Positions 1 through 64,000 of a DNA stretch of 64,000 nucleotides are shown here, piece by piece. This DNA is from Methanospirillum stamsii (lineage in GTDB: Archaea > Halobacteriota > Methanomicrobia > Methanomicrobiales > Methanospirillaceae): NCBI RefSeq assembly GCF_003173335.1, contig NZ_QGMZ01000004.1, positions 62,001-126,000 on the forward strand. Direction: 5' to 3'. Within the stretch, counting starts at the first letter, position 1, and each line of letters opens with the position of its first letter. The notes beneath the pieces were generated by a model that did not search any database, was not told the origin of the DNA, and saw nothing but the letters and a program-made list of their open reading frames with translations. The translations under genes were made by a program, and so were the position numbers.

Positions 1-582
1 CCGGATGTCCGGGAGGTTTCGATATTATGGATAGAGCGTTCAATAAAACTTGCTGAAAAAATTGGTGCATCGGTGTGCACTATTCATCCGGGAAGAAGAA
101 CTGCAAAAAGGCCTCCAACCATTACTGATTACCAAAGACTTGGACACATGCTTGATACAATTGAGCCCCTTGCTGAATCAGTTCAGGTAAAGGTCGCCAT
201 TGAAAACATGGAACCTGCAGTAAATGCTCTTCTCACATCACCTGAAGAGATTCAAAAGATCCTTGATGGGCGCCCATGGCTCTGGTTTACCTTTGATGTT
301 GCTCATGCACTAAGACGTGGTCTGACCGTTACCGGGGATTTTCTAAAAATAAAAAAGATAGCAAATATCCATATCTCCGGCAGCAATGAACAAAAAATGC
401 ACGGACTGGTATCCCAGGATCCGCTAGCATTAGAGTTTCTTCCCCGCATTAAGGAATCAGGGTTTTCCGGACCATTAACACTTGAATTAAACGATCTTAC
501 TCTTTCAAAGCAACATAATTATCAGGAAAAAATTCAGGTTCTCAAAAATGAAATTTCCGGTATCAGGACATATTTACAATAA
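1..582 (+). CDS. Sugar phosphate isomerase/epimerase (AP endonuclease 2-like TIM barrel), 5' end missing
   Basis: The reading frame is open from the first base, so the start lies outside the window and about 193 C-terminal residues are seen. The part has the pattern of the xylose isomerase-like TIM barrel family: an IEN strand end (Glu), FDVAHA (Asp and His), NIHISG (His) and a final LELND (Glu). These are the usual divalent metal ligands of sugar isomerases and endonuclease IV relatives. The substrate cannot be told from the sequence. DNA repair (endonuclease IV) is less likely because the family's other conserved blocks are not evident in this fragment. Confidence 0.75.
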   Translation, partial: PDVREVSILWIERSIKLAEKIGASVCTIHPGRRTAKRPPTITDYQRLGHMLDTIEPLAESVQVKVAIENMEPAVNALLTSPEEIQKILDGRPWLWFTFDVAHALRRGLTVTGDFLKIKKIANIHISGSNEQKMHGLVSQDPLALEFLPRIKESGFSGPLTLELNDLTLSKQHNYQEKIQVLKNEISGIRTYLQ

Positions 583-611
583 ACATTTTTTATCCTTCAG
601 GAAGGATATCT

Positions 612-689
612 ATGGTGAATCAGGCAGCCATAAAGAAAACCTATGACTCCATTACTAATATGCCGTGTTCCGGCGTGAACGCTGAATGA
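612..689 (+). CDS. Possible 25-residue small ORF coupled to the CNNM gene
   Basis: A short frame starts at ATG 612 behind a purine-rich AGGAAGGA (about 598-605) and ends with a TGA that overlaps the next gene's ATG in an ATGA arrangement (686-689). The peptide begins MVNQAAIKKTYDS and matches no family I recognise. The downstream gene has no Shine-Dalgarno of its own, so this frame may deliver ribosomes to it by translational coupling. It could be a leader peptide, a real small protein or the remnant of a longer gene. It is a prediction only. Confidence 0.35.
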   Translation: MVNQAAIKKTYDSITNMPCSGVNAE

Positions 690-1975
690 TAGAATATTAC
701 ATATACATTATTATTTTCGTTTTTTGTCTCATCCTGTCCGGTTTTTTCTCGGGTTCAGAAGTTGCATTATTCACTATTACCAGAGCTAAAGTCAGGACTC
801 TTGTAAATGAAAAATCACAGGGATCTGAAGCTCTTGCGACCCTGAAAAAAACTCCGGATAAGTTTTTGATAACCATCCTGGTCGGGAATAATGTGGTGAA
901 TATCCTTGCGGCATCGGTTGCAACTGCAGTGTCAATCGGATTTTTTGGTGAAACCGGCATCGCGGTTTCGGTAGCAACCATCGTAGTTGTGCTCCTCCTC
1001 CTCGTCTTTGGAGAAATTTTACCCAAGATGTATGCGACAAGGAATGCAACAGAGTACGCATTGCGGTTTTCCCCTGCAATTCTCTTACTCTCCCGAATAC
1101 TGAGTCCAATAACCTATGTATTCAATGCCCTGGCAGGGAAAGTAACCGGAAGCATCGGATTTGCTCACCATATGATAACCGAAGAGGAGATCAAAGAATG
1201 GATAGACGTGGGCCAGGAAGAAGGAACAATAGAGAAGAATGAACAGGAAATGCTTCATTCAGTCTTTGAATTCTCAGATACCCGGGTCCGGGAAGTCATG
1301 ACTCCCCGAATTGATGTGGTGATGATTGAGGATTCTGCAAGCCCTGAAGAGGCCCTTGAAATTTTTAAGACAACCGGATTTTCAAGACTACCTGTCTGGC
1401 ATGAGAATATTGATACTATCCGGGGTGTGCTCAATGTCAAGGATGTTATCTTTTCGGTTCTGAATGCACAGGATACCACGCCCGTCGAGGAGATCTGCTC
1501 CGAGCCGTTGTTTGTTCCGGAAACAAAGAATATTGATGATCTTCTGAAAGAACTCCGTGTCAAAAAAACCCATATGGCCATCGTCCTGGACGAGTACGGA
1601 TCCTTTGTAGGGATTGTTACCGTTGAGGATATTCTTGAAGAACTGGTGGGAGATATTCTTGATGAGTTTGATACAGAGGAACATGAACTGGTCAGGATTG
1701 CTGATAATGTCTACTCTGTCAATGCGAGGATGTGGGTTGAAGACTTAAACAAGGAACTTGGCATTTCCCTCCCGATGAGTGAGACATATGAGACAATAGC
1801 CGGCCTCTTTATTGAGCGCATGGGAAATATTCCCAGAATTGGAGATGTCTGTGATATTACTGAGGAAAATATCCGCCTGGTTGTTATTCAGATGACAGGA
1901 AAGAGAATCAACCGGCTTAAGTTGTTATTAAACTCGCCTCATAAACCAGAATCAGGACAGGGTGAAAACAGATGA
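686..1975 (+). CDS. CNNM/CorC (HlyC) family transporter with DUF21 and CBS pair
   Basis: This 429-residue membrane protein has the standard order of the family. A DUF21 membrane domain (about residues 1-180, four hydrophobic segments, with FFSGSEVALF near the N-terminus) is followed by two CBS domains (about 200-330, with TRVREVMTPR and VTVEDILEELVGD) and a CorC/HlyC C-terminal domain. Family members mediate or regulate Mg2+/Co2+ export, and the CBS pair probably senses nucleotide. The old name 'hemolysin' is misleading. Its stop overlaps the purN start by 4 nt. The start has no obvious ribosome site and overlaps a small upstream frame. Confidence 0.9.
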   Translation: MIEYYIYIIIFVFCLILSGFFSGSEVALFTITRAKVRTLVNEKSQGSEALATLKKTPDKFLITILVGNNVVNILAASVATAVSIGFFGETGIAVSVATIVVVLLLLVFGEILPKMYATRNATEYALRFSPAILLLSRILSPITYVFNALAGKVTGSIGFAHHMITEEEIKEWIDVGQEEGTIEKNEQEMLHSVFEFSDTRVREVMTPRIDVVMIEDSASPEEALEIFKTTGFSRLPVWHENIDTIRGVLNVKDVIFSVLNAQDTTPVEEICSEPLFVPETKNIDDLLKELRVKKTHMAIVLDEYGSFVGIVTVEDILEELVGDILDEFDTEEHELVRIADNVYSVNARMWVEDLNKELGISLPMSETYETIAGLFIERMGNIPRIGDVCDITEENIRLVVIQMTGKRINRLKLLLNSPHKPESGQGENR

Positions 1976-2583
1976 GGGAAGGAACTTTTGTAGTACTTGC
2001 TTCAGGAAGAGGGACAAATTTCCAGACGCTTTTTGATCGAACAACCGATGGATATATTCCGGCACGGTGCACTGCCCTGATTACAGATAATCCGGGAGCC
2101 TATGCAATTTCACGTGCTCAAAAGATGGGGATTGCACACGAGGTCGTTGATTACAAGTCATTCCCGGACAAGACAGGGTATGAAGATGCGCTGATCTCTG
2201 CAATTGACCGGTATAACCCGGACCTTGTCGTCCTTGCCGGTTACATGAGGTTGCTTGGAAGCCTGATTGTGGATAAATATGAAGGAAAAATGATCAATAT
2301 CCACCCATCACTCCTCCCTTCCTTTGCCGGTCTCCATGCCCAGCAGCAGGCGCTGGATTATGGAACTAAGGTCTCCGGATGCACCGTCCATTTTGTTACG
2401 AAAGATATGGATGCCGGTCCGATAATTATTCAGAGAACAGTTCCGGTCCTTGATGATGATGATGAGGAAAGTCTTGCAGACCGCATTTTAATCGAGGAAC
2501 ATCAGGCATTTCCGGATGCTTTAAAATTGTTTTTTGAGAAAAGACTTCTTATTGAAGAACGCAGGGTTCGAATCCTGTCCTGA
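1972..2583 (+). CDS. purN: Phosphoribosylglycinamide formyltransferase PurN
   Basis: The 203-residue cytosolic enzyme of purine synthesis transfers a formyl group from 10-formyl-tetrahydrofolate to GAR. Visible signatures are the N-terminal LASGRGTNFQTL phosphate-binding loop, the catalytic Asn-His of INIHPSLLPSFAG (about residues 110-120) and the Asp of VTKDMDAGPII. The length is normal for PurN. The ATG overlaps the preceding stop, so the gene is coupled to the CNNM gene. Other purine genes lie at purH, purM and purF in this window. Confidence 0.95.
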   Translation: MREGTFVVLASGRGTNFQTLFDRTTDGYIPARCTALITDNPGAYAISRAQKMGIAHEVVDYKSFPDKTGYEDALISAIDRYNPDLVVLAGYMRLLGSLIVDKYEGKMINIHPSLLPSFAGLHAQQQALDYGTKVSGCTVHFVTKDMDAGPIIIQRTVPVLDDDDEESLADRILIEEHQAFPDALKLFFEKRLLIEERRVRILS

Positions 2584-2589
2584 TCACTC

Positions 2590-2934
2590 ATGAGTAAAAA
2601 GTCCCCGCGCTCTGATCGCAGACAGATTGCATTGGAAAGGATCCGGATATTATTTGATAAAGCTGATGAATTCTTGAGCTGGGACAGTGAATTTAGTAAT
2701 CGGTGTATCAGGCATGCCTGCCTGATTGCAATGAAAGAGAGGATCAGGATACCTCTCCCTTTAAAAAGGAGATATTGCCGGGTGTGCAAAACCTATCTTG
2801 TCCCGGGTAAAACAGGAAGAGTCCGGATAGACAGGGGGAGAGTAATTATCACCTGTCTTTCCTGTGGCTGGCACCGGAGATTCCCCCTATCCAGGAGAAA
2901 AAATAACCATGGAAAAGAAGAAAAAAATGTCTGA
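2590..2934 (+). CDS. rnp4: Ribonuclease P protein component 4 (Rpr2/Rpp21 family)
   Basis: A 114-residue basic protein with the Rpp21 pattern: an N-terminal helical segment ([14 protein letters not shown]) followed by a four-cysteine zinc site, CRVC near residue 63 and CLSC near residue 92. It is the archaeal Rpp21 subunit of RNase P, which helps the catalytic RNA mature tRNA 5' ends. It follows purN by 6 nt. Its 3' end overlaps the start of the next gene, the same RNase P/YhbY pairing seen in other euryarchaea. Confidence 0.9.
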
Positions 2935-3160
2935 TACTGCTTATCATGAACTAAAACCTACAATATGGATAGGAAAACACGGAGTTACAGACACAATAAT
3001 TGATGAAATACGATTGCAAGTAAAAACCAGGGATGCTATCAAGATAAAATGGCTTTCATCAATAGAGATCAATCCACAATCTATAGTCAAGGATAGTGGA
3101 ACAACACTCCTTCAGATTCGCGGAAGAACGATGGTAATAAAGAAAAAAGAAAATAAATAG
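2909..3160 (+). CDS. YhbY/CRM-domain RNA-binding protein
   Basis: An 83-residue CRM domain protein related to bacterial YhbY, which associates with pre-50S ribosomal particles. The [16 protein letters not shown] segment carries the GKxG loop typical of the fold. I chose ATG 2909 because AGGAG sits at 2893-2897, about 11 nt upstream; ATG 2927 is an alternative, and a longer frame upstream is only overlap with rnp4. It is likely co-transcribed with purN and rnp4. The exact RNA target in archaea is unknown. Confidence 0.85.
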
Positions 3161-3321
3161 TGGCAAGAGTTAGAGAACAATAATTATTTGTATTTATCAG
3201 TCTCTCGATAAAAAACAGAATTGGAATAATTTCTTGCCCTCAATAAATTTTTATATTCTCATGTTATGTGATATACGCTATTTCCAGTCTGATTTTCTGA
3301 TATAGAGGCCTCATTTAAAAT

Positions 3322-3331
3322 AATATATATA
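3322..3331 (+). promoter_or_regulatory. Putative TATA box for the large PKD protein
   Basis: An AATATATATA-type box lies about 27 nt upstream of ATG 3354, and no Shine-Dalgarno lies between them. Archaeal transcription starts about 25 nt after the TATA centre, so the mRNA would begin at or next to the ATG and be leaderless. This is inference from spacing only. Confidence 0.45.
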
Positions 3332-3353
3332 CATATGTAACAGAAATTTCTTA

Positions 3354-5543
3354 ATGAGGAAATTCTTTCCAATTTTTGTTGCAATTTGTTTGATTCTGAC
3401 AAATATCGCACCTGTTCTTGCATGTAGTGGAGGAACTGGTTATTCAGATATGGGAACTAGTAATTCTGACAATGGTGCAACTACACCAGCAGCTTCAAGT
3501 TCAAGCCAAATATCTGCTAAAATTAAGTTGTCACCATCATGGGTAGGTCAAGCTCCTTTAGAAGTAAAATTTAGTTCAACAATTCTAGAGGGTTCACCAA
3601 GTAGTATTATCTGGGATTTCGGTGATGGTTCGAGTGGAGAAGGATCAGAGGTTGAACACACCTATACAAAAGCTGGTCCTTACACGGTAGTAGTAACAAT
3701 AACAGATACATCTGGAGAGACCTTTACGAAGAAGGAACGGGTGGTTGTATCAGAGAGCCCATCTAGTCAGGAAGAGGCACCCTCCACAAACAGCGATTCT
3801 ACAGAGATGGAAGATGAACTCTCAAGCAGCGAAAAAGATACTTTTTCAGATGATAATAATAACCCAATTGATGAATCAGAGAGCTCATCTAGTCAGGAAG
3901 AGACACCTTCCGCAAACAGCGATTTTGCAGAGATGGAGAATGAACTCTCAAGTAGTGAAGAAGATATCTATTCAGATGATTATAGTAACCCAATTGATAA
4001 TTGGCTAGAGGGGAGAGGAGATCCTAATGCAATGAGTTTATCAAAATTGACCTATACGACGAGGGATGGAGAGTCTTTTCAGTTTGCTCCTCCAACTTTT
4101 GGTGGTGAACCAATTTATTTTGCCTTGGAATCCTACCCAGTTTTGGCTACAGTGGTTGATGATCAAGGTGTAGTGTATACCTATAAATTATCATGGGATG
4201 GGAAAAGAACAAAAGAATATCCCCCAATGGACATAAATACGCAATCAAAGGACGTTAATGAGCAGCAACCTGAAATATTACAAGACGAAGAAGCAGTTGA
4301 AGGAGGTATAAAAACCGTAAACGATAAACACACCACATTTGATGAGAAATCAAACGCAGATGATAACAAACCCCCCGTTGAAAATAATGAGTGTGATGAA
4401 AACTGCCAAAAAAATGATAAAAAAATAGAGGATTTAAAGAAAATAAGAGATATTCTTGAAAAAATGAAGGGGGAATTAACTAATGAACAGAAGAAGTGGA
4501 TTCGAGAGTCTTTAATTAATATTATTACTTTTGGACAAAGTGCGGTGATTGGTAAATATGGTGGGGAAGTTGGTCAAGTTTTATATGACCTAGAAGCAAC
4601 TACGATTGAAACAGTTACACCCCTTTATCCTGAAAAAGCCAAAGATAGTTTTTGGAGCATTCAAACTATAGATAATATTGCCGCCGTGGGGATGGGCGCT
4701 GGTGCAATGTTATTCTTTACACCTCTTGCACCTATTGGTGCGGCTATGATGACAGTTTCGAGCGTCTGGACACTTGAACATGCGAGTGCTGATGGCATCA
4801 AACTTCTTAAAGATAAGGCAGAATTAAATAAAGCAATAAATAAGGTCGATAATGAAATTGCTCAAACACGAAATTTGGTAAAAACAAAGGCATTTGATAA
4901 AAATGCACAAAACAATAGTCAACGAAATGATTTAGTCAATCAATCAATTGATTATTATCTTGAAGAGATTAGGCATGCAGATCGAAATCTCACTCAAATA
5001 AAGGATCTGATCGGTAATAGCACGGATATTGCTGAACGTGCTGATCTCGAAAACCATGAACGTATCATGAAAGTATATAAATCAATAATTGAGTCCCAAT
5101 TATTAGGCTTCTATGGATTTATTTCATATGTTCAGTCGGAATACTCATTTTTTGAAGGAGATTTACCAAATGCTGGTGAGTTGATACAGGAGAGTATACA
5201 AAAAAATAATGAAGCAATAGTGTCATTAGATTCAGCTAAAGAACAATGGAAAAAAATAGATCCAAATTGGGATTTCTTGAAATCTGATGAATATGAAGAA
5301 ATTTTGTCAGATATTGTATATTATCAGGATGGATATCAGGATGCAGATATTCTCTACAAATCTATGAATAATTATTACTATGCAATGAAAGACCTAATTT
5401 TAGAAGATAACATATCATTTGATGAAAATTATTCAAAATTTAGAGATGGAATAATTTCATTGAATGACTCGCCGGTTTTCGGAGAGTTTGCTAAGAACAT
5501 TATAGATGACTTTGAACAGATTTCAGTAGTTAATGGAACCTAA
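3354..5543 (+). CDS. Large exported PKD-domain protein with internal duplication
   Basis: This 729-residue protein has a clear signal peptide (residues 1-23, ending VLACSGG, a possible lipobox) and one PKD domain (about 55-130, IIWDFGDGSS and HTYTKAGPYTV). A Ser/Glu/Asp-rich linker contains a 42-residue tandem duplication. After it come an unrecognised central region, a hydrophobic stretch (about 445-475) and a long helical, coiled-coil-prone C-terminal region. PKD domains are beta sandwiches common on methanogen surfaces. The gene is visibly more AT-rich than its neighbours and stands alone between information-processing genes, which suggests acquisition or relaxed composition. I do not recognise a function for the C-terminal two thirds. 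Confidence 0.8.
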   Translation: MRKFFPIFVAICLILTNIAPVLACSGGTGYSDMGTSNSDNGATTPAASSSSQISAKIKLSPSWVGQAPLEVKFSSTILEGSPSSIIWDFGDGSSGEGSEVEHTYTKAGPYTVVVTITDTSGETFTKKERVVVSESPSSQEEAPSTNSDSTEMEDELSSSEKDTFSDDNNNPIDESESSSSQEETPSANSDFAEMENELSSSEEDIYSDDYSNPIDNWLEGRGDPNAMSLSKLTYTTRDGESFQFAPPTFGGEPIYFALESYPVLATVVDDQGVVYTYKLSWDGKRTKEYPPMDINTQSKDVNEQQPEILQDEEAVEGGIKTVNDKHTTFDEKSNADDNKPPVENNECDENCQKNDKKIEDLKKIRDILEKMKGELTNEQKKWIRESLINIITFGQSAVIGKYGGEVGQVLYDLEATTIETVTPLYPEKAKDSFWSIQTIDNIAAVGMGAGAMLFFTPLAPIGAAMMTVSSVWTLEHASADGIKLLKDKAELNKAINKVDNEIAQTRNLVKTKAFDKNAQNNSQRNDLVNQSIDYYLEEIRHADRNLTQIKDLIGNSTDIAERADLENHERIMKVYKSIIESQLLGFYGFISYVQSEYSFFEGDLPNAGELIQESIQKNNEAIVSLDSAKEQWKKIDPNWDFLKSDEYEEILSDIVYYQDGYQDADILYKSMNNYYYAMKDLILEDNISFDENYSKFRDGIISLNDSPVFGEFAKNIIDDFEQISVVNGT
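3753..4004 (+). repeat. Tandem 126-nt duplication inside the PKD gene
   Basis: Two imperfect in-frame copies, 3753-3878 and 3879-4004, each encode 42 residues. Both run from GAGAGC..TCATCTAGTCAGGAAGAG-like sequence to an AACCCAATTGAT motif. In the protein both units share SSQEE, EMEDEL/EMENEL, SDD and NPID. The unit is acidic and serine-rich and acts as a linker. Divergence is mostly substitutions, so the duplication is not very recent. Confidence 0.9.
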
Positions 5544-5650
5544 ATATTTCATAATAATAAACAGCAGGATTTTTTTAAAATATTACATTTTTTCACTTAC
5601 CTCAAAGAATCTTGGTAAATAAGCACTTTCCCATCAACTTTTTTCTCTAG

Positions 5651-5660
5651 AAATATATAA
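5651..5660 (+). promoter_or_regulatory. Putative TATA box upstream of rps19e
   Basis: AAATATATAA lies about 62 nt upstream of the rps19e ATG. Transcription would then start near 5680-5685 and leave a leader of about 35 nt. It is the best candidate promoter for the ribosomal/targeting cluster that follows. Confidence 0.45.
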
Positions 5661-5717
5661 GAATACTTCAAACTAATATGTAGAGACTACTATCCGTATT
5701 GAGAGTGTGGACTATCG

Positions 5718-6140
5718 ATGACTACTGTATATGATGTTCCGGCTGACAAGCTCATTGCAAAAGCGGCAATGGAACTGAAGGAAAAACCAGAAATAACCGC
5801 GCCTGAATGGGCACCATTTGTAAAGACCGGTACACACCGTGAGATGCCTCCGGAAGATCCGGACTGGTGGTACACCCGGGCAGCAGCAGTCCTCAGGCGA
5901 GTATATGTTGATGGACCGGTCGGTGTTGAGAGAATGCGTTCGGTTTATGGCGGAAAAAAGAACCGCGGTTCAAAACCGAACAAATCAGTCAAGGGGAGTG
6001 GCTCTATCCTGCGAAAATCATTACAACAACTTGAAGCAGCAGGATTTATTGCAAAACAGAAGAACGGCAGGGTTGTAACTCCGGCCGGGACTTCATTCCT
6101 TGACGGAATTGCCTATACTGTCAGTACAGAAAACCAGTAA
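5718..6140 (+). CDS. rps19e: 30S ribosomal protein S19e
   Basis: A 140-residue basic protein with the S19e winged-helix pattern. It begins [13 protein letters not shown] and contains the conserved [29 protein letters not shown] and [14 protein letters not shown] blocks. It is a small-subunit head protein found only in archaea and eukaryotes. It opens a same-strand run of translation genes and is followed 19 nt later by the PDCD5-family gene, a common archaeal pairing. Confidence 0.97.
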
Positions 6141-6159
6141 GTGGTGTTGGTGATTAACG

Positions 6160-6492
6160 ATGGGTGACGATGAACTGGCTGATATCCGCCGGAGAAAAAT
6201 GGCAGAGATGCAGCAACAGGCTGCCGTGCAACAGCAGGAGATTGACCGTCAGCAACAGTACGATGCGCAAATGCAGATGGCACTCATGCAAATCCTGGAG
6301 CCTGAAGCCAGGGAGCGACTCAATACCATCAAACTCACCCGTCCTGATTTTGCACGGGCGGTTGAACAACAACTGGTAATGCTTGCCCAGAATGGCAGAA
6401 TCAAGACGAAAATATCAGATGACCAGCTAAAGGTCATCCTTCAGCAGGTGACCCCGGCAAAACGGGAGTTTAATATCAGGCGGAAGGGATGA
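6160..6492 (+). CDS. PDCD5-family DNA-binding protein
   Basis: A 110-residue, Gln-rich helical protein of the archaeal MTH1615/PDCD5 family. The N-terminus (ELADIRRRKMAEMQQQA) is the typical mobile helix. The core LEPEARERLNTIKLTRPDFARAVEQQ and the C-terminal ISDDQLKVILQQ are family signatures. It is thought to bind nucleic acid, but its role in archaea is not settled. The next gene's ATG overlaps its stop by 4 nt. Confidence 0.93.
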   Translation: MGDDELADIRRRKMAEMQQQAAVQQQEIDRQQQYDAQMQMALMQILEPEARERLNTIKLTRPDFARAVEQQLVMLAQNGRIKTKISDDQLKVILQQVTPAKREFNIRRKG

Positions 6493-7082
6493 AGGCAGGC
6501 GTCCTCTTCTCAGGTGGAAAAGACAGTTCTCTCGCAGCAATACTTCTTTCTACCTGGTATGAGGTCGAACTGAACACCTTCCTCTTCAGCCATAATGCCG
6601 GCATTTCCGATGTCAAAGCAGCTGCTGCATCATTAGGATACAAACATCATATTCGTTCATTTCCGGAGGGTTTTCTCGCCGAAATAACAGATATGATTGT
6701 GAAAGACGGGTTTCCGAATAATGCAATCCAGCAGGTTCATCGTGAAGCGATCAGGCATCTGTGTGGTGTGTATGATGTTGTGGCGGATGGTACCAGATTT
6801 GGTGATCGGGTGCCTCTTCTTTCAGATGATGAAATCCGCAGCATCAGCGACCGGTTTGGGTGCTCCTATGTCAGACCGCTAATCGGGTTTCCAAAACGTG
6901 AAGTTGAACGGTTGGTATCCAGATACCTGACAGTGGAGTATGGGGAAACCGGAAATATCTCCAATGGGGATTATGAGACGGGTATCCGCAAGGAATTAAA
7001 GAGAAGAGGACTTTCTCCCGAGCAATATTTCCCTCCGGCACATCAGCAGTCCCTGATAACTGGCAGATTAATTCTTACCTGA
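6489..7082 (+). CDS. N-type ATP pyrophosphatase (DUF7411-like, 'alpha hydrolase')
   Basis: The 197-residue protein begins with a PP-loop, [13 protein letters not shown], the ATP-binding signature of the adenine nucleotide alpha hydrolase superfamily (asparagine synthetase, tRNA thiolation enzymes, GMP synthetase). A second block, [13 protein letters not shown], and the [10 protein letters not shown]-like C-terminus (here [17 protein letters not shown]) agree with a methanogen family usually found between PDCD5 and rpl39e. The adenylated substrate is unknown; by context it could be a tRNA or ribosome modification. It overlaps the PDCD5 gene by 4 nt. Confidence 0.75.
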
Positions 7083-7090
7083 GGTGTATT

Positions 7091-7243
7091 ATGAGTAAAC
7101 TTACAAAATGCCGAAAGATTCGGTTATCAAAAAAGACCCAGCAGAACAGGCGTGTTCCTCAGTGGGTTATGGTAAAGACAGCCCGAGCAGTTATGGCCCA
7201 TCCGGCCCGCCACAGCTGGCGGCGGAGCACATTGAAGGTGTGA
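7091..7243 (+). CDS. rpl39e: 50S ribosomal protein L39e
   Basis: A 50-residue, strongly basic protein beginning [19 protein letters not shown] and ending with RRSTLKV. It matches the very short L39e family, which lines the polypeptide exit tunnel in archaea and eukaryotes. ATG 7091 follows the upstream stop by 8 nt with AGGTG just before it (about 7082-7086). The gene is 6 nt upstream of rpl31e, the usual archaeal order rpl39e-rpl31e-aIF6-rpl18Ae-prefoldin. Confidence 0.95.
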
Positions 7244-7249
7244 TGATAC

Positions 7250-7513
7250 ATGGTTGAAAAACTGCAGGAACAGATGTATGTAATCCCTCTTGGGGGAGTA
7301 AAACGGGTTCCCCGATGGCGCCGGAGTGCAAAAGCAATGAAAGACATTCGTGCATTCCTGGGTAAACACATGAAAAGCGATGACGTACGTCTCGGACAGG
7401 ATATCAATGAACGTATCTGGGCCAGAGGTACTGAAAAGCCACCTGCACGGGTTCGTGTACGGGCGATGAAGCTCGAAGACGGACAGGTACAGGCAGAATT
7501 AGCTGAGGAGTAG
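7250..7513 (+). CDS. rpl31e: 50S ribosomal protein L31e
   Basis: An 87-residue L31e protein with the family core [42 protein letters not shown] (read as two blocks) and the [11 protein letters not shown] strand. It sits near the tunnel exit of the large subunit, where SRP and chaperones dock. Its stop codon directly abuts the aIF6 ATG at 7514, so the two are certainly co-transcribed. Confidence 0.97.
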
Positions 7514-8176
7514 ATGGACCGTACTGTCTCGATTGCAGGAGACCCCTACATCGGCGTTTTCACCCGCGTATTTGAAGATATCGCGATAGTCCCGCCAGAA
7601 ACAGCACCGGAACTCATTGAACGATATGAAGAGGCGTTCAGGGTGGAAGTCATAAAAACCACCATCCAGGGCAGCCCGATTATCGGTTCTCTCATTGCTG
7701 GAAACAGTCATGGACTAATAATCACCGGAATGGCAAAAGAAGAAGAGATTCAGACCCTCTCCGAGTACCGTGAATTAATGTTACTTGAAGAGGGGATGAA
7801 CGCTGCAGGGAACATTATATTAGCAAATGATACTTTTGCAGCGGTCCATCCGGAAATGGATACGGAACTTATGGAGGCAATGAGTGAATTCCTTCAGGTG
7901 CCGGTAATCCCTCTTACGTTAGGTGACATAAAAACCGTTGGAATGGCGGCAGTTGCCACAAAGACCGGCGTTGTCATCAATCCCCGGAGCACACCCGGAG
8001 AAATCCAGAAACTGGAACGGGTGTGTGACCTCCCCGTGGGGAAAGGCTCTGTAACAATGGGTAGCGGGATGGTTGGAACAGGTCTTGTTGCAAATAGCCG
8101 TGGATATCTTGCTGGAATCGGGACCAGCGGTTATGAACTCAGCAGAATTGAAGATATTTTAGGTTTTGAGGAATAA
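7514..8176 (+). CDS. eif6: Translation initiation factor aIF6
   Basis: A 220-residue anti-association factor that binds the 50S subunit and prevents premature joining with 30S. The five-fold pseudosymmetric 'pentein' pattern is visible in repeated blocks such as PYIGVFTRVFEDI, SLIAGNSHGLI, AGNIILANDTFAAVHP, VGMAAVATKTGVVINP and VNRGSV-like GKGSVTMGSGMVGTGLVAN. The length is normal. The gene lies in the conserved rpl31e-aIF6-rpl18Ae order and overlaps none of its neighbours by more than the next start codon region. Confidence 0.97.
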   Translation: MDRTVSIAGDPYIGVFTRVFEDIAIVPPETAPELIERYEEAFRVEVIKTTIQGSPIIGSLIAGNSHGLIITGMAKEEEIQTLSEYRELMLLEEGMNAAGNIILANDTFAAVHPEMDTELMEAMSEFLQVPVIPLTLGDIKTVGMAAVATKTGVVINPRSTPGEIQKLERVCDLPVGKGSVTMGSGMVGTGLVANSRGYLAGIGTSGYELSRIEDILGFEE

Positions 8177-8177
8177 C

Positions 8178-8372
8178 ATGGATGAGAAAAAATTTGAGGT
8201 AAAAGGAACGTACCGGGAAAAACCCGACTTTTGGAAACCATTCACCAAAGTTCTCACTGCACCAAATCCGGTTCAGGCTAAAGAGCGGATTCTTTCAGTA
8301 ATCGGAAGCAAGCACCGCCTTGCCCGTCCTTACATTAAGGTTGAAACCGTATCTGAAGTGAGTGGGGAGTGA
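8178..8372 (+). CDS. rplX: 50S ribosomal protein L18Ae (LX)
   Basis: A 64-residue LX/L18Ae protein: MDEKKFEVKGTYREK, then WKPFTKVLTAPNP and a C-terminal IGSKHRLARPYIKV block. I chose ATG 8178; a TTG 12 nt upstream would add four residues with no family support. The 3' end contains the Shine-Dalgarno for prefoldin alpha (GGAGTGAT around 8366-8373). Confidence 0.92.
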   Translation: MDEKKFEVKGTYREKPDFWKPFTKVLTAPNPVQAKERILSVIGSKHRLARPYIKVETVSEVSGE

Positions 8373-8377
8373 TACTG

Positions 8378-8827
8378 GTGGCCCCCGTTGATCCCAGAGA
8401 GGTTCAGTCTCTTCAGAATTACCTGAATCAGTATACACAGCAGGCTGAAGTCTACTCACGACAGCTTGGTATTATGGAGGAAGGTATCCGTGAGGCAAAT
8501 GCCTCCATAGAGACATTAAATGCCCTCGCAGATGCAGGGGAAGCACCAGTTTTCATGCCAATTGGCGGCGGACTGAATATCAGGGCAACCATCGTGCAGC
8601 CGGATGAAGTGTTCGTCAGTATTGGCTCAGATATCATTGTACAAAAGACCAATAATGGTGCCATTTCTTACCTTCAGGATCGTATCAAGGAGATGGAGGC
8701 CTCTGCAAAAAACCTCACAGAAGTCCTCCAGAAAATTGATGCCCAGGTAAAGGACATCCAAAAACGTCTTGAACTGCTCTACCGGCAGGCTCAGACTGAA
8801 CAACAGGGTGCAGGTTCCCTTCAGTAA
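8378..8827 (+). CDS. pfdA: Prefoldin subunit alpha
   Basis: A protein of about 149 residues built as two long coiled-coil helices (about 5-50 and 100-140) joined by a beta-hairpin region (VFMPIGGGLNIRATIVQP, VFVSIGSDIIV). This is the alpha class of prefoldin, which forms an alpha2-beta4 chaperone jellyfish that hands unfolded proteins to the thermosome. GTG 8378 is preferred because GGAGTGAT lies a few nt upstream; GTG 8369, overlapping the rplX stop, is the alternative. The Gln-rich C-terminus is usual. Confidence 0.93.
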   Translation: MAPVDPREVQSLQNYLNQYTQQAEVYSRQLGIMEEGIREANASIETLNALADAGEAPVFMPIGGGLNIRATIVQPDEVFVSIGSDIIVQKTNNGAISYLQDRIKEMEASAKNLTEVLQKIDAQVKDIQKRLELLYRQAQTEQQGAGSLQ

Positions 8828-8861
8828 CCCCTGCTTCCTGTTTGGCTGCAGGTGATGGAAA

Positions 8862-9920
8862 ATGTTCAAAGCACTGAAGGAAAAACTTTTTTCTGCCCGA
8901 AAAAAACTTGAAAATTCTCTTGAAGAAGCAAAACCGGAAATAGCAGTAATACCGGACGCTGCTGTTGATGCTGATATTCTACCAGAGAGCGTTAGTACTC
9001 CTGCCTCTTTGGAATCTGAACGAAAATCTGCTCCGAAATTCACCGAAAAACTCGTTTCTTTCGTTCGTGACAGGGAATTTATCATATCTGAAAAAGATAT
9101 TCATGACATTCTGGACGAACTTGAAATGGGTCTTCTTGAAAGTGATGTAGCTTTTTCGGTAACTGAGGAGATTCTCTCCCACATAAAATCCGACCTTTCA
9201 GGATCAAAAAGGAAGATCGGTACATCGGTAGATTCCATTGTCCGGAGCGCTCTTGCAGATGCACTCCTCGGTGTACTTGGGGAAGGAGTTGACATTGTCT
9301 CTTATATCAAAGAGCATGATCGCCCGGTCAAAATTTTGTTTACCGGAGTAAATGGGACTGGAAAAACAACTTCCATCGCAAAGGTTGCAAAATTTTTACA
9401 AAACAATGGTTTTTCTGTAGTTTTAGGAGCTGGAGATACATTTCGTGCAGGTGCTATTGAGCAGATTGATGTCCATGGACAAAGACTTGGAATTAAGGTA
9501 ATTCAGCACCAGGAGGGATCTGATCCTACTGCTGTCCTGTTTGATACCGTTGAATACGCCCGGGCACATCAGATAGATGTAGTTCTTGGAGATACGGCAG
9601 GAAGATTTCATAACCGGGCTAACCTGATGAACCAGCTGGCAAAGATAAGGCGGGTTATCAAACCGGATCTCATTGTGTACGTTGATGAAGCGGTCGCAGG
9701 AAATGATGCAGTCATCCGGGCAGAAGAATTTTCTAAATCCGTCGGAATCGATGCAGTAATGCTCACCAAGGTGGATATGGATCCAAAAGGTGGTGCTGCC
9801 ATCTCAATCGCCCATGCGGTTGGAAAACCTCTCCTGTTTATCGGAACCGGTCAGGCATATGAGGATGTCATGGCATTCAATCCCTCCGCAGTGGTTGCAG
9901 ATCTCTTGGGTGATGCCTGA
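8862..9920 (+). CDS. ftsY: Signal recognition particle receptor FtsY
   Basis: A 352-residue SRP GTPase. It has a charged N-terminal A domain with Lys/Glu-rich helix (1-60), the N helical bundle (60-150) and the G domain. Visible motifs are G1 GVNGTGKTTSIAKVAKF, the GAGDTFRAGAIEQ block, G3 LGDTAGRFHNR, G4 TKVDMDPKGGAAIS and the closing GTGQAYEDV. It docks the SRP-ribosome complex at the membrane. Its stop overlaps the SRP54 start by one base, so receptor and particle GTPases are made together. Confidence 0.97.
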   Translation: MFKALKEKLFSARKKLENSLEEAKPEIAVIPDAAVDADILPESVSTPASLESERKSAPKFTEKLVSFVRDREFIISEKDIHDILDELEMGLLESDVAFSVTEEILSHIKSDLSGSKRKIGTSVDSIVRSALADALLGVLGEGVDIVSYIKEHDRPVKILFTGVNGTGKTTSIAKVAKFLQNNGFSVVLGAGDTFRAGAIEQIDVHGQRLGIKVIQHQEGSDPTAVLFDTVEYARAHQIDVVLGDTAGRFHNRANLMNQLAKIRRVIKPDLIVYVDEAVAGNDAVIRAEEFSKSVGIDAVMLTKVDMDPKGGAAISIAHAVGKPLLFIGTGQAYEDVMAFNPSAVVADLLGDA

Positions 9921-11233
9921 TGCTTGATAACCTTGGTTCTAACCTGAAGGATGCATTGCGCAAACTTGCAGGAAAAACCGTCATTGACCGGGCAGCAGTA
10001 GAAGATCTGGTAAAGGATCTTCAGCGGGCCCTTCTGCAGGCAGATGTCAATGTCAAACAGGTCATGCAGCTCTCGCAGACCATTAAGAAACGTGCTCTTG
10101 ATGAACAACCCCCGAAAGGGGTTACAGCCCGGGAACATGTGCTTCGTATTGTATATGATGAACTTGTCCTGCTCGTTGGTAAAACCGTTGAGATTACTCT
10201 TGGTAAGCAGATTATCCTGATGGCAGGTCTGCAGGGTTCAGGAAAAACCACAACGACTGCAAAACTCGCACGGTTCTTTAAAAGAAAAGGGATGCGGGTT
10301 GCAGTGATATGCGCTGACACTTTCCGGCCAGGTGCATACACCCAGATAAAAACTCTCTGTGACCGGATCCAGGTCCCCTGTTATGGAAATCCTGCTGAAC
10401 AGGATGCACGAAAAATTGTCCGTGATGGTCTGGCCTCTCTGAAAGATGAAGTTATCATCGTCGATACCCAGGGTCGTCATGCCCTTGAGGACGATCTTAT
10501 CACCGAGATCATTGACCTGAATGAGATAACCCGTGCCACTCACCGGTGGCTGGTTCTTGATGCAGCTCTTGGACAGCAGGCACGTGAACAGGCCAGAAGA
10601 TTTCATGACGCGGTGAATATTGACGGTGTCATCATCACCAAGATGGATGGAACCGCAAAAGGAGGAGGTGCTCTCTCTGCCGTTGCTGAAACCGGTTCAG
10701 GTATCGTCTTTATCGGGCAGGGAGAAACCATCGAAGATCTTGAGTGGTTTGATCCAAGCAGTTACATCTCACGGCTGCTTGGCATGGGAGATCTAAAAGC
10801 TCTGGCCGAGCGTGTGCAGGAGTCCATCGATGAGCAGGATATCGATGTGAATGCCATGCTCTCCGGTAAGTTTACCCTCCGTGATATGTACCGGCAGCTT
10901 GAAGCGGTCAATAAAATGGGCCCGCTGAAACAGGTTTTGTCCATGCTTCCAATGGGAGGAATGGATCTTCCAACTGAAGCCCTTGATGTCACCGCATCAA
11001 AGATGAACAAATACAAGATAATCATGGATTCTATGACACCAATTGAACTTGATGATCCGACTGTCCTCAACGGGTCACGGGTTCATCGTATTGCCATGGG
11101 TGCCGGGGCTAATCTGGATGAGGTCCGTGAATTAATCAAATATTATAAAATGATGAAACGGACATTCAAGGGTTTTAAAGGAGGAGAGAAAGGGATGCAA
11201 CGGCTGATGAAAAAATTCGGGAAAATGTCCTGA
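9920..11233 (+). CDS. srp54: Signal recognition particle 54 kDa protein
   Basis: A 437-residue protein with N domain (1-90), G domain (90-295; G1 [26 protein letters not shown]4 [23 protein letters not shown]) and Met-rich M domain (300-437) that binds 7S RNA and signal sequences. One oddity is that the G3 block reads VDTQGRH where the family almost always has DTAGR. The M domain is complete, with [12 protein letters not shown] and the [11 protein letters not shown] region. It is coupled to ftsY upstream and abuts trmY downstream. Confidence 0.97.
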
Positions 11234-11817
11234 TGATTTCATTTCTCATAATCGGACACACAGCCAGTACTGATGCATCGTTTTCTTTAAACGATCTCCC
11301 GGGGGCCGGGGGGAGGATGGACCTCCTCTGCAGGGCAATCGGGTCCTCTCTTTTTTTATCTCACGGAATAAGGCAGAATATTACCTGTGATATTCTTCTT
11401 CTTGGACAGCCTCATCCGGGTCGCATCATCCGGTTTTCAGGCAATGAAATAAGAAATCTTTCACCTGATGAACGCAATATCGCATCTTTCATTAAAAAGG
11501 GCCTTGCCATACCTGCAGGGAAGAAATTCAGAGAAGCAGGACCCGGACTATCCTGCAGGACAGGAACACTTGCAGATATGCTGACAGAACAAAAGTATGC
11601 GGTACTGGATGAATCGGGCATTGATATCAGAAAAGTTCCGGATGAGGATCTTCCAAAAAATTTTCTCCTCTCCGATAACCAGAATTTTTCAGATGATGAG
11701 AAAAATTGCACTGCCCACCTTCCCTGTTTTTCGCTGGGACCGGCAATTGTCCATGCAGATCACGCGATAACACTGCTACTCAATGAAATCGATCGGAGGG
11801 AGTCAGGATGGATCTGA
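11233..11817 (+). CDS. trmY: tRNA (pseudouridine54-N1)-methyltransferase TrmY
   Basis: A 194-residue SPOUT-class methyltransferase (former DUF358). Family blocks visible are the N-terminal FLIIGHTASTDASFSLNDLPG, the MDLLCRAIGSSLFLSHGIR helix and the C-terminal FSLGPAIVHADHAITLLLNE region, which forms the AdoMet knot. The family uses AdoMet to methylate N1 of pseudouridine 54 in archaeal tRNAs. The gene overlaps pus10, whose product makes that pseudouridine, by 10 nt. The two enzymes therefore form an ordered modification pair. Confidence 0.93.
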   Translation: MISFLIIGHTASTDASFSLNDLPGAGGRMDLLCRAIGSSLFLSHGIRQNITCDILLLGQPHPGRIIRFSGNEIRNLSPDERNIASFIKKGLAIPAGKKFREAGPGLSCRTGTLADMLTEQKYAVLDESGIDIRKVPDEDLPKNFLLSDNQNFSDDEKNCTAHLPCFSLGPAIVHADHAITLLLNEIDRRESGWI

Positions 11818-13055
11818 CAGAACTATATCAGAAAATAACAGATTATGGAGAAATTTGTGATCACTGCCTTGGTCGCATGGTCGCAAAACGTTCATTTGGG
11901 CTTTCAAATGATAAGCGTGGCCAGGGAATCCGGATAGCAGCGGCACTCACCCTGAATGAACCATTTCACCCTCAGCAGGAAACCTGCTGGATTTGCGGGG
12001 ATTTTTTTACCACTGCAGAAGTGTGGGCTGACCGCGTAGTTCAGGCTTTTCAGGGTATGGAAGGTAAAACCTTTGTTATCGGCACAAAAGTTCCGCCTCT
12101 TATGAGTGAATCCGAAGAGATGGTGTGGAGCGATCTCGGTCTTTCAGATCCAGAACCTCTGAAATCAGAGATTAACCGAGAGGTTGGAAAACTTGTCGCT
12201 GCAAAGACCGGACTTGCGGGGGACACAAAAAACCCTGATTTGACAGCAGTTCTTCACATCCATGAAGAACGTGTTGAAGTTCAGATACGGTCTCTTTTCC
12301 TTTACGGACGATACCTGAAATATGAACGGGGTATTCCACAAACTCACTGGGCATGTTCGAAGTGTAAAGGTGCCGGATGTGAGGCATGTAACGGTACCGG
12401 GAAACAATATCAGGATTCTGTCGAAGAACTCATCGGAAAACCACTTCTGCCTATTTTTAAAGCCGAACGGGCAATTCTGCACGGGGCTGGGAGAGAAGAT
12501 ATTGATGCGGTAATGGTAGGTTCAGGCAGACCATTTATTCTTGAAATTGTTCATCCGCTTATAAGGAGTGCAGACCCTAAAACACTCGAAGAAGCCATCA
12601 ACTCCGCGAATACCGATCGGGTCGGGGTTATTGATCTGGATTGGAGTGCTCGCTCAGAGGTGGAAACCTTAAAGAATTACAAAGGGCATAAAAAATACAG
12701 GATTCTGGTCGATATAGACGGTTCCATCCCGGAAAAAACCCTTCAATCAGCACTAGAGCAACTATCGGGGGCTACAATTCATCAGCGCACGCCTACGCGA
12801 GTAGCACACCGGAGGGCAGATAAGGTACGTGAACGGGGCGTTGTTGATATCAGATATACAGGGAAGGAAGGCAACGACTTCGTAATAGAGGTCACGGGTG
12901 AAGCCGGACTGTATATTAAGGAATTGATATCAGGCGATCAGGGAAGGACCACGCCTAGTCTGACAGAGGTCCTGAAAACCCCTGCACGTGTGGTACAGTT
13001 AGATGTAATACATGTGGAAGGGATAGATCAGGTGAAATCTCATGGCACTTCATAA
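11808..13055 (+). CDS. pus10: tRNA pseudouridine synthase Pus10
   Basis: A 415-residue enzyme with an N-terminal zinc/THUMP-like part and a C-terminal pseudouridine synthase fold. It makes pseudouridine at tRNA positions 54 and 55. Zinc cysteines are seen as CDHC (residues 17-20) and CWIC (about 60), and there is a second CSKC/CEAC group near 183-195. The catalytic block reads GREDIDAVMVGSGRPFILEI. The usual archaeal form has Arg where this has Val after the DxDA, so activity at one site may be altered; the aspartate itself is present. It overlaps trmY and rpl21e. Confidence 0.92.
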   Translation: MDLTELYQKITDYGEICDHCLGRMVAKRSFGLSNDKRGQGIRIAAALTLNEPFHPQQETCWICGDFFTTAEVWADRVVQAFQGMEGKTFVIGTKVPPLMSESEEMVWSDLGLSDPEPLKSEINREVGKLVAAKTGLAGDTKNPDLTAVLHIHEERVEVQIRSLFLYGRYLKYERGIPQTHWACSKCKGAGCEACNGTGKQYQDSVEELIGKPLLPIFKAERAILHGAGREDIDAVMVGSGRPFILEIVHPLIRSADPKTLEEAINSANTDRVGVIDLDWSARSEVETLKNYKGHKKYRILVDIDGSIPEKTLQSALEQLSGATIHQRTPTRVAHRRADKVRERGVVDIRYTGKEGNDFVIEVTGEAGLYIKELISGDQGRTTPSLTEVLKTPARVVQLDVIHVEGIDQVKSHGTS

Positions 13056-13335
13056 CGGACCAAGAAAAAAGACCCGGTATAAATTCAAGAAAGATCTGAG
13101 AGAACGCGGAGTTCTCCCGGTTACACGGGTCATTCAGAAGTTTGAAATCGGACAAAAGGTTCATATTGTTTGTGAACCGAGCATTCAGAAAGGAATGCCT
13201 CACCGCAGGTTCCACGGCAAGACCGGTTCAGTAATTGGTCAGCGTGGTCGTGCCTGGCTGGTTGAGATCCGTGACGGTAACAAAAACAAGATGGTAATCT
13301 CCCGTCCCCAGCACCTGCGGGCACAGCAGTACTAA
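13042..13335 (+). CDS. rpl21e: 50S ribosomal protein L21e
   Basis: A 97-residue L21e protein. It begins MALHNGPRKKTRYKFKKD and has the SH3-like KVHIVCEPSIQKGMPHRRFHG (two adjoining blocks), GKTGSVIGQRGRAWLVEI and the terminal RPQHLRAQ. The start lies 14 nt inside pus10. It is followed by rpoF, DUF655 and ksgA, the conserved euryarchaeal order. Confidence 0.97.
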   Translation: MALHNGPRKKTRYKFKKDLRERGVLPVTRVIQKFEIGQKVHIVCEPSIQKGMPHRRFHGKTGSVIGQRGRAWLVEIRDGNKNKMVISRPQHLRAQQY

Positions 13336-13357
13336 ACGAAAATTAAGACTGATTGGC

Positions 13358-13711
13358 ATGAAAATTAAAGGAATCCTCCAGGAAACAGCAATTACTCTCC
13401 CTGAATTGAAAGAAGAGCTTCTCAATGTGGAAGCTGCACGACTTGAAAAAAGCAAGGAGATGCCATATGAGCTTAGGCGGAGTATTGAACATGCCAATCA
13501 GATTTCAAAAACATCTGCTGAACAATCTGCAGAACTCGTGCAGGCCCTGATTCAGCTTGATAAAGTGAAACCTGACGTGGCATACCGTATTGCCAGTATC
13601 ATGCCACGGACACGGGATGAAGTGCGGGCAGTATTCGGAAGAGACAAATTTTCCCACACCCCTGAAGAACTTGATGCAATCATTGATCTGGTGATATCCC
13701 ATTTCAGATAG
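13358..13711 (+). CDS. rpoF: DNA-directed RNA polymerase subunit F (Rpb4-like)
   Basis: The 117-residue subunit F pairs with subunit E to form the stalk of archaeal RNA polymerase. It has the HRDC-like C-terminal helices (VAYRIASIMPRTRDEVRAVF, then HTPEELDAIIDLV) and an N-terminal strand (ITLPELKEELLNVE). It lies 22 nt after rpl21e and directly before the DUF655 gene, so transcription and translation genes share an operon. Confidence 0.95.
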   Translation: MKIKGILQETAITLPELKEELLNVEAARLEKSKEMPYELRRSIEHANQISKTSAEQSAELVQALIQLDKVKPDVAYRIASIMPRTRDEVRAVFGRDKFSHTPEELDAIIDLVISHFR

Positions 13712-13712
13712 G

Positions 13713-14282
13713 TTGATGCCCATGAAAGAGGAGAGAAAGGAGATCAATGCAGTAGTTCTGGATATTCTCCCAAAGGGATATCCAAACGATCCACGACCGA
13801 TGTATAAGAGGGAACCGATAGTCCAGGCTGTAGGGGTGGAACAGTTCAAACTTCTTGAACTCATACCAAAAAACCTCACTCTGGATATCGGCGAGCTTGT
13901 GTACATCGGAGGGGGAGAGCGTCAGAAGATTGAGCGGGTAAAACGCCGGCTCAGATTTGATGAACTGACACATAGTGCAGTTCAGGAGCTCTCCTTTGCA
14001 ATTGAACGGATTGTAAAAGACAGGGAAAAGGAATTTGTAGATTTTTACAATAAATCAATCCCTATTACCCCAAAACTGCATATGCTCCACCTGCTCCCTG
14101 GAATCGGCAAGAAACTGATGTGGGAGATTATCGAGGATCGGGAGAAGAAACCTTATGAAAGTTTCGCAGATATTTCTCAAAGAATCAAAACAATCCCGCA
14201 TCCTGAACGGATGATTCTGAATCGGGTTCTTGAGGAAATCCAGGATCCGAATGTGAAATATCACCTTTTTACCTCACGATGA
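13713..14282 (+). CDS. DUF655 putative RNA-binding protein
   Basis: A 189-residue archaeal protein of the DUF655 family. The N-terminal half is OB-like (AVVLDILPKGYPND, then LDIGELVYIGGGERQKI). The C-terminal half has a helix-hairpin-helix pattern (LHLLPGIGKKLMWEIIEDRE). The family sits almost always between rpoF and ksgA, which suggests a ribosome or RNA role, but no activity is established. TTG 13713, ATG 13716 and ATG 13722 are all possible starts. The stop overlaps the ksgA ATG. Confidence 0.88.
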   Translation: MMPMKEERKEINAVVLDILPKGYPNDPRPMYKREPIVQAVGVEQFKLLELIPKNLTLDIGELVYIGGGERQKIERVKRRLRFDELTHSAVQELSFAIERIVKDREKEFVDFYNKSIPITPKLHMLHLLPGIGKKLMWEIIEDREKKPYESFADISQRIKTIPHPERMILNRVLEEIQDPNVKYHLFTSR

Positions 14283-15049
14283 GGGCTTATAAGGACCAGC
14301 ACTTTTTAACCGATCCAAGGATCGTTGCTCGTATTGCTGATATCCTTGATATTTCAGGAAGAAGGGTTCTGGAGATTGGACCGGGGGAAGGTATTCTCAC
14401 AAAAGCCCTTCTTGATAGGGGAGCTACCGTAATATCAGTAGAACTGGATCGCCGACTGATAGATCTCCTTACCTCTCGTTTTAGTGATAAACTAGCATCC
14501 GGTGAGCTTACCATAATTCCCGGTGATGCGGTTAAGGTTCCTCTTCCTCCTTTTGATATCGTAATGGCAAACCTGCCTTATTCAATCTCATCTCCGATCA
14601 CGTTCCGACTCCTTGAGATAGGATTTGAGTCTGCTATACTTATGTATCAGAAAGAATTTGCAGACCGGATGATGGCACCACCGGGAAGCAGGGAATGTGG
14701 GAGACTTTCTATTATGCTCCAGACATACGCACGGGCAAACCGGTGTTTTGATCTCCCTCCCGGAGCATTTTCTCCTCCTCCAGCAGTACATTCCACCGTC
14801 ATGTGGATTGAACCAAGAGAGCCCCTCTTTCCCATAACCGACAAAAAAATGTATGAAGAAATTGTCAGGGAACTTTTTTCACGGCGGAGAAAGACCGTCC
14901 GATCAACACTTCATGCACTTTCCGGTAAATTTGGTAAAAAACAGATGGAAGATCTAATTGAAACACTGGACACAGAAATTCTTTCATCCAGACCTGAGGC
15001 ACTGTACCTTGAAGATTTTGCCACCATATCCAACAGGATTAGTGCCTGA
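14279..15049 (+). CDS. rsmA: 16S rRNA dimethyladenosine transferase (KsgA/Dim1)
   Basis: A 256-residue class I methyltransferase that dimethylates two adjacent adenines in the helix 45 loop of 16S rRNA. Motif I is VLEIGPGEGILTKALL, the acidic motif II is VISVELDRRL, and the catalytic motif IV reads MANLPYSISSPITF. The C-terminal helical domain is complete. It shares 4 nt with DUF655 upstream, and the next gene probably starts inside its last codons. Confidence 0.96.
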   Translation: MRAYKDQHFLTDPRIVARIADILDISGRRVLEIGPGEGILTKALLDRGATVISVELDRRLIDLLTSRFSDKLASGELTIIPGDAVKVPLPPFDIVMANLPYSISSPITFRLLEIGFESAILMYQKEFADRMMAPPGSRECGRLSIMLQTYARANRCFDLPPGAFSPPPAVHSTVMWIEPREPLFPITDKKMYEEIVRELFSRRRKTVRSTLHALSGKFGKKQMEDLIETLDTEILSSRPEALYLEDFATISNRISA

Positions 15050-15608
15050 TAAAAACCAGGTTTATTCCCCCAGGGAAGATACTTTTCTACTGCTTCGAGC
15101 AGCAAATAACGAGATCCTTCCTGCTGACACTGTTCTTGAAGTAGGAATTGGAAGTGCCTACATCATTTGGAATTTATCTCCTTGCAAACTTGCTCTGGGA
15201 ACCGATATCAATCCACATGCAGCACTTCTTGCACATACACAGGGAGTAAATATTATCAGAACGGACTTTGCCGACGGTCTGAAAAAATATTTTTCTCTTG
15301 TCATCTTCAATCCCCCATATCTTCCGACCTCTCCTGAAGAGCGGGGTGATGACTGGCTGGAATTTGCCCTTGACGGTGGCCCGGACGGAAGAGAACCAGT
15401 CAATGCTTTTTGTACCCGGATTTTGAATGTTCTGAATGATTCAGGCAGAGTAGTAATGCTCATCTCTTCATTACAGGATTTTTCATCCTGCGAAGAAATT
15501 TTTTCTAAAACCGGATTTAATTACACGGTTGTGGACACTGAAAAAATGGAAGATGGAGAAGAACTGCGAGTGTATAAACTTACCCGGAAAAATCAGATGA
15601 TTTTTTAA
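15042..15608 (+). CDS. HemK2/Mtq2-like protein N5-glutamine methyltransferase
   Basis: A class I methyltransferase of about 188 residues with motif I VLEVGIGSAYIIW, motif II LALGTDINPHA and the diagnostic NPPY motif (VIFNPPYLPTSPEE). This is the archaeal HemK-like class that in relatives methylates the GGQ glutamine of release factor aRF1. I chose GTG 15042, which overlaps the ksgA stop. The upstream frame to 14958 only shadows ksgA, and the homologous region starts at VYSPREDTFLLL. Alternative substrates cannot be excluded. Confidence 0.85.
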   Translation: MPDKNQVYSPREDTFLLLRAANNEILPADTVLEVGIGSAYIIWNLSPCKLALGTDINPHAALLAHTQGVNIIRTDFADGLKKYFSLVIFNPPYLPTSPEERGDDWLEFALDGGPDGREPVNAFCTRILNVLNDSGRVVMLISSLQDFSSCEEIFSKTGFNYTVVDTEKMEDGEELRVYKLTRKNQMIF

Positions 15609-15618
15609 AAATATCCGG

Positions 15619-16251
15619 TTATTGCATATTCGTGTACCGTTCCATAATTTCTTCGATAGAACAGTGTTTCATCTCGATTAAGGCGCTGATAACAGAATCT
15701 GCAAAAATCATAGCGGCTGTTTCAAAAAGGGTACCAAGTGGAGTACATGCCGCAGATATTGAACGGTGTTCCCCCCTGAGCTGACGGAGGTCAAAATGGT
15801 CAGGGCCGACATGGCTCCCTTGTTCCTCGGTATTCAGCAGCACGACACAATCTGCAAGATCCATCATAGGAGATGCCGGTGTTCCGGTAACGAGACAGAT
15901 ATGTCCACCAATCTGCCTGGTCGTTTCACAAGCCTCAAGTACAGATTTTGTTGTACCGGAACCGGAGAACGCAATCAAAGAGTCGCTCTCATGGAATGCG
16001 GGAGTTACCGTTTCACCGACAACATACGAAGTAAAACCAAGGTGCATCAGGCGCATTGCAAATGATTTTGCAACAAAACCTGATCTTCCCGCACCAACCA
16101 CAAAGATTCTCTCTGCCCGTGTGATTTCAGAGATAAAACAATCTACCTGTTCCTGCTCAAGGGTCTGTGCAACTTCTCCGATACGTGCAACCATCATGAG
16201 AATAATATCACGGATGGGAATACAGGGTTCGCCACAAGAATGTGAAGACAT
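15619..16251 (-). CDS. hxlB: 6-phospho-3-hexuloisomerase (SIS domain)
   Basis: A 210-residue SIS-domain protein. The sugar-phosphate binding blocks are VVGAGRSGFVAKSFAMRLMH and ISFSGSG-like IAFSGSGTTKSV. The C-terminal ALIEMKHCSIEEIMERYTNMQ region (here in two parts) is typical of PHI enzymes, which interconvert hexulose-6-phosphate and fructose-6-phosphate. In archaea this supplies ribose phosphate by the reverse ribulose monophosphate route. It is convergent with the HemK-like gene. The partner hexulose-phosphate synthase is not in this window. Confidence 0.88.
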   Translation of the reverse strand: MSSHSCGEPCIPIRDIILMMVARIGEVAQTLEQEQVDCFISEITRAERIFVVGAGRSGFVAKSFAMRLMHLGFTSYVVGETVTPAFHESDSLIAFSGSGTTKSVLEACETTRQIGGHICLVTGTPASPMMDLADCVVLLNTEEQGSHVGPDHFDLRQLRGEHRSISAACTPLGTLFETAAMIFADSVISALIEMKHCSIEEIMERYTNMQ

Positions 16252-16300
16252 GAGGAGTACTGCCTAATGGATATTTTTGTGTTAGTTCATCTTTGTTTTG

Positions 16301-17788
16301 TTAATGCCGGAAATACCTGACACCGGTAAACACCATTGCCATTTTCCTTTTGTTTGCCTCTGCGATGACCTCATTGTCCCGGATTGAGCCACCCGGCTGA
16401 ATCAGGGCGGTTGCTCCTGCATCTGCAGCGACTTCCAGCGTATCGGGAAATGGTAAAAATGCGTCTGAGGCGACAACTGAACCCTTTAATGGAAATTGTG
16501 CTTTTGAAATTGCTATCTTCGCACTGTCTACCCTGCTCATCTGTCCGGCACCAATACCAAGGGCGCGGGTTTTATCAGCAAAAACAATAGCATTGCTTTT
16601 TACATGCTTACAGATCTTCATAGCCAGCTGGAGTGCTGCCTCCTCATCCGCGGACGGATCCCTATCCGTAACTACAGTCCATTCTTCTCTGATGACCGGC
16701 GTTCGCTGGACAAGGGCGCCACCATCAATAGTCCGGACTGCATCCTCATTTGAGTGTTCTGATATCACAAGCAGGCGCAGGTTTTCTTTCGCTTTTAGGA
16801 TGTCCCGTGCTTCGGATGAGAAAGAAGGAGCTGCAAGAACCTCAATAAATGTCGATACAATCTCCCTGGCAAGACTGGCGGTAACTTCCCGGTTAACCAC
16901 AACAATCCCCCCGTATGCTGAAACCGGATCGACATCCCTGGCTGATTTATAGGCCTCTGTTACATCAGTGCCTATGGCAATTCCGCAGGGGTTGTTATGC
17001 TTGACAATGACTGCAGTACATTCATCAAATTCATTGAGAAGACCAACGGCAGCGTCAACATCAAGATAATTATTATATGACATTGCCTTGCCCTGCAGGG
17101 GGATTGATCCGGCGATGCCGGTTTCACCATACACAGCAGCCATCTGATGCGGGTTTTCACCATACCTGAGCATGCGGCCATTCCGAAGTTGCACAGAATA
17201 GATATCAGGCATATCCTTGTCAAGACCATAGAGATAATTACTGATTGCCCCGTCATATGCTGCCATGCGTGCAAATACTTTTCTGGCAAAAGACAGTCTT
17301 TCCTCTTTTGTAAACTTCTTTCCGAAATTTATTGCATCAATAACAAGAGAATAATCTGCAGGGTCAATAATCACCAGTACATCCTGGTAATTCTTTGCTG
17401 CAGCCCGAATCATGGCAGGCCCCCCAATATCAATAAACTCGATGAGTTCATCAAGAGGCAGACCCTGCCCGGCCATATCCTCAAACGGGTAAAGGTTCAC
17501 AACAACTAGGTCTATCGGCCCGATATTATGCTCCTTCATAACAGAATCATCAGTACCTCTCCGACCCAGAATACCGCCATGTATACGTGGATGGAGAGTT
17601 TTTACCCTCCCATCCATCATTTCAGGAAATCCGGTATAATCTGATACTTCCTGGATAGGTATTCCTGCGGACGCGAGAACTTTTGCAGTACCTCCTGAAC
17701 TCAGCAACTCCGTTCCTGCCTTATTGAGTGCATGGGCGAGGTCTGTGATACCTTCTTTATTCCATACTGAGAGCAGTGCACGCTTCAT
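16301..17788 (-). CDS. purH: Bifunctional AICAR formyltransferase/IMP cyclohydrolase PurH
   Basis: A 495-residue full-length bifunctional enzyme catalysing the last two steps of IMP synthesis. The N-terminal MGS-like cyclohydrolase domain shows LLSSGGTAKVLASAGIP, MMDGRVKTLHPRIHGG and NLYPFE. The C-terminal formyltransferase domain shows the Lys-His catalytic pair in VKHNNPCGIA and the final IQPGGSIRDNEVI. Many methanogens use PurP and PurO instead, so a complete bacterial-type PurH is notable. It is transcribed towards hxlB, 49 nt apart. Confidence 0.96.
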   Translation of the reverse strand: MKRALLSVWNKEGITDLAHALNKAGTELLSSGGTAKVLASAGIPIQEVSDYTGFPEMMDGRVKTLHPRIHGGILGRRGTDDSVMKEHNIGPIDLVVVNLYPFEDMAGQGLPLDELIEFIDIGGPAMIRAAAKNYQDVLVIIDPADYSLVIDAINFGKKFTKEERLSFARKVFARMAAYDGAISNYLYGLDKDMPDIYSVQLRNGRMLRYGENPHQMAAVYGETGIAGSIPLQGKAMSYNNYLDVDAAVGLLNEFDECTAVIVKHNNPCGIAIGTDVTEAYKSARDVDPVSAYGGIVVVNREVTASLAREIVSTFIEVLAAPSFSSEARDILKAKENLRLLVISEHSNEDAVRTIDGGALVQRTPVIREEWTVVTDRDPSADEEAALQLAMKICKHVKSNAIVFADKTRALGIGAGQMSRVDSAKIAISKAQFPLKGSVVASDAFLPFPDTLEVAADAGATALIQPGGSIRDNEVIAEANKRKMAMVFTGVRYFRH

Positions 17789-17863
17789 GGAGGAATACTT
17801 TGGTCACCAGATGATATCATGATAGTGACCGGGGGCAATATCTGGTAAGATCTCAAAAAAAGA

Positions 17864-18952
17864 TTATACTTTTTTCCTGACTGTTAGAATAAGACCTGCC
17901 ACAAGAGCCAGAAAACAAAGACCAAAGTTTAATGGTTGTTTCTGGGTTTTTTCAGGAGAGTTTTTTGGAGGAGAGGGAAGTGGAGGTTTGGTTGGTTTTG
18001 GAGTAAAGGTCGCTATTGGTTTGGTTACTTCCGGTGTTATATCCAGAGTCAGTTCAGGCACTGGTTCTTCTGTTGGTTCAGGTGTCGGCTCTTTGGTAAT
18101 TACTGGTTCATTATCAGATTCAGATTCTTCTTCATTATCATTCTCATCCTCATTTTCTGTTTTATCTTTATCTGAATCTGTATTCTTCTCCTCTTTTTCC
18201 TCTTCTTCTTCCTCCGGCTTTATTTTACTGAGGATAAAGGTTGTTTTTGTGCTGGTAGTGACACCCTCACCAGAGTTTTTTTCATTAATATCGTTCACAT
18301 TACAGGTTGCCCATGCCGTGTATTCTCCTTCCGGGTACTCAGTTTCAGATTTTGTTTCCCAGATCGCACCGGTATCAAACGGGCTATAATAAACGTAGAT
18401 ATTTTCAAGATTGTATGTTCCGGTGGGAGAATTTAGCTGGCTATATGTCGTCTCATTCGGACCGGTGAGATTTATTTTTACCGGAGCACCGGCTGATCCC
18501 ACACGTTCACTGATTGCATACATATTCGTGGATATTTTAAATGAGACCAGATTTCCTTTTTTTATCCATTCAGGTTCGTGATCAATACCATTCTCAATAA
18601 CATCAAGTTGCAACCAGGGATCTTCTACTTTAAAAACAGGTTTTTTACTGGTAAGTCCATACCATGTTCCTGTTTTTCCAGAAAAGAACGTGGGATCCAC
18701 AAAAAAATGGGTTGCATCCATGACTTTTGCACGCGAATCCGGGGTGCCTTCAGGAGAGCCGGAACTCCAAAACGCAATTTCTTCGCCGGTTCTCACATTA
18801 CATTCAGAAATATCAATATCATTCTCTCCTACGAACACCGTGCCCTCTTTAGGTATTTTAGAGTCAAGTGCAAGCACATCTTGAGATAAGATACAGATGA
18901 TGAGTGCGATAAGTAAGAAAAATGTGCGATAACCCATATAATAGGGTTCCAT
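17864..18952 (-). CDS. DUF3821-type surface protein with acidic stalk and C-terminal anchor
   Basis: About 362 residues with a signal peptide (residues 6-28, FFLLIALIICILSQDVLA). A conserved N-terminal domain of the DUF3821 kind follows (TVFVGENDIDIS, AFWSSGSPEGTP, DPTFFSGKTGTWYG). Then come an acidic Glu/Asp-rich and Thr/Pro-rich stalk (about 240-335) and a final hydrophobic segment ending VRKKV. DUF3821 is largely confined to Methanomicrobiales envelopes, and its function is unknown. ATG 18952 is chosen because it begins a proper signal peptide; a longer frame to 19033 would overlap the divergent permease gene. Confidence 0.8.
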   Translation of the reverse strand: MEPYYMGYRTFFLLIALIICILSQDVLALDSKIPKEGTVFVGENDIDISECNVRTGEEIAFWSSGSPEGTPDSRAKVMDATHFFVDPTFFSGKTGTWYGLTSKKPVFKVEDPWLQLDVIENGIDHEPEWIKKGNLVSFKISTNMYAISERVGSAGAPVKINLTGPNETTYSQLNSPTGTYNLENIYVYYSPFDTGAIWETKSETEYPEGEYTAWATCNVNDINEKNSGEGVTTSTKTTFILSKIKPEEEEEEKEEKNTDSDKDKTENEDENDNEEESESDNEPVITKEPTPEPTEEPVPELTLDITPEVTKPIATFTPKPTKPPLPSPPKNSPEKTQKQPLNFGLCFLALVAGLILTVRKKV

Positions 18953-18974
18953 CTTTCTTATTTTAGATTTTTGC

Positions 18975-20267
18975 GTGATACCCATAACCCAAAATGTGAA
19001 ATTGATAACTCTGAACAATATATGTACTATCACGCAGCTTTCTCTTCTTATCCTAGGTCTTGTTTTTATTCTGATTGCTATTCGCCAGATCGGGCGGTTT
19101 CATTTCAGAATATGGCAGGTAATGCTTGCCGGTGCCCTGGCAGTGCTCGTTACCGGACAGATATCCCCTGATGCAGCGATAAAAGCGATTAATCCGGGAG
19201 TGATTACCTTTCTTTTGTCAATGTTTATCATCGGGGCAGGATTTGAATCAAGTGGTCTTTTAAAAGTCTCAATAAATTGGATCACCAATCATGCAAGGAG
19301 CGGGGATCAATTACTTGCACTCATCATCGTGGTGATGGGTTTTTTATCCGCAATTCTCATGAATGACACCATCGCCATAATCGGTGGTCCCTTGGTGTTG
19401 GTTCTTGCAGATAGATTCAATATTTCAAAATCAGGTGCTCTTCTCGCTCTTTGTTTTGCAATAACCACAGGAAGTGTATTCAGCCCGATTGGAAATCCGC
19501 AAAATTATCTTATTACAACCTATGTCGCGGATATGTCACCATATCTCCTCTTTTTTTCCGGGCTTTTTATTCCAACCATCCTCAGTCTGGGGATAGTCTG
19601 GATAGTACTGCGACCCCTGTTTAAAAGTGCCGGCCAGATACCAAGTCAACATGAAATTATCGAACCTACAGATAACTCTTCCAGAAAAGTGATTTATTTT
19701 TCAATTTTCCTGCTTTTTCTCGGGGTAGGGATGAAAATAGTATACGGACTGACCGGAATTGGATTATCGATCCCTTTCGAATGGATTGCAGTATCCGCTG
19801 CAATTCCGGTAATTCTTTTTACACCTGACAGGATGGCTATTCTGAAAAAAACAGACTGGTGTACGCTCATTTTTTTTGCCGCGATGTTTGTCCTGATGCA
19901 AAGTGTGTACGATACCGGGCTGTTTCTGGATATTGTTCATCATGAAGGAGAGGGTGATATTATCGGGATTCTCACCGCAGGCATCCTTCTCTCACAGGTA
20001 ATCTCCAACGTTCCGTTTGTTGCGTTATTTCAACCGGTTTTATTATCACCCGGGGTTTCACCATCCCTGGTACTGGCTCTTGCAGCAGGTAGCACAATCG
20101 CGGGGAATCTTACAATCCTTGGTGCAGCAAGTAATGTCATTATTATACAACAAGCTGAACGGGAGGGCATTCATATATCCATGAGGTTTTTTTGCAGATA
20201 TGGAATTCCTGTCACACTGGTCCAGACGGGGATTTATGCGTCTTTTCTAATGGTATTCCCCATGTAA
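18975..20267 (+). CDS. ArsB/SLC13-type anion or Na+/H+ permease
   Basis: About 430 residues with roughly ten to twelve membrane segments. Two inverted family blocks are visible: SAILMNDTIAIIGGPLVLVL followed by GSVFSPIGNPQNYLI, and later SQVISNVPFVALFQP with NLTILGAASNVIII. The NDT/GNPQN and SNVP/GAASN pairs are typical of the ion transporter superfamily (ArsB, CitMHS, NhaD, DASS). The ion cannot be assigned, and no arsenic genes are near. The start is uncertain: GTG 18975, GTG 18996 and TTG 19002 are in frame, and no ATG precedes the first helix. Confidence 0.8.
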   Translation: MIPITQNVKLITLNNICTITQLSLLILGLVFILIAIRQIGRFHFRIWQVMLAGALAVLVTGQISPDAAIKAINPGVITFLLSMFIIGAGFESSGLLKVSINWITNHARSGDQLLALIIVVMGFLSAILMNDTIAIIGGPLVLVLADRFNISKSGALLALCFAITTGSVFSPIGNPQNYLITTYVADMSPYLLFFSGLFIPTILSLGIVWIVLRPLFKSAGQIPSQHEIIEPTDNSSRKVIYFSIFLLFLGVGMKIVYGLTGIGLSIPFEWIAVSAAIPVILFTPDRMAILKKTDWCTLIFFAAMFVLMQSVYDTGLFLDIVHHEGEGDIIGILTAGILLSQVISNVPFVALFQPVLLSPGVSPSLVLALAAGSTIAGNLTILGAASNVIIIQQAEREGIHISMRFFCRYGIPVTLVQTGIYASFLMVFPM

Positions 20268-20298
20268 TTCAGAAAGAAGATGCTGGCTTTTGCATGGC

Positions 20299-20308
20299 AT
20301 ATAATTAT
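20299..20308 (+). promoter_or_regulatory. Putative TATA box for the first receiver gene
   Basis: ATATAATTA-type sequence lies about 45-54 nt upstream of ATG 20353, so transcription would begin near 20330. The box is within an AT-rich gap of 85 nt between two coding regions. Position and composition are the only evidence. Confidence 0.35.
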
Positions 20309-20352
20309 TAACTGATAATAGGAAACGAAAAACCACACTATCTGGTTGTACT

Positions 20353-20727
20353 ATGTCAGGAATTTTAGTCGTCGATGATAAACCCGCACACCGGGATCAT
20401 GTGGCATCAATACTGAGTAGTGCAGGATATAAGGTCACCGGAAAAGCCTCCTCCGGAGCTGAAGCAATATCACTCTTTCAGACGGTGAAACCTGATCTTG
20501 TTACCCTTGATCTTATTATGCCTGATATCAATGGAATGGACTTGCTCAGAGTGATGAAAGGCAATTGTCCCTCTGCTTCCTTTCTTGTGTGCACATCAAT
20601 ATCACATGAAATGATTACAGACCTTGCAATCCGGTCCGGAGCAGACGCACTTTTTCATAAGCCAATTTCGGCTTCATCTCTTCTTTCAAAAGTATCACAA
20701 CTCCTCGGTTCTCCTGAATCAAAATAG
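20353..20727 (+). CDS. Stand-alone response regulator receiver protein
   Basis: A 124-residue CheY-like domain with no output domain. The acidic pocket is VVDD (residues 6-9), the phosphoacceptor is Asp53 in TLDLIMPDINGM, the conserved Thr/Ser region is VCTSIS and the Lys is HKPIS. It is close in sequence to the two receivers at 25560 and 25983, sharing the LSSAGYxVxG and SSGxEa patterns, which implies local duplication. It probably acts as a phosphate shuttle for the histidine kinases of the same cluster. Confidence 0.92.
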   Translation: MSGILVVDDKPAHRDHVASILSSAGYKVTGKASSGAEAISLFQTVKPDLVTLDLIMPDINGMDLLRVMKGNCPSASFLVCTSISHEMITDLAIRSGADALFHKPISASSLLSKVSQLLGSPESK

Positions 20728-21105
20728 GAATCTCTGATTAACCGATTTTGTTGGTAATTATTAGATCCGGGAATGTATATCCCGGACCTGAAAACAAGGT
20801 TATGGGGTGTATCCATTTCCGGCACATAAGGCAGATATTATGCGGGGAGTGCTGGATGGGGGGTTTGTTGTCTCTGCCTTTGTACCGGTTATGTCTCTTC
20901 TGGTTTTGTTATTTCCTCTGGTGAGGATGGCATACCGGATGGGTAGGTGTGGGGCTTTGTTAAACAGCTTCGGTATCACCTCCGGAATTTCAGGGCAGGG
21001 TAATCCCTGCGCATGTATAGTTATATTTACATTCTGTTATATCTACTTTCCTCATGGACAAGCACAATCAGCTTTTTGTTATATAATGCAAGCATAAAAA
21101 AAGAT
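20728..21105. other. Region without a convincing gene
   Basis: This 378-nt gap contains a hairpin at 20766-20786 and an open frame from GTG 20807 to 21097 on the plus strand. That frame encodes 96 residues with hydrophobic patches, no recognised domain and an unconvincing start. I see no RNA gene. Both flanking genes end towards or leave from it, so it can hold terminators for the receiver gene and for the minus-strand XRE gene. Confidence 0.4.
20766..20786. repeat. Perfect 7-bp inverted repeat (hairpin)
   Basis: TCCGGGA (20766-20772) and TCCCGGA (20780-20786) are perfect complements separated by seven bases. The hairpin lies 39 nt after the receiver gene stop and is not followed by a T run, so a classical terminator is not shown. 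It may be a transcript end structure or protein site. Confidence 0.5.
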
Positions 21106-21309
21106 TCATGAAGAAAATTCTTCGAAGATAAAGATTTCTTCTATAGTGACCTGGAAACGATGAGCCATTCTGAATGCTAGCTCTAAAGAAGGGTCGTATT
21201 TCCCTTTTTCAATCGCAAGAATGGTCTGTCTGGTGACGCCAACTTCACGTGCCAGATCCTCCTGGGTCAGGTCGTACATCGCACGAAAAACCTTGACCTT
21301 ATTCTTCAT
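21106..21309 (-). CDS. XRE-type helix-turn-helix transcriptional regulator
   Basis: A 67-residue single-domain regulator with the HTH pattern LTQEDLAREVGVTRQTILAIEKG (two joined blocks) and PSLELAFRMAHRFQVTIEEIF. It belongs to the small archaeal/Firmicute class encoded next to DUF2178 membrane proteins. The ATG at 21309 fits the family start (MKNKVKVFRA). GGAGG directly touches this ATG with no spacer, which is unusual; the start lies inside the DUF2178 gene's last codons, so translation is probably coupled. Confidence 0.9.
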   Translation of the reverse strand: MKNKVKVFRAMYDLTQEDLAREVGVTRQTILAIEKGKYDPSLELAFRMAHRFQVTIEEIFIFEEFSS

Positions 21310-21721
21310 CCTCCCCCCCGGCTCCAAATCTTCGCTCATACCATGATATAAAAAGGATGTAGACAATAATCATCAAAAAGACGATGAACATAAGTAAAAA
21401 TGAAAACCGGGCAATCTGGTATGAAAAAGGACCGAATGTATCTCCTCCAAGGCTTATGACCACCCCTCCAAGAGCATAGGAAAACAATGTGATGCCCATT
21501 ACCTGGAGAGTTCTGAGTGAAGCTTTCTCGGTGATCAGATGGGACCTTTCATCAGTAATCACATCATCTACCATCTGCCTGGAGATCCAGGCTGCTATAA
21601 CCCCGATAACAACCGCACCAGTCATGATAAACGGCTCGAGGTTTTCAACCGACCAGTAGAAAATGCCAACTTCCAGAATTGCGATGATACCAAGGAGAAG
21701 GAAATATGTGTATTGCTTCAT
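21299..21721 (-). CDS. DUF2178 family membrane protein
   Basis: A 140-residue membrane protein with four hydrophobic segments (about 5-22, 32-48, 72-92, 102-125). The conserved soluble loop DDVITDERSHLITEKASLRTLQ marks DUF2178 (quoted as DERSHLITEKAS). It is encoded just upstream of and overlapping an XRE regulator, the standard pair. The pair may act like a membrane-linked autoregulator, but no function has been established. Confidence 0.85.
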   Translation of the reverse strand: MKQYTYFLLLGIIAILEVGIFYWSVENLEPFIMTGAVVIGVIAAWISRQMVDDVITDERSHLITEKASLRTLQVMGITLFSYALGGVVISLGGDTFGPFSYQIARFSFLLMFIVFLMIIVYILFISWYERRFGAGGEDEE

Positions 21722-21834
21722 AATGCTTTGTAACGGATCAGTGTATCTACCCGGAAAAGGATAAGATTATTCGTCTGTATCTCTGAGAGTTTCTCATTCC
21801 GGTCATTGGAGATGCACAGATAAGGAAGAAGTGA

Positions 21835-24468
21835 ATGGAAACTGAAACTCCGATACATGTATTGTTTATTGATGACGAACCAGGTTTACTTAACGCAATC
21901 CGTGATTATCTGTCAATCGTTCATTCTATCGGAGTGGATATTTGTAATTCTGCAGCAGAAGCCCTGACACGTGAAGATCTCTTTTCATTTGACTGCCTGA
22001 TAATCGATTACGAAATGCCGGATATTGACGGACTGACGCTCCTTGGTGAAATCCGCTCAATGAATGCGGATATTCCAATCATCATGTTCACCGGAAGAGG
22101 GCATGAGGACGTGGCCATGCATGCCATCAATGCGGGAGCGGATTACTATGTTAAGAAAGGAGGGAACCCGGAAGAACTCTTTTCAGAACTCGCGCACTAT
22201 ATCCGGAACGGTGTAAGCAGGTACAGGGCTGAGCAGTCACTTGTTGAAAAGGAACGCAGGTACAGGGCGGTTGTTGAGGATCTTACCGAATTTGTCTGCA
22301 GGATGGATGGAGAAGGGAGGATAGTATTTGTAAATTCTGCTTTTCTGAAAAGTCTTCAGACTCCATCAGACCTTCTTTCCGGAGTCACCTTTCACTCACT
22401 CTATCCCGATAACCAAAAAGAGATAGAGGATGCTATCGCGTTTTGCGATCCTGACTACCCTTCAGTCGAGATACAACTTCCCTTTTATGCCGGACATGGC
22501 AGGATTATCTGGCATCAGTGGATAATCAGAGCAATATTCAATGAAAAATATGAAGTTCAGGAGATACAGGCCGTCGGACGTGATATCTCTAAACAACGGG
22601 AAATAGACCGGCAGGGGATCATTCTAAAAGATCTCGGATTAGCTCTTGCCACCAGTTCAACCCTCGAGTCAGCACTTACATTCTCCCTTTCTGCCGCAAT
22701 TGAGATTAGTGGGATGGAAACCGGATCAATTTACCTACTTGACCGTGACACAGATACATTATCTCTATTTCTTGACCAGGGCCCATATAGGGCGGCGTTA
22801 AGTAGATTTATCGAAGGATTCATGCAGGAAACATCAGAAGAACCGGTGTTTTCAACTGGAAATCCTTATTACTTAAGTATGACCGATATGCGCCGGTATG
22901 AAAGCCGTTTTACCGCGCTTGCGTTTATTCCAATACAAAGATATGAAGATGTTACCGGATATTTTGTTCTGGCATCAGAAAACCTGATTGAAGTCCCATA
23001 TGATGTGAGACGACCACTCGAAGGTGTGGCCTCACAGATCGGAAATGTTGTTACTCGTATTGAGGCAGAAGAAGCACTTCGTGATGCCCTTATAGAGAGT
23101 GAAGAGCGCTACATGCAACTCTCTGAAACCTCTCCTGATGCCATTGCAATCCTGACCGGAATAAAAGTGGCATATCTTAACCCGGCAGCGGCCATGTTAT
23201 TTGAGGTTCATTCCCCTGATGAGTTCCTTGAAAAACCCCTTCGTGAGTATTTTGATCCAAACCTGAAAGAATGGTTCGATACTATAATCAAAACCACAGA
23301 GCGAGGAAAAGGGCCGTCAAGTTGTGAAGGTTTTTTAAAAACACGGCAGAATAAAACATTATATGGGGAATTAATCACCGTCCCTATTTCTCATGCCGGA
23401 GAAGAAGCAGTCCTTCTGATCATCCGGGATAAAACCAGCCAGCGATTACAGGAACAGGCCCTCATTGAAAGTGAAAAAAGATTCCGTGAGATGGCTGATT
23501 TTCTGCCGGAACCCCTCTTTGAAGCGGATGTGGATGGAAAACTGACCTTTTATAACCAGGGTGTAATTGCGCTGTTAAAACGCCAGACTGATTCAGAACA
23601 TTCGTTATGCATGGCCTCTGACCTGGTATCAGCAGAAGAACAATCCCGCTTCTCTACCCTGCTGAAAAAGGTCTCAATAGATCTCGTACCAATGGCTGGA
23701 GAATTTGTTGCGGCAGGAAATTCAGATAATCTGCGTTTCATCCATCTTTCACTTGCTCCTGTCATCCGTGATGGAAATTGTTCCGGTACACGTGGAATTT
23801 TAATTGATATTACAGAGATTAAACGATACCAGGAAAAGCTGCACCATATGATAGAAGAGAAGGATGTTCTCTTCCGTGAACTGCATCACCGGGTAAAAAA
23901 TAATATGCAGATAATTTCAAGCATGCTCCAGCTTCAGGAAGATTACATATCAGATGATGCAGTCCTCTCAGCCCTGCATGACTGTGAGCAGCGTATTGAT
24001 TCCATGGCCCTGGTTCATGAAACATTGTACAGGACAGAATCTCTGGCTGATATTCCTTTTGACAGGTACGTTGAGAATCTTGCTCAGGCAGTTACCGAAG
24101 GATTTGCAACCGTAAGGGATATCAGGACAGAGATTGATGTCGGAGGAACAAGGCTCAGTCTTGATACCGCGGTTACCATTGGTCTTATCGTGAATGAACT
24201 GATGGTTAATTCAATGAAATATGCATTTGTTGACAGGCCTTCCGGGATAATCCGAATCAGACTATCATGTGAAGATGAGAGATGTATACTTCAGTATTCA
24301 GATGATGGTATCGGACTTCCTGAGGGATTTGACATTGAGAAAATATCCAGCCTTGGAATGCGTCTTGTCAGGATTCTCGCAAAACAGATAAGAGGAGTGT
24401 TAACTATTGAAAATAATCCCGGTGCAGGGATGAGATGCACCGTTATGTTCCCAAAACAGGAAGGATGA
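21835..24468 (+). CDS. Hybrid sensor histidine kinase REC-PAS-GAF-PAS-PAS-HisKA_2-HATPase
   Basis: An 877-residue cytosolic kinase with no membrane segments. An N-terminal receiver (phosphoacceptor Asp58 in LIIDYEMPDIDG) is followed by PAS (about 145-255), GAF (about 262-415), two further PAS domains (about 422-535, 548-665) and a HisKA_2 dimerisation region with the His of RELHHRVKNNMQ. The ATPase domain has the N box NELMVNSMKYAF, SDDGIGLP and SLGMRLV. Methanomicrobiales carry many such kinases. It lies 4 nt before a second kinase, so both probably serve one phosphorelay. The signal is unknown. Confidence 0.93.
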   Translation: METETPIHVLFIDDEPGLLNAIRDYLSIVHSIGVDICNSAAEALTREDLFSFDCLIIDYEMPDIDGLTLLGEIRSMNADIPIIMFTGRGHEDVAMHAINAGADYYVKKGGNPEELFSELAHYIRNGVSRYRAEQSLVEKERRYRAVVEDLTEFVCRMDGEGRIVFVNSAFLKSLQTPSDLLSGVTFHSLYPDNQKEIEDAIAFCDPDYPSVEIQLPFYAGHGRIIWHQWIIRAIFNEKYEVQEIQAVGRDISKQREIDRQGIILKDLGLALATSSTLESALTFSLSAAIEISGMETGSIYLLDRDTDTLSLFLDQGPYRAALSRFIEGFMQETSEEPVFSTGNPYYLSMTDMRRYESRFTALAFIPIQRYEDVTGYFVLASENLIEVPYDVRRPLEGVASQIGNVVTRIEAEEALRDALIESEERYMQLSETSPDAIAILTGIKVAYLNPAAAMLFEVHSPDEFLEKPLREYFDPNLKEWFDTIIKTTERGKGPSSCEGFLKTRQNKTLYGELITVPISHAGEEAVLLIIRDKTSQRLQEQALIESEKRFREMADFLPEPLFEADVDGKLTFYNQGVIALLKRQTDSEHSLCMASDLVSAEEQSRFSTLLKKVSIDLVPMAGEFVAAGNSDNLRFIHLSLAPVIRDGNCSGTRGILIDITEIKRYQEKLHHMIEEKDVLFRELHHRVKNNMQIISSMLQLQEDYISDDAVLSALHDCEQRIDSMALVHETLYRTESLADIPFDRYVENLAQAVTEGFATVRDIRTEIDVGGTRLSLDTAVTIGLIVNELMVNSMKYAFVDRPSGIIRIRLSCEDERCILQYSDDGIGLPEGFDIEKISSLGMRLVRILAKQIRGVLTIENNPGAGMRCTVMFPKQEG

Positions 24469-24472
24469 GAAG

Positions 24473-25540
24473 ATGACACGGGTACTGGTTGTTGAGGATG
24501 AAGCAATAGTTGCAGAATCAATCGCTTCAAAATTACGGCGGTACGGATACGAAGTTCTGGACACTCCGCCTTCCGGAGAAGAAGCATTGGAAATTGCGGA
24601 GAAGTCAAGGCCGGATGTAATCCTTATGGATATTCACCTGGCAGGAGAGATGGATGGCATTCAGACTGCAGACCGGATTGCAAGTCTCTATCACATCCCG
24701 GTGATATTTCTTACTGCTTATGCAGACGAACAGACCATAGCCCGGGCAAAAGATGCCGGTCCTTTTGGGTATCTTGTTAAACCATTCCGGGAACGTGATT
24801 TATATGTTACTATCGAAATGGCACGGGAACGATCCCGTCTTGAAGCAGAACTAGAAGCAGCAAACAAGGAACTTGATTCATTTAGTTATTCAGTCTCACA
24901 TGATCTTCGTGCCCCTCTTATCGCAATCGATGGATTTTCCCGGATTCTTGAAGAAACATATGCAGGATATCTGCCGCCTGATGGTATTGAATGTTTAAAC
25001 CGGATAAGGCAGGCTGCAAATCAGATGGATCAGCTCATTGATGACTTTTTGCGGTTATCTCGGGTGACACGGGCTCCAGTTCAGATTGGACCGCTGAATG
25101 TCTCAAAACTTGCCCGGGATATCCTCGGAGGGCTTGCAGCGCAGGATCCGGACCGGAGCGTTCACTGGAAAGTTGAAGAAGACCTGCAGGCATTCGGAGA
25201 TCCCGGGCTCTGTGAAATTGCACTGAAAAACCTTCTTGGTAATGCATGGAAGTATACAAAAAACACTCCAGATGCCCGTATTCAGGTAGGAAGTACGATG
25301 CAGGGTCAGTCCAGGGTGTTTTTTATCAAAGATAACGGAGCCGGTTTTCCCCCGGAAAAAGCCAATCTTCTCTTCATTCCTCTTCAGCGACTTCATTCGC
25401 CCCAGGAATTCCCGGGAAACGGAATCGGACTTGCAACAGTGCAGCGAATTATTCACCGTCACGGGGGAAGAATCTGGGCAGAAGGATTTGTAGATAACGG
25501 TGCAACATTCTTCTTCACCCTTCCCGAAGAGGCAGAATAA
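24473..25540 (+). CDS. Receiver-histidine kinase (REC-HisKA-HATPase)
   Basis: A 355-residue protein with a receiver (Asp53 in ILMDIHLAGEMDG; Lys in LVKPFRERD), a short coiled-coil linker (about 118-132), a HisKA domain with His in SYSVSHDLRAPLIAI, and an HATPase domain (LKNLLGNAWKYT, IKDNGAGFP, GNGIGLATVQRII). The absence of any sensory domain suggests it takes phosphate or a signal from a partner, most simply the 877-residue kinase ending 4 nt upstream. Downstream, a receiver gene follows after 19 nt. Confidence 0.92.
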   Translation: MTRVLVVEDEAIVAESIASKLRRYGYEVLDTPPSGEEALEIAEKSRPDVILMDIHLAGEMDGIQTADRIASLYHIPVIFLTAYADEQTIARAKDAGPFGYLVKPFRERDLYVTIEMARERSRLEAELEAANKELDSFSYSVSHDLRAPLIAIDGFSRILEETYAGYLPPDGIECLNRIRQAANQMDQLIDDFLRLSRVTRAPVQIGPLNVSKLARDILGGLAAQDPDRSVHWKVEEDLQAFGDPGLCEIALKNLLGNAWKYTKNTPDARIQVGSTMQGQSRVFFIKDNGAGFPPEKANLLFIPLQRLHSPQEFPGNGIGLATVQRIIHRHGGRIWAEGFVDNGATFFFTLPEEAE

Positions 25541-25559
25541 AAAAAGGCAGGAGGAGGAT

Positions 25560-25955
25560 ATGCCAACCGTATTGATAGTAGATGATGAAGAACTTGATAG
25601 AAAAGTACTCCATTCCATTCTTCTTTCCGCTGGATATGAAGTAGTTGGAACTGCACGCAGTGGTGAAGAAGGTATCAGATTATATAGTACACTCCATCCT
25701 GACCTGGTGACGATTGATTTGATGATGCCAAATATGAACGGAATGGAAGTTCTTATAAAACTGATGAAAGATAATAAAGATACGAATGCACTCATTTGCA
25801 CATCAGCTCACTCAGATCCGGTTGTTGATCTGGCCATGAGATATGGAGCAAAAGGATTTATCATCAAACCATTTCAGGCAAGATCACTCCTTTCAACAGT
25901 AAAAGATGTAATTGGAGAACCGGATCCGACCCGGATGAATATTTGGAATTTTTAA
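25560..25955 (+). CDS. Stand-alone response regulator receiver protein
   Basis: A 131-residue CheY-like receiver: acidic VDDEE pocket, phosphoacceptor Asp53 in TIDLMMPNMNGM, CTSAHS and the Lys of IIKPFQ. ATG 25560 is supported by GGAGGAGG immediately upstream, while the frame continues further 5' only inside the kinase gene. It resembles the receivers at 20353 and 25983, so three paralogues surround the two kinases. Confidence 0.92.
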   Translation: MPTVLIVDDEELDRKVLHSILLSAGYEVVGTARSGEEGIRLYSTLHPDLVTIDLMMPNMNGMEVLIKLMKDNKDTNALICTSAHSDPVVDLAMRYGAKGFIIKPFQARSLLSTVKDVIGEPDPTRMNIWNF

Positions 25956-25982
25956 TAAAAATCTGATCCAGGTAATGAAAAT

Positions 25983-26363
25983 ATGGGAATATTAATTGTT
26001 GACGATACGGACTTTGATCGGAACCTGCTTCGTTCGATACTTCTCTCTGCCGGTTATGAAATATCTGGTCTGGCCTCCTCCGGAGAAGAGGGAATCCTCA
26101 GATTTAAAGAGTTACAGCCAACCCTCGTCTTACTTGATCTGATAATGCCTGACCTGAATGGCATTGAAGTTCTCAGAAGAATTCGTGTCTTTCAACCTGA
26201 TGCAAAAATTATGATGTGTACCTCTGTGGGAGAGGATACAATGGTTGACCTTGCACGAAGGATGGGGGCACGCGGGTATGTTGTTAAACCATATATTGCA
26301 GAAAATTTGCTGAGCGCAGTAAGTAAAGTAATGGGTCCGCCTGCAGAAAAAGTATCAGGTTAA
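25983..26363 (+). CDS. Stand-alone response regulator receiver protein
   Basis: A 126-residue receiver with the acidic pocket VDDTD, phosphoacceptor Asp52 in LLDLIMPDLNGI, the CTSVGED switch region and Lys in VVKPY. It ends the kinase/receiver run and overlaps the convergent TPR gene by 9 nt at its 3' end. There is no output domain, so phosphotransfer or protein-protein signalling (for example to chemotaxis or a kinase) is the likely role. Confidence 0.92.
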   Translation: MGILIVDDTDFDRNLLRSILLSAGYEISGLASSGEEGILRFKELQPTLVLLDLIMPDLNGIEVLRRIRVFQPDAKIMMCTSVGEDTMVDLARRMGARGYVVKPYIAENLLSAVSKVMGPPAEKVSG

Positions 26364-27377
26364 ATTTCCCTCTGTTTCAGTTATATTTTCTGCAGAGGAG
26401 AGATTTAACTCATCAGTAAAAGCGGATGAATTTGTGAGATTTTTAGCTGCAGTCTCTTCTCCAAGAATTTCGACTCCTCCTTTTGTATATGCATCTGCGG
26501 CTTCGTCAAAACTCCCAAGACTTTCAAACGTCTTTGCAATCTTAAGCCATATTTCTTTTGATTCTGGATTTGTCGTTAATGATTCATTATATAAGAGAAC
26601 TGCTTCATCATATCTTCCAGCCTTATAATACACATCGGCAAGACTGGTGAGCGTATCTCCGCATGCCGGATCAAGTGTCAGGGATTTTTCATACGCTGCA
26701 ATTGCTTCCGGATATTTACCCTGCAGGGTCAGAATATCTGCAAGCGTTTTCCATCCCTCTGAAGAGTTCATATCCAGTTCCAGGGATCTTCTAATAGCCA
26801 TAAGACCAGATTCATATTTCTCAAGTCCTTTGTATGCCTGAGCTAAATAATTCCAGACTAGAGGATCTTCAGGATTTTGGATAGAGGAATTTTCTAATCG
26901 CTTTGCTGCTGCGCTATATTGTCCTAAAAGAAGTTCGGTTGTCCCAAGTAATCTCTCAATTTCCGGTGAGGAGTTATCACGGTCTAACGCACGTGAAAAT
27001 GAAACCCGTGCATCTTCCAGCTGGTTAAGTGCCAGAAGGGTTTTACCATATTCTATCCATCCGGATGAAGATGCAGAATTAAGAGTAATTGCCTCATTAA
27101 ATGCTATTAATGCCTCTTCATAGTGGTCTGCATCTGAAAGATTTCTTCCATAATCTATCCATTCTATGAAAGATTTTGGAGGGACAGGAGGAGTTGCATT
27201 ATCACTCCTATTCTCCGGAGCTGCAGGGAGAGGAGGCTCTTCAGGTATCAGGGTATTATTCTCAACAGGAAGATCTGTCTGGTTTTGAGTGAGATTTTCT
27301 GCACATACAAAAGAGATACTTAAAAGGCCAAGCGCAAGTATTGCGATAAAACCACAGAGAGCCGGAAACTGTGCCAT
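26355..27377 (-). CDS. Exported TPR-repeat protein
   Basis: About 340 residues with a signal peptide (ALCGFIAILALGLLSISFVCA), a Pro-rich spacer and about six tetratricopeptide repeats (residues 65-300). Examples are WIEYGKTLLALNQLEDARVS and ALADVYYKAGRYDEA-like LADVYYKAGRYDEAVLLY. TPR arrays bind other proteins, so it may be an envelope assembly factor. ATG 27377 begins the hydrophobic signal; a TTG two codons earlier is also possible. Confidence 0.85.
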   Translation of the reverse strand: MAQFPALCGFIAILALGLLSISFVCAENLTQNQTDLPVENNTLIPEEPPLPAAPENRSDNATPPVPPKSFIEWIDYGRNLSDADHYEEALIAFNEAITLNSASSSGWIEYGKTLLALNQLEDARVSFSRALDRDNSSPEIERLLGTTELLLGQYSAAAKRLENSSIQNPEDPLVWNYLAQAYKGLEKYESGLMAIRRSLELDMNSSEGWKTLADILTLQGKYPEAIAAYEKSLTLDPACGDTLTSLADVYYKAGRYDEAVLLYNESLTTNPESKEIWLKIAKTFESLGSFDEAADAYTKGGVEILGEETAAKNLTNSSAFTDELNLSSAENITETEGNLT

Positions 27378-27424
27378 AATCAAGTATAGCCTTTGTGTTT
27401 TTTTAATACTACCGCTGTTCTGAA

Positions 27425-28714
27425 TTATTTCGCCGGTATCTTAATTAACCGGACAACAGTGCCCCTTCCATACTTCCCTGATACGGTGAGTCCGGCACGG
27501 TAGGTTCCGGGCTTGAGATATGTATGAACCGGATTTTGATCCCATGAAGAATATCCGTCACCAAAATCCCAGAACCAGACCGAGGGCTCACCTCCGGAAG
27601 TATCCATGAAATGTACCGTATTAGGGTCTTTTTTGTCTACATCTAAAGAATATGATGTCTGATATACCGTAACATGAGCAGATGCAGATACCTGATTGCA
27701 TCGGTTTTGCACGGTATACGTGACCGGGTATACACCCGGGTTCTCATACCGGTGGGTAAATGACCCGGTATTTTCTGTTTTCATGCCATCACCTAAATCC
27801 CACATCCCATAAAGAGGATTATCCATCGTTCCACCAGTAGACCGTTCAGTAAGCCAGACTTCCAATGGAGCATAACCTGAATCTGGTTCAATAACAATGG
27901 AGGTATTAACCATGGGCACCGTCCCAGCTGATACCGATTTACCCATCAATGACCAGACCTGGTTTGTAACATTTGCCGGATAGGTGATTGAAAACACCTC
28001 ATGGTGAATTCCGGGGAGAAAAACCTCCGGTTGTCCCCGATCTTTTTCTCCAGGAAAAAAGAGATTCTGCTCACCAACAGGTAGCTTTACCGGATACTCA
28101 TGACGGGAGGAATACCCGAAATATGCAGTATACGAACCATCTGCATTTCTACAGATGGTCCCGGACTCAGGGATGAGCAGCCCCGGTGTCGGCGTTGCAC
28201 TTGGTTCAGGCGTCCTTGTATGAGAAACAGTCATCGACACTTCTGGCAGGATTGCCTGTGTAAGGCTGTATCTGTTTAATATGGAAGTAACCGTCTCCTG
28301 GTTTACAATATATCGCGCACCTAATGTCCGTTCAGTATGCCCGTCCCATGAAAGAAACCGGATCATGGCTGTTTTAGCCCCTGACACCGGAGGAAGACCT
28401 GAATAGGAGTAGGTTTCAGGGTCAGGACGCCCCGATGAAGGATAATCCTGAAATGAGTAAGTCCGGTTCTGATCGTCATACCACAGAATCCTCACGATAT
28501 AAGATCCGTTTGATTCTGATTCCGGATTCCTCTCTTTAGAGATCTGAATGGAATCATGGGCTGATGATGGAGGAGAATTATCAGTTTCTCCGGAAAAAAA
28601 AACAGATATTCCTGTAGCAATAATAAGTGATATAAGGATTATAATAAGGACAAAATGATACCGGTTATCCATTGGATCCATAACAGTTCTTACATATTCT
28701 CCGCTATCAGCCAT
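27425..28714 (-). CDS. Membrane-anchored PKD-domain protein
   Basis: A 429-residue protein with one N-terminal membrane segment (YHFVLIIILISLIIATGISVFF, cited in part: residues 19-40), an unrecognised extracellular region and two C-terminal PKD-type beta domains. The first contains GMWDLGDGMKTENTG and HRYENPGVYPVTYTV; the second contains WFWDFGDGYSSWDQNPVHTY. It resembles other Methanomicrobiales surface proteins. The gene is divergent from the M13 peptidase gene, and the two start regions lie within about 40 nt. Confidence 0.85.
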   Translation of the reverse strand: MADSGEYVRTVMDPMDNRYHFVLIIILISLIIATGISVFFSGETDNSPPSSAHDSIQISKERNPESESNGSYIVRILWYDDQNRTYSFQDYPSSGRPDPETYSYSGLPPVSGAKTAMIRFLSWDGHTERTLGARYIVNQETVTSILNRYSLTQAILPEVSMTVSHTRTPEPSATPTPGLLIPESGTICRNADGSYTAYFGYSSRHEYPVKLPVGEQNLFFPGEKDRGQPEVFLPGIHHEVFSITYPANVTNQVWSLMGKSVSAGTVPMVNTSIVIEPDSGYAPLEVWLTERSTGGTMDNPLYGMWDLGDGMKTENTGSFTHRYENPGVYPVTYTVQNRCNQVSASAHVTVYQTSYSLDVDKKDPNTVHFMDTSGGEPSVWFWDFGDGYSSWDQNPVHTYLKPGTYRAGLTVSGKYGRGTVVRLIKIPAK

Positions 28715-28755
28715 GATGGCTTTCCATCATGACATCTTTACAAGGATATTACATC

Positions 28756-30879
28756 ATGAATATGACCAATAAAGTATTTCATACTATAAGGACCCTCTTT
28801 TTCATACCGGAAAAGAAAAAGACCCGGATGTTTCAGAGAGCCCATTCATTTTTAATCCTTATCTTATCTGCTGTACTCCTGATTTCCATGGTCCAAGCAG
28901 ATTCTGTTTCTCCTACCGTTCCAACTGGCATGAATGTCTCCGTTGATCCAGGTAATGATTTTTTTACCTATGTAAATGATTACTGGATCAAAGATCATCC
29001 TGTTCCCTCCAAGAATAATTTTTATTCCGCATTTGAAGAGGTAGAAGAAAAGGTGGACACCCGTGTAAGAGATCTTGTAGAAGAAGCTGCTACAGATTAT
29101 TCTACGGAGAACGGAACACCCCGTCAGCTTTTAGGATCATTTTACCGGGCGGCTCTCAATGATGAAGCCAACGAAGAGACCGGACTTATCCCGCTACAGA
29201 ATAAATTTGCCCAGATAAATGAGGCAAAAAACCGGACGGAGGTAAGGAATGTTTCATCCAACCTTACCGCAGCTGGTCTGGATCCGTTTTTTGTTATGTA
29301 CATTGATGAAAATCCGGAAAAAAGAGACGAACTCATTGCAACACTTGAGACGGGAGATTTTACCCTACGTTTTGCGCCCTTTTATGTTCTTCAGATAGAC
29401 GAAGCGATAAGAGTCCAGAATCTGATGAAAGAATACATCGCTTCAACCTTTGAGGAACAGGGAATGGATGCTGCAGATGCATTAAACGCAGCAGAAACCG
29501 TGTTTCGAATAGAAACACGCCTGGCGAGAGGAGAGATGAATATGAGCACGGTTGCTGATAATTCATCTGAAAATCTAAAATCCGGAACCTACCAGACAGA
29601 AGATTTGGACAATCTTTTCCCCGGCATTAACTGGGAGTTATTGTTCGCTCATTCCGGCAGTCCTGACCTGGCTTCGGTGTATATCATGAATCCCCAGTAC
29701 CTGCAGGAGGTCGGCAGGATACTGTCTTCTGAACCGATTGATGACTTAAAGATATATCTGACCTGGCGAATTCTACAATTTGCTGCGCCATATGCAAGTC
29801 CGGAGATGCAGGAAAGGTACTACCGGTTTTATGATGTGGACCTCTCTGAAGGAGAGATTACTCCACAAAAAGACAGAATTTTCGATGTAATGAACCTCTA
29901 TCTTGGAAATCCGATTGCTCACCTGTACGTTGACAACTATTTCAGTGCAGATGATAAGGAAAAAGTAGAGGCAATAATTGCGAATATCCGGGAAGTGATG
30001 CGTGAGAGAGTTAATAATCTGAGCTGGATGAGTGATTCGACCCGGAGTACTGCCCTCGAAAAGATGGACCTTTTAAAAGAACAGGCAGGATACCCTGAAA
30101 TCTGGGGTGAATACAAAAACCTCACGATTACAGATCGTTCGTATCTCACAAACATGCTGGCACTCACTGAATTTTTCACCAATGGGAGCCTTCAGCTCTC
30201 TGGTGAACCATCAGACCCGGATGTCTGGTATGTCTCTCCTCATGGGGTCGAGGCTCATTACGATCTAATTCATAACAGGATCATCACCCCGGCTGGTTTT
30301 TTGAATACCCCATTTTTTGATCCTGAGGTTGATGATGCCTGGAATTATGGTTCATTCGGATGGATCTACGGGCATGAACTCATACATATGATAGATATCG
30401 GGGGTCAGCAGTACCGTCCGGATGGAAAAAGGGAAAACTGGTGGACAGATGCAGATGCGAATAATTATTTCCATGCAGCATGGCCGCTGATTGTCCAGAT
30501 AAATTCTACCGAAATTCTTCCTAACTATACTCTGAATGGAACAAAGACCCTGATTGAAGCTTCTGCAGATCTTGGAGGGATGACTCTTGCCTATGAAGCT
30601 TTTGTTAAATCACGAGAGGATCCGGAAACCCTTGATCTGCCAGGAGATGATGGATTTACTGACCGGCAAAAATTCTTTATCGCCTTTGCCCAGGCTATGA
30701 GAGGGAACATTACTGATGAAAACCTGCGAAATGTGACCGAAACGGATGAACATCCCTGGAACAAATTCAGGGTAAATACTATTCCATATCACCTTGATGC
30801 GTTTTATACGGCATTTCCAGAGATAAATCCGGAGGATGCTTTATACCTGAATGAAAGTGAACGAGCACGATTATGGTAA
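28756..30879 (+). CDS. M13 family zinc metallopeptidase (neprilysin/PepO type)
   Basis: About 707 residues with an N-terminal signal or anchor (MFQRAHSFLILILSAVLLIS within the first 50). The M13 N-terminal domain starts at PGNDFFTYVNDYW. The catalytic domain has HELIH (zinc His pair and Glu), EASADLGG (the third zinc ligand Glu in ExxxD) and the TDRQKFFIAFAQ block. The protein ends ARLW instead of the usual CRVW, so the terminal disulfide cysteine is missing. It should cleave peptides outside the cell. ATG 28756 has AAGGA about 9 nt upstream; 28729 and 28828 are alternatives. Confidence 0.93.
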   Translation: MNMTNKVFHTIRTLFFIPEKKKTRMFQRAHSFLILILSAVLLISMVQADSVSPTVPTGMNVSVDPGNDFFTYVNDYWIKDHPVPSKNNFYSAFEEVEEKVDTRVRDLVEEAATDYSTENGTPRQLLGSFYRAALNDEANEETGLIPLQNKFAQINEAKNRTEVRNVSSNLTAAGLDPFFVMYIDENPEKRDELIATLETGDFTLRFAPFYVLQIDEAIRVQNLMKEYIASTFEEQGMDAADALNAAETVFRIETRLARGEMNMSTVADNSSENLKSGTYQTEDLDNLFPGINWELLFAHSGSPDLASVYIMNPQYLQEVGRILSSEPIDDLKIYLTWRILQFAAPYASPEMQERYYRFYDVDLSEGEITPQKDRIFDVMNLYLGNPIAHLYVDNYFSADDKEKVEAIIANIREVMRERVNNLSWMSDSTRSTALEKMDLLKEQAGYPEIWGEYKNLTITDRSYLTNMLALTEFFTNGSLQLSGEPSDPDVWYVSPHGVEAHYDLIHNRIITPAGFLNTPFFDPEVDDAWNYGSFGWIYGHELIHMIDIGGQQYRPDGKRENWWTDADANNYFHAAWPLIVQINSTEILPNYTLNGTKTLIEASADLGGMTLAYEAFVKSREDPETLDLPGDDGFTDRQKFFIAFAQAMRGNITDENLRNVTETDEHPWNKFRVNTIPYHLDAFYTAFPEINPEDALYLNESERARLW

Positions 30880-31319
30880 ACATGAGAGAATTCATTCCAA
30901 TATTTGCATTATTACTAATAGTATCAGAAGTATTCTCAATTTCTCCTGTTTTTGCAGAGGAGAATGTTTTAAAGCCAACAATCATCCTGTCGGTGAAGAC
31001 AGACCAGGGATATTACTCCCCTGGCGATCTTATCAGGGTTCGGGGAACCATCACAAATTCAGAAAATGAACCAATAAATGCGACACTACAGTTCAGTTTT
31101 CAGGAGATGAATAAAACAATCTCTTCCGGCCTAAAAGGAAAGTTTCTGACAACCGTGCCCAGTTCACCGACAATGCCTGAGAACCTGTACAAGATGGATA
31201 TTGTAGCCAGGTCTCTTGGATACCTGGATAAATATCTCACGATTCCGGTTGTCATCATGAGTGAGCCCTCATCACTCGCTCCTGAACGTGTAATTCCGGA
31301 CGATTTTTTACACTTATAA
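30873..31319 (+). CDS. Exported Ig-like (MG2-type) domain protein
   Basis: A 148-residue protein with a signal peptide (residues 4-28, ending PVFAEEN). One beta domain follows, in which SVKTDQGYYSPGDLIRVRGTI resembles the macroglobulin-like/Ig-like folds of archaeal surface proteins (key residues Tyr-x-Pro-Gly-Asp). The start overlaps the peptidase gene by 7 nt, or ATG 30882 follows it by 2 nt, so the two genes are co-transcribed. A role as partner or inhibitor of the peptidase is only a guess from position. Confidence 0.7.
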   Translation: MVNMREFIPIFALLLIVSEVFSISPVFAEENVLKPTIILSVKTDQGYYSPGDLIRVRGTITNSENEPINATLQFSFQEMNKTISSGLKGKFLTTVPSSPTMPENLYKMDIVARSLGYLDKYLTIPVVIMSEPSSLAPERVIPDDFLHL

Positions 31320-31339
31320 AAAGGGGAATTCGTACCCCA

Positions 31340-32893
31340 TTACCTTTTATTGACTGTTACCAGGGATACATCCACGTTCCTTACTTTATATGGGTAATCC
31401 TGTTCCAGAACAGACCTGATTACGGGTAGATTCACTCCGGTTCGTTCCCAGTTTCCTCCAAACGAGCGATAAATAACATCTGTATTATACATGCTGGAAT
31501 TCTTTTCGTATGCAAGGATAATTACCTGGTCTGGTTCAGCACCCCTGTCTTTTGCAACAATGTCCCCTTCACCGTACTTGGGTGCAGTTCCGGGTGGTGA
31601 TGAATCAGAACCAATTCCAATAAGACTGAGTGCGACCCGGTTTATCCGGGAGGGATATCTCTGTTCAATCTCGTTTTGAAGTGTCCACTCAGTTATCGCA
31701 TCAGACCGGTATCCCCACTCACCGGAATTATACTTTATCAGTGTATCTGTTGCATATTCATTAGTTCCGGAGTCATATCCCAGAATTACTATCGCTTCAT
31801 TCACCGAGCCGGAACCTTGCGATACAATATCCCCGGGAATATAAAGCGGATATGCCCTGGTCCCTGAAAGAGATGAACTCCGATGAGCCTGCAATGGAAT
31901 ACCCGGTTCTGGCATTTTTTGTGGAAATGAAAGACCTGTGGATACGACCATGGCATCAAAGTCCATCTGACTTATGTTCCGGTTATCTTCCTGCATGATA
32001 AACAGGCCATCATTACGCCTGGACAATGAGTTTACCAGATACTGATGGTCGGGAAGAGTAGTAAAAATAAGGCTGTAACTACCATTTTTACTGTCAAGTA
32101 CAATATCTCCACTCTTAAATTGCGCTGTATACTGAACCGGAGTTGGAGTTGGCACTACCGTTTCCACAGCAGGTACTGGCGGAAGAGTCACAGTTTCTGT
32201 CTTCACCTGCTTATTAGTCCCGTCAGAAAAAAATGCAGTGATACGGAAGGTTATGATGTTTTCAGTAGCAAAACCACGTAATTCCTCAAAAGGTATCGCA
32301 AGTGTTGAGCCGATATCAGTTCCAAGGATCCTCTCTCTTTTGTCAGCGGAAAGAATTGTCTGGTTGTTCCCGGTAAGAGAAAAATAACTGACCTTGTCTG
32401 AATCAGGCCCTCCGGTATTTTTTATTAATGCCACATCATCAAGCAATTCTATGGTTATCGGAATTTCTCCGACGGTTGATGAAACCGGAGCCGGGAACAG
32501 GAAGGGAATAATGCCAAAGATGACGACAGCAAGAATCAGAATCATCGCAATCCCTCCTGCCAGATAAAGTGGTTTTACCGGTAATGGTAGAGCAAAAGAG
32601 TCTTTTGAAAGATAATCCGCAAGACCTTTTTTTATAAACTTTTTATTTTTTGTGCGGTTTCTTTCGTACACTTCATTTGACGGGTCGAGACTTAGTGCAT
32701 TCTCAAAACAGACATCTGCATCATCATATTTTTTGGTTTTTGTAAGAACCACACCCAGAGCATTCCAGGCCCGGTGATCATCTTCTTTTGCATCCACGAC
32801 CTGCATTAGAGAATCAACTGCCCGGTTTAATTCTCCCCTCCGGTATGCTTCAATGCCTTTTTTATAGAGACTCTGTACTTCTTCCTCTTCCAC
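31340..32893 (-). CDS. TPR membrane protein with repeated GDIV modules
   Basis: The 517-residue protein has two N-terminal TPRs (about 1-75: ALGVVLTKTKKYDDADVCFE), a membrane segment (about 108-132) and an outer part. That part holds a beta domain and two copies of a module of about 75 residues: GDIVSQGSGS to YPSRINRVALSL and GDIVAKDRGA to YPYKVRNVDVSL. Both modules share GDIV, YDS/YEK, a TD(T/V)I strand, W and a YP end. I do not recognise the module, and its first, more degenerate copy may be GDIVLDSKNG near residue 265. The gene is convergent with the Ig-like gene. Confidence 0.75.
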   Translation of the reverse strand: MEEEEVQSLYKKGIEAYRRGELNRAVDSLMQVVDAKEDDHRAWNALGVVLTKTKKYDDADVCFENALSLDPSNEVYERNRTKNKKFIKKGLADYLSKDSFALPLPVKPLYLAGGIAMILILAVVIFGIIPFLFPAPVSSTVGEIPITIELLDDVALIKNTGGPDSDKVSYFSLTGNNQTILSADKRERILGTDIGSTLAIPFEELRGFATENIITFRITAFFSDGTNKQVKTETVTLPPVPAVETVVPTPTPVQYTAQFKSGDIVLDSKNGSYSLIFTTLPDHQYLVNSLSRRNDGLFIMQEDNRNISQMDFDAMVVSTGLSFPQKMPEPGIPLQAHRSSSLSGTRAYPLYIPGDIVSQGSGSVNEAIVILGYDSGTNEYATDTLIKYNSGEWGYRSDAITEWTLQNEIEQRYPSRINRVALSLIGIGSDSSPPGTAPKYGEGDIVAKDRGAEPDQVIILAYEKNSSMYNTDVIYRSFGGNWERTGVNLPVIRSVLEQDYPYKVRNVDVSLVTVNKR

Positions 32894-33097
32894 AGTACCA
32901 CATGGTTATTTTTTTACGGTAATTCAGTATGCCGGTTTAAAAACTGATGCCAAAAAATATCACCGAACATACCCAGCCATCCATTTCAGCATTACTCAAT
33001 CTAATGAATCTACAATCCTGAATCAACGATTCCGTTTATCAGAGTTTTGTTTTTTGATAATCAGGCATATATATTTTCGGGTATTACAGGTAAGGGC

Positions 33098-33880
33098 ATG
33101 AAAGCAACTTTATGGATTGGATGTATTCTTCTCATTCTTCTTGGCTGTACAAGCCTTTGTATGGCAAACGAAACAATCGGGAATGAAACCGAAGTAATAG
33201 TAGAGAATATCTCAGAAACTATTACCAATGATACGAATGTCACTGAAATTGTAGATGAAGCAGTAATTATTCCTGCTCAACCAGTTAATGAGTCAGAGCA
33301 GATCACTTCGGAAGTTGATGAGGTTCAGGAAGTACCTTCTGAAATCATCGCAGAAGTAGTACCAAACACAACCGTTGAATCAGAAGCTCCGGCACCAGTA
33401 ATTTCACTCATTGAACAAAAAAAGAATGAACTTGCAGCTTTTGTTGCAGATACCAGAATGGTAGCACTGAAAGCAGGAAAGGATGCTGCAATCTCTGCCT
33501 TCAATGACCGGGCAGGGCAATATGCAAATCCGGATATGCCGGTCTTCGCCTATGACATCACCGGAAAAGTTCTGGCAAATTCAATGGACCCTAATTCCGT
33601 CGGGACAAATCAGATCAGCGTTTCTTCTCCTGAAGGAATACGCTATGTCCAGATGATGATTGACACTGCAAAGAATGGAGGAGGATTTGTAGAATACACC
33701 GCTTCCAACATCCTTGATCAGGGAAAACTCATGAAAAAGATGGTATACGTGAGCTCTGTTGATGGGTCATGGTTTATTGGTTCAGGTATTTTCCTTGAAG
33801 ACGAGGTAGAACGGGAAAGCCCTTCAGCTGAAGATTTGGTATCCCAGGAAACCGCTGAAAACTCAACTGCTTCTGCATAA
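33098..33880 (+). CDS. Exported single-Cache domain protein
   Basis: About 260 residues with a signal or lipobox (WIGCILLILLGCTSLC), an acidic Asn-rich spacer and one Cache sensor domain (about 110-245). The domain includes FAYDITGKVLANSMDP, GTNQISVSSPEG, GGGFVEYTA and SWFIGSGIF. Single Cache domains bind small extracellular ligands and usually sit in receptors; here no membrane helix or signalling domain follows. ATG 33098 fits the signal peptide and is preceded by AGGTAAGG. Partners are not evident, although kinases lie 7 kb upstream. Confidence 0.8.
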   Translation: MKATLWIGCILLILLGCTSLCMANETIGNETEVIVENISETITNDTNVTEIVDEAVIIPAQPVNESEQITSEVDEVQEVPSEIIAEVVPNTTVESEAPAPVISLIEQKKNELAAFVADTRMVALKAGKDAAISAFNDRAGQYANPDMPVFAYDITGKVLANSMDPNSVGTNQISVSSPEGIRYVQMMIDTAKNGGGFVEYTASNILDQGKLMKKMVYVSSVDGSWFIGSGIFLEDEVERESPSAEDLVSQETAENSTASA

Positions 33881-33953
33881 GCAGGATCTTTTTTTTATAT
33901 TTTTTCCGATTGGTCTCATTCTGAAACCAGAAAATTAGTCAGATTGAAGAACC

Positions 33954-33960
33954 TTTATAT
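33954..33960 (+). promoter_or_regulatory. Putative TATA box for the propeller/cohesin operon
   Basis: TTTATAT lies about 44 nt before ATG 34001. Transcription would start near 33983, leaving a short leader with the GGGGGAG ribosome site. It is the best promoter candidate for the dockerin-like and cohesin-like gene pair. Confidence 0.4.
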
Positions 33961-34000
33961 TGGCTATCTCCGAATATTTCTGAAGGGGGAGTGTACCGTG

Positions 34001-35551
34001 ATGAGGTATTATATTTTTCTTACATTCTGTATGCTGATAACCGTGTCAGGAACCGCTTATGGAGCAGTTCCAGGCGATATCCTTAAAAATCAAGCCTTTG
34101 GTCTTCCGGAAGGGCCTGAATGGGGTTATGGGCTTGATACATCCGCGGATGGAAATACCACGGTTTGCGGAGTAGCTTATCCGGATGATTCGGTTGACCT
34201 TGGATATCTTGGAAACGGAGATGTCTGGGTAATTCGGTTTGATGCCAACGGGACTGTTCTCTGGGAAAAATTATACGGGGGAAATGAAACCGATTACGCC
34301 CTGTCTGTTCGGAATCTGCCTGACGGAGGAGCAGCTCTTATAGGCACGACCGGATCATATAACGGGGACGTGAGCAATTACCATGGAAATGGTGACATGT
34401 GGGTTTTAAACCTCGGCCCTGATGGGAATATACGCTGGGAATTGGCACTCGGAGAAAACCAGACTGATGAGGGGTCAGATCTTGTGGTTCTTCCGGATGG
34501 CAATATTGTAGTATGTGGATATACTATGTCATCCAGAAATGGCGACCTCTGGATGATAAGACTGGATCCCTCCGGAAATATTGTCTGGCAACGTGCATAT
34601 GGAGGAAACGGACGTGACAGTGGTACAAGTATAACCAAAACCAGTGACAATGGAATTGCTGTATGTGGAAATACAAATTCCACGGACTCTCCCGATCGTG
34701 TAAACCAGACCAGCAATGATGTCTGGATTCTGAAAACTTCCCTGAATGGCACCCCGCTCTGGGAAAAATCCTATGGGGGTTCTGCTCTTGACTGGGGGCA
34801 TTCAATTGTAGAACTCTCTTCAGGAGATCTTATGGTGGCTGCTGTCACTGCTTCTGGTGATGGCAATGTAAGCATGAATCATGGGGCGGGAGATATCTGG
34901 ATCATGAGACTTACCCCTGATGGTTCTCTCGTATGGGAAAAATCATTTGGGGGCAGTTTTAGTGATAATGTCTGGAAACTGGAACCTTCTTCATCAGGGG
35001 GAGCATATTTTGTCGGAGACAGTTATTCCATGGACGGAAATTTCACCGGTAATCATGGAGAATCAGATCTGCTGATTGGTGAAATTGATGGAGACGGTAC
35101 CCTGCTCTGGCATAGGCAGATAGGAGGTTCGCTTGTTGACCGGGGTTCATGGGTGAAAAAAACTCACAACAATTCTCTTATGATAACCGGTATGACTGCG
35201 TCATCAGATGGGGATCTTTCCGGGAACCACACCAGTGGGGATCTCTGGGTTCTGGAGGTTCAGGCGAATGGAAAAGAAGAGCCAGTTCTTCCGGAAAGTA
35301 ATCAGAGTGCTGCACAACTTCTGATGATCCCCTTAAACGGAGATGGTCCCGTACCAACTGATCCGGATGGTGACGGCAGATATGAAGACATGAACGGAAA
35401 TGGTAAGACCGATCTACAGGATCCAACCGTTTTCTTCCAGAATTTTGAATGGATTCAAAAGCAGGGCTACCTGTATGAATTTGATTTTAATGAGAACGGT
35501 TCATTGGACCTCGGTGATGTGCAGGCGCTCTTTGCGGAGATACAATCATGA
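34001..35551 (+). CDS. Exported seven-bladed beta-propeller with C-terminal dockerin-like module
   Basis: About 516 residues: signal peptide (1-23), then seven repeats of roughly 50-58 residues that fit a closed propeller. The repeat core is DxWxxxxxxxGxxxWExxxGG (for example GDVWVIRFDANGTVLWEK). The last 65 residues hold two EF-hand-like calcium loops, DMNGNGKTDLQD and DFNENGSLDLGD, preceded by DPDGDGRYED, which is the dockerin type I pattern. ATG 34001 has GGGGGAG about 8 nt upstream. The 3' end overlaps the cohesin-like gene by 4 nt. I infer the dockerin binds that partner. Confidence 0.85.
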   Translation: MRYYIFLTFCMLITVSGTAYGAVPGDILKNQAFGLPEGPEWGYGLDTSADGNTTVCGVAYPDDSVDLGYLGNGDVWVIRFDANGTVLWEKLYGGNETDYALSVRNLPDGGAALIGTTGSYNGDVSNYHGNGDMWVLNLGPDGNIRWELALGENQTDEGSDLVVLPDGNIVVCGYTMSSRNGDLWMIRLDPSGNIVWQRAYGGNGRDSGTSITKTSDNGIAVCGNTNSTDSPDRVNQTSNDVWILKTSLNGTPLWEKSYGGSALDWGHSIVELSSGDLMVAAVTASGDGNVSMNHGAGDIWIMRLTPDGSLVWEKSFGGSFSDNVWKLEPSSSGGAYFVGDSYSMDGNFTGNHGESDLLIGEIDGDGTLLWHRQIGGSLVDRGSWVKKTHNNSLMITGMTASSDGDLSGNHTSGDLWVLEVQANGKEEPVLPESNQSAAQLLMIPLNGDGPVPTDPDGDGRYEDMNGNGKTDLQDPTVFFQNFEWIQKQGYLYEFDFNENGSLDLGDVQALFAEIQS

Positions 35552-36564
35552 ATTATCATCTGACATTAATCGTGCTGCTCCTTGCAGCAGTAAGTATCAT
35601 CTCAATTTCTTCAGGAGAAGTTGTTTCAATCGCGCCCATCAGTATTCAGGCAGGAACTCAGGGAAATGCTGATATTACCCTTGACTCAGTCCCTGCAGGA
35701 TTATCTGGATACCGGATGACCGTATCATCAGATAATCCGGCAGTTGTGACAGTAACCGGGGTATCATTTCCAAAATGGGCATCTCTTTCCGAGGCAGTAC
35801 CAGGAGAGAGTGGCTCATTTGCATTGAGCGCCATTGATCTGAACAGTGAAGTGGAGAAAGGAGCAGGCAGTATCACTCTTGCAACCCTGAACATCCAGGC
35901 ATCAGGTGCAGGGAGTGCACAGATAACAATGGGCGGAGTGCAGATAGATGATGATTCAGGAAATCCGGTCCAGGCAGAGATAAAGCCAGGTACGGTTACC
36001 ATTCCCGGATCAACACCGGTCCCGACATCTGTTCCAACAGTAATGCCAACGCTTACTCCTACATCAAGTCCGCAGGAAAACAAAATAACCCTGAACACGG
36101 GATGGAACCTCGTTAATATTCCCGTGGAACTCTCCGAAGGATCAAACACTGCTGAGATATTCAGGAATGTACAAAGTGCAGGTCATTCCATCCTGGCATA
36201 TGACAGTTCATCCGGATGGGTTACCGTTGGCAAAAATGACCCTCTCACCCCCATGACCGGGTACTGGATTTACACCACAACACCCCTGAGTGTTTCCCTC
36301 TCGGTGAAGGGCGTTCCTACCGGATCGAAATCTCTTGCTACCGGATGGAACCTTGCGGGAATTAGTGGCACCAGTCCCCGTTCGGCTGATGTTGCGCTTT
36401 CAGGTCTTTCATCATGGACATACATCATACCATATGACAGTTCTGCACAAAAATATCGGGATGCAGGCATCAGGGGAAACACAAATGCACCGGTAATACT
36501 TGAACCATACGAGGCATTCTGGATATACCTGAACTCACCAGGAACCCTTTCCCCATCATCATAA
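35548..36564 (+). CDS. Exported cohesin-like domain protein
   Basis: A 338-residue protein with a signal peptide (1-23) and a cohesin-type beta sandwich (about 25-150: ISIQAGTQGNADITL, VPAGLSGYRMTVSSDNPAV, GSITLATLNIQASG, VQIDDDSGNP). A Thr/Pro linker follows, then two WNL-type repeats (TGWNLVNIPVEL and TGWNLAGISG, each with a YDSS and a Tyr/Trp-rich end). There is no C-terminal anchor, so it may be a soluble scaffold or bind through its repeats. Its start is inside the end of the dockerin-like gene, arguing for a joint complex. Confidence 0.82.
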   Translation: MNYHLTLIVLLLAAVSIISISSGEVVSIAPISIQAGTQGNADITLDSVPAGLSGYRMTVSSDNPAVVTVTGVSFPKWASLSEAVPGESGSFALSAIDLNSEVEKGAGSITLATLNIQASGAGSAQITMGGVQIDDDSGNPVQAEIKPGTVTIPGSTPVPTSVPTVMPTLTPTSSPQENKITLNTGWNLVNIPVELSEGSNTAEIFRNVQSAGHSILAYDSSSGWVTVGKNDPLTPMTGYWIYTTTPLSVSLSVKGVPTGSKSLATGWNLAGISGTSPRSADVALSGLSSWTYIIPYDSSAQKYRDAGIRGNTNAPVILEPYEAFWIYLNSPGTLSPSS

Positions 36565-36591
36565 AACAAAATCCTATATTTTTACAGAACC

Positions 36592-36603
36592 TTTTATTAT
36601 AAG
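36592..36603 (+). promoter_or_regulatory. Putative TATA box for the 173-residue surface protein
   Basis: TTTTATTATAAG lies about 26-37 nt before ATG 36629. A GGAG ribosome site at 36615-36618 falls near or just after the predicted start point, so the leader would be very short. Evidence is composition and spacing. Confidence 0.35.
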
Positions 36604-36628
36604 AAATCTGGATAGGAGACCTAAGGAA

Positions 36629-37150
36629 ATGTACTATAAAATCGGAGCATGCCTCCTTTTAGTTACTCTCCTGGTAGCCGGTGTTCATGCAATTCCCCCG
36701 CTGCCATACGAGTTTTATGGAAATGTCACCGTAAACGGAACAGATGCTGATGCCGGAGTTGTCATTCTCGCAAAAATTAACGGGACTGAAGTAGGGAATA
36801 TTACGACAACCACAACCGGAATTTATGGAGGGCCTGCTACCTTTGACCGGCGACTTGTAGTAAATGGTGCTGAAGAACAGATAGGTGAATACATAACGTT
36901 CTGGATCGGTGATTTGCAGGCAGCGCAGAAGGTAAAACTCTATGCCGGAGAATCACAGCATCTTGATCTGTCTTTTACTCCCGGAGAAGAGGGCAGTATT
37001 GATGCATCCGTTGTTCCATCTCAGAGCGGAACCATTGCAGATGTTCCAACAGACAGTGAAACACCTGGGCCTACCTCAACACAGGCACCGTTACTAATAG
37101 CCCCGATTGTCGCCGGACTTGCGATTTTCCTGTTATACCGGAGAGAGTAA
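36629..37150 (+). CDS. Small surface protein with signal peptide and C-terminal membrane anchor
   Basis: A 173-residue protein: signal peptide (1-21, LLLVTLLVAGVHA), a beta-rich domain (25-120) with FYGNVTVNGTDADAGVVILA typical of carboxypeptidase-regulatory or transthyretin-like folds, a Thr/Pro/Ser linker (125-150) and a terminal hydrophobic helix ending in YRRE. Several NxT/S sites (NVT, NGT, NIT) make it a plausible substrate of the N-glycosylation enzyme AglB encoded further on. Function is not known. GGAG lies about 10 nt before the ATG. Confidence 0.78.
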   Translation: MYYKIGACLLLVTLLVAGVHAIPPLPYEFYGNVTVNGTDADAGVVILAKINGTEVGNITTTTTGIYGGPATFDRRLVVNGAEEQIGEYITFWIGDLQAAQKVKLYAGESQHLDLSFTPGEEGSIDASVVPSQSGTIADVPTDSETPGPTSTQAPLLIAPIVAGLAIFLLYRRE

Positions 37151-37209
37151 ACAGGGCCATTATCCTTTTTCCATCTCTCTTTTATGTAAACGATACATAA
37201 CTATCACAT

Positions 37210-38364
37210 ATGCCTGAGGTTACAGTTTATTCTACTCAGAACTGTCCTTACTGTCGGCTTGTTAAAGCATTTCTTGACCGGAATAATGTGCCCTACCGAT
37301 CAATAGACGTGGGTATTGACCGGAAAGCAGCCAAAGAAATGGTTGAACTATCTGGACAATACGGGGTTCCGGTTATCGTGGCCGGGGATGAAGTAGTCAT
37401 CGGATTTGATACTGACCGGCTTCGTGAACTGTTTGCCGCGGATAAAAAAACTGATCTGTTTGATGTTATTATCAGCGGGGCCGGGCCGGCCGGACTTACA
37501 GCAGCCCTCTATTGTGTCAGAAAAAACCTGAGGACCCTGATCATCTCTCCAGATATTGGAGGCCAGGCTCTTGAGAGCTGGAATATTGAAAATTACATGG
37601 GTTATCGGATGATCACCGGTGATAATCTCATATCAAAATTTGAGGAACAGATCCGGGAACTTGAGATAAGAATAGAACTGGACGAAGTTAACTCTCTCCT
37701 CCCGGTTTCCGGAGGTTTTGCGGTTAAAACAGTTTCAAATATGGAATATAAGGGAAAAACCGTTATCCTTGCCCAGGGGAAAAAACCCAAAAAGCTTGGA
37801 GCACCTCGTGAAGAGCAGTTCATCGGCAGAGGTCTTTCGGTCTGTGCAACCTGTGACGGGCCGATATTTCATGATAAAGTAGTCGGGGTTGTTGGTGGCG
37901 GTAATTCTGCACTCACAACCGCTATTGAGATGAGTGGTATCGCTAAAGAAGTTCACCTTATTGTCAGAAGCAGTATCCGGGCAGATAGTATCTATAGGAC
38001 GCAGTTCGAGCAGAAAAAGAATATCATCACTCACATTGGATTCGAAGTATCTGAACTTTTAGGAGATGACCGGTTATCCGGAATAGTAATAAAAAAGAAG
38101 GATACCGAAGAGACAAAAACCCTGAATATGGATGGCCTGTTTACTGAAATCGGATGGATACCCAATACTTCCTTTGTTGAAGGGCTTTTGAAACTGAATG
38201 ATCAGAAAGAGATTGAGATTGATATCAACTGCAGGACAAGTGCCCCCGGAATATTTGCTGCCGGAGATGTTACCAGTATTACCGGAAAACAGATTATTAT
38301 TGCCTGCGGAGAAGGCGCAAAAGCAGCTCTTTCAGCGTTTGATTACCTGATGACGAGATCGTAA
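37210..38364 (+). CDS. Glutaredoxin-thioredoxin reductase fusion
   Basis: The 384-residue protein joins an N-terminal glutaredoxin-like domain (1-75) with CPYC in YSTQNCPYCRLVKAF and the GVPVIV cis-Pro to a full thioredoxin reductase-like flavoprotein (about 82-384). The latter has the FAD loop ISGAGPAGLTAALY, the redox CATC motif in VCATCDGPIFH, the second nucleotide loop VVGVVGGGNSALTTA and the final GIFAAGDVT. Such fusions can pass electrons internally from FAD to the glutaredoxin. The donor may be NADPH or, as in some methanogen reductases, F420H2; the sequence does not decide. It stands alone. Confidence 0.9.
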   Translation: MPEVTVYSTQNCPYCRLVKAFLDRNNVPYRSIDVGIDRKAAKEMVELSGQYGVPVIVAGDEVVIGFDTDRLRELFAADKKTDLFDVIISGAGPAGLTAALYCVRKNLRTLIISPDIGGQALESWNIENYMGYRMITGDNLISKFEEQIRELEIRIELDEVNSLLPVSGGFAVKTVSNMEYKGKTVILAQGKKPKKLGAPREEQFIGRGLSVCATCDGPIFHDKVVGVVGGGNSALTTAIEMSGIAKEVHLIVRSSIRADSIYRTQFEQKKNIITHIGFEVSELLGDDRLSGIVIKKKDTEETKTLNMDGLFTEIGWIPNTSFVEGLLKLNDQKEIEIDINCRTSAPGIFAAGDVTSITGKQIIIACGEGAKAALSAFDYLMTRS

Positions 38365-38410
38365 GAAACTAATCAAATTCTCCTAAGGTCAATTTTTTAT
38401 TTAATAATTT

Positions 38411-40192
38411 ATGCTGGATATATTATTTTTTTATTTGTGGTTTTTTCTTTGGATTATTGCAGTTATTGGAATTGGCAAAAGTATATACAAATTATTCAAT
38501 ATTAAAAATTTAATTGAATATCAACAATTTGAATTTGGAATTGTTGGAATCGCAATAATAATAATAATTGTTGGATTTGTAAATTTCTGGGATGGTTTTT
38601 CTTTGACATGTTCACTAATTCTGTTTCTTTGTGGACTATCGGGATTTTTCTTTTTTTATCCCCGAAAAAAATTTTCATTAAATTCAATAAAAAAAGAAAT
38701 ATTCCTTGGATCAATAATTTTTTGTGCAATTCTTACTTGGTTTCATCCAATTCATGATACAGGGGGTTACCATTTTACTGCGATAAATTGGATCATCACT
38801 CAACAAATACCGTTTGGTCTTGCAAATTTATATTCAAGACTTGGATTTAATACAACCTGGTTTTTAGGAGAGGCATGCTTTGAACAATTGGTTTTCTTTT
38901 TTCACCGACCTCTCTTTATTATGAATGGAATGCTTCTTTTCTTATATAGTTCGGTGATAATTTCAATATTCAACCATTCATTTAAAGACAATAAAAATAT
39001 GAGTTGTTTTGAAAAAATTCAAACCACTTTCCAATATCTTACAGCAGGAGAAATGTTTTTAATTCTCTCAATCTTTCCGGTAATATTAATGACGGGATAC
39101 TTCATTTCAACTGCATCGCCAGATTTTCCAGTATTTATTTTAATTATAATGATATTTGCTTTTAGCATTCAATTAATTAATAAAAAACTATCTGGCATTT
39201 CCTGGTATAATCAGATTTTGTTTATAGGATTTTTAATTTTTTTTGTATTATCAATTAAAACATCATCAATCCCCCTTGTTTTTTTCCTTGTTGGATTGAT
39301 TTTTATCAAAGCTATTTTTAATAAAAATGGACTAAAGAATAACTTTCATACATTAAAAAATTTTTCACACACAAAAACCACATTTTTATTTTTTGCAATC
39401 ATAGCATCATTAATTGTAATTTTTTTATTAAGAGGGCTTATTTTATCAGGTAATCCACTGTTCCCGATGAATACTCCTATTCAATTTAATCTACCATGGA
39501 ATGTACCGAAAGAAATCACAATTGAGACGATGAATGAAGTAATTATTCCTGCTCGTCTCTATACAAATAATGATTTATCATTATTATCTGACATGAAATG
39601 GGTCTTTCCATGGTCAATAGTATTTATTAAAAAAAATATTACTCTGTTAGTAATCTGGATGACAACAATTGTAAGTATTATCACTTTCCTTATCAATGAA
39701 AGGCCATTAAATATTAAAAGGCTAAATATTATCGAAATTCAAAAAATTTTAATTTTTTTTAGTTTGATAATTGCATTAGTATTCTGGTTTTTTTCTGCTC
39801 CAGATCCTAGATTTGGATATGGTTTTCTCTATGCTTTACCTTTATTTCTCATTGTTTTTCCAATTGTTGGAAAAGAACAACCGAATCCTAGATGGTTTGT
39901 AAATCTTATCTCTAGGATCCTCTGTTTTTATTTAGTTATGGTTGGACTGCTGATCATTGCCATGTTTGTAATATGGGGATTTACGATTCCCCATTATCCT
40001 GATATATCTTATAGTCTTGAAAAATCCGCAAATGATGAATTGATCTTTTTTTCACATTCATGGGACCAAATCTGGGACATGCCTCTCCCAAATACTCCAG
40101 AGGACATATATTCTAAAATAATTATTGAAAAAAATCCAAATAACAAAGGTTATCATATGTTTTCGTTTAACAATAGTTTATTGAGATCATAA
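38411..40192 (+). CDS. AT-rich multi-spanning membrane protein, LIC_10190-like
   Basis: A 593-residue protein with about twelve to fourteen hydrophobic helices. The loop after the third or fourth helix has the pattern HPIHDTGGYHFTAINWI, then FGLANLYSRLGFNTTW. It recalls a family of bacterial membrane proteins (LIC_10190 type) that look like glycosyltransferase C relatives. The gene is strongly AT-rich against its neighbours and has no close partner, which suggests transfer. The ATG has no Shine-Dalgarno. Function is unknown; surface polysaccharide synthesis is a guess. Confidence 0.7.
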   Translation: MLDILFFYLWFFLWIIAVIGIGKSIYKLFNIKNLIEYQQFEFGIVGIAIIIIIVGFVNFWDGFSLTCSLILFLCGLSGFFFFYPRKKFSLNSIKKEIFLGSIIFCAILTWFHPIHDTGGYHFTAINWIITQQIPFGLANLYSRLGFNTTWFLGEACFEQLVFFFHRPLFIMNGMLLFLYSSVIISIFNHSFKDNKNMSCFEKIQTTFQYLTAGEMFLILSIFPVILMTGYFISTASPDFPVFILIIMIFAFSIQLINKKLSGISWYNQILFIGFLIFFVLSIKTSSIPLVFFLVGLIFIKAIFNKNGLKNNFHTLKNFSHTKTTFLFFAIIASLIVIFLLRGLILSGNPLFPMNTPIQFNLPWNVPKEITIETMNEVIIPARLYTNNDLSLLSDMKWVFPWSIVFIKKNITLLVIWMTTIVSIITFLINERPLNIKRLNIIEIQKILIFFSLIIALVFWFFSAPDPRFGYGFLYALPLFLIVFPIVGKEQPNPRWFVNLISRILCFYLVMVGLLIIAMFVIWGFTIPHYPDISYSLEKSANDELIFFSHSWDQIWDMPLPNTPEDIYSKIIIEKNPNNKGYHMFSFNNSLLRS

Positions 40193-40244
40193 GGAGAAAA
40201 TTTCTAACTTTTTTTGAAATATCGTTTCGAATTTGAAAAACCAG

Positions 40245-41507
40245 TCAAAAATCTTTGTAAAATAACACAATTCGGTTTGTATTCGTACCTGTTGACATAT
40301 TATTCACTCCCCAGATGTTTGCAGTCTTGGTAAAGTCCTGCTGGTTGATAATTACTGCTGTGCAGGAAAAACCGGCAGAAATCCCCAAGGGGATCACATG
40401 TTCATCCAGTCTGACCGAGCCATTCCGGACTTCGCCCACCTCAAACGCAACATATCCCCCGGGCCTGGTAATCCTGAATAACTCCCTGAAGACATCCCGC
40501 ATGATTCCTTCCCAGTCTGTAAGTTTCCTGGTGGTGGATATTTTTTTCCCGACTAATTCTGCATCCAGACCATTAAACCAACATCGAAGCCAGTTGTCGG
40601 CTGCATACTGTACAATATCCAAAAAGGGAGGGGATGTCACGGTCAGGGACACGGTATTATCCAAAATTTCGGGAGTATTTCGTGCATCTTTTGTCAGGAA
40701 GAGCGATGATGGTGCTACTTTTGAAAGGTTCTCTTTCTGTCTTTCGCTAATCCCCTGCAGTAATGATCTGGTTTTTTTCAGGATTATCTCCCGGACATCG
40801 CGGTATGGGGGAGTCTGGCTGCGGTCCCGGTTTATGGTAATCTGGCGTTCAGGTGATACTGCCTGGTTTGGTGGAAGGGTATAAACGGAAAAAAACCCGG
40901 GTGAGTGGCCGGATAACCGATTTGTTGCAACCATCCTGATCCATCGATCCGTCATATCGCACTTCTCCTTTTCCTCCTGTTCAAGGATATATGCGCGAAG
41001 ACTGCACAGAGTCCTCAATGTATCAGGGTGGTAAAACATCGAGAGATCCATCTCACTGGAAACGGAATTGAGGTCAGGGATTGCATAAAGCCGTGCCCTG
41101 ATGTCTTCATATGCCGGAGGGCTTAACCGGGCTTCGGTCAGGATGCGGGAGAGCGGATTGATATCATTTGAGATGACCAAACGACCCAGGAGGGCAGCCT
41201 CAAGGGGGGTTGTTCCCCGGCCGGCGAAGGGATCATAAATGATATCATCCGGTTCGGTCAGAAGGGTTATAAAAAACCGGGGAAGTTGGGGTTTAAAACA
41301 GGCTCTATACGAGATCTCCTGTAATTTAGATGCCTGTCGTTGTCGCGCAGTCCAGAACTCACCAATGTACCTGCAACACTCTACATCCTGAATATGAAGG
41401 AGATCACACTGTGTCTCCTTCGCCGCGGTCAGGGTGGTCTGACCATCCTGGGAAGGAAGCCTGAAATTTTGCAGGTAATCATGCACATATGAAGTGGAAC
41501 GATTCAT
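40245..41507 (-). CDS. Orphan DNA methyltransferase (N4/N6 type)
   Basis: About 420 residues. The AdoMet-binding block DPFAGRGTTPLEAAL (residues 86-100) precedes the catalytic block TVTSPPFLDIVQY (about 295-307), a motif order different from the beta-class enzymes. Ser-Pro-Pro-Phe suggests cytosine-N4 or adenine-N6 methylation, or RNA. No restriction or specificity subunit is near. ATG 41507 lies 1 nt after the tfrB stop; a longer frame overlaps tfrB. Co-transcription with tfrAB is likely but functionally unexplained. Confidence 0.78.
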   Translation of the reverse strand: MNRSTSYVHDYLQNFRLPSQDGQTTLTAAKETQCDLLHIQDVECCRYIGEFWTARQRQASKLQEISYRACFKPQLPRFFITLLTEPDDIIYDPFAGRGTTPLEAALLGRLVISNDINPLSRILTEARLSPPAYEDIRARLYAIPDLNSVSSEMDLSMFYHPDTLRTLCSLRAYILEQEEKEKCDMTDRWIRMVATNRLSGHSPGFFSVYTLPPNQAVSPERQITINRDRSQTPPYRDVREIILKKTRSLLQGISERQKENLSKVAPSSLFLTKDARNTPEILDNTVSLTVTSPPFLDIVQYAADNWLRCWFNGLDAELVGKKISTTRKLTDWEGIMRDVFRELFRITRPGGYVAFEVGEVRNGSVRLDEHVIPLGISAGFSCTAVIINQQDFTKTANIWGVNNMSTGTNTNRIVLFYKDF

Positions 41508-41508
41508 A

Positions 41509-42957
41509 TCATAGTTCGGTCGGCTTTTTCCCAAGCGCCTCAACCAGTACAGTCATGAGGTTTTTCACCGGCCGGTCACTGTGTTCCTGGATGTGATATT
41601 CGCAGAAGGGGCAGATGGTAACGACAACATCTGCACCGGTTTTATTGATTTCAGCCCTTCGTAATTCACCCAGCGCTGCTGCTTCATCGGGCATCCCTGA
41701 CCTGACACCTCCACCGGACCCACAACAGTAAGCAGGCATCTCAACAAATTTATCAACCGCTGTTACCAGGATTTCCCGGGGTTCACGGGTAATCTGTTGT
41801 CCATTCTTGAGATGACAGGGATCATGATAGGTTGCGGTGATCGGGACTTTGGTCAGAGGAGGAAGGCCAGTCTCTGATAGAATCTCCGACACGTCCTTTA
41901 CTTCAAAAGGAGTGTCATAGTCATTTTTGAGTGTTGCACCACAACCGGCACACATTGTCATTACGGTGGTAATTCCCCTCTCCTGAAATGCCCGGATATT
42001 CTTGTCCTTTAACTCATCGATGAATGATGTCTGTCCGGTTCTGATAAGAGGCGACCCACAACAGACCTGGGTTTTGGGAATGATTACCCTGATACCTGCA
42101 TGTCGCATAACCTCAAGCATATCCATGGCCCGCTCAGGAAGCCGGGCATTAAACATACAACCGCAGAAAAAACCAACCTCCCGTTTGACTTCCCCATAGG
42201 GTTCAATGACCTCATCAACAAGGTCCAGGAAGGTATGTTTGCCTGATTCTACCGATCTTCCGGTGGTCCTGACAAGTTCTGCAACCTCCTGGTGCCTTGG
42301 AAGTGTCAGTCCCTCGCGGTTGGCAATCTCACGGAGTTTTTCTATTGCCTTTCCCGGAGTCTCGATATTTTTAGGACAGACACGCCAGCACCGGTTACAA
42401 CTGGTACAGGTAAAAAGGCCCTGTGTGATCGCCTCACGGATCCGGTTTCCCGGTTCTCTTGGATCAAGAGCTATTCGCATTTGTGACCTCATGGAAGTCG
42501 GGCCCAGAAAATCAGTAACCCGCATAGCCGGACAGACCGAAACACAGGAAAGACATTCAATGCAATCGCGCAGGGGTTTTATCTTTGAAACATCTTCCAG
42601 GGTAGGCAGTGTACCACATTCGGAAGAATGAAAACGGGGAATCGCATTAATTCCCGGAACAAGATCGACCATCAGATCTTTTATTACCGGAAGGTTAAGT
42701 GGCTCGATGACCATTCCATCAGACGCTTCTTTCGTGCAGGCAAGAGCAGGTTCTCCATTGACCCTGACCGCACAACTTCCGCACTGACCTGCATGACAAC
42801 TTGAACGGTATGCAAGCGTTGGATCAAGCGTGTGTATCTTATCCAGAACATGCAGAACACGCGCCCCTTCCTCCATCTCCACAGTCCAGGATTCCATTCT
42901 GGGCTCTTCATCAGTGTCCGGATTAAAACGGGAGATGGTTACGGTTATATTCATCAT
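41509..42957 (-). CDS. tfrB: CoM/CoB-type fumarate reductase subunit B
   Basis: The 482-residue iron-sulfur subunit of thiol:fumarate reductase oxidises coenzymes M and B to the heterodisulfide while fumarate is reduced. Seen in order are the 2Fe-2S ferredoxin (CHAGQCGSCAVRVNG), two 4Fe-4S motifs (CIECLSCVSVCP, CTSCNRCWRVCP) and two CCG domains of HdrB type (CGCMF and CCGSPL; CAGCG, CHLKNG, CCGSGGG). The CCG domains are where thiols bind. It overlaps tfrA by 4 nt and is followed by the methylase gene. Confidence 0.95.
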   Translation of the reverse strand: MMNITVTISRFNPDTDEEPRMESWTVEMEEGARVLHVLDKIHTLDPTLAYRSSCHAGQCGSCAVRVNGEPALACTKEASDGMVIEPLNLPVIKDLMVDLVPGINAIPRFHSSECGTLPTLEDVSKIKPLRDCIECLSCVSVCPAMRVTDFLGPTSMRSQMRIALDPREPGNRIREAITQGLFTCTSCNRCWRVCPKNIETPGKAIEKLREIANREGLTLPRHQEVAELVRTTGRSVESGKHTFLDLVDEVIEPYGEVKREVGFFCGCMFNARLPERAMDMLEVMRHAGIRVIIPKTQVCCGSPLIRTGQTSFIDELKDKNIRAFQERGITTVMTMCAGCGATLKNDYDTPFEVKDVSEILSETGLPPLTKVPITATYHDPCHLKNGQQITREPREILVTAVDKFVEMPAYCCGSGGGVRSGMPDEAAALGELRRAEINKTGADVVVTICPFCEYHIQEHSDRPVKNLMTVLVEALGKKPTEL

Positions 42958-44576
42958 GCCTTCCTCCGCTCGATGGTAGCCCCGGTCCTTGTCAGAATGG
43001 TATGGCCAAAAGGTGAACTCTGGTTATCCCAGTCCTGTATTACATCGGTTCTGACATGTGCACCACGTGATTCTTCCCGGAGAAGTGCACCGGTCACAAT
43101 CAGTCTTGCAGTATCTATCATATTCCTGGTCGTGCAGCAGGAGATAAACCCGGAAGGATCAACCGCTTTGAGTTTTTTCCGGGAAAGAGCATCAAGTGCT
43201 ATTCTGGTCTCTTCAAGCATTTTCTTTGTTCTGAAAATTCCTGCCCCATGCCACATGATTCTCTGGAGATCGAATTTTACCATGTCAGGAGAAACATCTC
43301 CCGTAAGATACCCTTCAAGCATCATTTTTGCAGAATCAACCTGTTCCTGGTTTGAATTAATTTCATGTTCAGGTTCTGTTCCTGCCATAGATCCTGCACG
43401 TTTTCCAAAGACCTGTGTCTCTGCCAGTGCATTGCCACCAAGACGGTTTGCTCCGTGAACACCACCGGCAGCTTCACCGCATGCATAAAGACCGGGAAGT
43501 GTAGTCTGGCAGAAGGGATCGATGCGTAGTCCACCCATGATGTGGTGGGCAGTCGGCGCCACTTCCATCGGTTCTGTCCGAATGTCCACACCGTACTTCA
43601 GAAACTGTTCCAGCATTACCGGAAGTCTTTCTTCTATTTGTTTTGCCGGAAGGTGAGAAACGTCAAGCCAGACACCGCCATGCGGTGTCCCCCGCCCTTC
43701 CTGGATCTCCGTTGCACAGGCACGTGCTACTACATCCCGTGTAGAGAGTTCCATCCGGTCGGGATCGTATTTTTCCATGAACCGTTCACCCAGGGAATTT
43801 TTCAGAACACCTCCCTCCCCGCGAACTGCTTCTGTAACCAGTCTTCCCCGTGCATCCCAGGGATATACTGCACCGGTGGGATGGAACTGTACCTGTTCCA
43901 TATCGATAAGCTCAGCGCCTGCGCGCCACGCCATTGCATAGCCGTCACCAGTCCCGCTGGTGGAATTTGTCGAGATATCGTATACCCGTGTTCCACCACC
44001 GGTTGCAATCACGGTTGCATCGGCAATAAAAACATACAATTTTCCTTTCCGATCAAGCCCAAAAGCTCCGATAACTCTCCCCTGTGATAGGATGAGATCA
44101 AATACTGAAATCTCATGATACACCTTGACAGAGGTTTGTGAAAGTCGCTCCATCAGGGTTATCATCATCTCATGGCCGGTCCGGTCTCCTGCATAACAGG
44201 TCCGGGGAAAGCACTGGCCTCCAAATGGGCGCTGACAAAGAGTACACGAATCAGTGACATCAAAAACGGCACCCCATGCAATAAGGTCATTTATACGCGC
44301 CGGGGCCTCTTCTGTCAGGACTCGAACCAGTTCAGGATCGTTGAGATAAGCGCCACCTTTCATGGTGTCTGCAAAATGATCAGAGACATTATCTGCCTCA
44401 TTCATCACCGCATTAAACCCTCCTTCAGCCATGATGGTGCACCCTCCCTTCCCGACAATTGTCCGTGATAATAACACACAGGTTCCAGAGCCGGAAGCTT
44501 CGATGGCAGCCCGGACACCTGCACCCCCGCTCCCAATGACCAGAACATGGGATCGGATGAACTCCTGATTCTGCAT
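42954..44576 (-). CDS. tfrA: CoM/CoB-type fumarate reductase subunit A (flavoprotein)
   Basis: About 540 residues; the FAD-bearing catalytic subunit. Visible are the dinucleotide loop VLVIGSGGAGVRAAIEA, the covalent-FAD-like region of the family, TAHHIMGGLRIDP and GLYACGEAAGGVHGANRLGG, all typical of fumarate reductase/succinate dehydrogenase flavoproteins. It provides succinate for biosynthesis in methanogens with an incomplete reductive TCA route. ATG 44576 begins MQNQEFIR; GTG 44585 would add three residues. Divergent from lysC. Confidence 0.95.
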   Translation of the reverse strand: MQNQEFIRSHVLVIGSGGAGVRAAIEASGSGTCVLLSRTIVGKGGCTIMAEGGFNAVMNEADNVSDHFADTMKGGAYLNDPELVRVLTEEAPARINDLIAWGAVFDVTDSCTLCQRPFGGQCFPRTCYAGDRTGHEMMITLMERLSQTSVKVYHEISVFDLILSQGRVIGAFGLDRKGKLYVFIADATVIATGGGTRVYDISTNSTSGTGDGYAMAWRAGAELIDMEQVQFHPTGAVYPWDARGRLVTEAVRGEGGVLKNSLGERFMEKYDPDRMELSTRDVVARACATEIQEGRGTPHGGVWLDVSHLPAKQIEERLPVMLEQFLKYGVDIRTEPMEVAPTAHHIMGGLRIDPFCQTTLPGLYACGEAAGGVHGANRLGGNALAETQVFGKRAGSMAGTEPEHEINSNQEQVDSAKMMLEGYLTGDVSPDMVKFDLQRIMWHGAGIFRTKKMLEETRIALDALSRKKLKAVDPSGFISCCTTRNMIDTARLIVTGALLREESRGAHVRTDVIQDWDNQSSPFGHTILTRTGATIERRKA

Positions 44577-44696
44577 TATATACACGTCACAATCAGAACC
44601 TCTTTGAAGTTTCTATAGAATCCGGATCCATGCAGGTAATCCCTCAGCATCCCTTTTGAGAAAATAAGACACATAGTAACGGAGAGTTAGAGCCGC

Positions 44697-46094
44697 ATGA
44701 AACTCATCATGAAATTTGGGGGCACATCTGTCCAGAATCCAGAATCGGTCAGAAAGGCCGTAGATATCGTATATGATAGATATTCCAAAGGCGATCGCCT
44801 GGCAATAGTTGTTTCTGCCAGGAGGGGTGTTACGGACAGGCTCATTGCATGCGCAGAAGCAATGGTTACTTCCCGGGATGCAGAAGAGGTTCCTGAACTT
44901 ATTTCATTTCTTCAGGAAGGGCACCTCACTACCCTCAAAGAGATAGCGCCGGATCATTATCCTGAGATAAGCGAGATCATCACCCGACGCATAGAAAACC
45001 TGCGTGATTTTCTCTATGCAGTATACCACCTCCGGGAACTCACCGTCAGATCCCGCGATTATATCATATCCTTTGGTGAACGGCTCAACGCACCCCTGAT
45101 TAGTGCTGCCCTCCGTCAGCGAGGGATACCTTCCATGGTACTTGACGGGTGTGAAGCAGGGATACTGACCACTGAAAACCATGGAGATGCGATAGCCCTT
45201 CCTGCAGGTGAAATCCGAATTAAAACCCGCCTTGAACCGGTAATTGAACATTCGGTTCCGGTAATCACCGGATTTATGGGATGCACCGAGAAAGGAGTCG
45301 TCACAACGCTCGGGCGTTCCGGATCTGACTATTCGGCAACAATCATCGGAGCTGCTCTTGACGCTGATGAGATATGGATCTGGACCGATGTTGACGGTAT
45401 CATGACAACAGATCCGAGGATGGTGCCAAATGCCCGCGTTATCTCCAGGATTTCCTACATGGAAGTGATGGAACTCTCGTATTTTGGTGCAAAGGTCATG
45501 CACTCACGATCGATTGAGCCGGCCATGCAAAAAGGCATTCCGGTACGGGTAAAAAATACCTTTAATCCGGATTATCCGGGAACAGTCATTGAGGGAGGAG
45601 AGAAAAAAGATTCCAGGGTTGTAAAGGCAATCACCTATATCGATAAGGTTGCTGCCATTACCATCGCCGGTGCCCAGATGGTTGGAAGACCAGGAGTCGC
45701 ACGCCATATCTTCTCCCTGCTTGCCGAACACCAGATAAATGTCATGATGATATCACAGGGGTCATCTGAAGCAAATATCACCCTGATAATCGAAGCCCAT
45801 CAGGTCAGAACGGCAATGGATGCATTAAAACCACTAAAGGAACGGTGCGTGTTCCGGGATATTACCGCAAACGAGGATGTCTGTGCAGTCGCAGTCGTCG
45901 GATCAGGTATGGCCGGTATGGCAGGAACTGCCGGGCGAACCTTTTCAGCGCTTGGAAAAGCAGGAATTAATGTCATGATGATAACACAGGGTTCTTCTGA
46001 AGTGAATATCTCATTTATCGTCAGGCAGGAGGACGGACCAAAGGCGGTTCAGGTTCTCCACGATGAATTTAACCTGACAAATGAAGAGGTATGA
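44697..46094 (+). CDS. lysC: Aspartate kinase
   Basis: A 465-residue aspartokinase, first step of the lysine/threonine/methionine branch. The catalytic domain begins MKFGGTSVQNPESV and has GRSGSDYSATIIGAALDA (aspartate and ATP binding). Two C-terminal ACT domains (about 305-380 and 385-465, with GVARHIFSLLAEHQINVMMI and AGRTFSALGKAGINVMMI) give feedback control. The last four bases overlap purM, an unrelated pathway, so the two genes are translationally coupled. Confidence 0.95.
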   Translation: MKLIMKFGGTSVQNPESVRKAVDIVYDRYSKGDRLAIVVSARRGVTDRLIACAEAMVTSRDAEEVPELISFLQEGHLTTLKEIAPDHYPEISEIITRRIENLRDFLYAVYHLRELTVRSRDYIISFGERLNAPLISAALRQRGIPSMVLDGCEAGILTTENHGDAIALPAGEIRIKTRLEPVIEHSVPVITGFMGCTEKGVVTTLGRSGSDYSATIIGAALDADEIWIWTDVDGIMTTDPRMVPNARVISRISYMEVMELSYFGAKVMHSRSIEPAMQKGIPVRVKNTFNPDYPGTVIEGGEKKDSRVVKAITYIDKVAAITIAGAQMVGRPGVARHIFSLLAEHQINVMMISQGSSEANITLIIEAHQVRTAMDALKPLKERCVFRDITANEDVCAVAVVGSGMAGMAGTAGRTFSALGKAGINVMMITQGSSEVNISFIVRQEDGPKAVQVLHDEFNLTNEEV

Positions 46095-47089
46095 GAATGG
46101 AGCAGGATGCATATCGTGATGCCGGAGTGGATATTGATCTCGAAGCTGCAGCGGTGAAAAGTCTCATATCCGAACTGACATACCGGAGAACTGGCAAGTT
46201 TGGAATGGCATCAGAAATCGGTCACTTTGCCGGGTTCATTTCATTTGGAAAATATGCACTTGCATTGGCAGTTGACGGGGTCGGGACAAAGATGCTGGTG
46301 GCCGATGCCCTCGAAGACTGGTCCACCGTCGGAATAGACTGCATTGCAATGAATGTGAATGACCTCTATGTGATGAACCTTGAACCGGTTGCTTTTGTTG
46401 ATTATATCGCAACCTCTGCCCTTTCCAAAGAACAGATGCAACAGATTGGAAAAGGATTGAATGAAGGAGCAAAACTTGCTAACCTTTCCATTATCGGAGG
46501 AGAGACAGCAACCCTGAAAGGTCTTGTAACCGGGCTTGACCTTGCGGGAGCATGCCTTGGTATCCAGGAGAAGGAGAAAATAATATCCGGTTCTGCCATT
46601 ACTCCCGGAGACTGTATGGTTGGTATCCCTTCGTCAGGAATCCACAGCAATGGTCTGACCCTTGCAAGACGCATGATTGAAGTGCATGGATCGTTAGATA
46701 AGAAACTCCCTTCAGGAGAGACACTCGGGTCTCTCCTTTTGAAACCCACCCGGATCTATGCGGAGGTTCTCAAAATCTGCAGTGAAACAGATGTTCATGG
46801 TATGTGTCATATAACCGGCGGAGGTCTTTTGAATCTGAACCGGCTTGGAACACATGGCTATGCATTTGATACACCGCTTCCCCCACAGGAGATATTTTCC
46901 TGGATTGCAGAGGCAGGAAACATCAGTGAGCCTGAAATGTACCGGACCTTTAATATGGGAATGGGTTATGTGTTCATCCTCCCAAAAGAGGGATTTGAAA
47001 CAATTAAAAAATACTATCCTGATGCACAGATAGTTGGAACCGTAATGGAAAACAAGGGAATCAGTCTGAAAGGAAAACCCCTTTTTTAA
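46091..47089 (+). CDS. purM: Phosphoribosylformylglycinamidine cyclo-ligase PurM
   Basis: A 332-residue AIR synthetase, step five of purine synthesis. It begins YRDAGVDIDLEAAAV, has the ALAVDGVGTKMLVA phosphate loop, the IIGGETATLKG block and the HITGGGLLNLNRL region. The length is normal for PurM. ATG 46091 overlaps lysC; ATG 46097 is an alternative. The gene is convergent with, and overlaps by 4 nt, the ZPR1 gene. Confidence 0.96.
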   Translation: MRMEQDAYRDAGVDIDLEAAAVKSLISELTYRRTGKFGMASEIGHFAGFISFGKYALALAVDGVGTKMLVADALEDWSTVGIDCIAMNVNDLYVMNLEPVAFVDYIATSALSKEQMQQIGKGLNEGAKLANLSIIGGETATLKGLVTGLDLAGACLGIQEKEKIISGSAITPGDCMVGIPSSGIHSNGLTLARRMIEVHGSLDKKLPSGETLGSLLLKPTRIYAEVLKICSETDVHGMCHITGGGLLNLNRLGTHGYAFDTPLPPQEIFSWIAEAGNISEPEMYRTFNMGMGYVFILPKEGFETIKKYYPDAQIVGTVMENKGISLKGKPLF

Positions 47090-47610
47090 TCATTTTCAGG
47101 AGTATAATTTTCTTTTTCAGCTTTATCTGAATCTATCAGAGAATTACCCTGCGGATCCTCAATGATCAGAGTGATACTCCCCTTTCCATTCTGGATGTCT
47201 GCAATTTTTTCTTTTAATGCAAGTGCGTTTCTTCGCTGAATGTCATCTCCATCGATGAGCACATTGTCAAGAATTTTGTCTATCCGGCAGAGCACCCCTT
47301 CAACATTTGATACAAATCCTTCACATGCCGGACCTGGATTGATTTCAACACCAAGTTCCGGAACCCTCACCTGTGCCGCACTACTTCTGACAACCCTGAC
47401 CGAGAGATCCTCTACACTACACGCATGGAAACTATATCTGACCGGTTCATTTGTGCTGATATTCTGGACATCTGAAAACCGGTACCCACAGAGCGGACAA
47501 GAGCAGGAGATAATCAGAATATCAGAAAAATAAGGAATATTCTCTGTTTTATATAGCCAGTCAGTCTCCTCACCGCAGGCAGGACAGGTTCCCCTAACTT
47601 CCTGTTCCAA
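47086..47610 (-). CDS. ZPR1-type zinc finger protein
   Basis: A 174-residue archaeal ZPR1 domain protein. A four-cysteine zinc finger, CPACGEETDW and CPLCGYRFSDV (residues 9-45), is followed by the ZPR1 beta domain (PELGVEINPG) and a helical hairpin. In eukaryotes the family binds translation factor eEF1A. The gene starts 2 nt after sepF, so the two form an operon. Confidence 0.9.
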   Translation of the reverse strand: MEQEVRGTCPACGEETDWLYKTENIPYFSDILIISCSCPLCGYRFSDVQNISTNEPVRYSFHACSVEDLSVRVVRSSAAQVRVPELGVEINPGPACEGFVSNVEGVLCRIDKILDNVLIDGDDIQRRNALALKEKIADIQNGKGSITLIIEDPQGNSLIDSDKAEKENYTPEND

Positions 47611-47612
47611 AC

Positions 47613-47975
47613 TCAGGCACCGCCACCGATGCGGTCACGGGAAATTTTAACGTTTTTCGGGGTGATAACGACATATTGCTGGTCGCCAAGACCTACAATA
47701 TCCCCGTCAACATCCCGGGCAACCTGGTAGAAATCCTTCATGACCCGTTCATAATTGATCTTATCCATTTTCAGGCGGGTAATGTCAACAATGACGATGT
47801 TTCCGTCATAAACCTGGTCCTTGACAATCTGGCTTTCCCGCAGACCTGTTACGGTGGCGACCTTGACGAGAAGGGCCGGGTTTTCACTCAGTTCATAATC
47901 CTTCAGGGTGAGATCTTTATATTCGTCCGGGGAAGCGGTATCCTTGCTTCCGAAGAGAAGGTCGCGAAGTCCCAT
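47613..47975 (-). CDS. sepF: Cell division protein SepF
   Basis: A 120-residue archaeal SepF (former DUF552). It has an N-terminal amphipathic membrane-binding helix (MGLRDLLFG), a short linker and the SepF fold (ESQIVKDQVYDGNIVIVDIT, then DGDIVGLGDQQYVVITP and RVKISRD-like NVKISRDRIG). In euryarchaea SepF anchors FtsZ to the membrane. ftsZ is not in the window. It is co-directional with the ZPR1 gene 2 nt downstream. Confidence 0.93.
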   Translation of the reverse strand: MGLRDLLFGSKDTASPDEYKDLTLKDYELSENPALLVKVATVTGLRESQIVKDQVYDGNIVIVDITRLKMDKINYERVMKDFYQVARDVDGDIVGLGDQQYVVITPKNVKISRDRIGGGA

Positions 47976-48045
47976 ATAAGAACCTTTTCTGTCAGTTGTA
48001 TTAAAGATACTGGTATTTCAGGCTTGATGAGCCTTCTTTGCCTAT

Positions 48046-48543
48046 TCAGAACTCAAGATTCCAGATATCATCACCGACGTAATGCCATGTCCGGGCAATT
48101 TTCCCTTTTTCCTGCGCGAGGAGATCTTCAGCATCAAATAATGCGATTCCAAGGGCCAATGGCTTTCCATGACGCTCATCTACGATCTGCACCGGTTTAC
48201 CGGCTTTGACATCGGGTGTTACATCCACAACACCGGGCCGCATGATATCTGCACCATTAATCACGAAAGAAACGGCGCCCATATCCACGATAATTTTCTT
48301 CTGAGGGAATGGCCGGCTTAATGCACCACGCAGACTTGGAAAGAGAATCCCGTCTTTTTCCAGGATAAGAGGCTCTTTATCAATAAGGTACAAATGTACA
48401 TCCTGGTTTGTTTCAATTATTTCGATCATCTTACCGGAAAACAGGTCTGCACCGTCTCTGATTTCTTCCCGGAGTCTTTCAAGTATCCCGTTTACCTGTG
48501 ATTTGCGTATTGAATGCCTTCTTTTTGAAGTCAGTTTTCCCAT
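48046..48543 (-). CDS. PUA-domain RNA-binding protein (MCT-1-like)
   Basis: A 165-residue protein with an N-terminal pre-PUA helical domain (IRKSQVNGILERLREEI) and a C-terminal PUA domain (about 80-155). The PUA part has IIVDMGAVSFVINGADIMRPGV in two blocks and PLALGIALFDAEDLL. Eukaryotic relatives MCT-1/eIF2D act in translation reinitiation and ribosome recycling. The archaeal role is not established. It is divergent from the LSm-rpl37e-purF operon. Confidence 0.9.
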   Translation of the reverse strand: MGKLTSKRRHSIRKSQVNGILERLREEIRDGADLFSGKMIEIIETNQDVHLYLIDKEPLILEKDGILFPSLRGALSRPFPQKKIIVDMGAVSFVINGADIMRPGVVDVTPDVKAGKPVQIVDERHGKPLALGIALFDAEDLLAQEKGKIARTWHYVGDDIWNLEF

Positions 48544-48673
48544 ATTCTCTATATAATCAAAACCTGCACTCTCATAAACGATACGTCGGACTGTCCGGAA
48601 TCAGTACGGGGAATGTTTATGAATTATCCCGGCGCAATTTATTCACTCATTTTGAGTAGTGCAGGGTATTGAT

Positions 48674-48901
48674 ATGACTAAAAGACCTATGGATATTTTA
48701 GATCAGGTCCTGAATCGGCAACCAGTACTGATATCCCTTAAAGGGGGCAGGGAAATCAAAGGAGTTCTCCAGGGATATGATGTCCACATGAATCTTGTTC
48801 TGGATAAAGCAGAAGAGATTGTAAGTGGACAGGCTCAAAGTATTGGTACCCTGATTATTCGCGGCGATAATGTCATCTACATCTCCCCGAATCCCCAATA
48901 A
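48674..48901 (+). CDS. LSm (Sm-like) archaeal RNA-binding protein
   Basis: A 75-residue Sm-like protein that forms a ring and binds U-rich RNA. The Sm1 motif [26 protein letters not shown] (in pieces) carries the family Asp-x-x-x-Asn, and Sm2 is [12 protein letters not shown] 48674 gives the normal family length and follows AGGGTATTGAT, a partial match to the archaeal ribosome site. It is 12 nt before rpl37e, a typical euryarchaeal pair. Confidence 0.95.
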
Positions 48902-48913
48902 CGAGGAAAGATA

Positions 48914-49096
48914 ATGTCAAAAGGAACACCATCACGAGGAAAACGACAGACACAGACTCATCTGACCTGCAGAAGATGCGGGAAGATGTCCTACCACAAG
49001 CGGCATAAAATCTGTTCATCATGTGGATTTGGCCGCTCCACTCGCATGCGCTCCTATGGCTGGATAAACAAGCGGCCAAAAATCGCAACTCATTAA
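48914..49096 (+). CDS. rpl37e: 50S ribosomal protein L37e
   Basis: A 60-residue zinc-finger ribosomal protein. It begins [16 protein letters not shown] and has two Cys pairs, [20 protein letters not shown], that bind zinc. It sits in the large subunit near the tunnel. It is followed 2 nt later by purF, so a ribosomal protein and a purine enzyme share one transcript. Confidence 0.97.
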
Positions 49097-49098
49097 TT

Positions 49099-50520
49099 AT
49101 GTGCGGGATCGTTGGCATTAGTAGTTCTGCCGACGTCTCTTTTTCTCTTTATTATGCATTATATGCTCTTCAGCACCGTGGACAGGAAAGTGCCGGTATT
49201 GCAACGTTTAACGGCTCCGGCCTGTGCAAATACAAAGAAAACGGTCTCGTTTCTGAAGTATTTAATGAACAGGTGCTAAAATCGCTTGTTGGAAAAGTCG
49301 GGATTGGGCATGTAAGATATCCCACCACAGGAGAGAATCGTCCGGAGAATATCCAGCCTTTTTTATTCACTTTTCATGGTCATGTTATCGCAATAGCGCA
49401 TAATGGGAACCTGGTTAATTATCGTGAACTTCGTGCAGAATTTGAAAACCGGGGACAAATATTCTGGTCGACATCTGATACGGAAGTAATTTCAAAGATA
49501 ATTACCGAGTCCATCAGAAAAGGAGGGACGATTGAGGATGCGGTGAAAAAATGCATGGCCTGTCTGAAGGGCTCATACTCCGTCGTTATGTTGTATGATG
49601 GAGATCTCTATGCATTTCGTGATCCGCACGGAATCCGGCCACTTTGTTTTGGCAGAACAGAATCCGGATATATGGTGGCATCAGAAAGTGTCGCTCTTGA
49701 TGCTCTTAATGGAAAACTTGAACGGGATGTTCTTCCCGGTGAAATGATACATATCAGCGGGGATGAAATCAGGTTTAAGCAAATCGCTGTTGCCTCCAGG
49801 AAAGGACATTGCGTTTTTGAATACATCTATTTCGCTCGTGCTGACTCGTACATCGACGGATCACTGGTCTATGATGTACGAAGAAAAATCGGCGCACAAA
49901 TTTTCGAGGAAAAACCTATACAGGCAGATGCCGTATGCACGGTCCCGGACTCGGGAACTGCTTATGCAGTAGGATTTTCAGAGAAGTCATCCATTCCCTT
50001 TGTAGAATGCCTTATTAAAAACCGATATATGGGCCGGACATTTATCATGCCGACACAGGAGAAACGTGAGCGGGCGGTTCGTATCAAACTCAATCCGATT
50101 CCGGATCATCTTCGTGATCGCTCGATTATTCTGGTTGATGATTCGATTGTCAGGGGAACCACCTCGCGGCGAATCATTGAGAGCATGAAAGATGCCGGGG
50201 CACGGGAGATACACATGCGAATCGGGTCACCGATAATCAAGGCTCCCTGTTATCTCGGTGTTGACATGCCAACACGGGCAGAACTTATCGGGAGTGACAA
50301 AGATGTTGAACAGGTCCGGAAAAGTATTACTGCGACAAGTCTCCATTACCTTTCAATAGAATCCCTCGTTAATGCAATCGGTCTGCCCTGCCATGATCTC
50401 TGCCTCGGATGTCTTACCGGATGCTATCCGGTTGAGATAAGGAACGAGCAATGTGATGATCGGTGTGTAACACTGGTTGACAGGGATGTTCAGACCTCGC
50501 TGTTTGAAAGAGAATCATAA
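49099..50520 (+). CDS. purF: Amidophosphoribosyltransferase PurF
   Basis: About 473 residues; commits PRPP to purine synthesis using glutamine. Cys2 of MCGIVGIS is the nucleophile of the N-terminal glutaminase, with HRGQESAGIATF following. The phosphoribosyltransferase part has SIILVDDSIVRGTTSRRI, the PRPP-binding loop. ATG 49099 is the only sensible start because the Cys must be residue 2. A later Cys-rich segment (CHDLCLGCLTGCYP) agrees with the iron-sulfur class of PurF. Confidence 0.96.
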   Translation: MCGIVGISSSADVSFSLYYALYALQHRGQESAGIATFNGSGLCKYKENGLVSEVFNEQVLKSLVGKVGIGHVRYPTTGENRPENIQPFLFTFHGHVIAIAHNGNLVNYRELRAEFENRGQIFWSTSDTEVISKIITESIRKGGTIEDAVKKCMACLKGSYSVVMLYDGDLYAFRDPHGIRPLCFGRTESGYMVASESVALDALNGKLERDVLPGEMIHISGDEIRFKQIAVASRKGHCVFEYIYFARADSYIDGSLVYDVRRKIGAQIFEEKPIQADAVCTVPDSGTAYAVGFSEKSSIPFVECLIKNRYMGRTFIMPTQEKRERAVRIKLNPIPDHLRDRSIILVDDSIVRGTTSRRIIESMKDAGAREIHMRIGSPIIKAPCYLGVDMPTRAELIGSDKDVEQVRKSITATSLHYLSIESLVNAIGLPCHDLCLGCLTGCYPVEIRNEQCDDRCVTLVDRDVQTSLFERES

Positions 50521-50523
50521 GAA

Positions 50524-50578
50524 AAGAGCAATAAGGGGAAAGGTGATAATTTGTTAGTAATTATCAAAAACCCCTCTT
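50524..50578. repeat. Strong inverted repeat after purF
   Basis: TGATAATT (50544-50551) and AATTATCA (50559-50566) form a perfect 8-bp stem with a 7-nt loop. Outer parts also pair: GGGG 50535-50538 with CCCC 50571-50574, and AAGAG 50524-50528 with CTCTT 50574-50578, overlapping by one base. The element lies just after the purF stop. It may be a terminator or an operator for the HEPN-serA transcript; no T run follows. Confidence 0.6.
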
Positions 50579-50602
50579 TATAGCCTATGCCCGAGAGAAG
50601 CC

Positions 50603-51038
50603 ATGACTGGATGGATCAGGCAGTTTTTTTCTGAAAGCCGCTGAAGATAATTGTGCTGCTGGTAATTAGGAAAGGACGTGTTTTATCTCTCAACAGGCTG
50701 CAAAGAAGGCTATGAAGGCACTCTCTCAATTTTTAGGGGGAGAAGCCTGGGGCCATTCTGTTGAAAAACTCATGGCAGTGCTTGATGACTCTCTTGAAAT
50801 ATCTCATGAATTATTGTATCATGCAAAGCGCCTTGATCGTCTCTATATTATCAGCAGATATCCGGATGGGTTAATATATGGAACACCCCATGAACATTTC
50901 ACCAGGGAAGATGCAGAAGCAGCAATAAGTAGTGCTGGGACAATCTTGCGGTTTAGTCAGAATATTCTGGATAGTCCTATCATCATATCTGCGAACTATC
51001 AAGTAAAACAAAAACTGATAACTTACAGAGTACTGTGA
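50603..51038 (+). pseudogene. Decayed HEPN-domain gene (frameshift and internal stop)
   Basis: From 50712 the frame encodes 108 residues of a HEPN domain (GGEAWGHSVEKLM, KRLDRLYIISRYPDG). Upstream in the same frame the homology goes on: ERTCFISQQAAKKA, then a TAG at 50667-50669 where relatives have Tyr (AAGN-stop-ER, family GNYE), then LKAAEDNCAAGN. The start, MTGWIRQ from ATG 50603, is in another frame, shifted around a T run at 50624-50630. HEPN proteins act as RNA-cutting toxins or with MNT nucleotidyltransferases, and no MNT gene is near. TAG is a normal stop for neighbouring genes, so readthrough is unlikely. The 3' part may still be made from ATG 50712. Confidence 0.75.
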
Positions 51039-52621
51039 CATATTCAATTCTTGTTAGTGATGAACTTGCAGAAGAAGGGATTGATATCCTCCGTGATCAT
51101 GCAATGGTGGATGTTAACACCGGTCTTTCTGAAGATGAACTGGTCGCCACGATAGAAAATTATGATGCGCTGCTGGTCAGGTCCGGGACGCAGGTTACCG
51201 AGCGGGTAATTGAAGCAGGAAAAAAACTTCGTTTTGTCGGGCGTGCAGGAGCAGGGGTTGACAATATCGATATGAACGCAGCAACCCGGAACGGAATTAT
51301 TGTTGCCAACGCCCCGGAAGGTAACACCCTCGCAGCAACCGAACATACCATGGCTATGATGCAGTCTCTCTGCCGGAATATTCCACAGGCAAATGCATCC
51401 ATGCAGGCCGGAGAATGGAAACGATCCAAATTCATGGGTGTTGAACTGAACGAAAAAACCCTTGGAGTTGTGGGTCTTGGACGTATCGGTCGTGAAGTTG
51501 CGAAACGGGCAGCCTCATTTAATATGCACATCATCGGGTATGATCCGTTTATTTCTCCGGAAAAAGCTGCAGAAATGGGCATTGAGTCGATGAGCCTTGA
51601 TAAACTCTTTACAAAGGCAGATATCATCACCGTCCATACCCCTCTCATTAAAGAAACAAGCCACATTGTCAATGAAAAGACCATTGCCACCATGAAAGAT
51701 GGGGTCAGGATCATTAACTGTGCCCGTGGAGGTATTATTGATGAGGCTGCACTCGCAACAGCAGTGAAATCCGGAAAGGTAGCCGGTGCAGCAATCGATG
51801 TTTTTGAACAGGAACCACCAAAGGATTCTCCTCTGCTTGGTATCCCGGGAATCATTCTGACACCGCATCTCGGAGCAAGCACGGTGGAAGCACAAAAAAA
51901 TGTTTCCATCTCAATTGCAAAACAGTGCCTTGAAGTGCTGGGTGGCGGGGATGCGAAATATGTGGTAAATGCACCGATTATCCCATCCGAACTCCATGAA
52001 ACGGTTGAACCATTTGCATCCTTAGGTGAGCGGATGGGCAGACTGATGATTCAGATAATTGAGGGCCGGGTATTAAATCTTGAGATGATTTATGGGGGAG
52101 AACTTGCTACCCTTGGTCAGTCTACTAAACTCATCACCCATATGGCAATCAAGGGACTTCTCGATCCCATCCTCCGGTTCCCGGTAAATATGGTAAATGC
52201 AGCATACATTGCCAAAGACAGAGGAATTAACGTATCTGAAACAACAACCGGAGAATCTGCAGGTTATAAAAACCTCCTAACCATGAAGGTGACCACAGAT
52301 ACTACAGAACTGGTAATATCCGGTTCGGTATTGTATAAGGGCGGTGCCAGAATTGTATCCATAGCAGGATACACCATGGATATGGTTCCTGAAGGGGCAG
52401 TCATCATCTCACGACACCTTGACAGACCTGGAGTAATTGGAAGAGCATCCACCATCCTTGGAGAACATCAGATCAATATTGCCGGCATGCAGGTCGGACG
52501 GTTCCAGCCAGGAGAGGATGCAATTATGGTTCTGAATGTAGATGGCGATGTCCCGGAGAGTGTAATGGAAGCGATTCGGGGAATGCAGGGGATCTATTCT
52601 GCAAAATTTGCCAGAATATAA
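51035..52621 (+). CDS. serA: D-3-phosphoglycerate dehydrogenase SerA
   Basis: A 528-residue enzyme starting serine synthesis. The NAD-binding core has LGVVGLGRIGREVAKRA. The catalytic Arg and His-Glu region is INCARGGIIDEAAL and LTPHLGASTVEAQ. After an intervening domain (about 315-445) comes a C-terminal ACT domain (HLDRPGVIGRASTILGEHQ). The length fits the long form common in archaea. Its start overlaps the HEPN remnant by 4 nt. Confidence 0.96.
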   Translation: MTYSILVSDELAEEGIDILRDHAMVDVNTGLSEDELVATIENYDALLVRSGTQVTERVIEAGKKLRFVGRAGAGVDNIDMNAATRNGIIVANAPEGNTLAATEHTMAMMQSLCRNIPQANASMQAGEWKRSKFMGVELNEKTLGVVGLGRIGREVAKRAASFNMHIIGYDPFISPEKAAEMGIESMSLDKLFTKADIITVHTPLIKETSHIVNEKTIATMKDGVRIINCARGGIIDEAALATAVKSGKVAGAAIDVFEQEPPKDSPLLGIPGIILTPHLGASTVEAQKNVSISIAKQCLEVLGGGDAKYVVNAPIIPSELHETVEPFASLGERMGRLMIQIIEGRVLNLEMIYGGELATLGQSTKLITHMAIKGLLDPILRFPVNMVNAAYIAKDRGINVSETTTGESAGYKNLLTMKVTTDTTELVISGSVLYKGGARIVSIAGYTMDMVPEGAVIISRHLDRPGVIGRASTILGEHQINIAGMQVGRFQPGEDAIMVLNVDGDVPESVMEAIRGMQGIYSAKFARI

Positions 52622-52648
52622 TCTCTTTTTGAATATCAGATCATAATC

Positions 52649-52655
52649 TATAAAT
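52649..52655 (+). promoter_or_regulatory. Putative TATA box for tRNA-Val
   Basis: TATAAAT lies about 37 nt upstream of the mature tRNA 5' end, so the start point would be near 52678 and the 5' leader about 10 nt, cut by RNase P. The match to archaeal TATA is good. Confidence 0.5.
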
Positions 52656-52688
52656 GTGCGAGAAGGTAACATTGTAAGGCACAACCGG

Positions 52689-52762
52689 GGGCTCGTGGTC
52701 TAGCTGGTTATGACGTCGCCTTGACATGGCGGAGATCCTGAGTTCGAATCTCAGCGAGCCCA
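52689..52762 (+). tRNA. tRNA-Val (anticodon GAC)
   Basis: A 74-nt cloverleaf reads in order: acceptor GGGCTCG pairs with CGAGCCC (52755-52761) and the discriminator is A. The D stem is GTC/GAC. The anticodon stem TCGCC/GGCGG (with one G-T pair) encloses loop TTGACAT, giving anticodon GAC for Val GUC codons. The T arm is CTGAG-TTCGAAT-CTCAG. CCA is not encoded and there is no intron. Confidence 0.97.
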
Positions 52763-52763
52763 T

Positions 52764-52770
52764 CTTTTTT
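52764..52770 (+). terminator. T-rich end of the tRNA-Val transcript
   Basis: A CTTTTTT run directly follows the tRNA discriminator base. Oligo-T on the coding strand is the usual archaeal termination signal for short RNAs. Confidence 0.5.
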
Positions 52771-52909
52771 CATATAATTTTCAGATAACACATTCAGTTA
52801 CGATTCCTTCATTCTGCATAGCACTTTTCCGATTTTAATCCGCTACCACCAGCCAGGTAACTTTTAAAAAAGATTATTGATCCGGATAGGAATTGACCGG
52901 ATTTTTTAT

Positions 52910-54079
52910 TCAGGTAAAGACCGGAATTCTGTTGAGCGCAAAGTTTCCGACCTCTTTATTTATCTCTTCAGAAATTGATTTTCCATATAGGTAGGTGAAG
53001 ATATATTCTGCCATCGTTTTTGGATCCACATCGATGAATTTGTCAGGGTACAGTGCTTTCCCGATACAATATGCATTGATAAGATCTATCTCATGACTTT
53101 CACCATAGATACTGGTCGGATACAGTCCATACACCATCCCGCTTTTTATCGCCGCAGTTTCTGCAAAATCCGGAATATTTTCGAGCTCATGAATTGCGTT
53201 TTCTTTCTTTTCAAGAGTAGAGAGATCGATAAATATTGCATCTGCACTGAGTTTTTTTATCCTGCCAGCACTCAGGAGAATAGACTCAGATCCACTATCT
53301 GTCAGACATGTCTCCTCAAGAACATTTCTTGCTTTTTCCAGATCAAATGGGAAATACCTGCATGATGATGAAAGAATACCAGCCGGCTTATCATCTGTGT
53401 ACGCTCCGATATACGCAGATTTATGCTGAAATTCCGGGATTGTTGAAACCCTGCTCTTCAGGTTATCAATAATTTTATCAAAAAAGCGGATTACTTCCTG
53501 AGCCCGGTCACTGCTACCGGTGAGAAGACCTAAAACTCGTAGTGAATAATTGAAATCCTCTCGCAAGTCAACCAGATTCCCTTCTTTCAACACAACAATC
53601 GGAATGCCCGTCATTTCAGATAACTCATCCGGAGAATACGGCCCACTGACGTTCATGAGTATTATCACATCCGGACGAGGGCTTAGGGACTGGATCTGTG
53701 CCGGGTAAACAGGTACCTGAACGGAAGGGAGAGATCTCAGTTCAGGATATGCAACAAGATAGGGTAACCAGGCCGGACGAATAACATATCGCTCCTCCGG
53801 ATTATTCGTTACTGCATATTCCGGCTTTTGTAAGTACGCGAGATATCGCAGACACCCGGGCCCTGCGCACAAAATATGGGAGACGTTGTTTGGAATTTCA
53901 ACTTCCCTGCCGGTTGCATCAGTGATGGTAAACACCGAGCCCGCTGTTGCAATATCTTCTATCTCAATTATTGAAGGTCCCGGAATCGATTCAGGAGGAG
54001 GTGATTCGTGGGACATACATCCGGCAGAGAATATCGCGATAAAAATGATGATGAATATGTGAATGGAATGGTGGTACAT
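52910..54079 (-). CDS. Periplasmic-binding lipoprotein of a metal/siderophore/cobamide ABC system
   Basis: About 389 residues. A signal sequence ends in the lipobox FSAGC. The mature part is a helical-backbone binding protein (Peripla_BP_2), with EIPNNVSHILCAGPGCLRYL, PDVIILMNVSGPYSPDELSE and the long middle helix. Homologues bind ferric siderophores, corrinoids or haem-like chelates. No permease or ATPase gene is adjacent, so it is either an orphan or works with a system elsewhere. ATG 54079 is favoured by the signal; GTG 54103 is possible. Confidence 0.82.
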   Translation of the reverse strand: MYHHSIHIFIIIFIAIFSAGCMSHESPPPESIPGPSIIEIEDIATAGSVFTITDATGREVEIPNNVSHILCAGPGCLRYLAYLQKPEYAVTNNPEERYVIRPAWLPYLVAYPELRSLPSVQVPVYPAQIQSLSPRPDVIILMNVSGPYSPDELSEMTGIPIVVLKEGNLVDLREDFNYSLRVLGLLTGSSDRAQEVIRFFDKIIDNLKSRVSTIPEFQHKSAYIGAYTDDKPAGILSSSCRYFPFDLEKARNVLEETCLTDSGSESILLSAGRIKKLSADAIFIDLSTLEKKENAIHELENIPDFAETAAIKSGMVYGLYPTSIYGESHEIDLINAYCIGKALYPDKFIDVDPKTMAEYIFTYLYGKSISEEINKEVGNFALNRIPVFT

Positions 54080-54160
54080 ACGCTGGTAACTATATGACCT
54101 CACAGACCTTCATGATTTTTCATCGGAGGGTTGATTGTCAATCTGGTTAACATAATACTG

Positions 54161-55513
54161 ATGCATCAGATCTATTCGGTCATACTTGCCGGAGGAATAG
54201 GAACAAGACTCTGGCCACTTTCACGAACATATTACCCGAAACAATTTCTCCAGGTTAACGGTCATTCATTATTTCAAAAGACATATCTCCGGTCAATTGA
54301 GATGTGCAGACCAGATTGTATCTTTATCGTAACAAACTCACTTCATCATTTCCTTGTAAAAAACCAGATCTCTGAACTTGGATACCAGATTTCTGATGAA
54401 CAGATCTTACTGGAACCATCCGGAAAAAATACACTCCCTGCCATCACCTGGGCAGTAACAGAAATACAGAAAAAAAGTAATGATGCCCGTGTTTTTGTTT
54501 TTCCCAGTGATCATCTCCTTGGAGAGGATGCCATCCGCGAATTGAAACAGGCATTACCACTCACTGATTCCCAAATCGTAACATTTGGAATTGTACCATC
54601 TATCCCGCACACCGGGTATGGATACATCTCTCCGGGAGAGAACTTACAGACAGGATTTAAGGTCAGGGAATTTAAGGAAAAACCTGATGCCAGGACAGCA
54701 AAAGAATACGTTGACAAAGGATACTTCTGGAACAGCGGAATTTTTCTCTTTTCTGTGCCGGTGTTTAAATCTGAATTGACAAAGTATCAGCCGGATATCG
54801 CATCTGCATTTGAAAAAGGTGTGGTATGGGATGAACTTCCATCAATCTCCATTGATTATGGGATTCTTGAACATTCAGATGCCATCGCAGTAGTGCCCCT
54901 TTCAACCAGCTGGTCAGACCTGGGTAATTTTAATGCATGGTACGAAATATCCGAAAAGGATGAACAGGAAAATACCGGGGATTGTGTTGCTATCGATTCG
55001 CAGGGCAATTTTGTCACGACGCAGGATCGGTTTGCAGCACTAATCGGTATCCAGAATACCATCGTGGTTGAGACTCCGGATGCCCTGCTCATCTGTCGGC
55101 GTGATATGGCTGAAAAAGTTGGTGATCTGGTAAAGGGTTTGAAGAAGAAGAATAACCCGATTACTGAGATACATCAGCTTGTCTACCGGCCGTGGGGAGC
55201 GTATCTCGGACTTGAGAAAGGTCCGGGGTTTCAGATCAAACGAATCACCGTGGATCCGGGAAACCGGTTGTCATTACAACGCCACCATCACCGGAGTGAG
55301 CACTGGGTTGTTATCCATGGAACCGCAGATGTTGAACTGGACGGAAAACAATTCTTTATTCGCCCGGGAGAGAGCACCTTCGTTCCTGCCGGAGTTATGC
55401 ACCGCCTTGGTAATTCCGGAAAAATTCCACTTGAAGTAATAGAAGTTCAGATTGGTGAATACCTGGAAGAGGATGATATTGAAAGAACAGAGGATGATTA
55501 CCAAAGAAAATAA
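54161..55513 (+). CDS. manC: Mannose-1-phosphate guanylyltransferase/mannose-6-phosphate isomerase
   Basis: About 450 residues. The N-terminal nucleotidyltransferase (AGGIGTRLWPLSRTYYPKQF, then VFPSDHLL) makes GDP-mannose. The C-terminal cupin (LQRHHHRSEHWVVIHGTADV, RPGESTFVPAGVMHRLGN) is the type II isomerase. GDP-mannose feeds mannosyl units into surface glycans and lipids. A TTG at 54131 right after GGAGGG is an alternative start, but ATG 54161 gives the family N-terminus. It is convergent with aglB. Confidence 0.94.
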   Translation: MHQIYSVILAGGIGTRLWPLSRTYYPKQFLQVNGHSLFQKTYLRSIEMCRPDCIFIVTNSLHHFLVKNQISELGYQISDEQILLEPSGKNTLPAITWAVTEIQKKSNDARVFVFPSDHLLGEDAIRELKQALPLTDSQIVTFGIVPSIPHTGYGYISPGENLQTGFKVREFKEKPDARTAKEYVDKGYFWNSGIFLFSVPVFKSELTKYQPDIASAFEKGVVWDELPSISIDYGILEHSDAIAVVPLSTSWSDLGNFNAWYEISEKDEQENTGDCVAIDSQGNFVTTQDRFAALIGIQNTIVVETPDALLICRRDMAEKVGDLVKGLKKKNNPITEIHQLVYRPWGAYLGLEKGPGFQIKRITVDPGNRLSLQRHHHRSEHWVVIHGTADVELDGKQFFIRPGESTFVPAGVMHRLGNSGKIPLEVIEVQIGEYLEEDDIERTEDDYQRK

Positions 55514-55519
55514 AATAAA

Positions 55520-57967
55520 TTATTTTACTTGTTCTTCCAAGACCTCAACTGTTTCTCCGGTCTCAAGGATCCGGTATGGTCCGGTTGCCCGGACATCATA
55601 GGGATTATTTTTTGTGCTGTAGGGGAGGGTAAATGTTCCATTCGAACTCTGCTGTTTCCAGGTAAAGTTCCGCCCCTGGTTTGTTGTCATGGGCAGCTCA
55701 ATGGTTCCGGTTCCGGGGAGTGTGTACCCGTTTACCCGTTCAAAGATCTTGACTTCTTTTATTTGATGAGTATCGTCCTCGGCAACCGTAGAGGGAGACT
55801 CATAAATAAGCCGGTAATGACCAAGACCAGCCACATCGGTGATTGGTTTGGTAAACTGGATAGACCCGGTGACCTTGTCAGATGATGTGGGAACCGTTTT
55901 TGCTTCTTCAGCAGATATTTCCTGTGCCCGGATAATTTGAGAGAAGGAACCGCCATTTTGTGAATTATGTGAGACTGATAACAGAGTCCCGCCTCTTCCG
56001 GCAAACCACGAACCATCAAACAGATGAAGTTTTGATGCAGTACTGTTAAAGAAAGGCTGTTTCAGGACCAGGATTGCATCATATCTTCCGGTCCCCGGAG
56101 ACTGCTGATAATACGTTTCTTGGTATTCGGAAATGCTGTCTTTTCCATATGCCCAGAGAGGAAGTGCTGCAAATTTTGATGTTACCGTTGCATAATCGGT
56201 AATAATGTACCTGGTTCCTGTTTCTTTTGCATAATGCTCGGCATCATCTTCAGATTGTGCAGCCAGGAATTTCCCAACCGCGGGGACGTTGTCCTGAAAC
56301 GGCGAGGTAACCGGAATTCTCTTTGTCAGGAATGAGATCCAGTGGCCATAATCCCACCATGAGAGAACTCCATAGGATTCTTCAGGATAGGAGAATTCTG
56401 TTTTCTGATAAATATTATAATAATTAACACCAGGATCCGGTGAGTTTTCTGATAACCAGACCAGAGAATCAGCCCAGTCATTACTGATTGATATGAGGCC
56501 TATCTGTTTATCGGCAACGGTCATTACCGTCTGGGCAGAAAATGCAGTGATTAATAACATGATTATTCCGACAACTGCGATAGCCCTGAATGGGATAACC
56601 TGCCGGGGTGGTTCAGAACTCTTTTTTGAACGGGTTTCAGGTTCTTCACTTGCTACAATTTTTGAATAGAGGGTACTGAGTGTAACTGCAGAAAACAGAA
56701 CAATCACTACACTCACGTAATATTCATACCGGAGATGCATAACGGTTGCAAATATGAGCACCATTCCCCAGACTAAAAGTCCCATCAAAGCCGGCTGGTA
56801 CGAGCGAATCAGTCTGATGATACATATGATTATTCCTAAAAATGCAAGGAAAAGGGCAATGTTGTAGGAATACCATGCTCGAACCGGTTCCCACATCTGC
56901 ATCTCATTAATAAAAGATTCAGTATATGAAAAGAAAAAGAAATAATTCATATAACCGGTAATCTGCGATGCCAACTCCGGTATGAATGCTGCGATGAAAA
57001 CATACCCTGCGATTATAGCCCCTGAAACAATCCCGATATAATAATAAGGAGACTTTTTTTCACAGATATGAGCAGTAAGAGTTAGAAATCCGAGTTCAAG
57101 AGGTAATGCTAAAGCAACCAGTACATGACCGATGGAATAGTTGCTTAGAGATATTCCATCATGACTCAATCCAAGAAGGAGATACAGGATTGTAAATGTT
57201 ATAAAAAAGAGACAGGTGTGCAGAAAGAGAGAAATAAGATTGTCCCGGTCCCGTGTTAACAGGGCATGAATAAGAAAAATCAGGGCACAAATAGCTGCAA
57301 AAAGCACCATGGTCTGCACGTTCATAATACCAAGGAAATATGCAACTCCGGCTGACACCGCGAGTAAGATACTTTTTTTAGAGTAACGGGCAGTTTTAAT
57401 GTTGCCAATAGTTATGAGGAGAGTAATTATCAGGGTAATAAAAAGGGTGGAAAACAGGGTCTCGGTGATATGGTGATCAAGGTATCCGTAAAATGAACGA
57501 TAGAGTAACTCCCCGGAGATTACTGGAAGAAGTATTGCTGCAATCCATCCGGTTTTTTCATCTCCGGTAAGTTTTCCAAGGTACCAGATAATGGGGATAA
57601 GGAGAAGAAATAATAACGGGGGAATATATGATGCAATTATCATATTTTCCGGTCTTGCTAACGCACCAAAGAGAACACAGGCAGATGCGCAGAGGAATGG
57701 AAATAACGGGCCCCAGTCAACATCCTTCCCGACAGGAAATGCAGTCATGGGATCAAACCAGGCATATCCGGGGTAATTCGCGGTTATCTGTTCTATCTGG
57801 CGCATTGAATACCAGGTGTCCATGAATATGAGTTTCTGGACCGGACCGTCACCAAGATATTCCATGGGTAAAAACCGAAGCCAGAGTCCAAAGAGTGCTG
57901 ATATAATGACCAGAAGAATGAGAAGATGTGATGAATACGTATTCAGCCAGGTTTTAAGTGTTGTCAT
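55520..57967 (-). CDS. aglB: Oligosaccharyl transferase AglB (STT3 family)
   Basis: An 815-residue membrane enzyme that moves a lipid-linked glycan to Asn in NxS/T of exported proteins. About thirteen membrane helices occupy residues 1-480. The first outer loop carries the acidic region FMDTWYSMRQIE. The soluble C-terminal part has the signature WWDYG in LSWWDYGHWISF. The length is normal. The exported proteins of this window contain many NxS/T sites and would be natural substrates. The ends of aglB and manC are 6 nt apart. Confidence 0.93.
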   Translation of the reverse strand: MTTLKTWLNTYSSHLLILLVIISALFGLWLRFLPMEYLGDGPVQKLIFMDTWYSMRQIEQITANYPGYAWFDPMTAFPVGKDVDWGPLFPFLCASACVLFGALARPENMIIASYIPPLLFLLLIPIIWYLGKLTGDEKTGWIAAILLPVISGELLYRSFYGYLDHHITETLFSTLFITLIITLLITIGNIKTARYSKKSILLAVSAGVAYFLGIMNVQTMVLFAAICALIFLIHALLTRDRDNLISLFLHTCLFFITFTILYLLLGLSHDGISLSNYSIGHVLVALALPLELGFLTLTAHICEKKSPYYYIGIVSGAIIAGYVFIAAFIPELASQITGYMNYFFFFSYTESFINEMQMWEPVRAWYSYNIALFLAFLGIIICIIRLIRSYQPALMGLLVWGMVLIFATVMHLRYEYYVSVVIVLFSAVTLSTLYSKIVASEEPETRSKKSSEPPRQVIPFRAIAVVGIIMLLITAFSAQTVMTVADKQIGLISISNDWADSLVWLSENSPDPGVNYYNIYQKTEFSYPEESYGVLSWWDYGHWISFLTKRIPVTSPFQDNVPAVGKFLAAQSEDDAEHYAKETGTRYIITDYATVTSKFAALPLWAYGKDSISEYQETYYQQSPGTGRYDAILVLKQPFFNSTASKLHLFDGSWFAGRGGTLLSVSHNSQNGGSFSQIIRAQEISAEEAKTVPTSSDKVTGSIQFTKPITDVAGLGHYRLIYESPSTVAEDDTHQIKEVKIFERVNGYTLPGTGTIELPMTTNQGRNFTWKQQSSNGTFTLPYSTKNNPYDVRATGPYRILETGETVEVLEEQVK

Positions 57968-58353
57968 TATAAGTAGTATCTGACTTTTTCCTTAAGTATC
58001 CATATACTATAGACGATCTGATTTTTGTGATCCGGGAATCTGAATTGCAAAAAAGAGTGATTTTCATAGTATGCCAGTACCAGAGTTCACGATGTTGGGC
58101 GGTTAATGGAATCCGGTTTATAATAATGAGAGGGTTGTTCCAATTGAAACCATCCTTTGGATCTTTCAGTGAGTATAATTTTGTAAAGACATACCGGGCA
58201 TATTAAGATCTTAAAAATAGTATTGTCCTCCGGAAAACGTCGCTTGATAATCAGGACGAAGAATCAGATAAGTAGGATATGATTATAAAAAGGAATTCTT
58301 TTTTGCTTTATATATCTGTAAAATAAAGCAGAATGTTAACAAAAGATAAAATC
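57968..58353. other. Intergenic region between aglB and the acylphosphatase protein gene
   Basis: About 386 nt, AT-rich, with many stops in all frames and no gene I can support. It must hold the aglB promoter at its left side (minus strand) and the 3' end of the acylphosphatase transcript. ATATATCTG-like AT runs near 58308-58317 are too common here to call a box. Confidence 0.4.
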
Positions 58354-58956
58354 TCAAACAGATATTCCTTCCCGGATTAAAGCATTTTCAATGGCAGTTA
58401 ATTTCTTTTTTATCTCTGTAAACTCTGTTTCAAGATAATTTGCAGAATCTTTTCTGAAACCTTTTATCTCATCCAGGGTTTCTTTTTGGACAGATATGAA
58501 TGAATCATTTTTTCCAGACATTACATCCTGCTTATCAAGCATCTGGTTTTGTTTGTCAAGCATTTGATCTTGCTTTTCAAGCATTTGATCCTGTTTTACA
58601 AGACTTAAGGATGTATTTTCAACCACCCGATATAACAGGGCACCTGCCACATCAATCCGCTCAAACAATTCGTCTTCTTTATTGCCCCGGATTATTTCAA
58701 ATTTTTTATATTCTGATATCGCTGTGCCCCAGGAAACTGAGAATGTTCTGACGTCAATTGGATATTCGGTAATATTTATATCTGCAAGGAATTTTTTGAG
58801 AACTTCCTCTTTTCCTTCTGCAACAATCTCAACATCACCGGATTCCAAATTTTTCACATATCCGGTGATCTCTCTTCTGAAAGTTGCCTTTCGCACATAT
58901 TCACGGTATCCGACTGCCTGGACATCACCTCCGGCGATTATTGTTACTCTTTTCAT
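58354..58956 (-). CDS. Acylphosphatase domain fused to a Gln/Lys coiled coil
   Basis: A 200-residue protein. Residues 1-90 are an acylphosphatase fold: DVQAVGYREYVRK holds the catalytic Arg (family VQGVGFR), and GYVKNLESGDVEI holds the catalytic Asn. The family hydrolyses acyl-phosphates. A spacer is followed by about four copies of a KQDQMLD/E heptad (residues 121-147) and a second helix, so the protein should form a coiled coil. Acylphosphatases are usually single domains of about 90 residues, so the fusion is unusual. A broken relative lies at 60536-61016. The partner is unknown. Confidence 0.85.
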   Translation of the reverse strand: MKRVTIIAGGDVQAVGYREYVRKATFRREITGYVKNLESGDVEIVAEGKEEVLKKFLADINITEYPIDVRTFSVSWGTAISEYKKFEIIRGNKEDELFERIDVAGALLYRVVENTSLSLVKQDQMLEKQDQMLDKQNQMLDKQDVMSGKNDSFISVQKETLDEIKGFRKDSANYLETEFTEIKKKLTAIENALIREGISV

Positions 58957-59135
58957 ACTCTTCTATTAGATGAGTGAGCCAATATACATTCTGTCAGTGT
59001 GGGGACAAGGGTATTGGTTGTATTTTTTCGAGAATTTTCTATTTACACAGCATATCTGCATATTTGAGGATAGAAAACACATATTGTCGATTCCCAGAAA
59101 ATATAACCTTTCAAATCAGACACATATTGACATAC

Positions 59136-60284
59136 ATGGGTCCAATCGTTACCATAATCATACCGGCCATGAATGAAGAAAAAACGATAGGATCCTGCCT
59201 TGAGAAGATCAAAGTGGGATGTCTGCGGGGAAATATTCAGTATGAAATAATCGTTTCAGATTCTTCAACCGATTCAACGCCGGATATCGCCCGCTCACAT
59301 GGTGCACGGGTTATTCATCCGGAGAGACGAGGATATGGGAATGCATACATCTCTGCGTTTCCCCATGCAAAAGGGGAGATAATTGTAATCGGAGATGCCG
59401 ATGACACCTATGATTTCACCTTGATACCCGAGTTAGTAAAGCCTATCGCTCAGAGAAAGGCAGACATGGTGATTGGATCAAGACTGAAAGGGACCATTCT
59501 TCCGGGGTCGATGCCATGGCTGCACCAGTTTATTGGAAACCCTCTCCTGACAAGACTTCTCAATTTTACGTTCCATTCACAATTCTCAGATACCCACAGC
59601 GGGATGCGGGCCATAAGTAAGGAGGCACTGCAGAAATTAAGTCTTCACACCGGAGGAATGGAATTTGCTTCCGAGATGCTTATTGAAGCAGCAAAAAAAG
59701 GACTCCGGTTTGAAGAGATCCCGATTACGTACTATCCCCGGAAAGGACCATCGAAACTTCATAGTTTTGCAGACGGATGGAGACATGTCAGGTTTATCAT
59801 GCTGGTCCGGCCGCTCCGTTTTTTAATAGTTCCGGGATTATTGTTCATACTTCTTGGATTTTCCCTCATGGCAGGAGTGGGTTTTTTAAAATCGGTTGAG
59901 ATGCAGGGTCTTCATTCATTTATTCTGGGTGATATCCTGGTGCTTGGAGGGCTCCAGTTTCTCCTCTCAGGTGTTGTGATGAAATCATACAGTGTCACCC
60001 ATCAGCTGGATGATTGTGGTCCCTGGTTTTCCCAGATTCTTCGGTATCAGACACTGGAAAAACTGCTCTTTACCGGGGTATTATTTATGATTCTGGGGTT
60101 TGCCAGCGGGATGTACATTTTAAGCCAGTGGATATCTGTGACCGGACCACTGACACAGATTACGAATGCAGTTCTTTCGTTATCTAGTGTGATAATCGGG
60201 CTTCAATTGATCTTTACTGCACTCCACGTGAGTATGATGCTTCTTCAGTGTGAACGGGACGGATGCTCCGGGTTTATGGGATAA
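59136..60284 (+). CDS. Family 2 glycosyltransferase with C-terminal membrane helices
   Basis: About 382 residues. The catalytic GT-A domain (1-235) has VTIIIPAMNEEKTIGSCLEKI, the IGDADDTYDF DxD-type acidic motif and the DTHSGMRAIS block, typical of dolichyl-phosphate hexose synthases. Four hydrophobic segments (about 250-375) follow. It likely charges a lipid carrier for glycans used by AglB. ATG 59136 is preferred because the upstream frame to 58974 does not resemble the family. Divergent from the acylphosphatase gene. Confidence 0.9.
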   Translation: MGPIVTIIIPAMNEEKTIGSCLEKIKVGCLRGNIQYEIIVSDSSTDSTPDIARSHGARVIHPERRGYGNAYISAFPHAKGEIIVIGDADDTYDFTLIPELVKPIAQRKADMVIGSRLKGTILPGSMPWLHQFIGNPLLTRLLNFTFHSQFSDTHSGMRAISKEALQKLSLHTGGMEFASEMLIEAAKKGLRFEEIPITYYPRKGPSKLHSFADGWRHVRFIMLVRPLRFLIVPGLLFILLGFSLMAGVGFLKSVEMQGLHSFILGDILVLGGLQFLLSGVVMKSYSVTHQLDDCGPWFSQILRYQTLEKLLFTGVLFMILGFASGMYILSQWISVTGPLTQITNAVLSLSSVIIGLQLIFTALHVSMMLLQCERDGCSGFMG

Positions 60285-60535
60285 ACCGAGAGTTTACTAT
60301 TTTCCAATTAGTTAAACCAGGAACGAATACCAACCATGGCTCTGTGAATGAAATTATACAAAAACAAGAGTATGAGAGAACCCATCTTTTTCTAAAGCGG
60401 ATATGTTCAAAAATTGAGGTTTTTCAATCTCCGGCGGTGGTCTTTTCAGAGACATGTGCCGAAATTTGAATGATATATCACAAGGATAATTGATGTCTAT
60501 GACATCATACCTGCATTTTTCAGAATTGTCTGAAT

Positions 60536-61016
60536 TTAATGTAATCGTTGTTCAATAAATTGATATTTTGTATGGATTGAATCTTTTAGATCTGATCTCA
60601 TCTCCTGAATCTCCTGATTTGTAACTTTTTGAAGAGAGATCTGATAATCTTGGTTAGCCAACATCTGATCCTGTTTGTCTAGCATTTGTTCTCCAATTTT
60701 TACAGAACGGCGACTGTTATAATCAATTCGTACCAGATATGTGAGGGCAGCGTCCAGGCGTTCTCCGAGTTCTTCATCCGGATTCCCCCTTTGTATCTCA
60801 AAATATTTCCATTTTCCATCATAGGTTCCGGATTCGATTTTTATCGATTCAACACAGATGGGTTCTTCAATAATTTTGATTTGCGATATAAACTGATCCA
60901 AGTCAGCTTCGTTTCCTTCTGCAATAATCTCAACATCATATCCAGAGCAATTTCGGACTATCCCGGTATCCGACACGCTGGACTTCACCAGATGCTGTTA
61001 TAATTAAACGTTTCAT
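60536..61016 (-). pseudogene. Broken acylphosphatase-coiled-coil paralogue
   Basis: From ATG 61016 (minus strand) the frame begins MKRLIITASGEVQRVGYRD, matching the intact copy at 58354-58956, then runs into a stop. The rest (TGIVRNCSGYDVEIIAEG to the end, with KIGEQMLDKQDQML) continues in another frame to 60536. Compared with the intact copy, 13 codons between VGYR and GIV are nearly absent, so about 41 nt appear deleted, and the sequence ACCGGGA at the junction fits a slip between short repeats. The 150-residue downstream frame has no sensible start of its own, so the gene is inactive or only a fragment is made. Confidence 0.8.
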
Positions 61017-61122
61017 GAATATCCAATCGTAGTTTTTTTTATAGTGTTGCTGATTATGAGAAGAAATAACTATCATTCACAATTTTTTTAGGTTTAAAAA
61101 CATTGGATATTTGAGACTGAAT

Positions 61123-62526
61123 TTATTGTAATCCAGATGGTTTTTCAAGAAATGACGAAAAGTCCTGAAGGTCCCAGATAAAATTGCCGTCCTTTTTCAG
61201 GTTCTCTTTACCCATCACTCTCCGGGCTGCCACCCCACAAGTAACCGGATGAGTAAGGAAAGCGATGAGATCAGTTTTTTTCATTACCATATTAATAATA
61301 TCCAGGGCCTGGTCTCCAGTCAGTTCACGGTTTTTACATTCCACCACGAGTGTCCGATCAGGTTTTATTGCCACAATATCTATCTCATCACCTTTCCGGT
61401 TCCACCAGGGGCCTGTTAATTCAAACTGAAAGGAATTGTCAGAGCTTATTACTTCCCTTACAAGGTCTTCAAAACATTTCCCTGCATAAGAGTTCCATCC
61501 ATTATGGACGGTGGTAATCAATGATGAAAATTTTCCGGCTTCAAAGGTACTCATATTCGGGTATACAAACCTGGCATAAAATCTAAAGAACGGATCTGTC
61601 AGGAAATATCTTCCAAGTCTTGAACGACCTTTTTTATCACCGATTGGCACCTGATAGGTAACGATTCCAAGGAGGTTTATCAGGTTGTCCAGATACGGGT
61701 GAAGTGAAGTAACAGAAATACCTGCCCTATCTCCAATCTCTTTCATTGATGTTTTTCCACCGGCAAGAGCTGTAATTATTGCATGATAACTTGCGTGCTC
61801 ACTTCCAAACTCCTCAACAAGGATATCAGAGATCTCCCGCCTAAGTGGTCCAAATTCACTAAATATCATTTTTTCAAGAATGTCAGAAAAATTATGGCAG
61901 GAGAATTTTTCAAAAAGATAATAATAGTGGATGATTCCGCCAAATAAGTAATAAATTTTTAACTTCTCTTCCAGAGGAAGAGAAGTCAGATCATCGAGCA
62001 CAGGAAATATTTCCGTAATACCGAAGGGTCGTAAAGTTATCCGGGTATCTGCCCGCTTGAATAAGGGTGCCCCACCATCCTGGAAGAGACGATTCATCAT
62101 GCCGATTGAAGATCCGGTTACGATAAGGAAGACTCCTGAGTCAGCTGGACGTTGATCCCATGCATTTTGCAGTTCTGAATAAAAAGAGGGATATATCTGA
62201 CTAAATCGTTGAAATTCATCAAATACTACAATGATCGGTTCTTTTATCTGGATGAGAAAGGTAAAGAGATCGGAGGGTTTTTTTATTGAGAAGAACGGGG
62301 GAAGATTGAAATGATGAGACAGGATTTGTGCATATTCCTCCATGAGAAGATCTATTTTTTTGTGATTATCAACAAAAAAGTAAAGTGAAGGCCGGGAGCG
62401 AATAAATTCCCTGACAAGTGTTGTTTTACCAATTCTTCTTCTTCCGGTGATAACAAGAAATGAGGGAGTCTTCTTGTATAACTGCTCCATCAGGTGAAGT
62501 TCAGCTTCCCGGCCATAGAATTTCAT
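61123..62526 (-). CDS. Archaeal-type ATPase with DUF234 nuclease-like C-terminus
   Basis: A 467-residue protein of the archaeal ATPase family (PF01637 type). The P-loop is ITGRRRIGKTTLVREFI (residues 26-42) and Walker B is IIVVFDEFQRF. A winged helix follows (about 235-300: ISVTSLHPYLDNLINLLG). The C-terminal DUF234 part has GDEIDIVAIKPDRTLVVECKN, a PD-(D/E)xK-like core. These proteins are numerous and mobile in methanogens, and their role is unknown. The gene is flanked by AT-rich non-coding DNA. Confidence 0.9.
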   Translation of the reverse strand: MKFYGREAELHLMEQLYKKTPSFLVITGRRRIGKTTLVREFIRSRPSLYFFVDNHKKIDLLMEEYAQILSHHFNLPPFFSIKKPSDLFTFLIQIKEPIIVVFDEFQRFSQIYPSFYSELQNAWDQRPADSGVFLIVTGSSIGMMNRLFQDGGAPLFKRADTRITLRPFGITEIFPVLDDLTSLPLEEKLKIYYLFGGIIHYYYLFEKFSCHNFSDILEKMIFSEFGPLRREISDILVEEFGSEHASYHAIITALAGGKTSMKEIGDRAGISVTSLHPYLDNLINLLGIVTYQVPIGDKKGRSRLGRYFLTDPFFRFYARFVYPNMSTFEAGKFSSLITTVHNGWNSYAGKCFEDLVREVISSDNSFQFELTGPWWNRKGDEIDIVAIKPDRTLVVECKNRELTGDQALDIINMVMKKTDLIAFLTHPVTCGVAARRVMGKENLKKDGNFIWDLQDFSSFLEKPSGLQ

Positions 62527-62895
62527 TAATTATTATTTCTATAATTATTATATGAATAATTATTGTCGGTCAATACTGAAAGGATAATGAATGAGATATT
62601 ATTGCATCAGTGAGTATTTATTTTTCCGGGAATAAATTTCAAAATGTGCATAATAATAAGGGAGATCCTAATCCAGGATTCCAGGAATTAAAAAAAACAT
62701 CAGAATTTATATCGTCAGGTTCATCTCAAGACTAAAAAATTCGAAAAAATATCCAGATTTCAGTCTTTCACGGAGAAGAAATTTTTAGTTTTTTAATCCG
62801 GAAAACTAGTAAAAAGTATAAATGTTTGACACTAATTTTATGATACCATCTCAAAATAATCAATTATTGAATCATTCATGTAACAGGTGATATCT
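62527..62895. other. AT-rich intergenic region upstream of hicB
   Basis: About 369 nt with no supportable gene. It contains the promoter of the ATPase gene (minus strand) and that of hicB (TATA at 62817-62823). I see no repeats longer than a few bases beyond chance. Confidence 0.4.
62817..62823 (+). promoter_or_regulatory. Putative TATA box for hicBA
   Basis: TATAAAT preceded by purine-rich AAAAAG (a BRE-like run) lies about 75 nt upstream of the hicB ATG. Transcription would start near 62845, with a leader of about 50 nt. HicB proteins often repress their own promoter. Confidence 0.5.
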
Positions 62896-63144
62896 ATGAA
62901 AACAATCATTATTCCAATCACAATAACATATCTCCCTGAGGGTTTCTTTCTGGCAACGAGTGATGTACTTCCGGGATTAATTGCTCAGGGTAGTAGTATT
63001 GATGAAACTATTGAAATAGCTGAAGATGTTGCACGACACCTGATATCTATAGAATTAGAAGAGAAAGGCAATAATAACATTGAAACAGATCATGAATCAC
63101 AATATCTTTTAGATATCCATGTGCCAATTCCGGTATCCGTATGA
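62896..63144 (+). CDS. hicB: HicB-family antitoxin
   Basis: An 82-residue HicB-like protein with the partial RNase H fold: ITITYLPEGFFLATSDVLPGLIAQG in two blocks, then SIDETIEIAEDVARHLI. ATG 62896 is preceded by AGGTGAT (62885-62891), a good archaeal ribosome site. Its TGA overlaps the next ATG as ATGA, so the toxin gene is coupled. The family neutralises the mRNA-cutting toxin HicA, here encoded second and frameshifted. Confidence 0.88.
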   Translation: MKTIIIPITITYLPEGFFLATSDVLPGLIAQGSSIDETIEIAEDVARHLISIELEEKGNNNIETDHESQYLLDIHVPIPVSV

Positions 63145-63366
63145 CACGAATACCATCATATCAATCCAAAGAAGTGGCCGGTAAACTAAATAGCCGGATA
63201 TGTATTAAAACGCCATGGAAAAGGCTCACACGATATTTATTACCATCCAGACATAAAACGTTCCGTAACAATCCCCAATCACCCAGGACAACCAATTCCT
63301 ATCGGTACTATTCATGCATTTATTCGTGCTATGGGTTTATCAAATGAGGAATTTATTTCATTGTAA
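63141..63366 (+). pseudogene. hicA: HicA toxin gene with a frameshift
   Basis: The start MTRIPSYQSKEV matches HicA. After about 17 codons the homology moves to the +1 frame: AGYVLKRHGKGSHDIYYHPD, then IPNHPGQPIPIGTIHAF, ending IRAMGLSNEEFISL at TAA 63364-63366. The catalytic His of GSH is intact. The shift falls in 63183-63192, a run of A and T where one extra base explains the change. Either the toxin is inactivated or there is a sequencing error. The antitoxin gene is intact. In the original frame the product would be a nonsense peptide ending at 63347. Confidence 0.85.
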
Positions 63367-63456
63367 AAAGTCAGATATTCACCTGAAAATATCGTTATTC
63401 CATGGGAATTTTAATTTAATGTTTATTTTGCTCATTTACTGAAAAAAATATTCCCG

Positions 63457-63499
63457 AAATTTGAGAAGGAATAGATGGAAGTACTCCTCTCTCAAATTT
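63457..63499. repeat. 10-bp inverted repeat
   Basis: AAATTTGAGA (63457-63466) and TCTCAAATTT (63490-63499) are perfect complements with a 23-nt spacer. It lies 91 nt beyond hicA. It could be a protein-binding site or a transcript end; no evidence decides. Confidence 0.55.
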
Positions 63500-63540
63500 G
63501 ATATGGGGACCAATATTGGACTAGTGGTGACTCTTTACTG

Positions 63541-63567
63541 AAGGGCCGCTATGGCCTTATCTTTTTT
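63541..63567 (+). terminator. Hairpin plus T run (possible terminator)
   Basis: AAGGGCC and GGCCTT pair with one bulged G around a five-base loop, followed by ATCTTTTTT (T run 63562-63567). This looks like an intrinsic terminator on the plus strand. The nearest upstream transcript is hicBA, ending 175 nt earlier, or an unrecognised RNA. Confidence 0.45.
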
Positions 63568-63976
63568 CAGTCGATACTTTATATGCCGGACAGGAGAGAG
63601 GGATTTAAACCCCCTTATAAAAACAAGTATTGAATTGGATTTTGAAAAATAAGGCCCTTACGCCAACATTTTTCCAGGGTTTTATCTGTCCAAAAAAAAA
63701 CGTGAAATTTTTATAAAATATGGATGTATCGGGCTTTTTATCGTTAAGAAAACTCATGGAGGTAATTAGATCAATTATATTAGTATATATGTTGTGAATG
63801 TTAATCCCTTTGTGCTGCTCATTTATATCAAAAGGTATCTGCATGGAGAGTCGGACCCTCCTTGGAAGAAATTTCAGGTAAAGCGAACCAACATTCACTT
63901 GCTAAAGAGGGGAGAAGATTATTAGCAAAGGAATATGAGATTGGCAAATGGCATTATTCCAATCGAAAGGAGCTCT

Positions 63977-64000
63977 ATGAACGTACCTGATTCGTTTATA
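63977..64000 (+). CDS. Possible start of a gene running off the window
   Basis: AAAGGAG (63966-63972) precedes ATG 63977 by 4 nt and the frame (MNVPDSFI) is open to the end of the window. Eight codons are too few to assign a family. The start overlaps the end of the ORF fragment at 63805-63990. Confidence 0.35.

Follow-up and report, generated by a model that had tools for sequence, protein, structure and literature searches.

In the window, the 64,000-nucleotide stretch analysed here of DNA from Methanospirillum stamsii, a sheathed, methane-producing archaeon (contig C34 in a draft genome of 3.74 Mb), we found two overlapping genes, P1 and P2, with a gene for a small membrane protein, TM173, behind them. 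The features of the locus are as follows.

34001..35551, + strand: P1, an exported seven-bladed beta-propeller of the SBBP/delta-60 type with a C-terminal dockerin, 516 aa
34001..34066, + strand: P1 signal peptide MRYYIFLTFCMLITVSGTAYGA, read from the sequence
34100..35275, + strand: the seven propeller blades of P1, limits approximate
35330..35548, + strand: P1 dockerin module (E = 5e-31 with the profile of dockerin relatives; its own Pfam Dockerin_1 score is sub-threshold)
35387..35422, + strand: P1 dockerin calcium loop 1 DMNGNGKTDLQD, aa 463-474, positions 10/11 = L-Q
35483..35518, + strand: P1 dockerin calcium loop 2 DFNENGSLDLGD, aa 495-506, positions 10/11 = L-G
35548..36564, + strand: P2, an exported mono-cohesin protein, 338 aa
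35617..36009, + strand: P2 cohesin domain (AlphaFold pLDDT ~97; PDB fold matches)
36010..36075, + strand: P2 linker, Pro/Thr/Ser-rich (sequence; low pLDDT)
36076..36564, + strand: P2 C-terminal 'GWNLxxxP' module, putatively for sorting or anchoring (from its distribution in the genome)
36629..37150, + strand: TM173, exported, 173 aa, with a membrane segment at its C-terminal end, seen by inspection

An ORF check places the start of P1 at the ATG at 34001 and the end of its stop codon at 35551. P2 begins at an ATG at 35548, within an ATGA that creates a 4-nt overlap with the P1 stop, and ends at 36564; its sequence reads as a signal peptide, a domain of ~130 residues, a Pro/Thr linker and a C-terminal module, in that order. 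Window positions 33047-33880, just ahead of the pair, encode an exported protein with a single Cache domain; this gene stays upstream of the pair in several members of the genus (L065, L067, L069, L070 and L072) and is absent in others.

In P1, seven D-x-W strand motifs (aa 74, 132, 182, 240, 298, 356 and 414) are regularly spaced at 50-58 aa, which supports a seven-bladed propeller, and the propeller matches both the CylK structure (E = 1.6e-18) and the SBBP/delta-60 models. The tail that follows carries the duplicated 12-residue calcium loops of a type I dockerin, each with a helix after it; both loops are complete, the second is offset from the first by 32 residues, all calcium ligands are retained, and a half-loop, DPDGDGRYED, stands upstream of the two. 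Against Pfam Dockerin_1 the P1 tail itself scores E = 0.22-0.29, under the cut-off. Two further tails encoded in this genome share 45% and 38% identity with the P1 tail and, scanned in isolation, exceed this cut-off (5.4e-8 and 1e-5), and 27 of 28 relatives of the P1 dockerin hit the model at E<1, the best at 2.8e-8 and some under the cut-off. When a profile built from these 28 relatives was run against the PDB, it found cellulosomal dockerins (2y3n_B at 3e-4, 2yik, 2ccl_B and 1ohz_B), with some EF-hand proteins scoring above them. A modelled relative from Methanolinea shows three helices in its dockerin. The D-x-W motifs, the CylK match, the two complete loops and the paralogous tails that pass Dockerin_1 together bear out what an earlier sequence-only reading of this DNA had made of P1, a propeller ending in a two-loop dockerin.

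That reading also placed a cohesin domain in the next gene, with the 4-nt overlap. Its coordinates were right, and the domain assignment is upheld by AlphaFold and Foldseek. Pfam Cohesin (PF00963) matches neither P2 nor any other protein of its genome and reaches E<1 in just 4 of 44 relatives of the P2 cohesin (best 0.0021), and a PDB search with a profile of the 44 relatives found nothing. Because profiles fail even against the PDB, the cohesin call for P2 rests on fold and not on a profile match. AlphaFold models residues 21-150 of P2 at pLDDT ~97, and in a Foldseek search of the PDB with this domain all 50 of the 50 matches listed are or contain cohesins; the non-cellulosomal Archaeoglobus fulgidus cohesin 2xdh ranks second among the matches listed (E 3.9e-9). 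TM scores normalised to single-cohesin targets are mostly 0.6-0.8, and by model and fold comparison the domain has the nine-stranded jelly-roll of a cohesin. We also modelled a natural in-frame dockerin-to-cohesin pair from Methanolinea (L107) as one chain, with the stop read as Gly, and used the model for fold: it has a mean pLDDT of 92.6, a pTM of 0.67 and a cohesin fold, and its best 45 PDB matches are all cohesins. The lack of a confident cohesin or dockerin fold, which the sequence-only reading had named, beside a lack of calcium-dependent binding, as an outcome that would count against it, did not materialise. With no cohesin from Pfam and a dockerin only at E = 0.22-0.29, that call went beyond a plain profile search. 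At the level of annotation, a whole archaeal cohesin subfamily escapes the standard Pfam model.

The genome search for further dockerin-tailed proteins that had been proposed yielded six tails in the window's own genome, that of P1 included. The proteins that bear them are an SBBP propeller, an S8 and a C1 peptidase, a NosD protein, a PKD/SBBP protein and a sixth, unassigned one. The same genome has five cohesin domains at three loci, and at all three the first cohesin-only gene directly follows a dockerin gene. At the second locus a papain-PKD-dockerin protein is followed by a cohesin-only protein; at the third (L025:4142-11365), which is kept in the genus, an SBBP-PKD-cohesin-dockerin protein is followed by two cohesin-PKD-PEGA proteins. 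This three-gene unit is a larger version of the dockerin/cohesin pairing.

Across the genus, the P1-P2 pair and its identical 4-nt overlap are present in every one of the 12 Methanospirillum genomes that were searched, including that of M. hungatei JF-1, and the order P1, P2, TM173 and a thioredoxin-reductase-like gene (TrxR) is kept wherever the contig reaches that far. Judging by this synteny, TM173 may be a member of the same unit. P2 diverges more quickly than either P1 or the reductase that flanks the pair.

The order also recurs in other genera, where a dockerin gene on the same strand lies immediately upstream of 16 of 25 cohesin-only genes (non-edge genes with a visible upstream neighbour, at loci chosen by cohesin match); most of these genomes carry merely 1-9 dockerins. 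Found at 3/3 loci, in 12/12 genomes and in many other genera, the dockerin-to-cohesin order is not due to chance. A second layout, in which a cohesin-dockerin dyad ends a large protein and a cohesin gene follows, emerged from a loci scan with the dyad as query and occurs in ANME-2, Methanophagales and Methanolinea. Dyads are also present in Methanoregulaceae, Archaeoglobaceae, haloarchaea and a few bacteria, for which the check covered the dyad, the next gene lying outside it. On two contigs, labelled uncultured bacterium and Fraserbacteria, we saw cohesin-dockerin-cohesin-dockerin chains (L134:5527-6951 and L145:7878-9299), a layout that could self-polymerise.

In cellulosomal dockerins, each of the two repeats bears its recognition residues at positions 10 and 11 of the loop. 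The two repeats form a symmetric surface (PMC12484212), and dual binding results. To quantify repeat symmetry, we used 125 non-redundant archaeal-type dockerins. The repeats agree at position 10 in 97/125 dockerins and at position 11 in 74/125, where 57.5 and 24.3 are expected, and none of 2000 shuffles reached the observed agreement at either position, an excess whose absolute size is inflated because the shuffles ignore relatedness. At loop positions 2, 4, 8, 13 and 15 of the same 125 dockerins there is no excess agreement. Read at the level of sequence, the position pattern of the symmetry is as predicted for a binding surface. In P1 the repeats are alike at position 10 (L/L) and unlike at position 11 (Q/G), which we counted against reading P1-P2 as a pair. 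Among P1 dockerins of the genus, repeat 1 retains L-Q (I-Q once) and repeat 2 is variable. The only other dockerin family of the genus with L-Q is that of the NosD-type beta-helix protein, which has L-Q/L-Q; the remaining ones have YG, MH/MQ, FS/YT and TN. The NosD-type protein, with a short dockerin, is encoded at L026:1194-3380 (contig C3 of genome G000) and is conserved in the genus.

The C-terminal module of P2 (~155-160 aa) recurs in ~15 further proteins encoded by the genome, which include S8 peptidases, PKD arrays and NosD-like proteins; it lies at their extreme C-terminus, in most of them 1-4 residues from the end. Carriers of the 'GWNLxxxP' module beyond the window are at L008-L021. 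No Pfam family matches the P2 module, and AlphaFold models it at pLDDT 45-72. Its location at the very C-terminal end of exported proteins that are unrelated to one another makes it look like a sorting or attachment module. From this distribution alone we infer that the module would act as a surface anchor, and it may be a new archaeal sorting/anchoring domain.

Taken together, the cohesin fold, the paralogous tails, the 12/12 conservation, the gene order elsewhere and the loop symmetry indicate that P1-P2 is a real cohesin-dockerin pair, and a non-cellulosomal one. A cellulosome combines a multi-cohesin scaffoldin with dockerin-tailed glycosidases; in the window's own genome we found one cohesin per protein. 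In this respect the sequence-only reading, which saw a non-cellulosomal archaeal pair with a propeller as cargo, agrees with the fold, the tails, the gene order and the lack of a multi-cohesin scaffoldin. In the full explanation that we favour, and consider likely, P1 and P2 are both exported, the P1 dockerin would fold with calcium and dock onto the single N-terminal cohesin of P2, and the C-terminal module of P2 would serve to hold the propeller at the cell envelope. The overlapping genes would hold P1:P2 near 1:1. Binding of P1 to P2 and its dependence on calcium are predicted here from sequence and models, and the propeller would presumably serve as a binding or adhesion domain. Since P2 has a single cohesin, it would be a tether at most and not a multi-cohesin scaffoldin, and the earlier word 'scaffold' was too strong. 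Cohesins are not mentioned in the main text of an envelope study (PMC11641113) or a sheath study (PMC6242892) of M. hungatei.

The P2 cohesin might instead be a shared socket for which several dockerin proteins compete, P1 being just the co-transcribed client and the NosD-type protein the best candidate for a second one. We regard this as possible, if somewhat doubtful. The genome has six dockerin tails and only five cohesins at three loci to receive them, and the L-Q/L-Q of the NosD-type dockerin comes close to the L-Q/L-G of P1, with L-Q in repeat 1 of almost every genus member in either family and other residues in the remaining dockerins. However, the NosD-type tail has diverged (E 5e-15 to 3e-9) and is missing the DxDGDG half-loop, and the partner rule by which the loops would be matched is borrowed for archaea, by analogy, from cellulosomes.

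Two further readings dispense with docking. If the cohesin and dockerin were vestigial, or served only folding or stability, the adjacency would be the descent of an old two-gene unit, and the divergence of the window dockerin to below the Pfam cut-off and the fast divergence of P2 would be consistent with this. Such decay is hard to reconcile with calcium ligands that are all retained, with a cohesin and a dockerin kept together in 12/12 genomes, and with repeat symmetry focused on the recognition positions, and we consider it improbable. We give very little credence to the idea that an ordinary EF-hand-like calcium module forms the tail and stabilises the propeller, and that the P2 domain is a functionally unrelated immunoglobulin-like adhesion domain. 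The rank of EF-hand proteins in the PDB search and the missing Pfam cohesin call for P2 point that way, but the fold search with P2 returned cohesins throughout, the paralogous tails exceed the Dockerin_1 cut-off, and the pairing with cohesin genes is systematic.

The closest precedent for P1-P2, read as a cohesin-dockerin pair, is the adjacent pair ORF2375/ORF2376 (AfuDoc75/AfuCoh76) of A. fulgidus, with a dockerin at residues 432-506 of ORF2375, a cohesin at residues 29-162 of ORF2376, and strong, specific binding measured between them (PMC9705933). Both pairs are non-cellulosomal and consist of consecutive ORFs with a C-terminal dockerin and an N-terminal cohesin (A. fulgidus positions from PMC9705933); this adjacency, the dockerin gene next to the cohesin gene, is what we found for P1-P2, and the cohesin fold of P2 is the same (2xdh). 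In contrast, sequence similarity between the two is below profile detection, the cargo in Methanospirillum is an SBBP propeller, and P2 bears a lineage-specific C-terminal module. Binding has been measured for the A. fulgidus pair only, whereas the Methanospirillum pair is known from sequence and models. Cohesin and dockerin sets have also been published for ANME archaea (Chadwick et al., 2022, PMC9012536; PMC5244752). ANME-1 and ANME-2 share the domain families, and ANME-2 and Methanophagales loci have dyads with following cohesin genes; however, a single ANME chain can carry as many as 5 cohesins and the modules run into the dozens, while the window's own genome has one cohesin per protein and a total of 6 dockerins. 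With the type I bacterial cellulosome the pair shares the cohesin fold, the two calcium loops and the repeat symmetry at positions 10/11, but the P1-P2 unit is without a multi-cohesin scaffoldin, an SLH anchor or glycosidase cargo. Given the binding precedent in A. fulgidus, P1-P2 is not an undescribed system, and that claim of the sequence-only reading was overstated in view of the A. fulgidus pair (PMC9705933) and the ANME sets (PMC9012536, PMC5244752). In the literature searched we found no earlier description of a cohesin-dockerin pair in Methanospirillum. What is new is P1-P2 as a member, the regularity of the gene order, the symmetry of the loops, the gap in Pfam and the candidate for a second client.

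The same family contains methanogens much richer in dockerins, one with a complete genome of 2,922,917 bp and seven from a single other genus, with 20-45 dockerins per genome (G014 with loci L182-L201, G016, G030 and G117-G121). Cohesins were counted in three of these (G014, G016 and G030), which have 3-6. Much of the sampled cargo in the complete genome consists of NHL/kelch propellers, NosD, CBM6, GDSL lipases, proteases and PKD proteins. A propeller as cargo is not unusual: when 20 dockerin proteins of one dockerin-rich relative were scanned, about half proved to be propellers of the NHL, kelch or SBBP type. Conceivably, Methanospirillum and its relatives have a cohesin-dockerin code in common, by which propellers, proteases and beta-helix proteins are presented on the envelope, with the P2 C-terminal module as a new archaeal surface-sorting domain, a broader proposal that we consider rather unlikely as it stands.

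The purpose of archaeal cohesins and dockerins has been an open question since 1999. The gene order described here gives ready-made cognate pairs, and M. hungatei is cultured, with a known S-layer and sheath. As the loops predict which dockerins have a cohesin in common, specificity is directly testable in this organism. The dockerin-rich relatives are the most promising lead: if the broader proposal is true, they would hold a cellulosome-scale, non-cellulolytic surface assembly that is invisible to the Pfam cohesin model.
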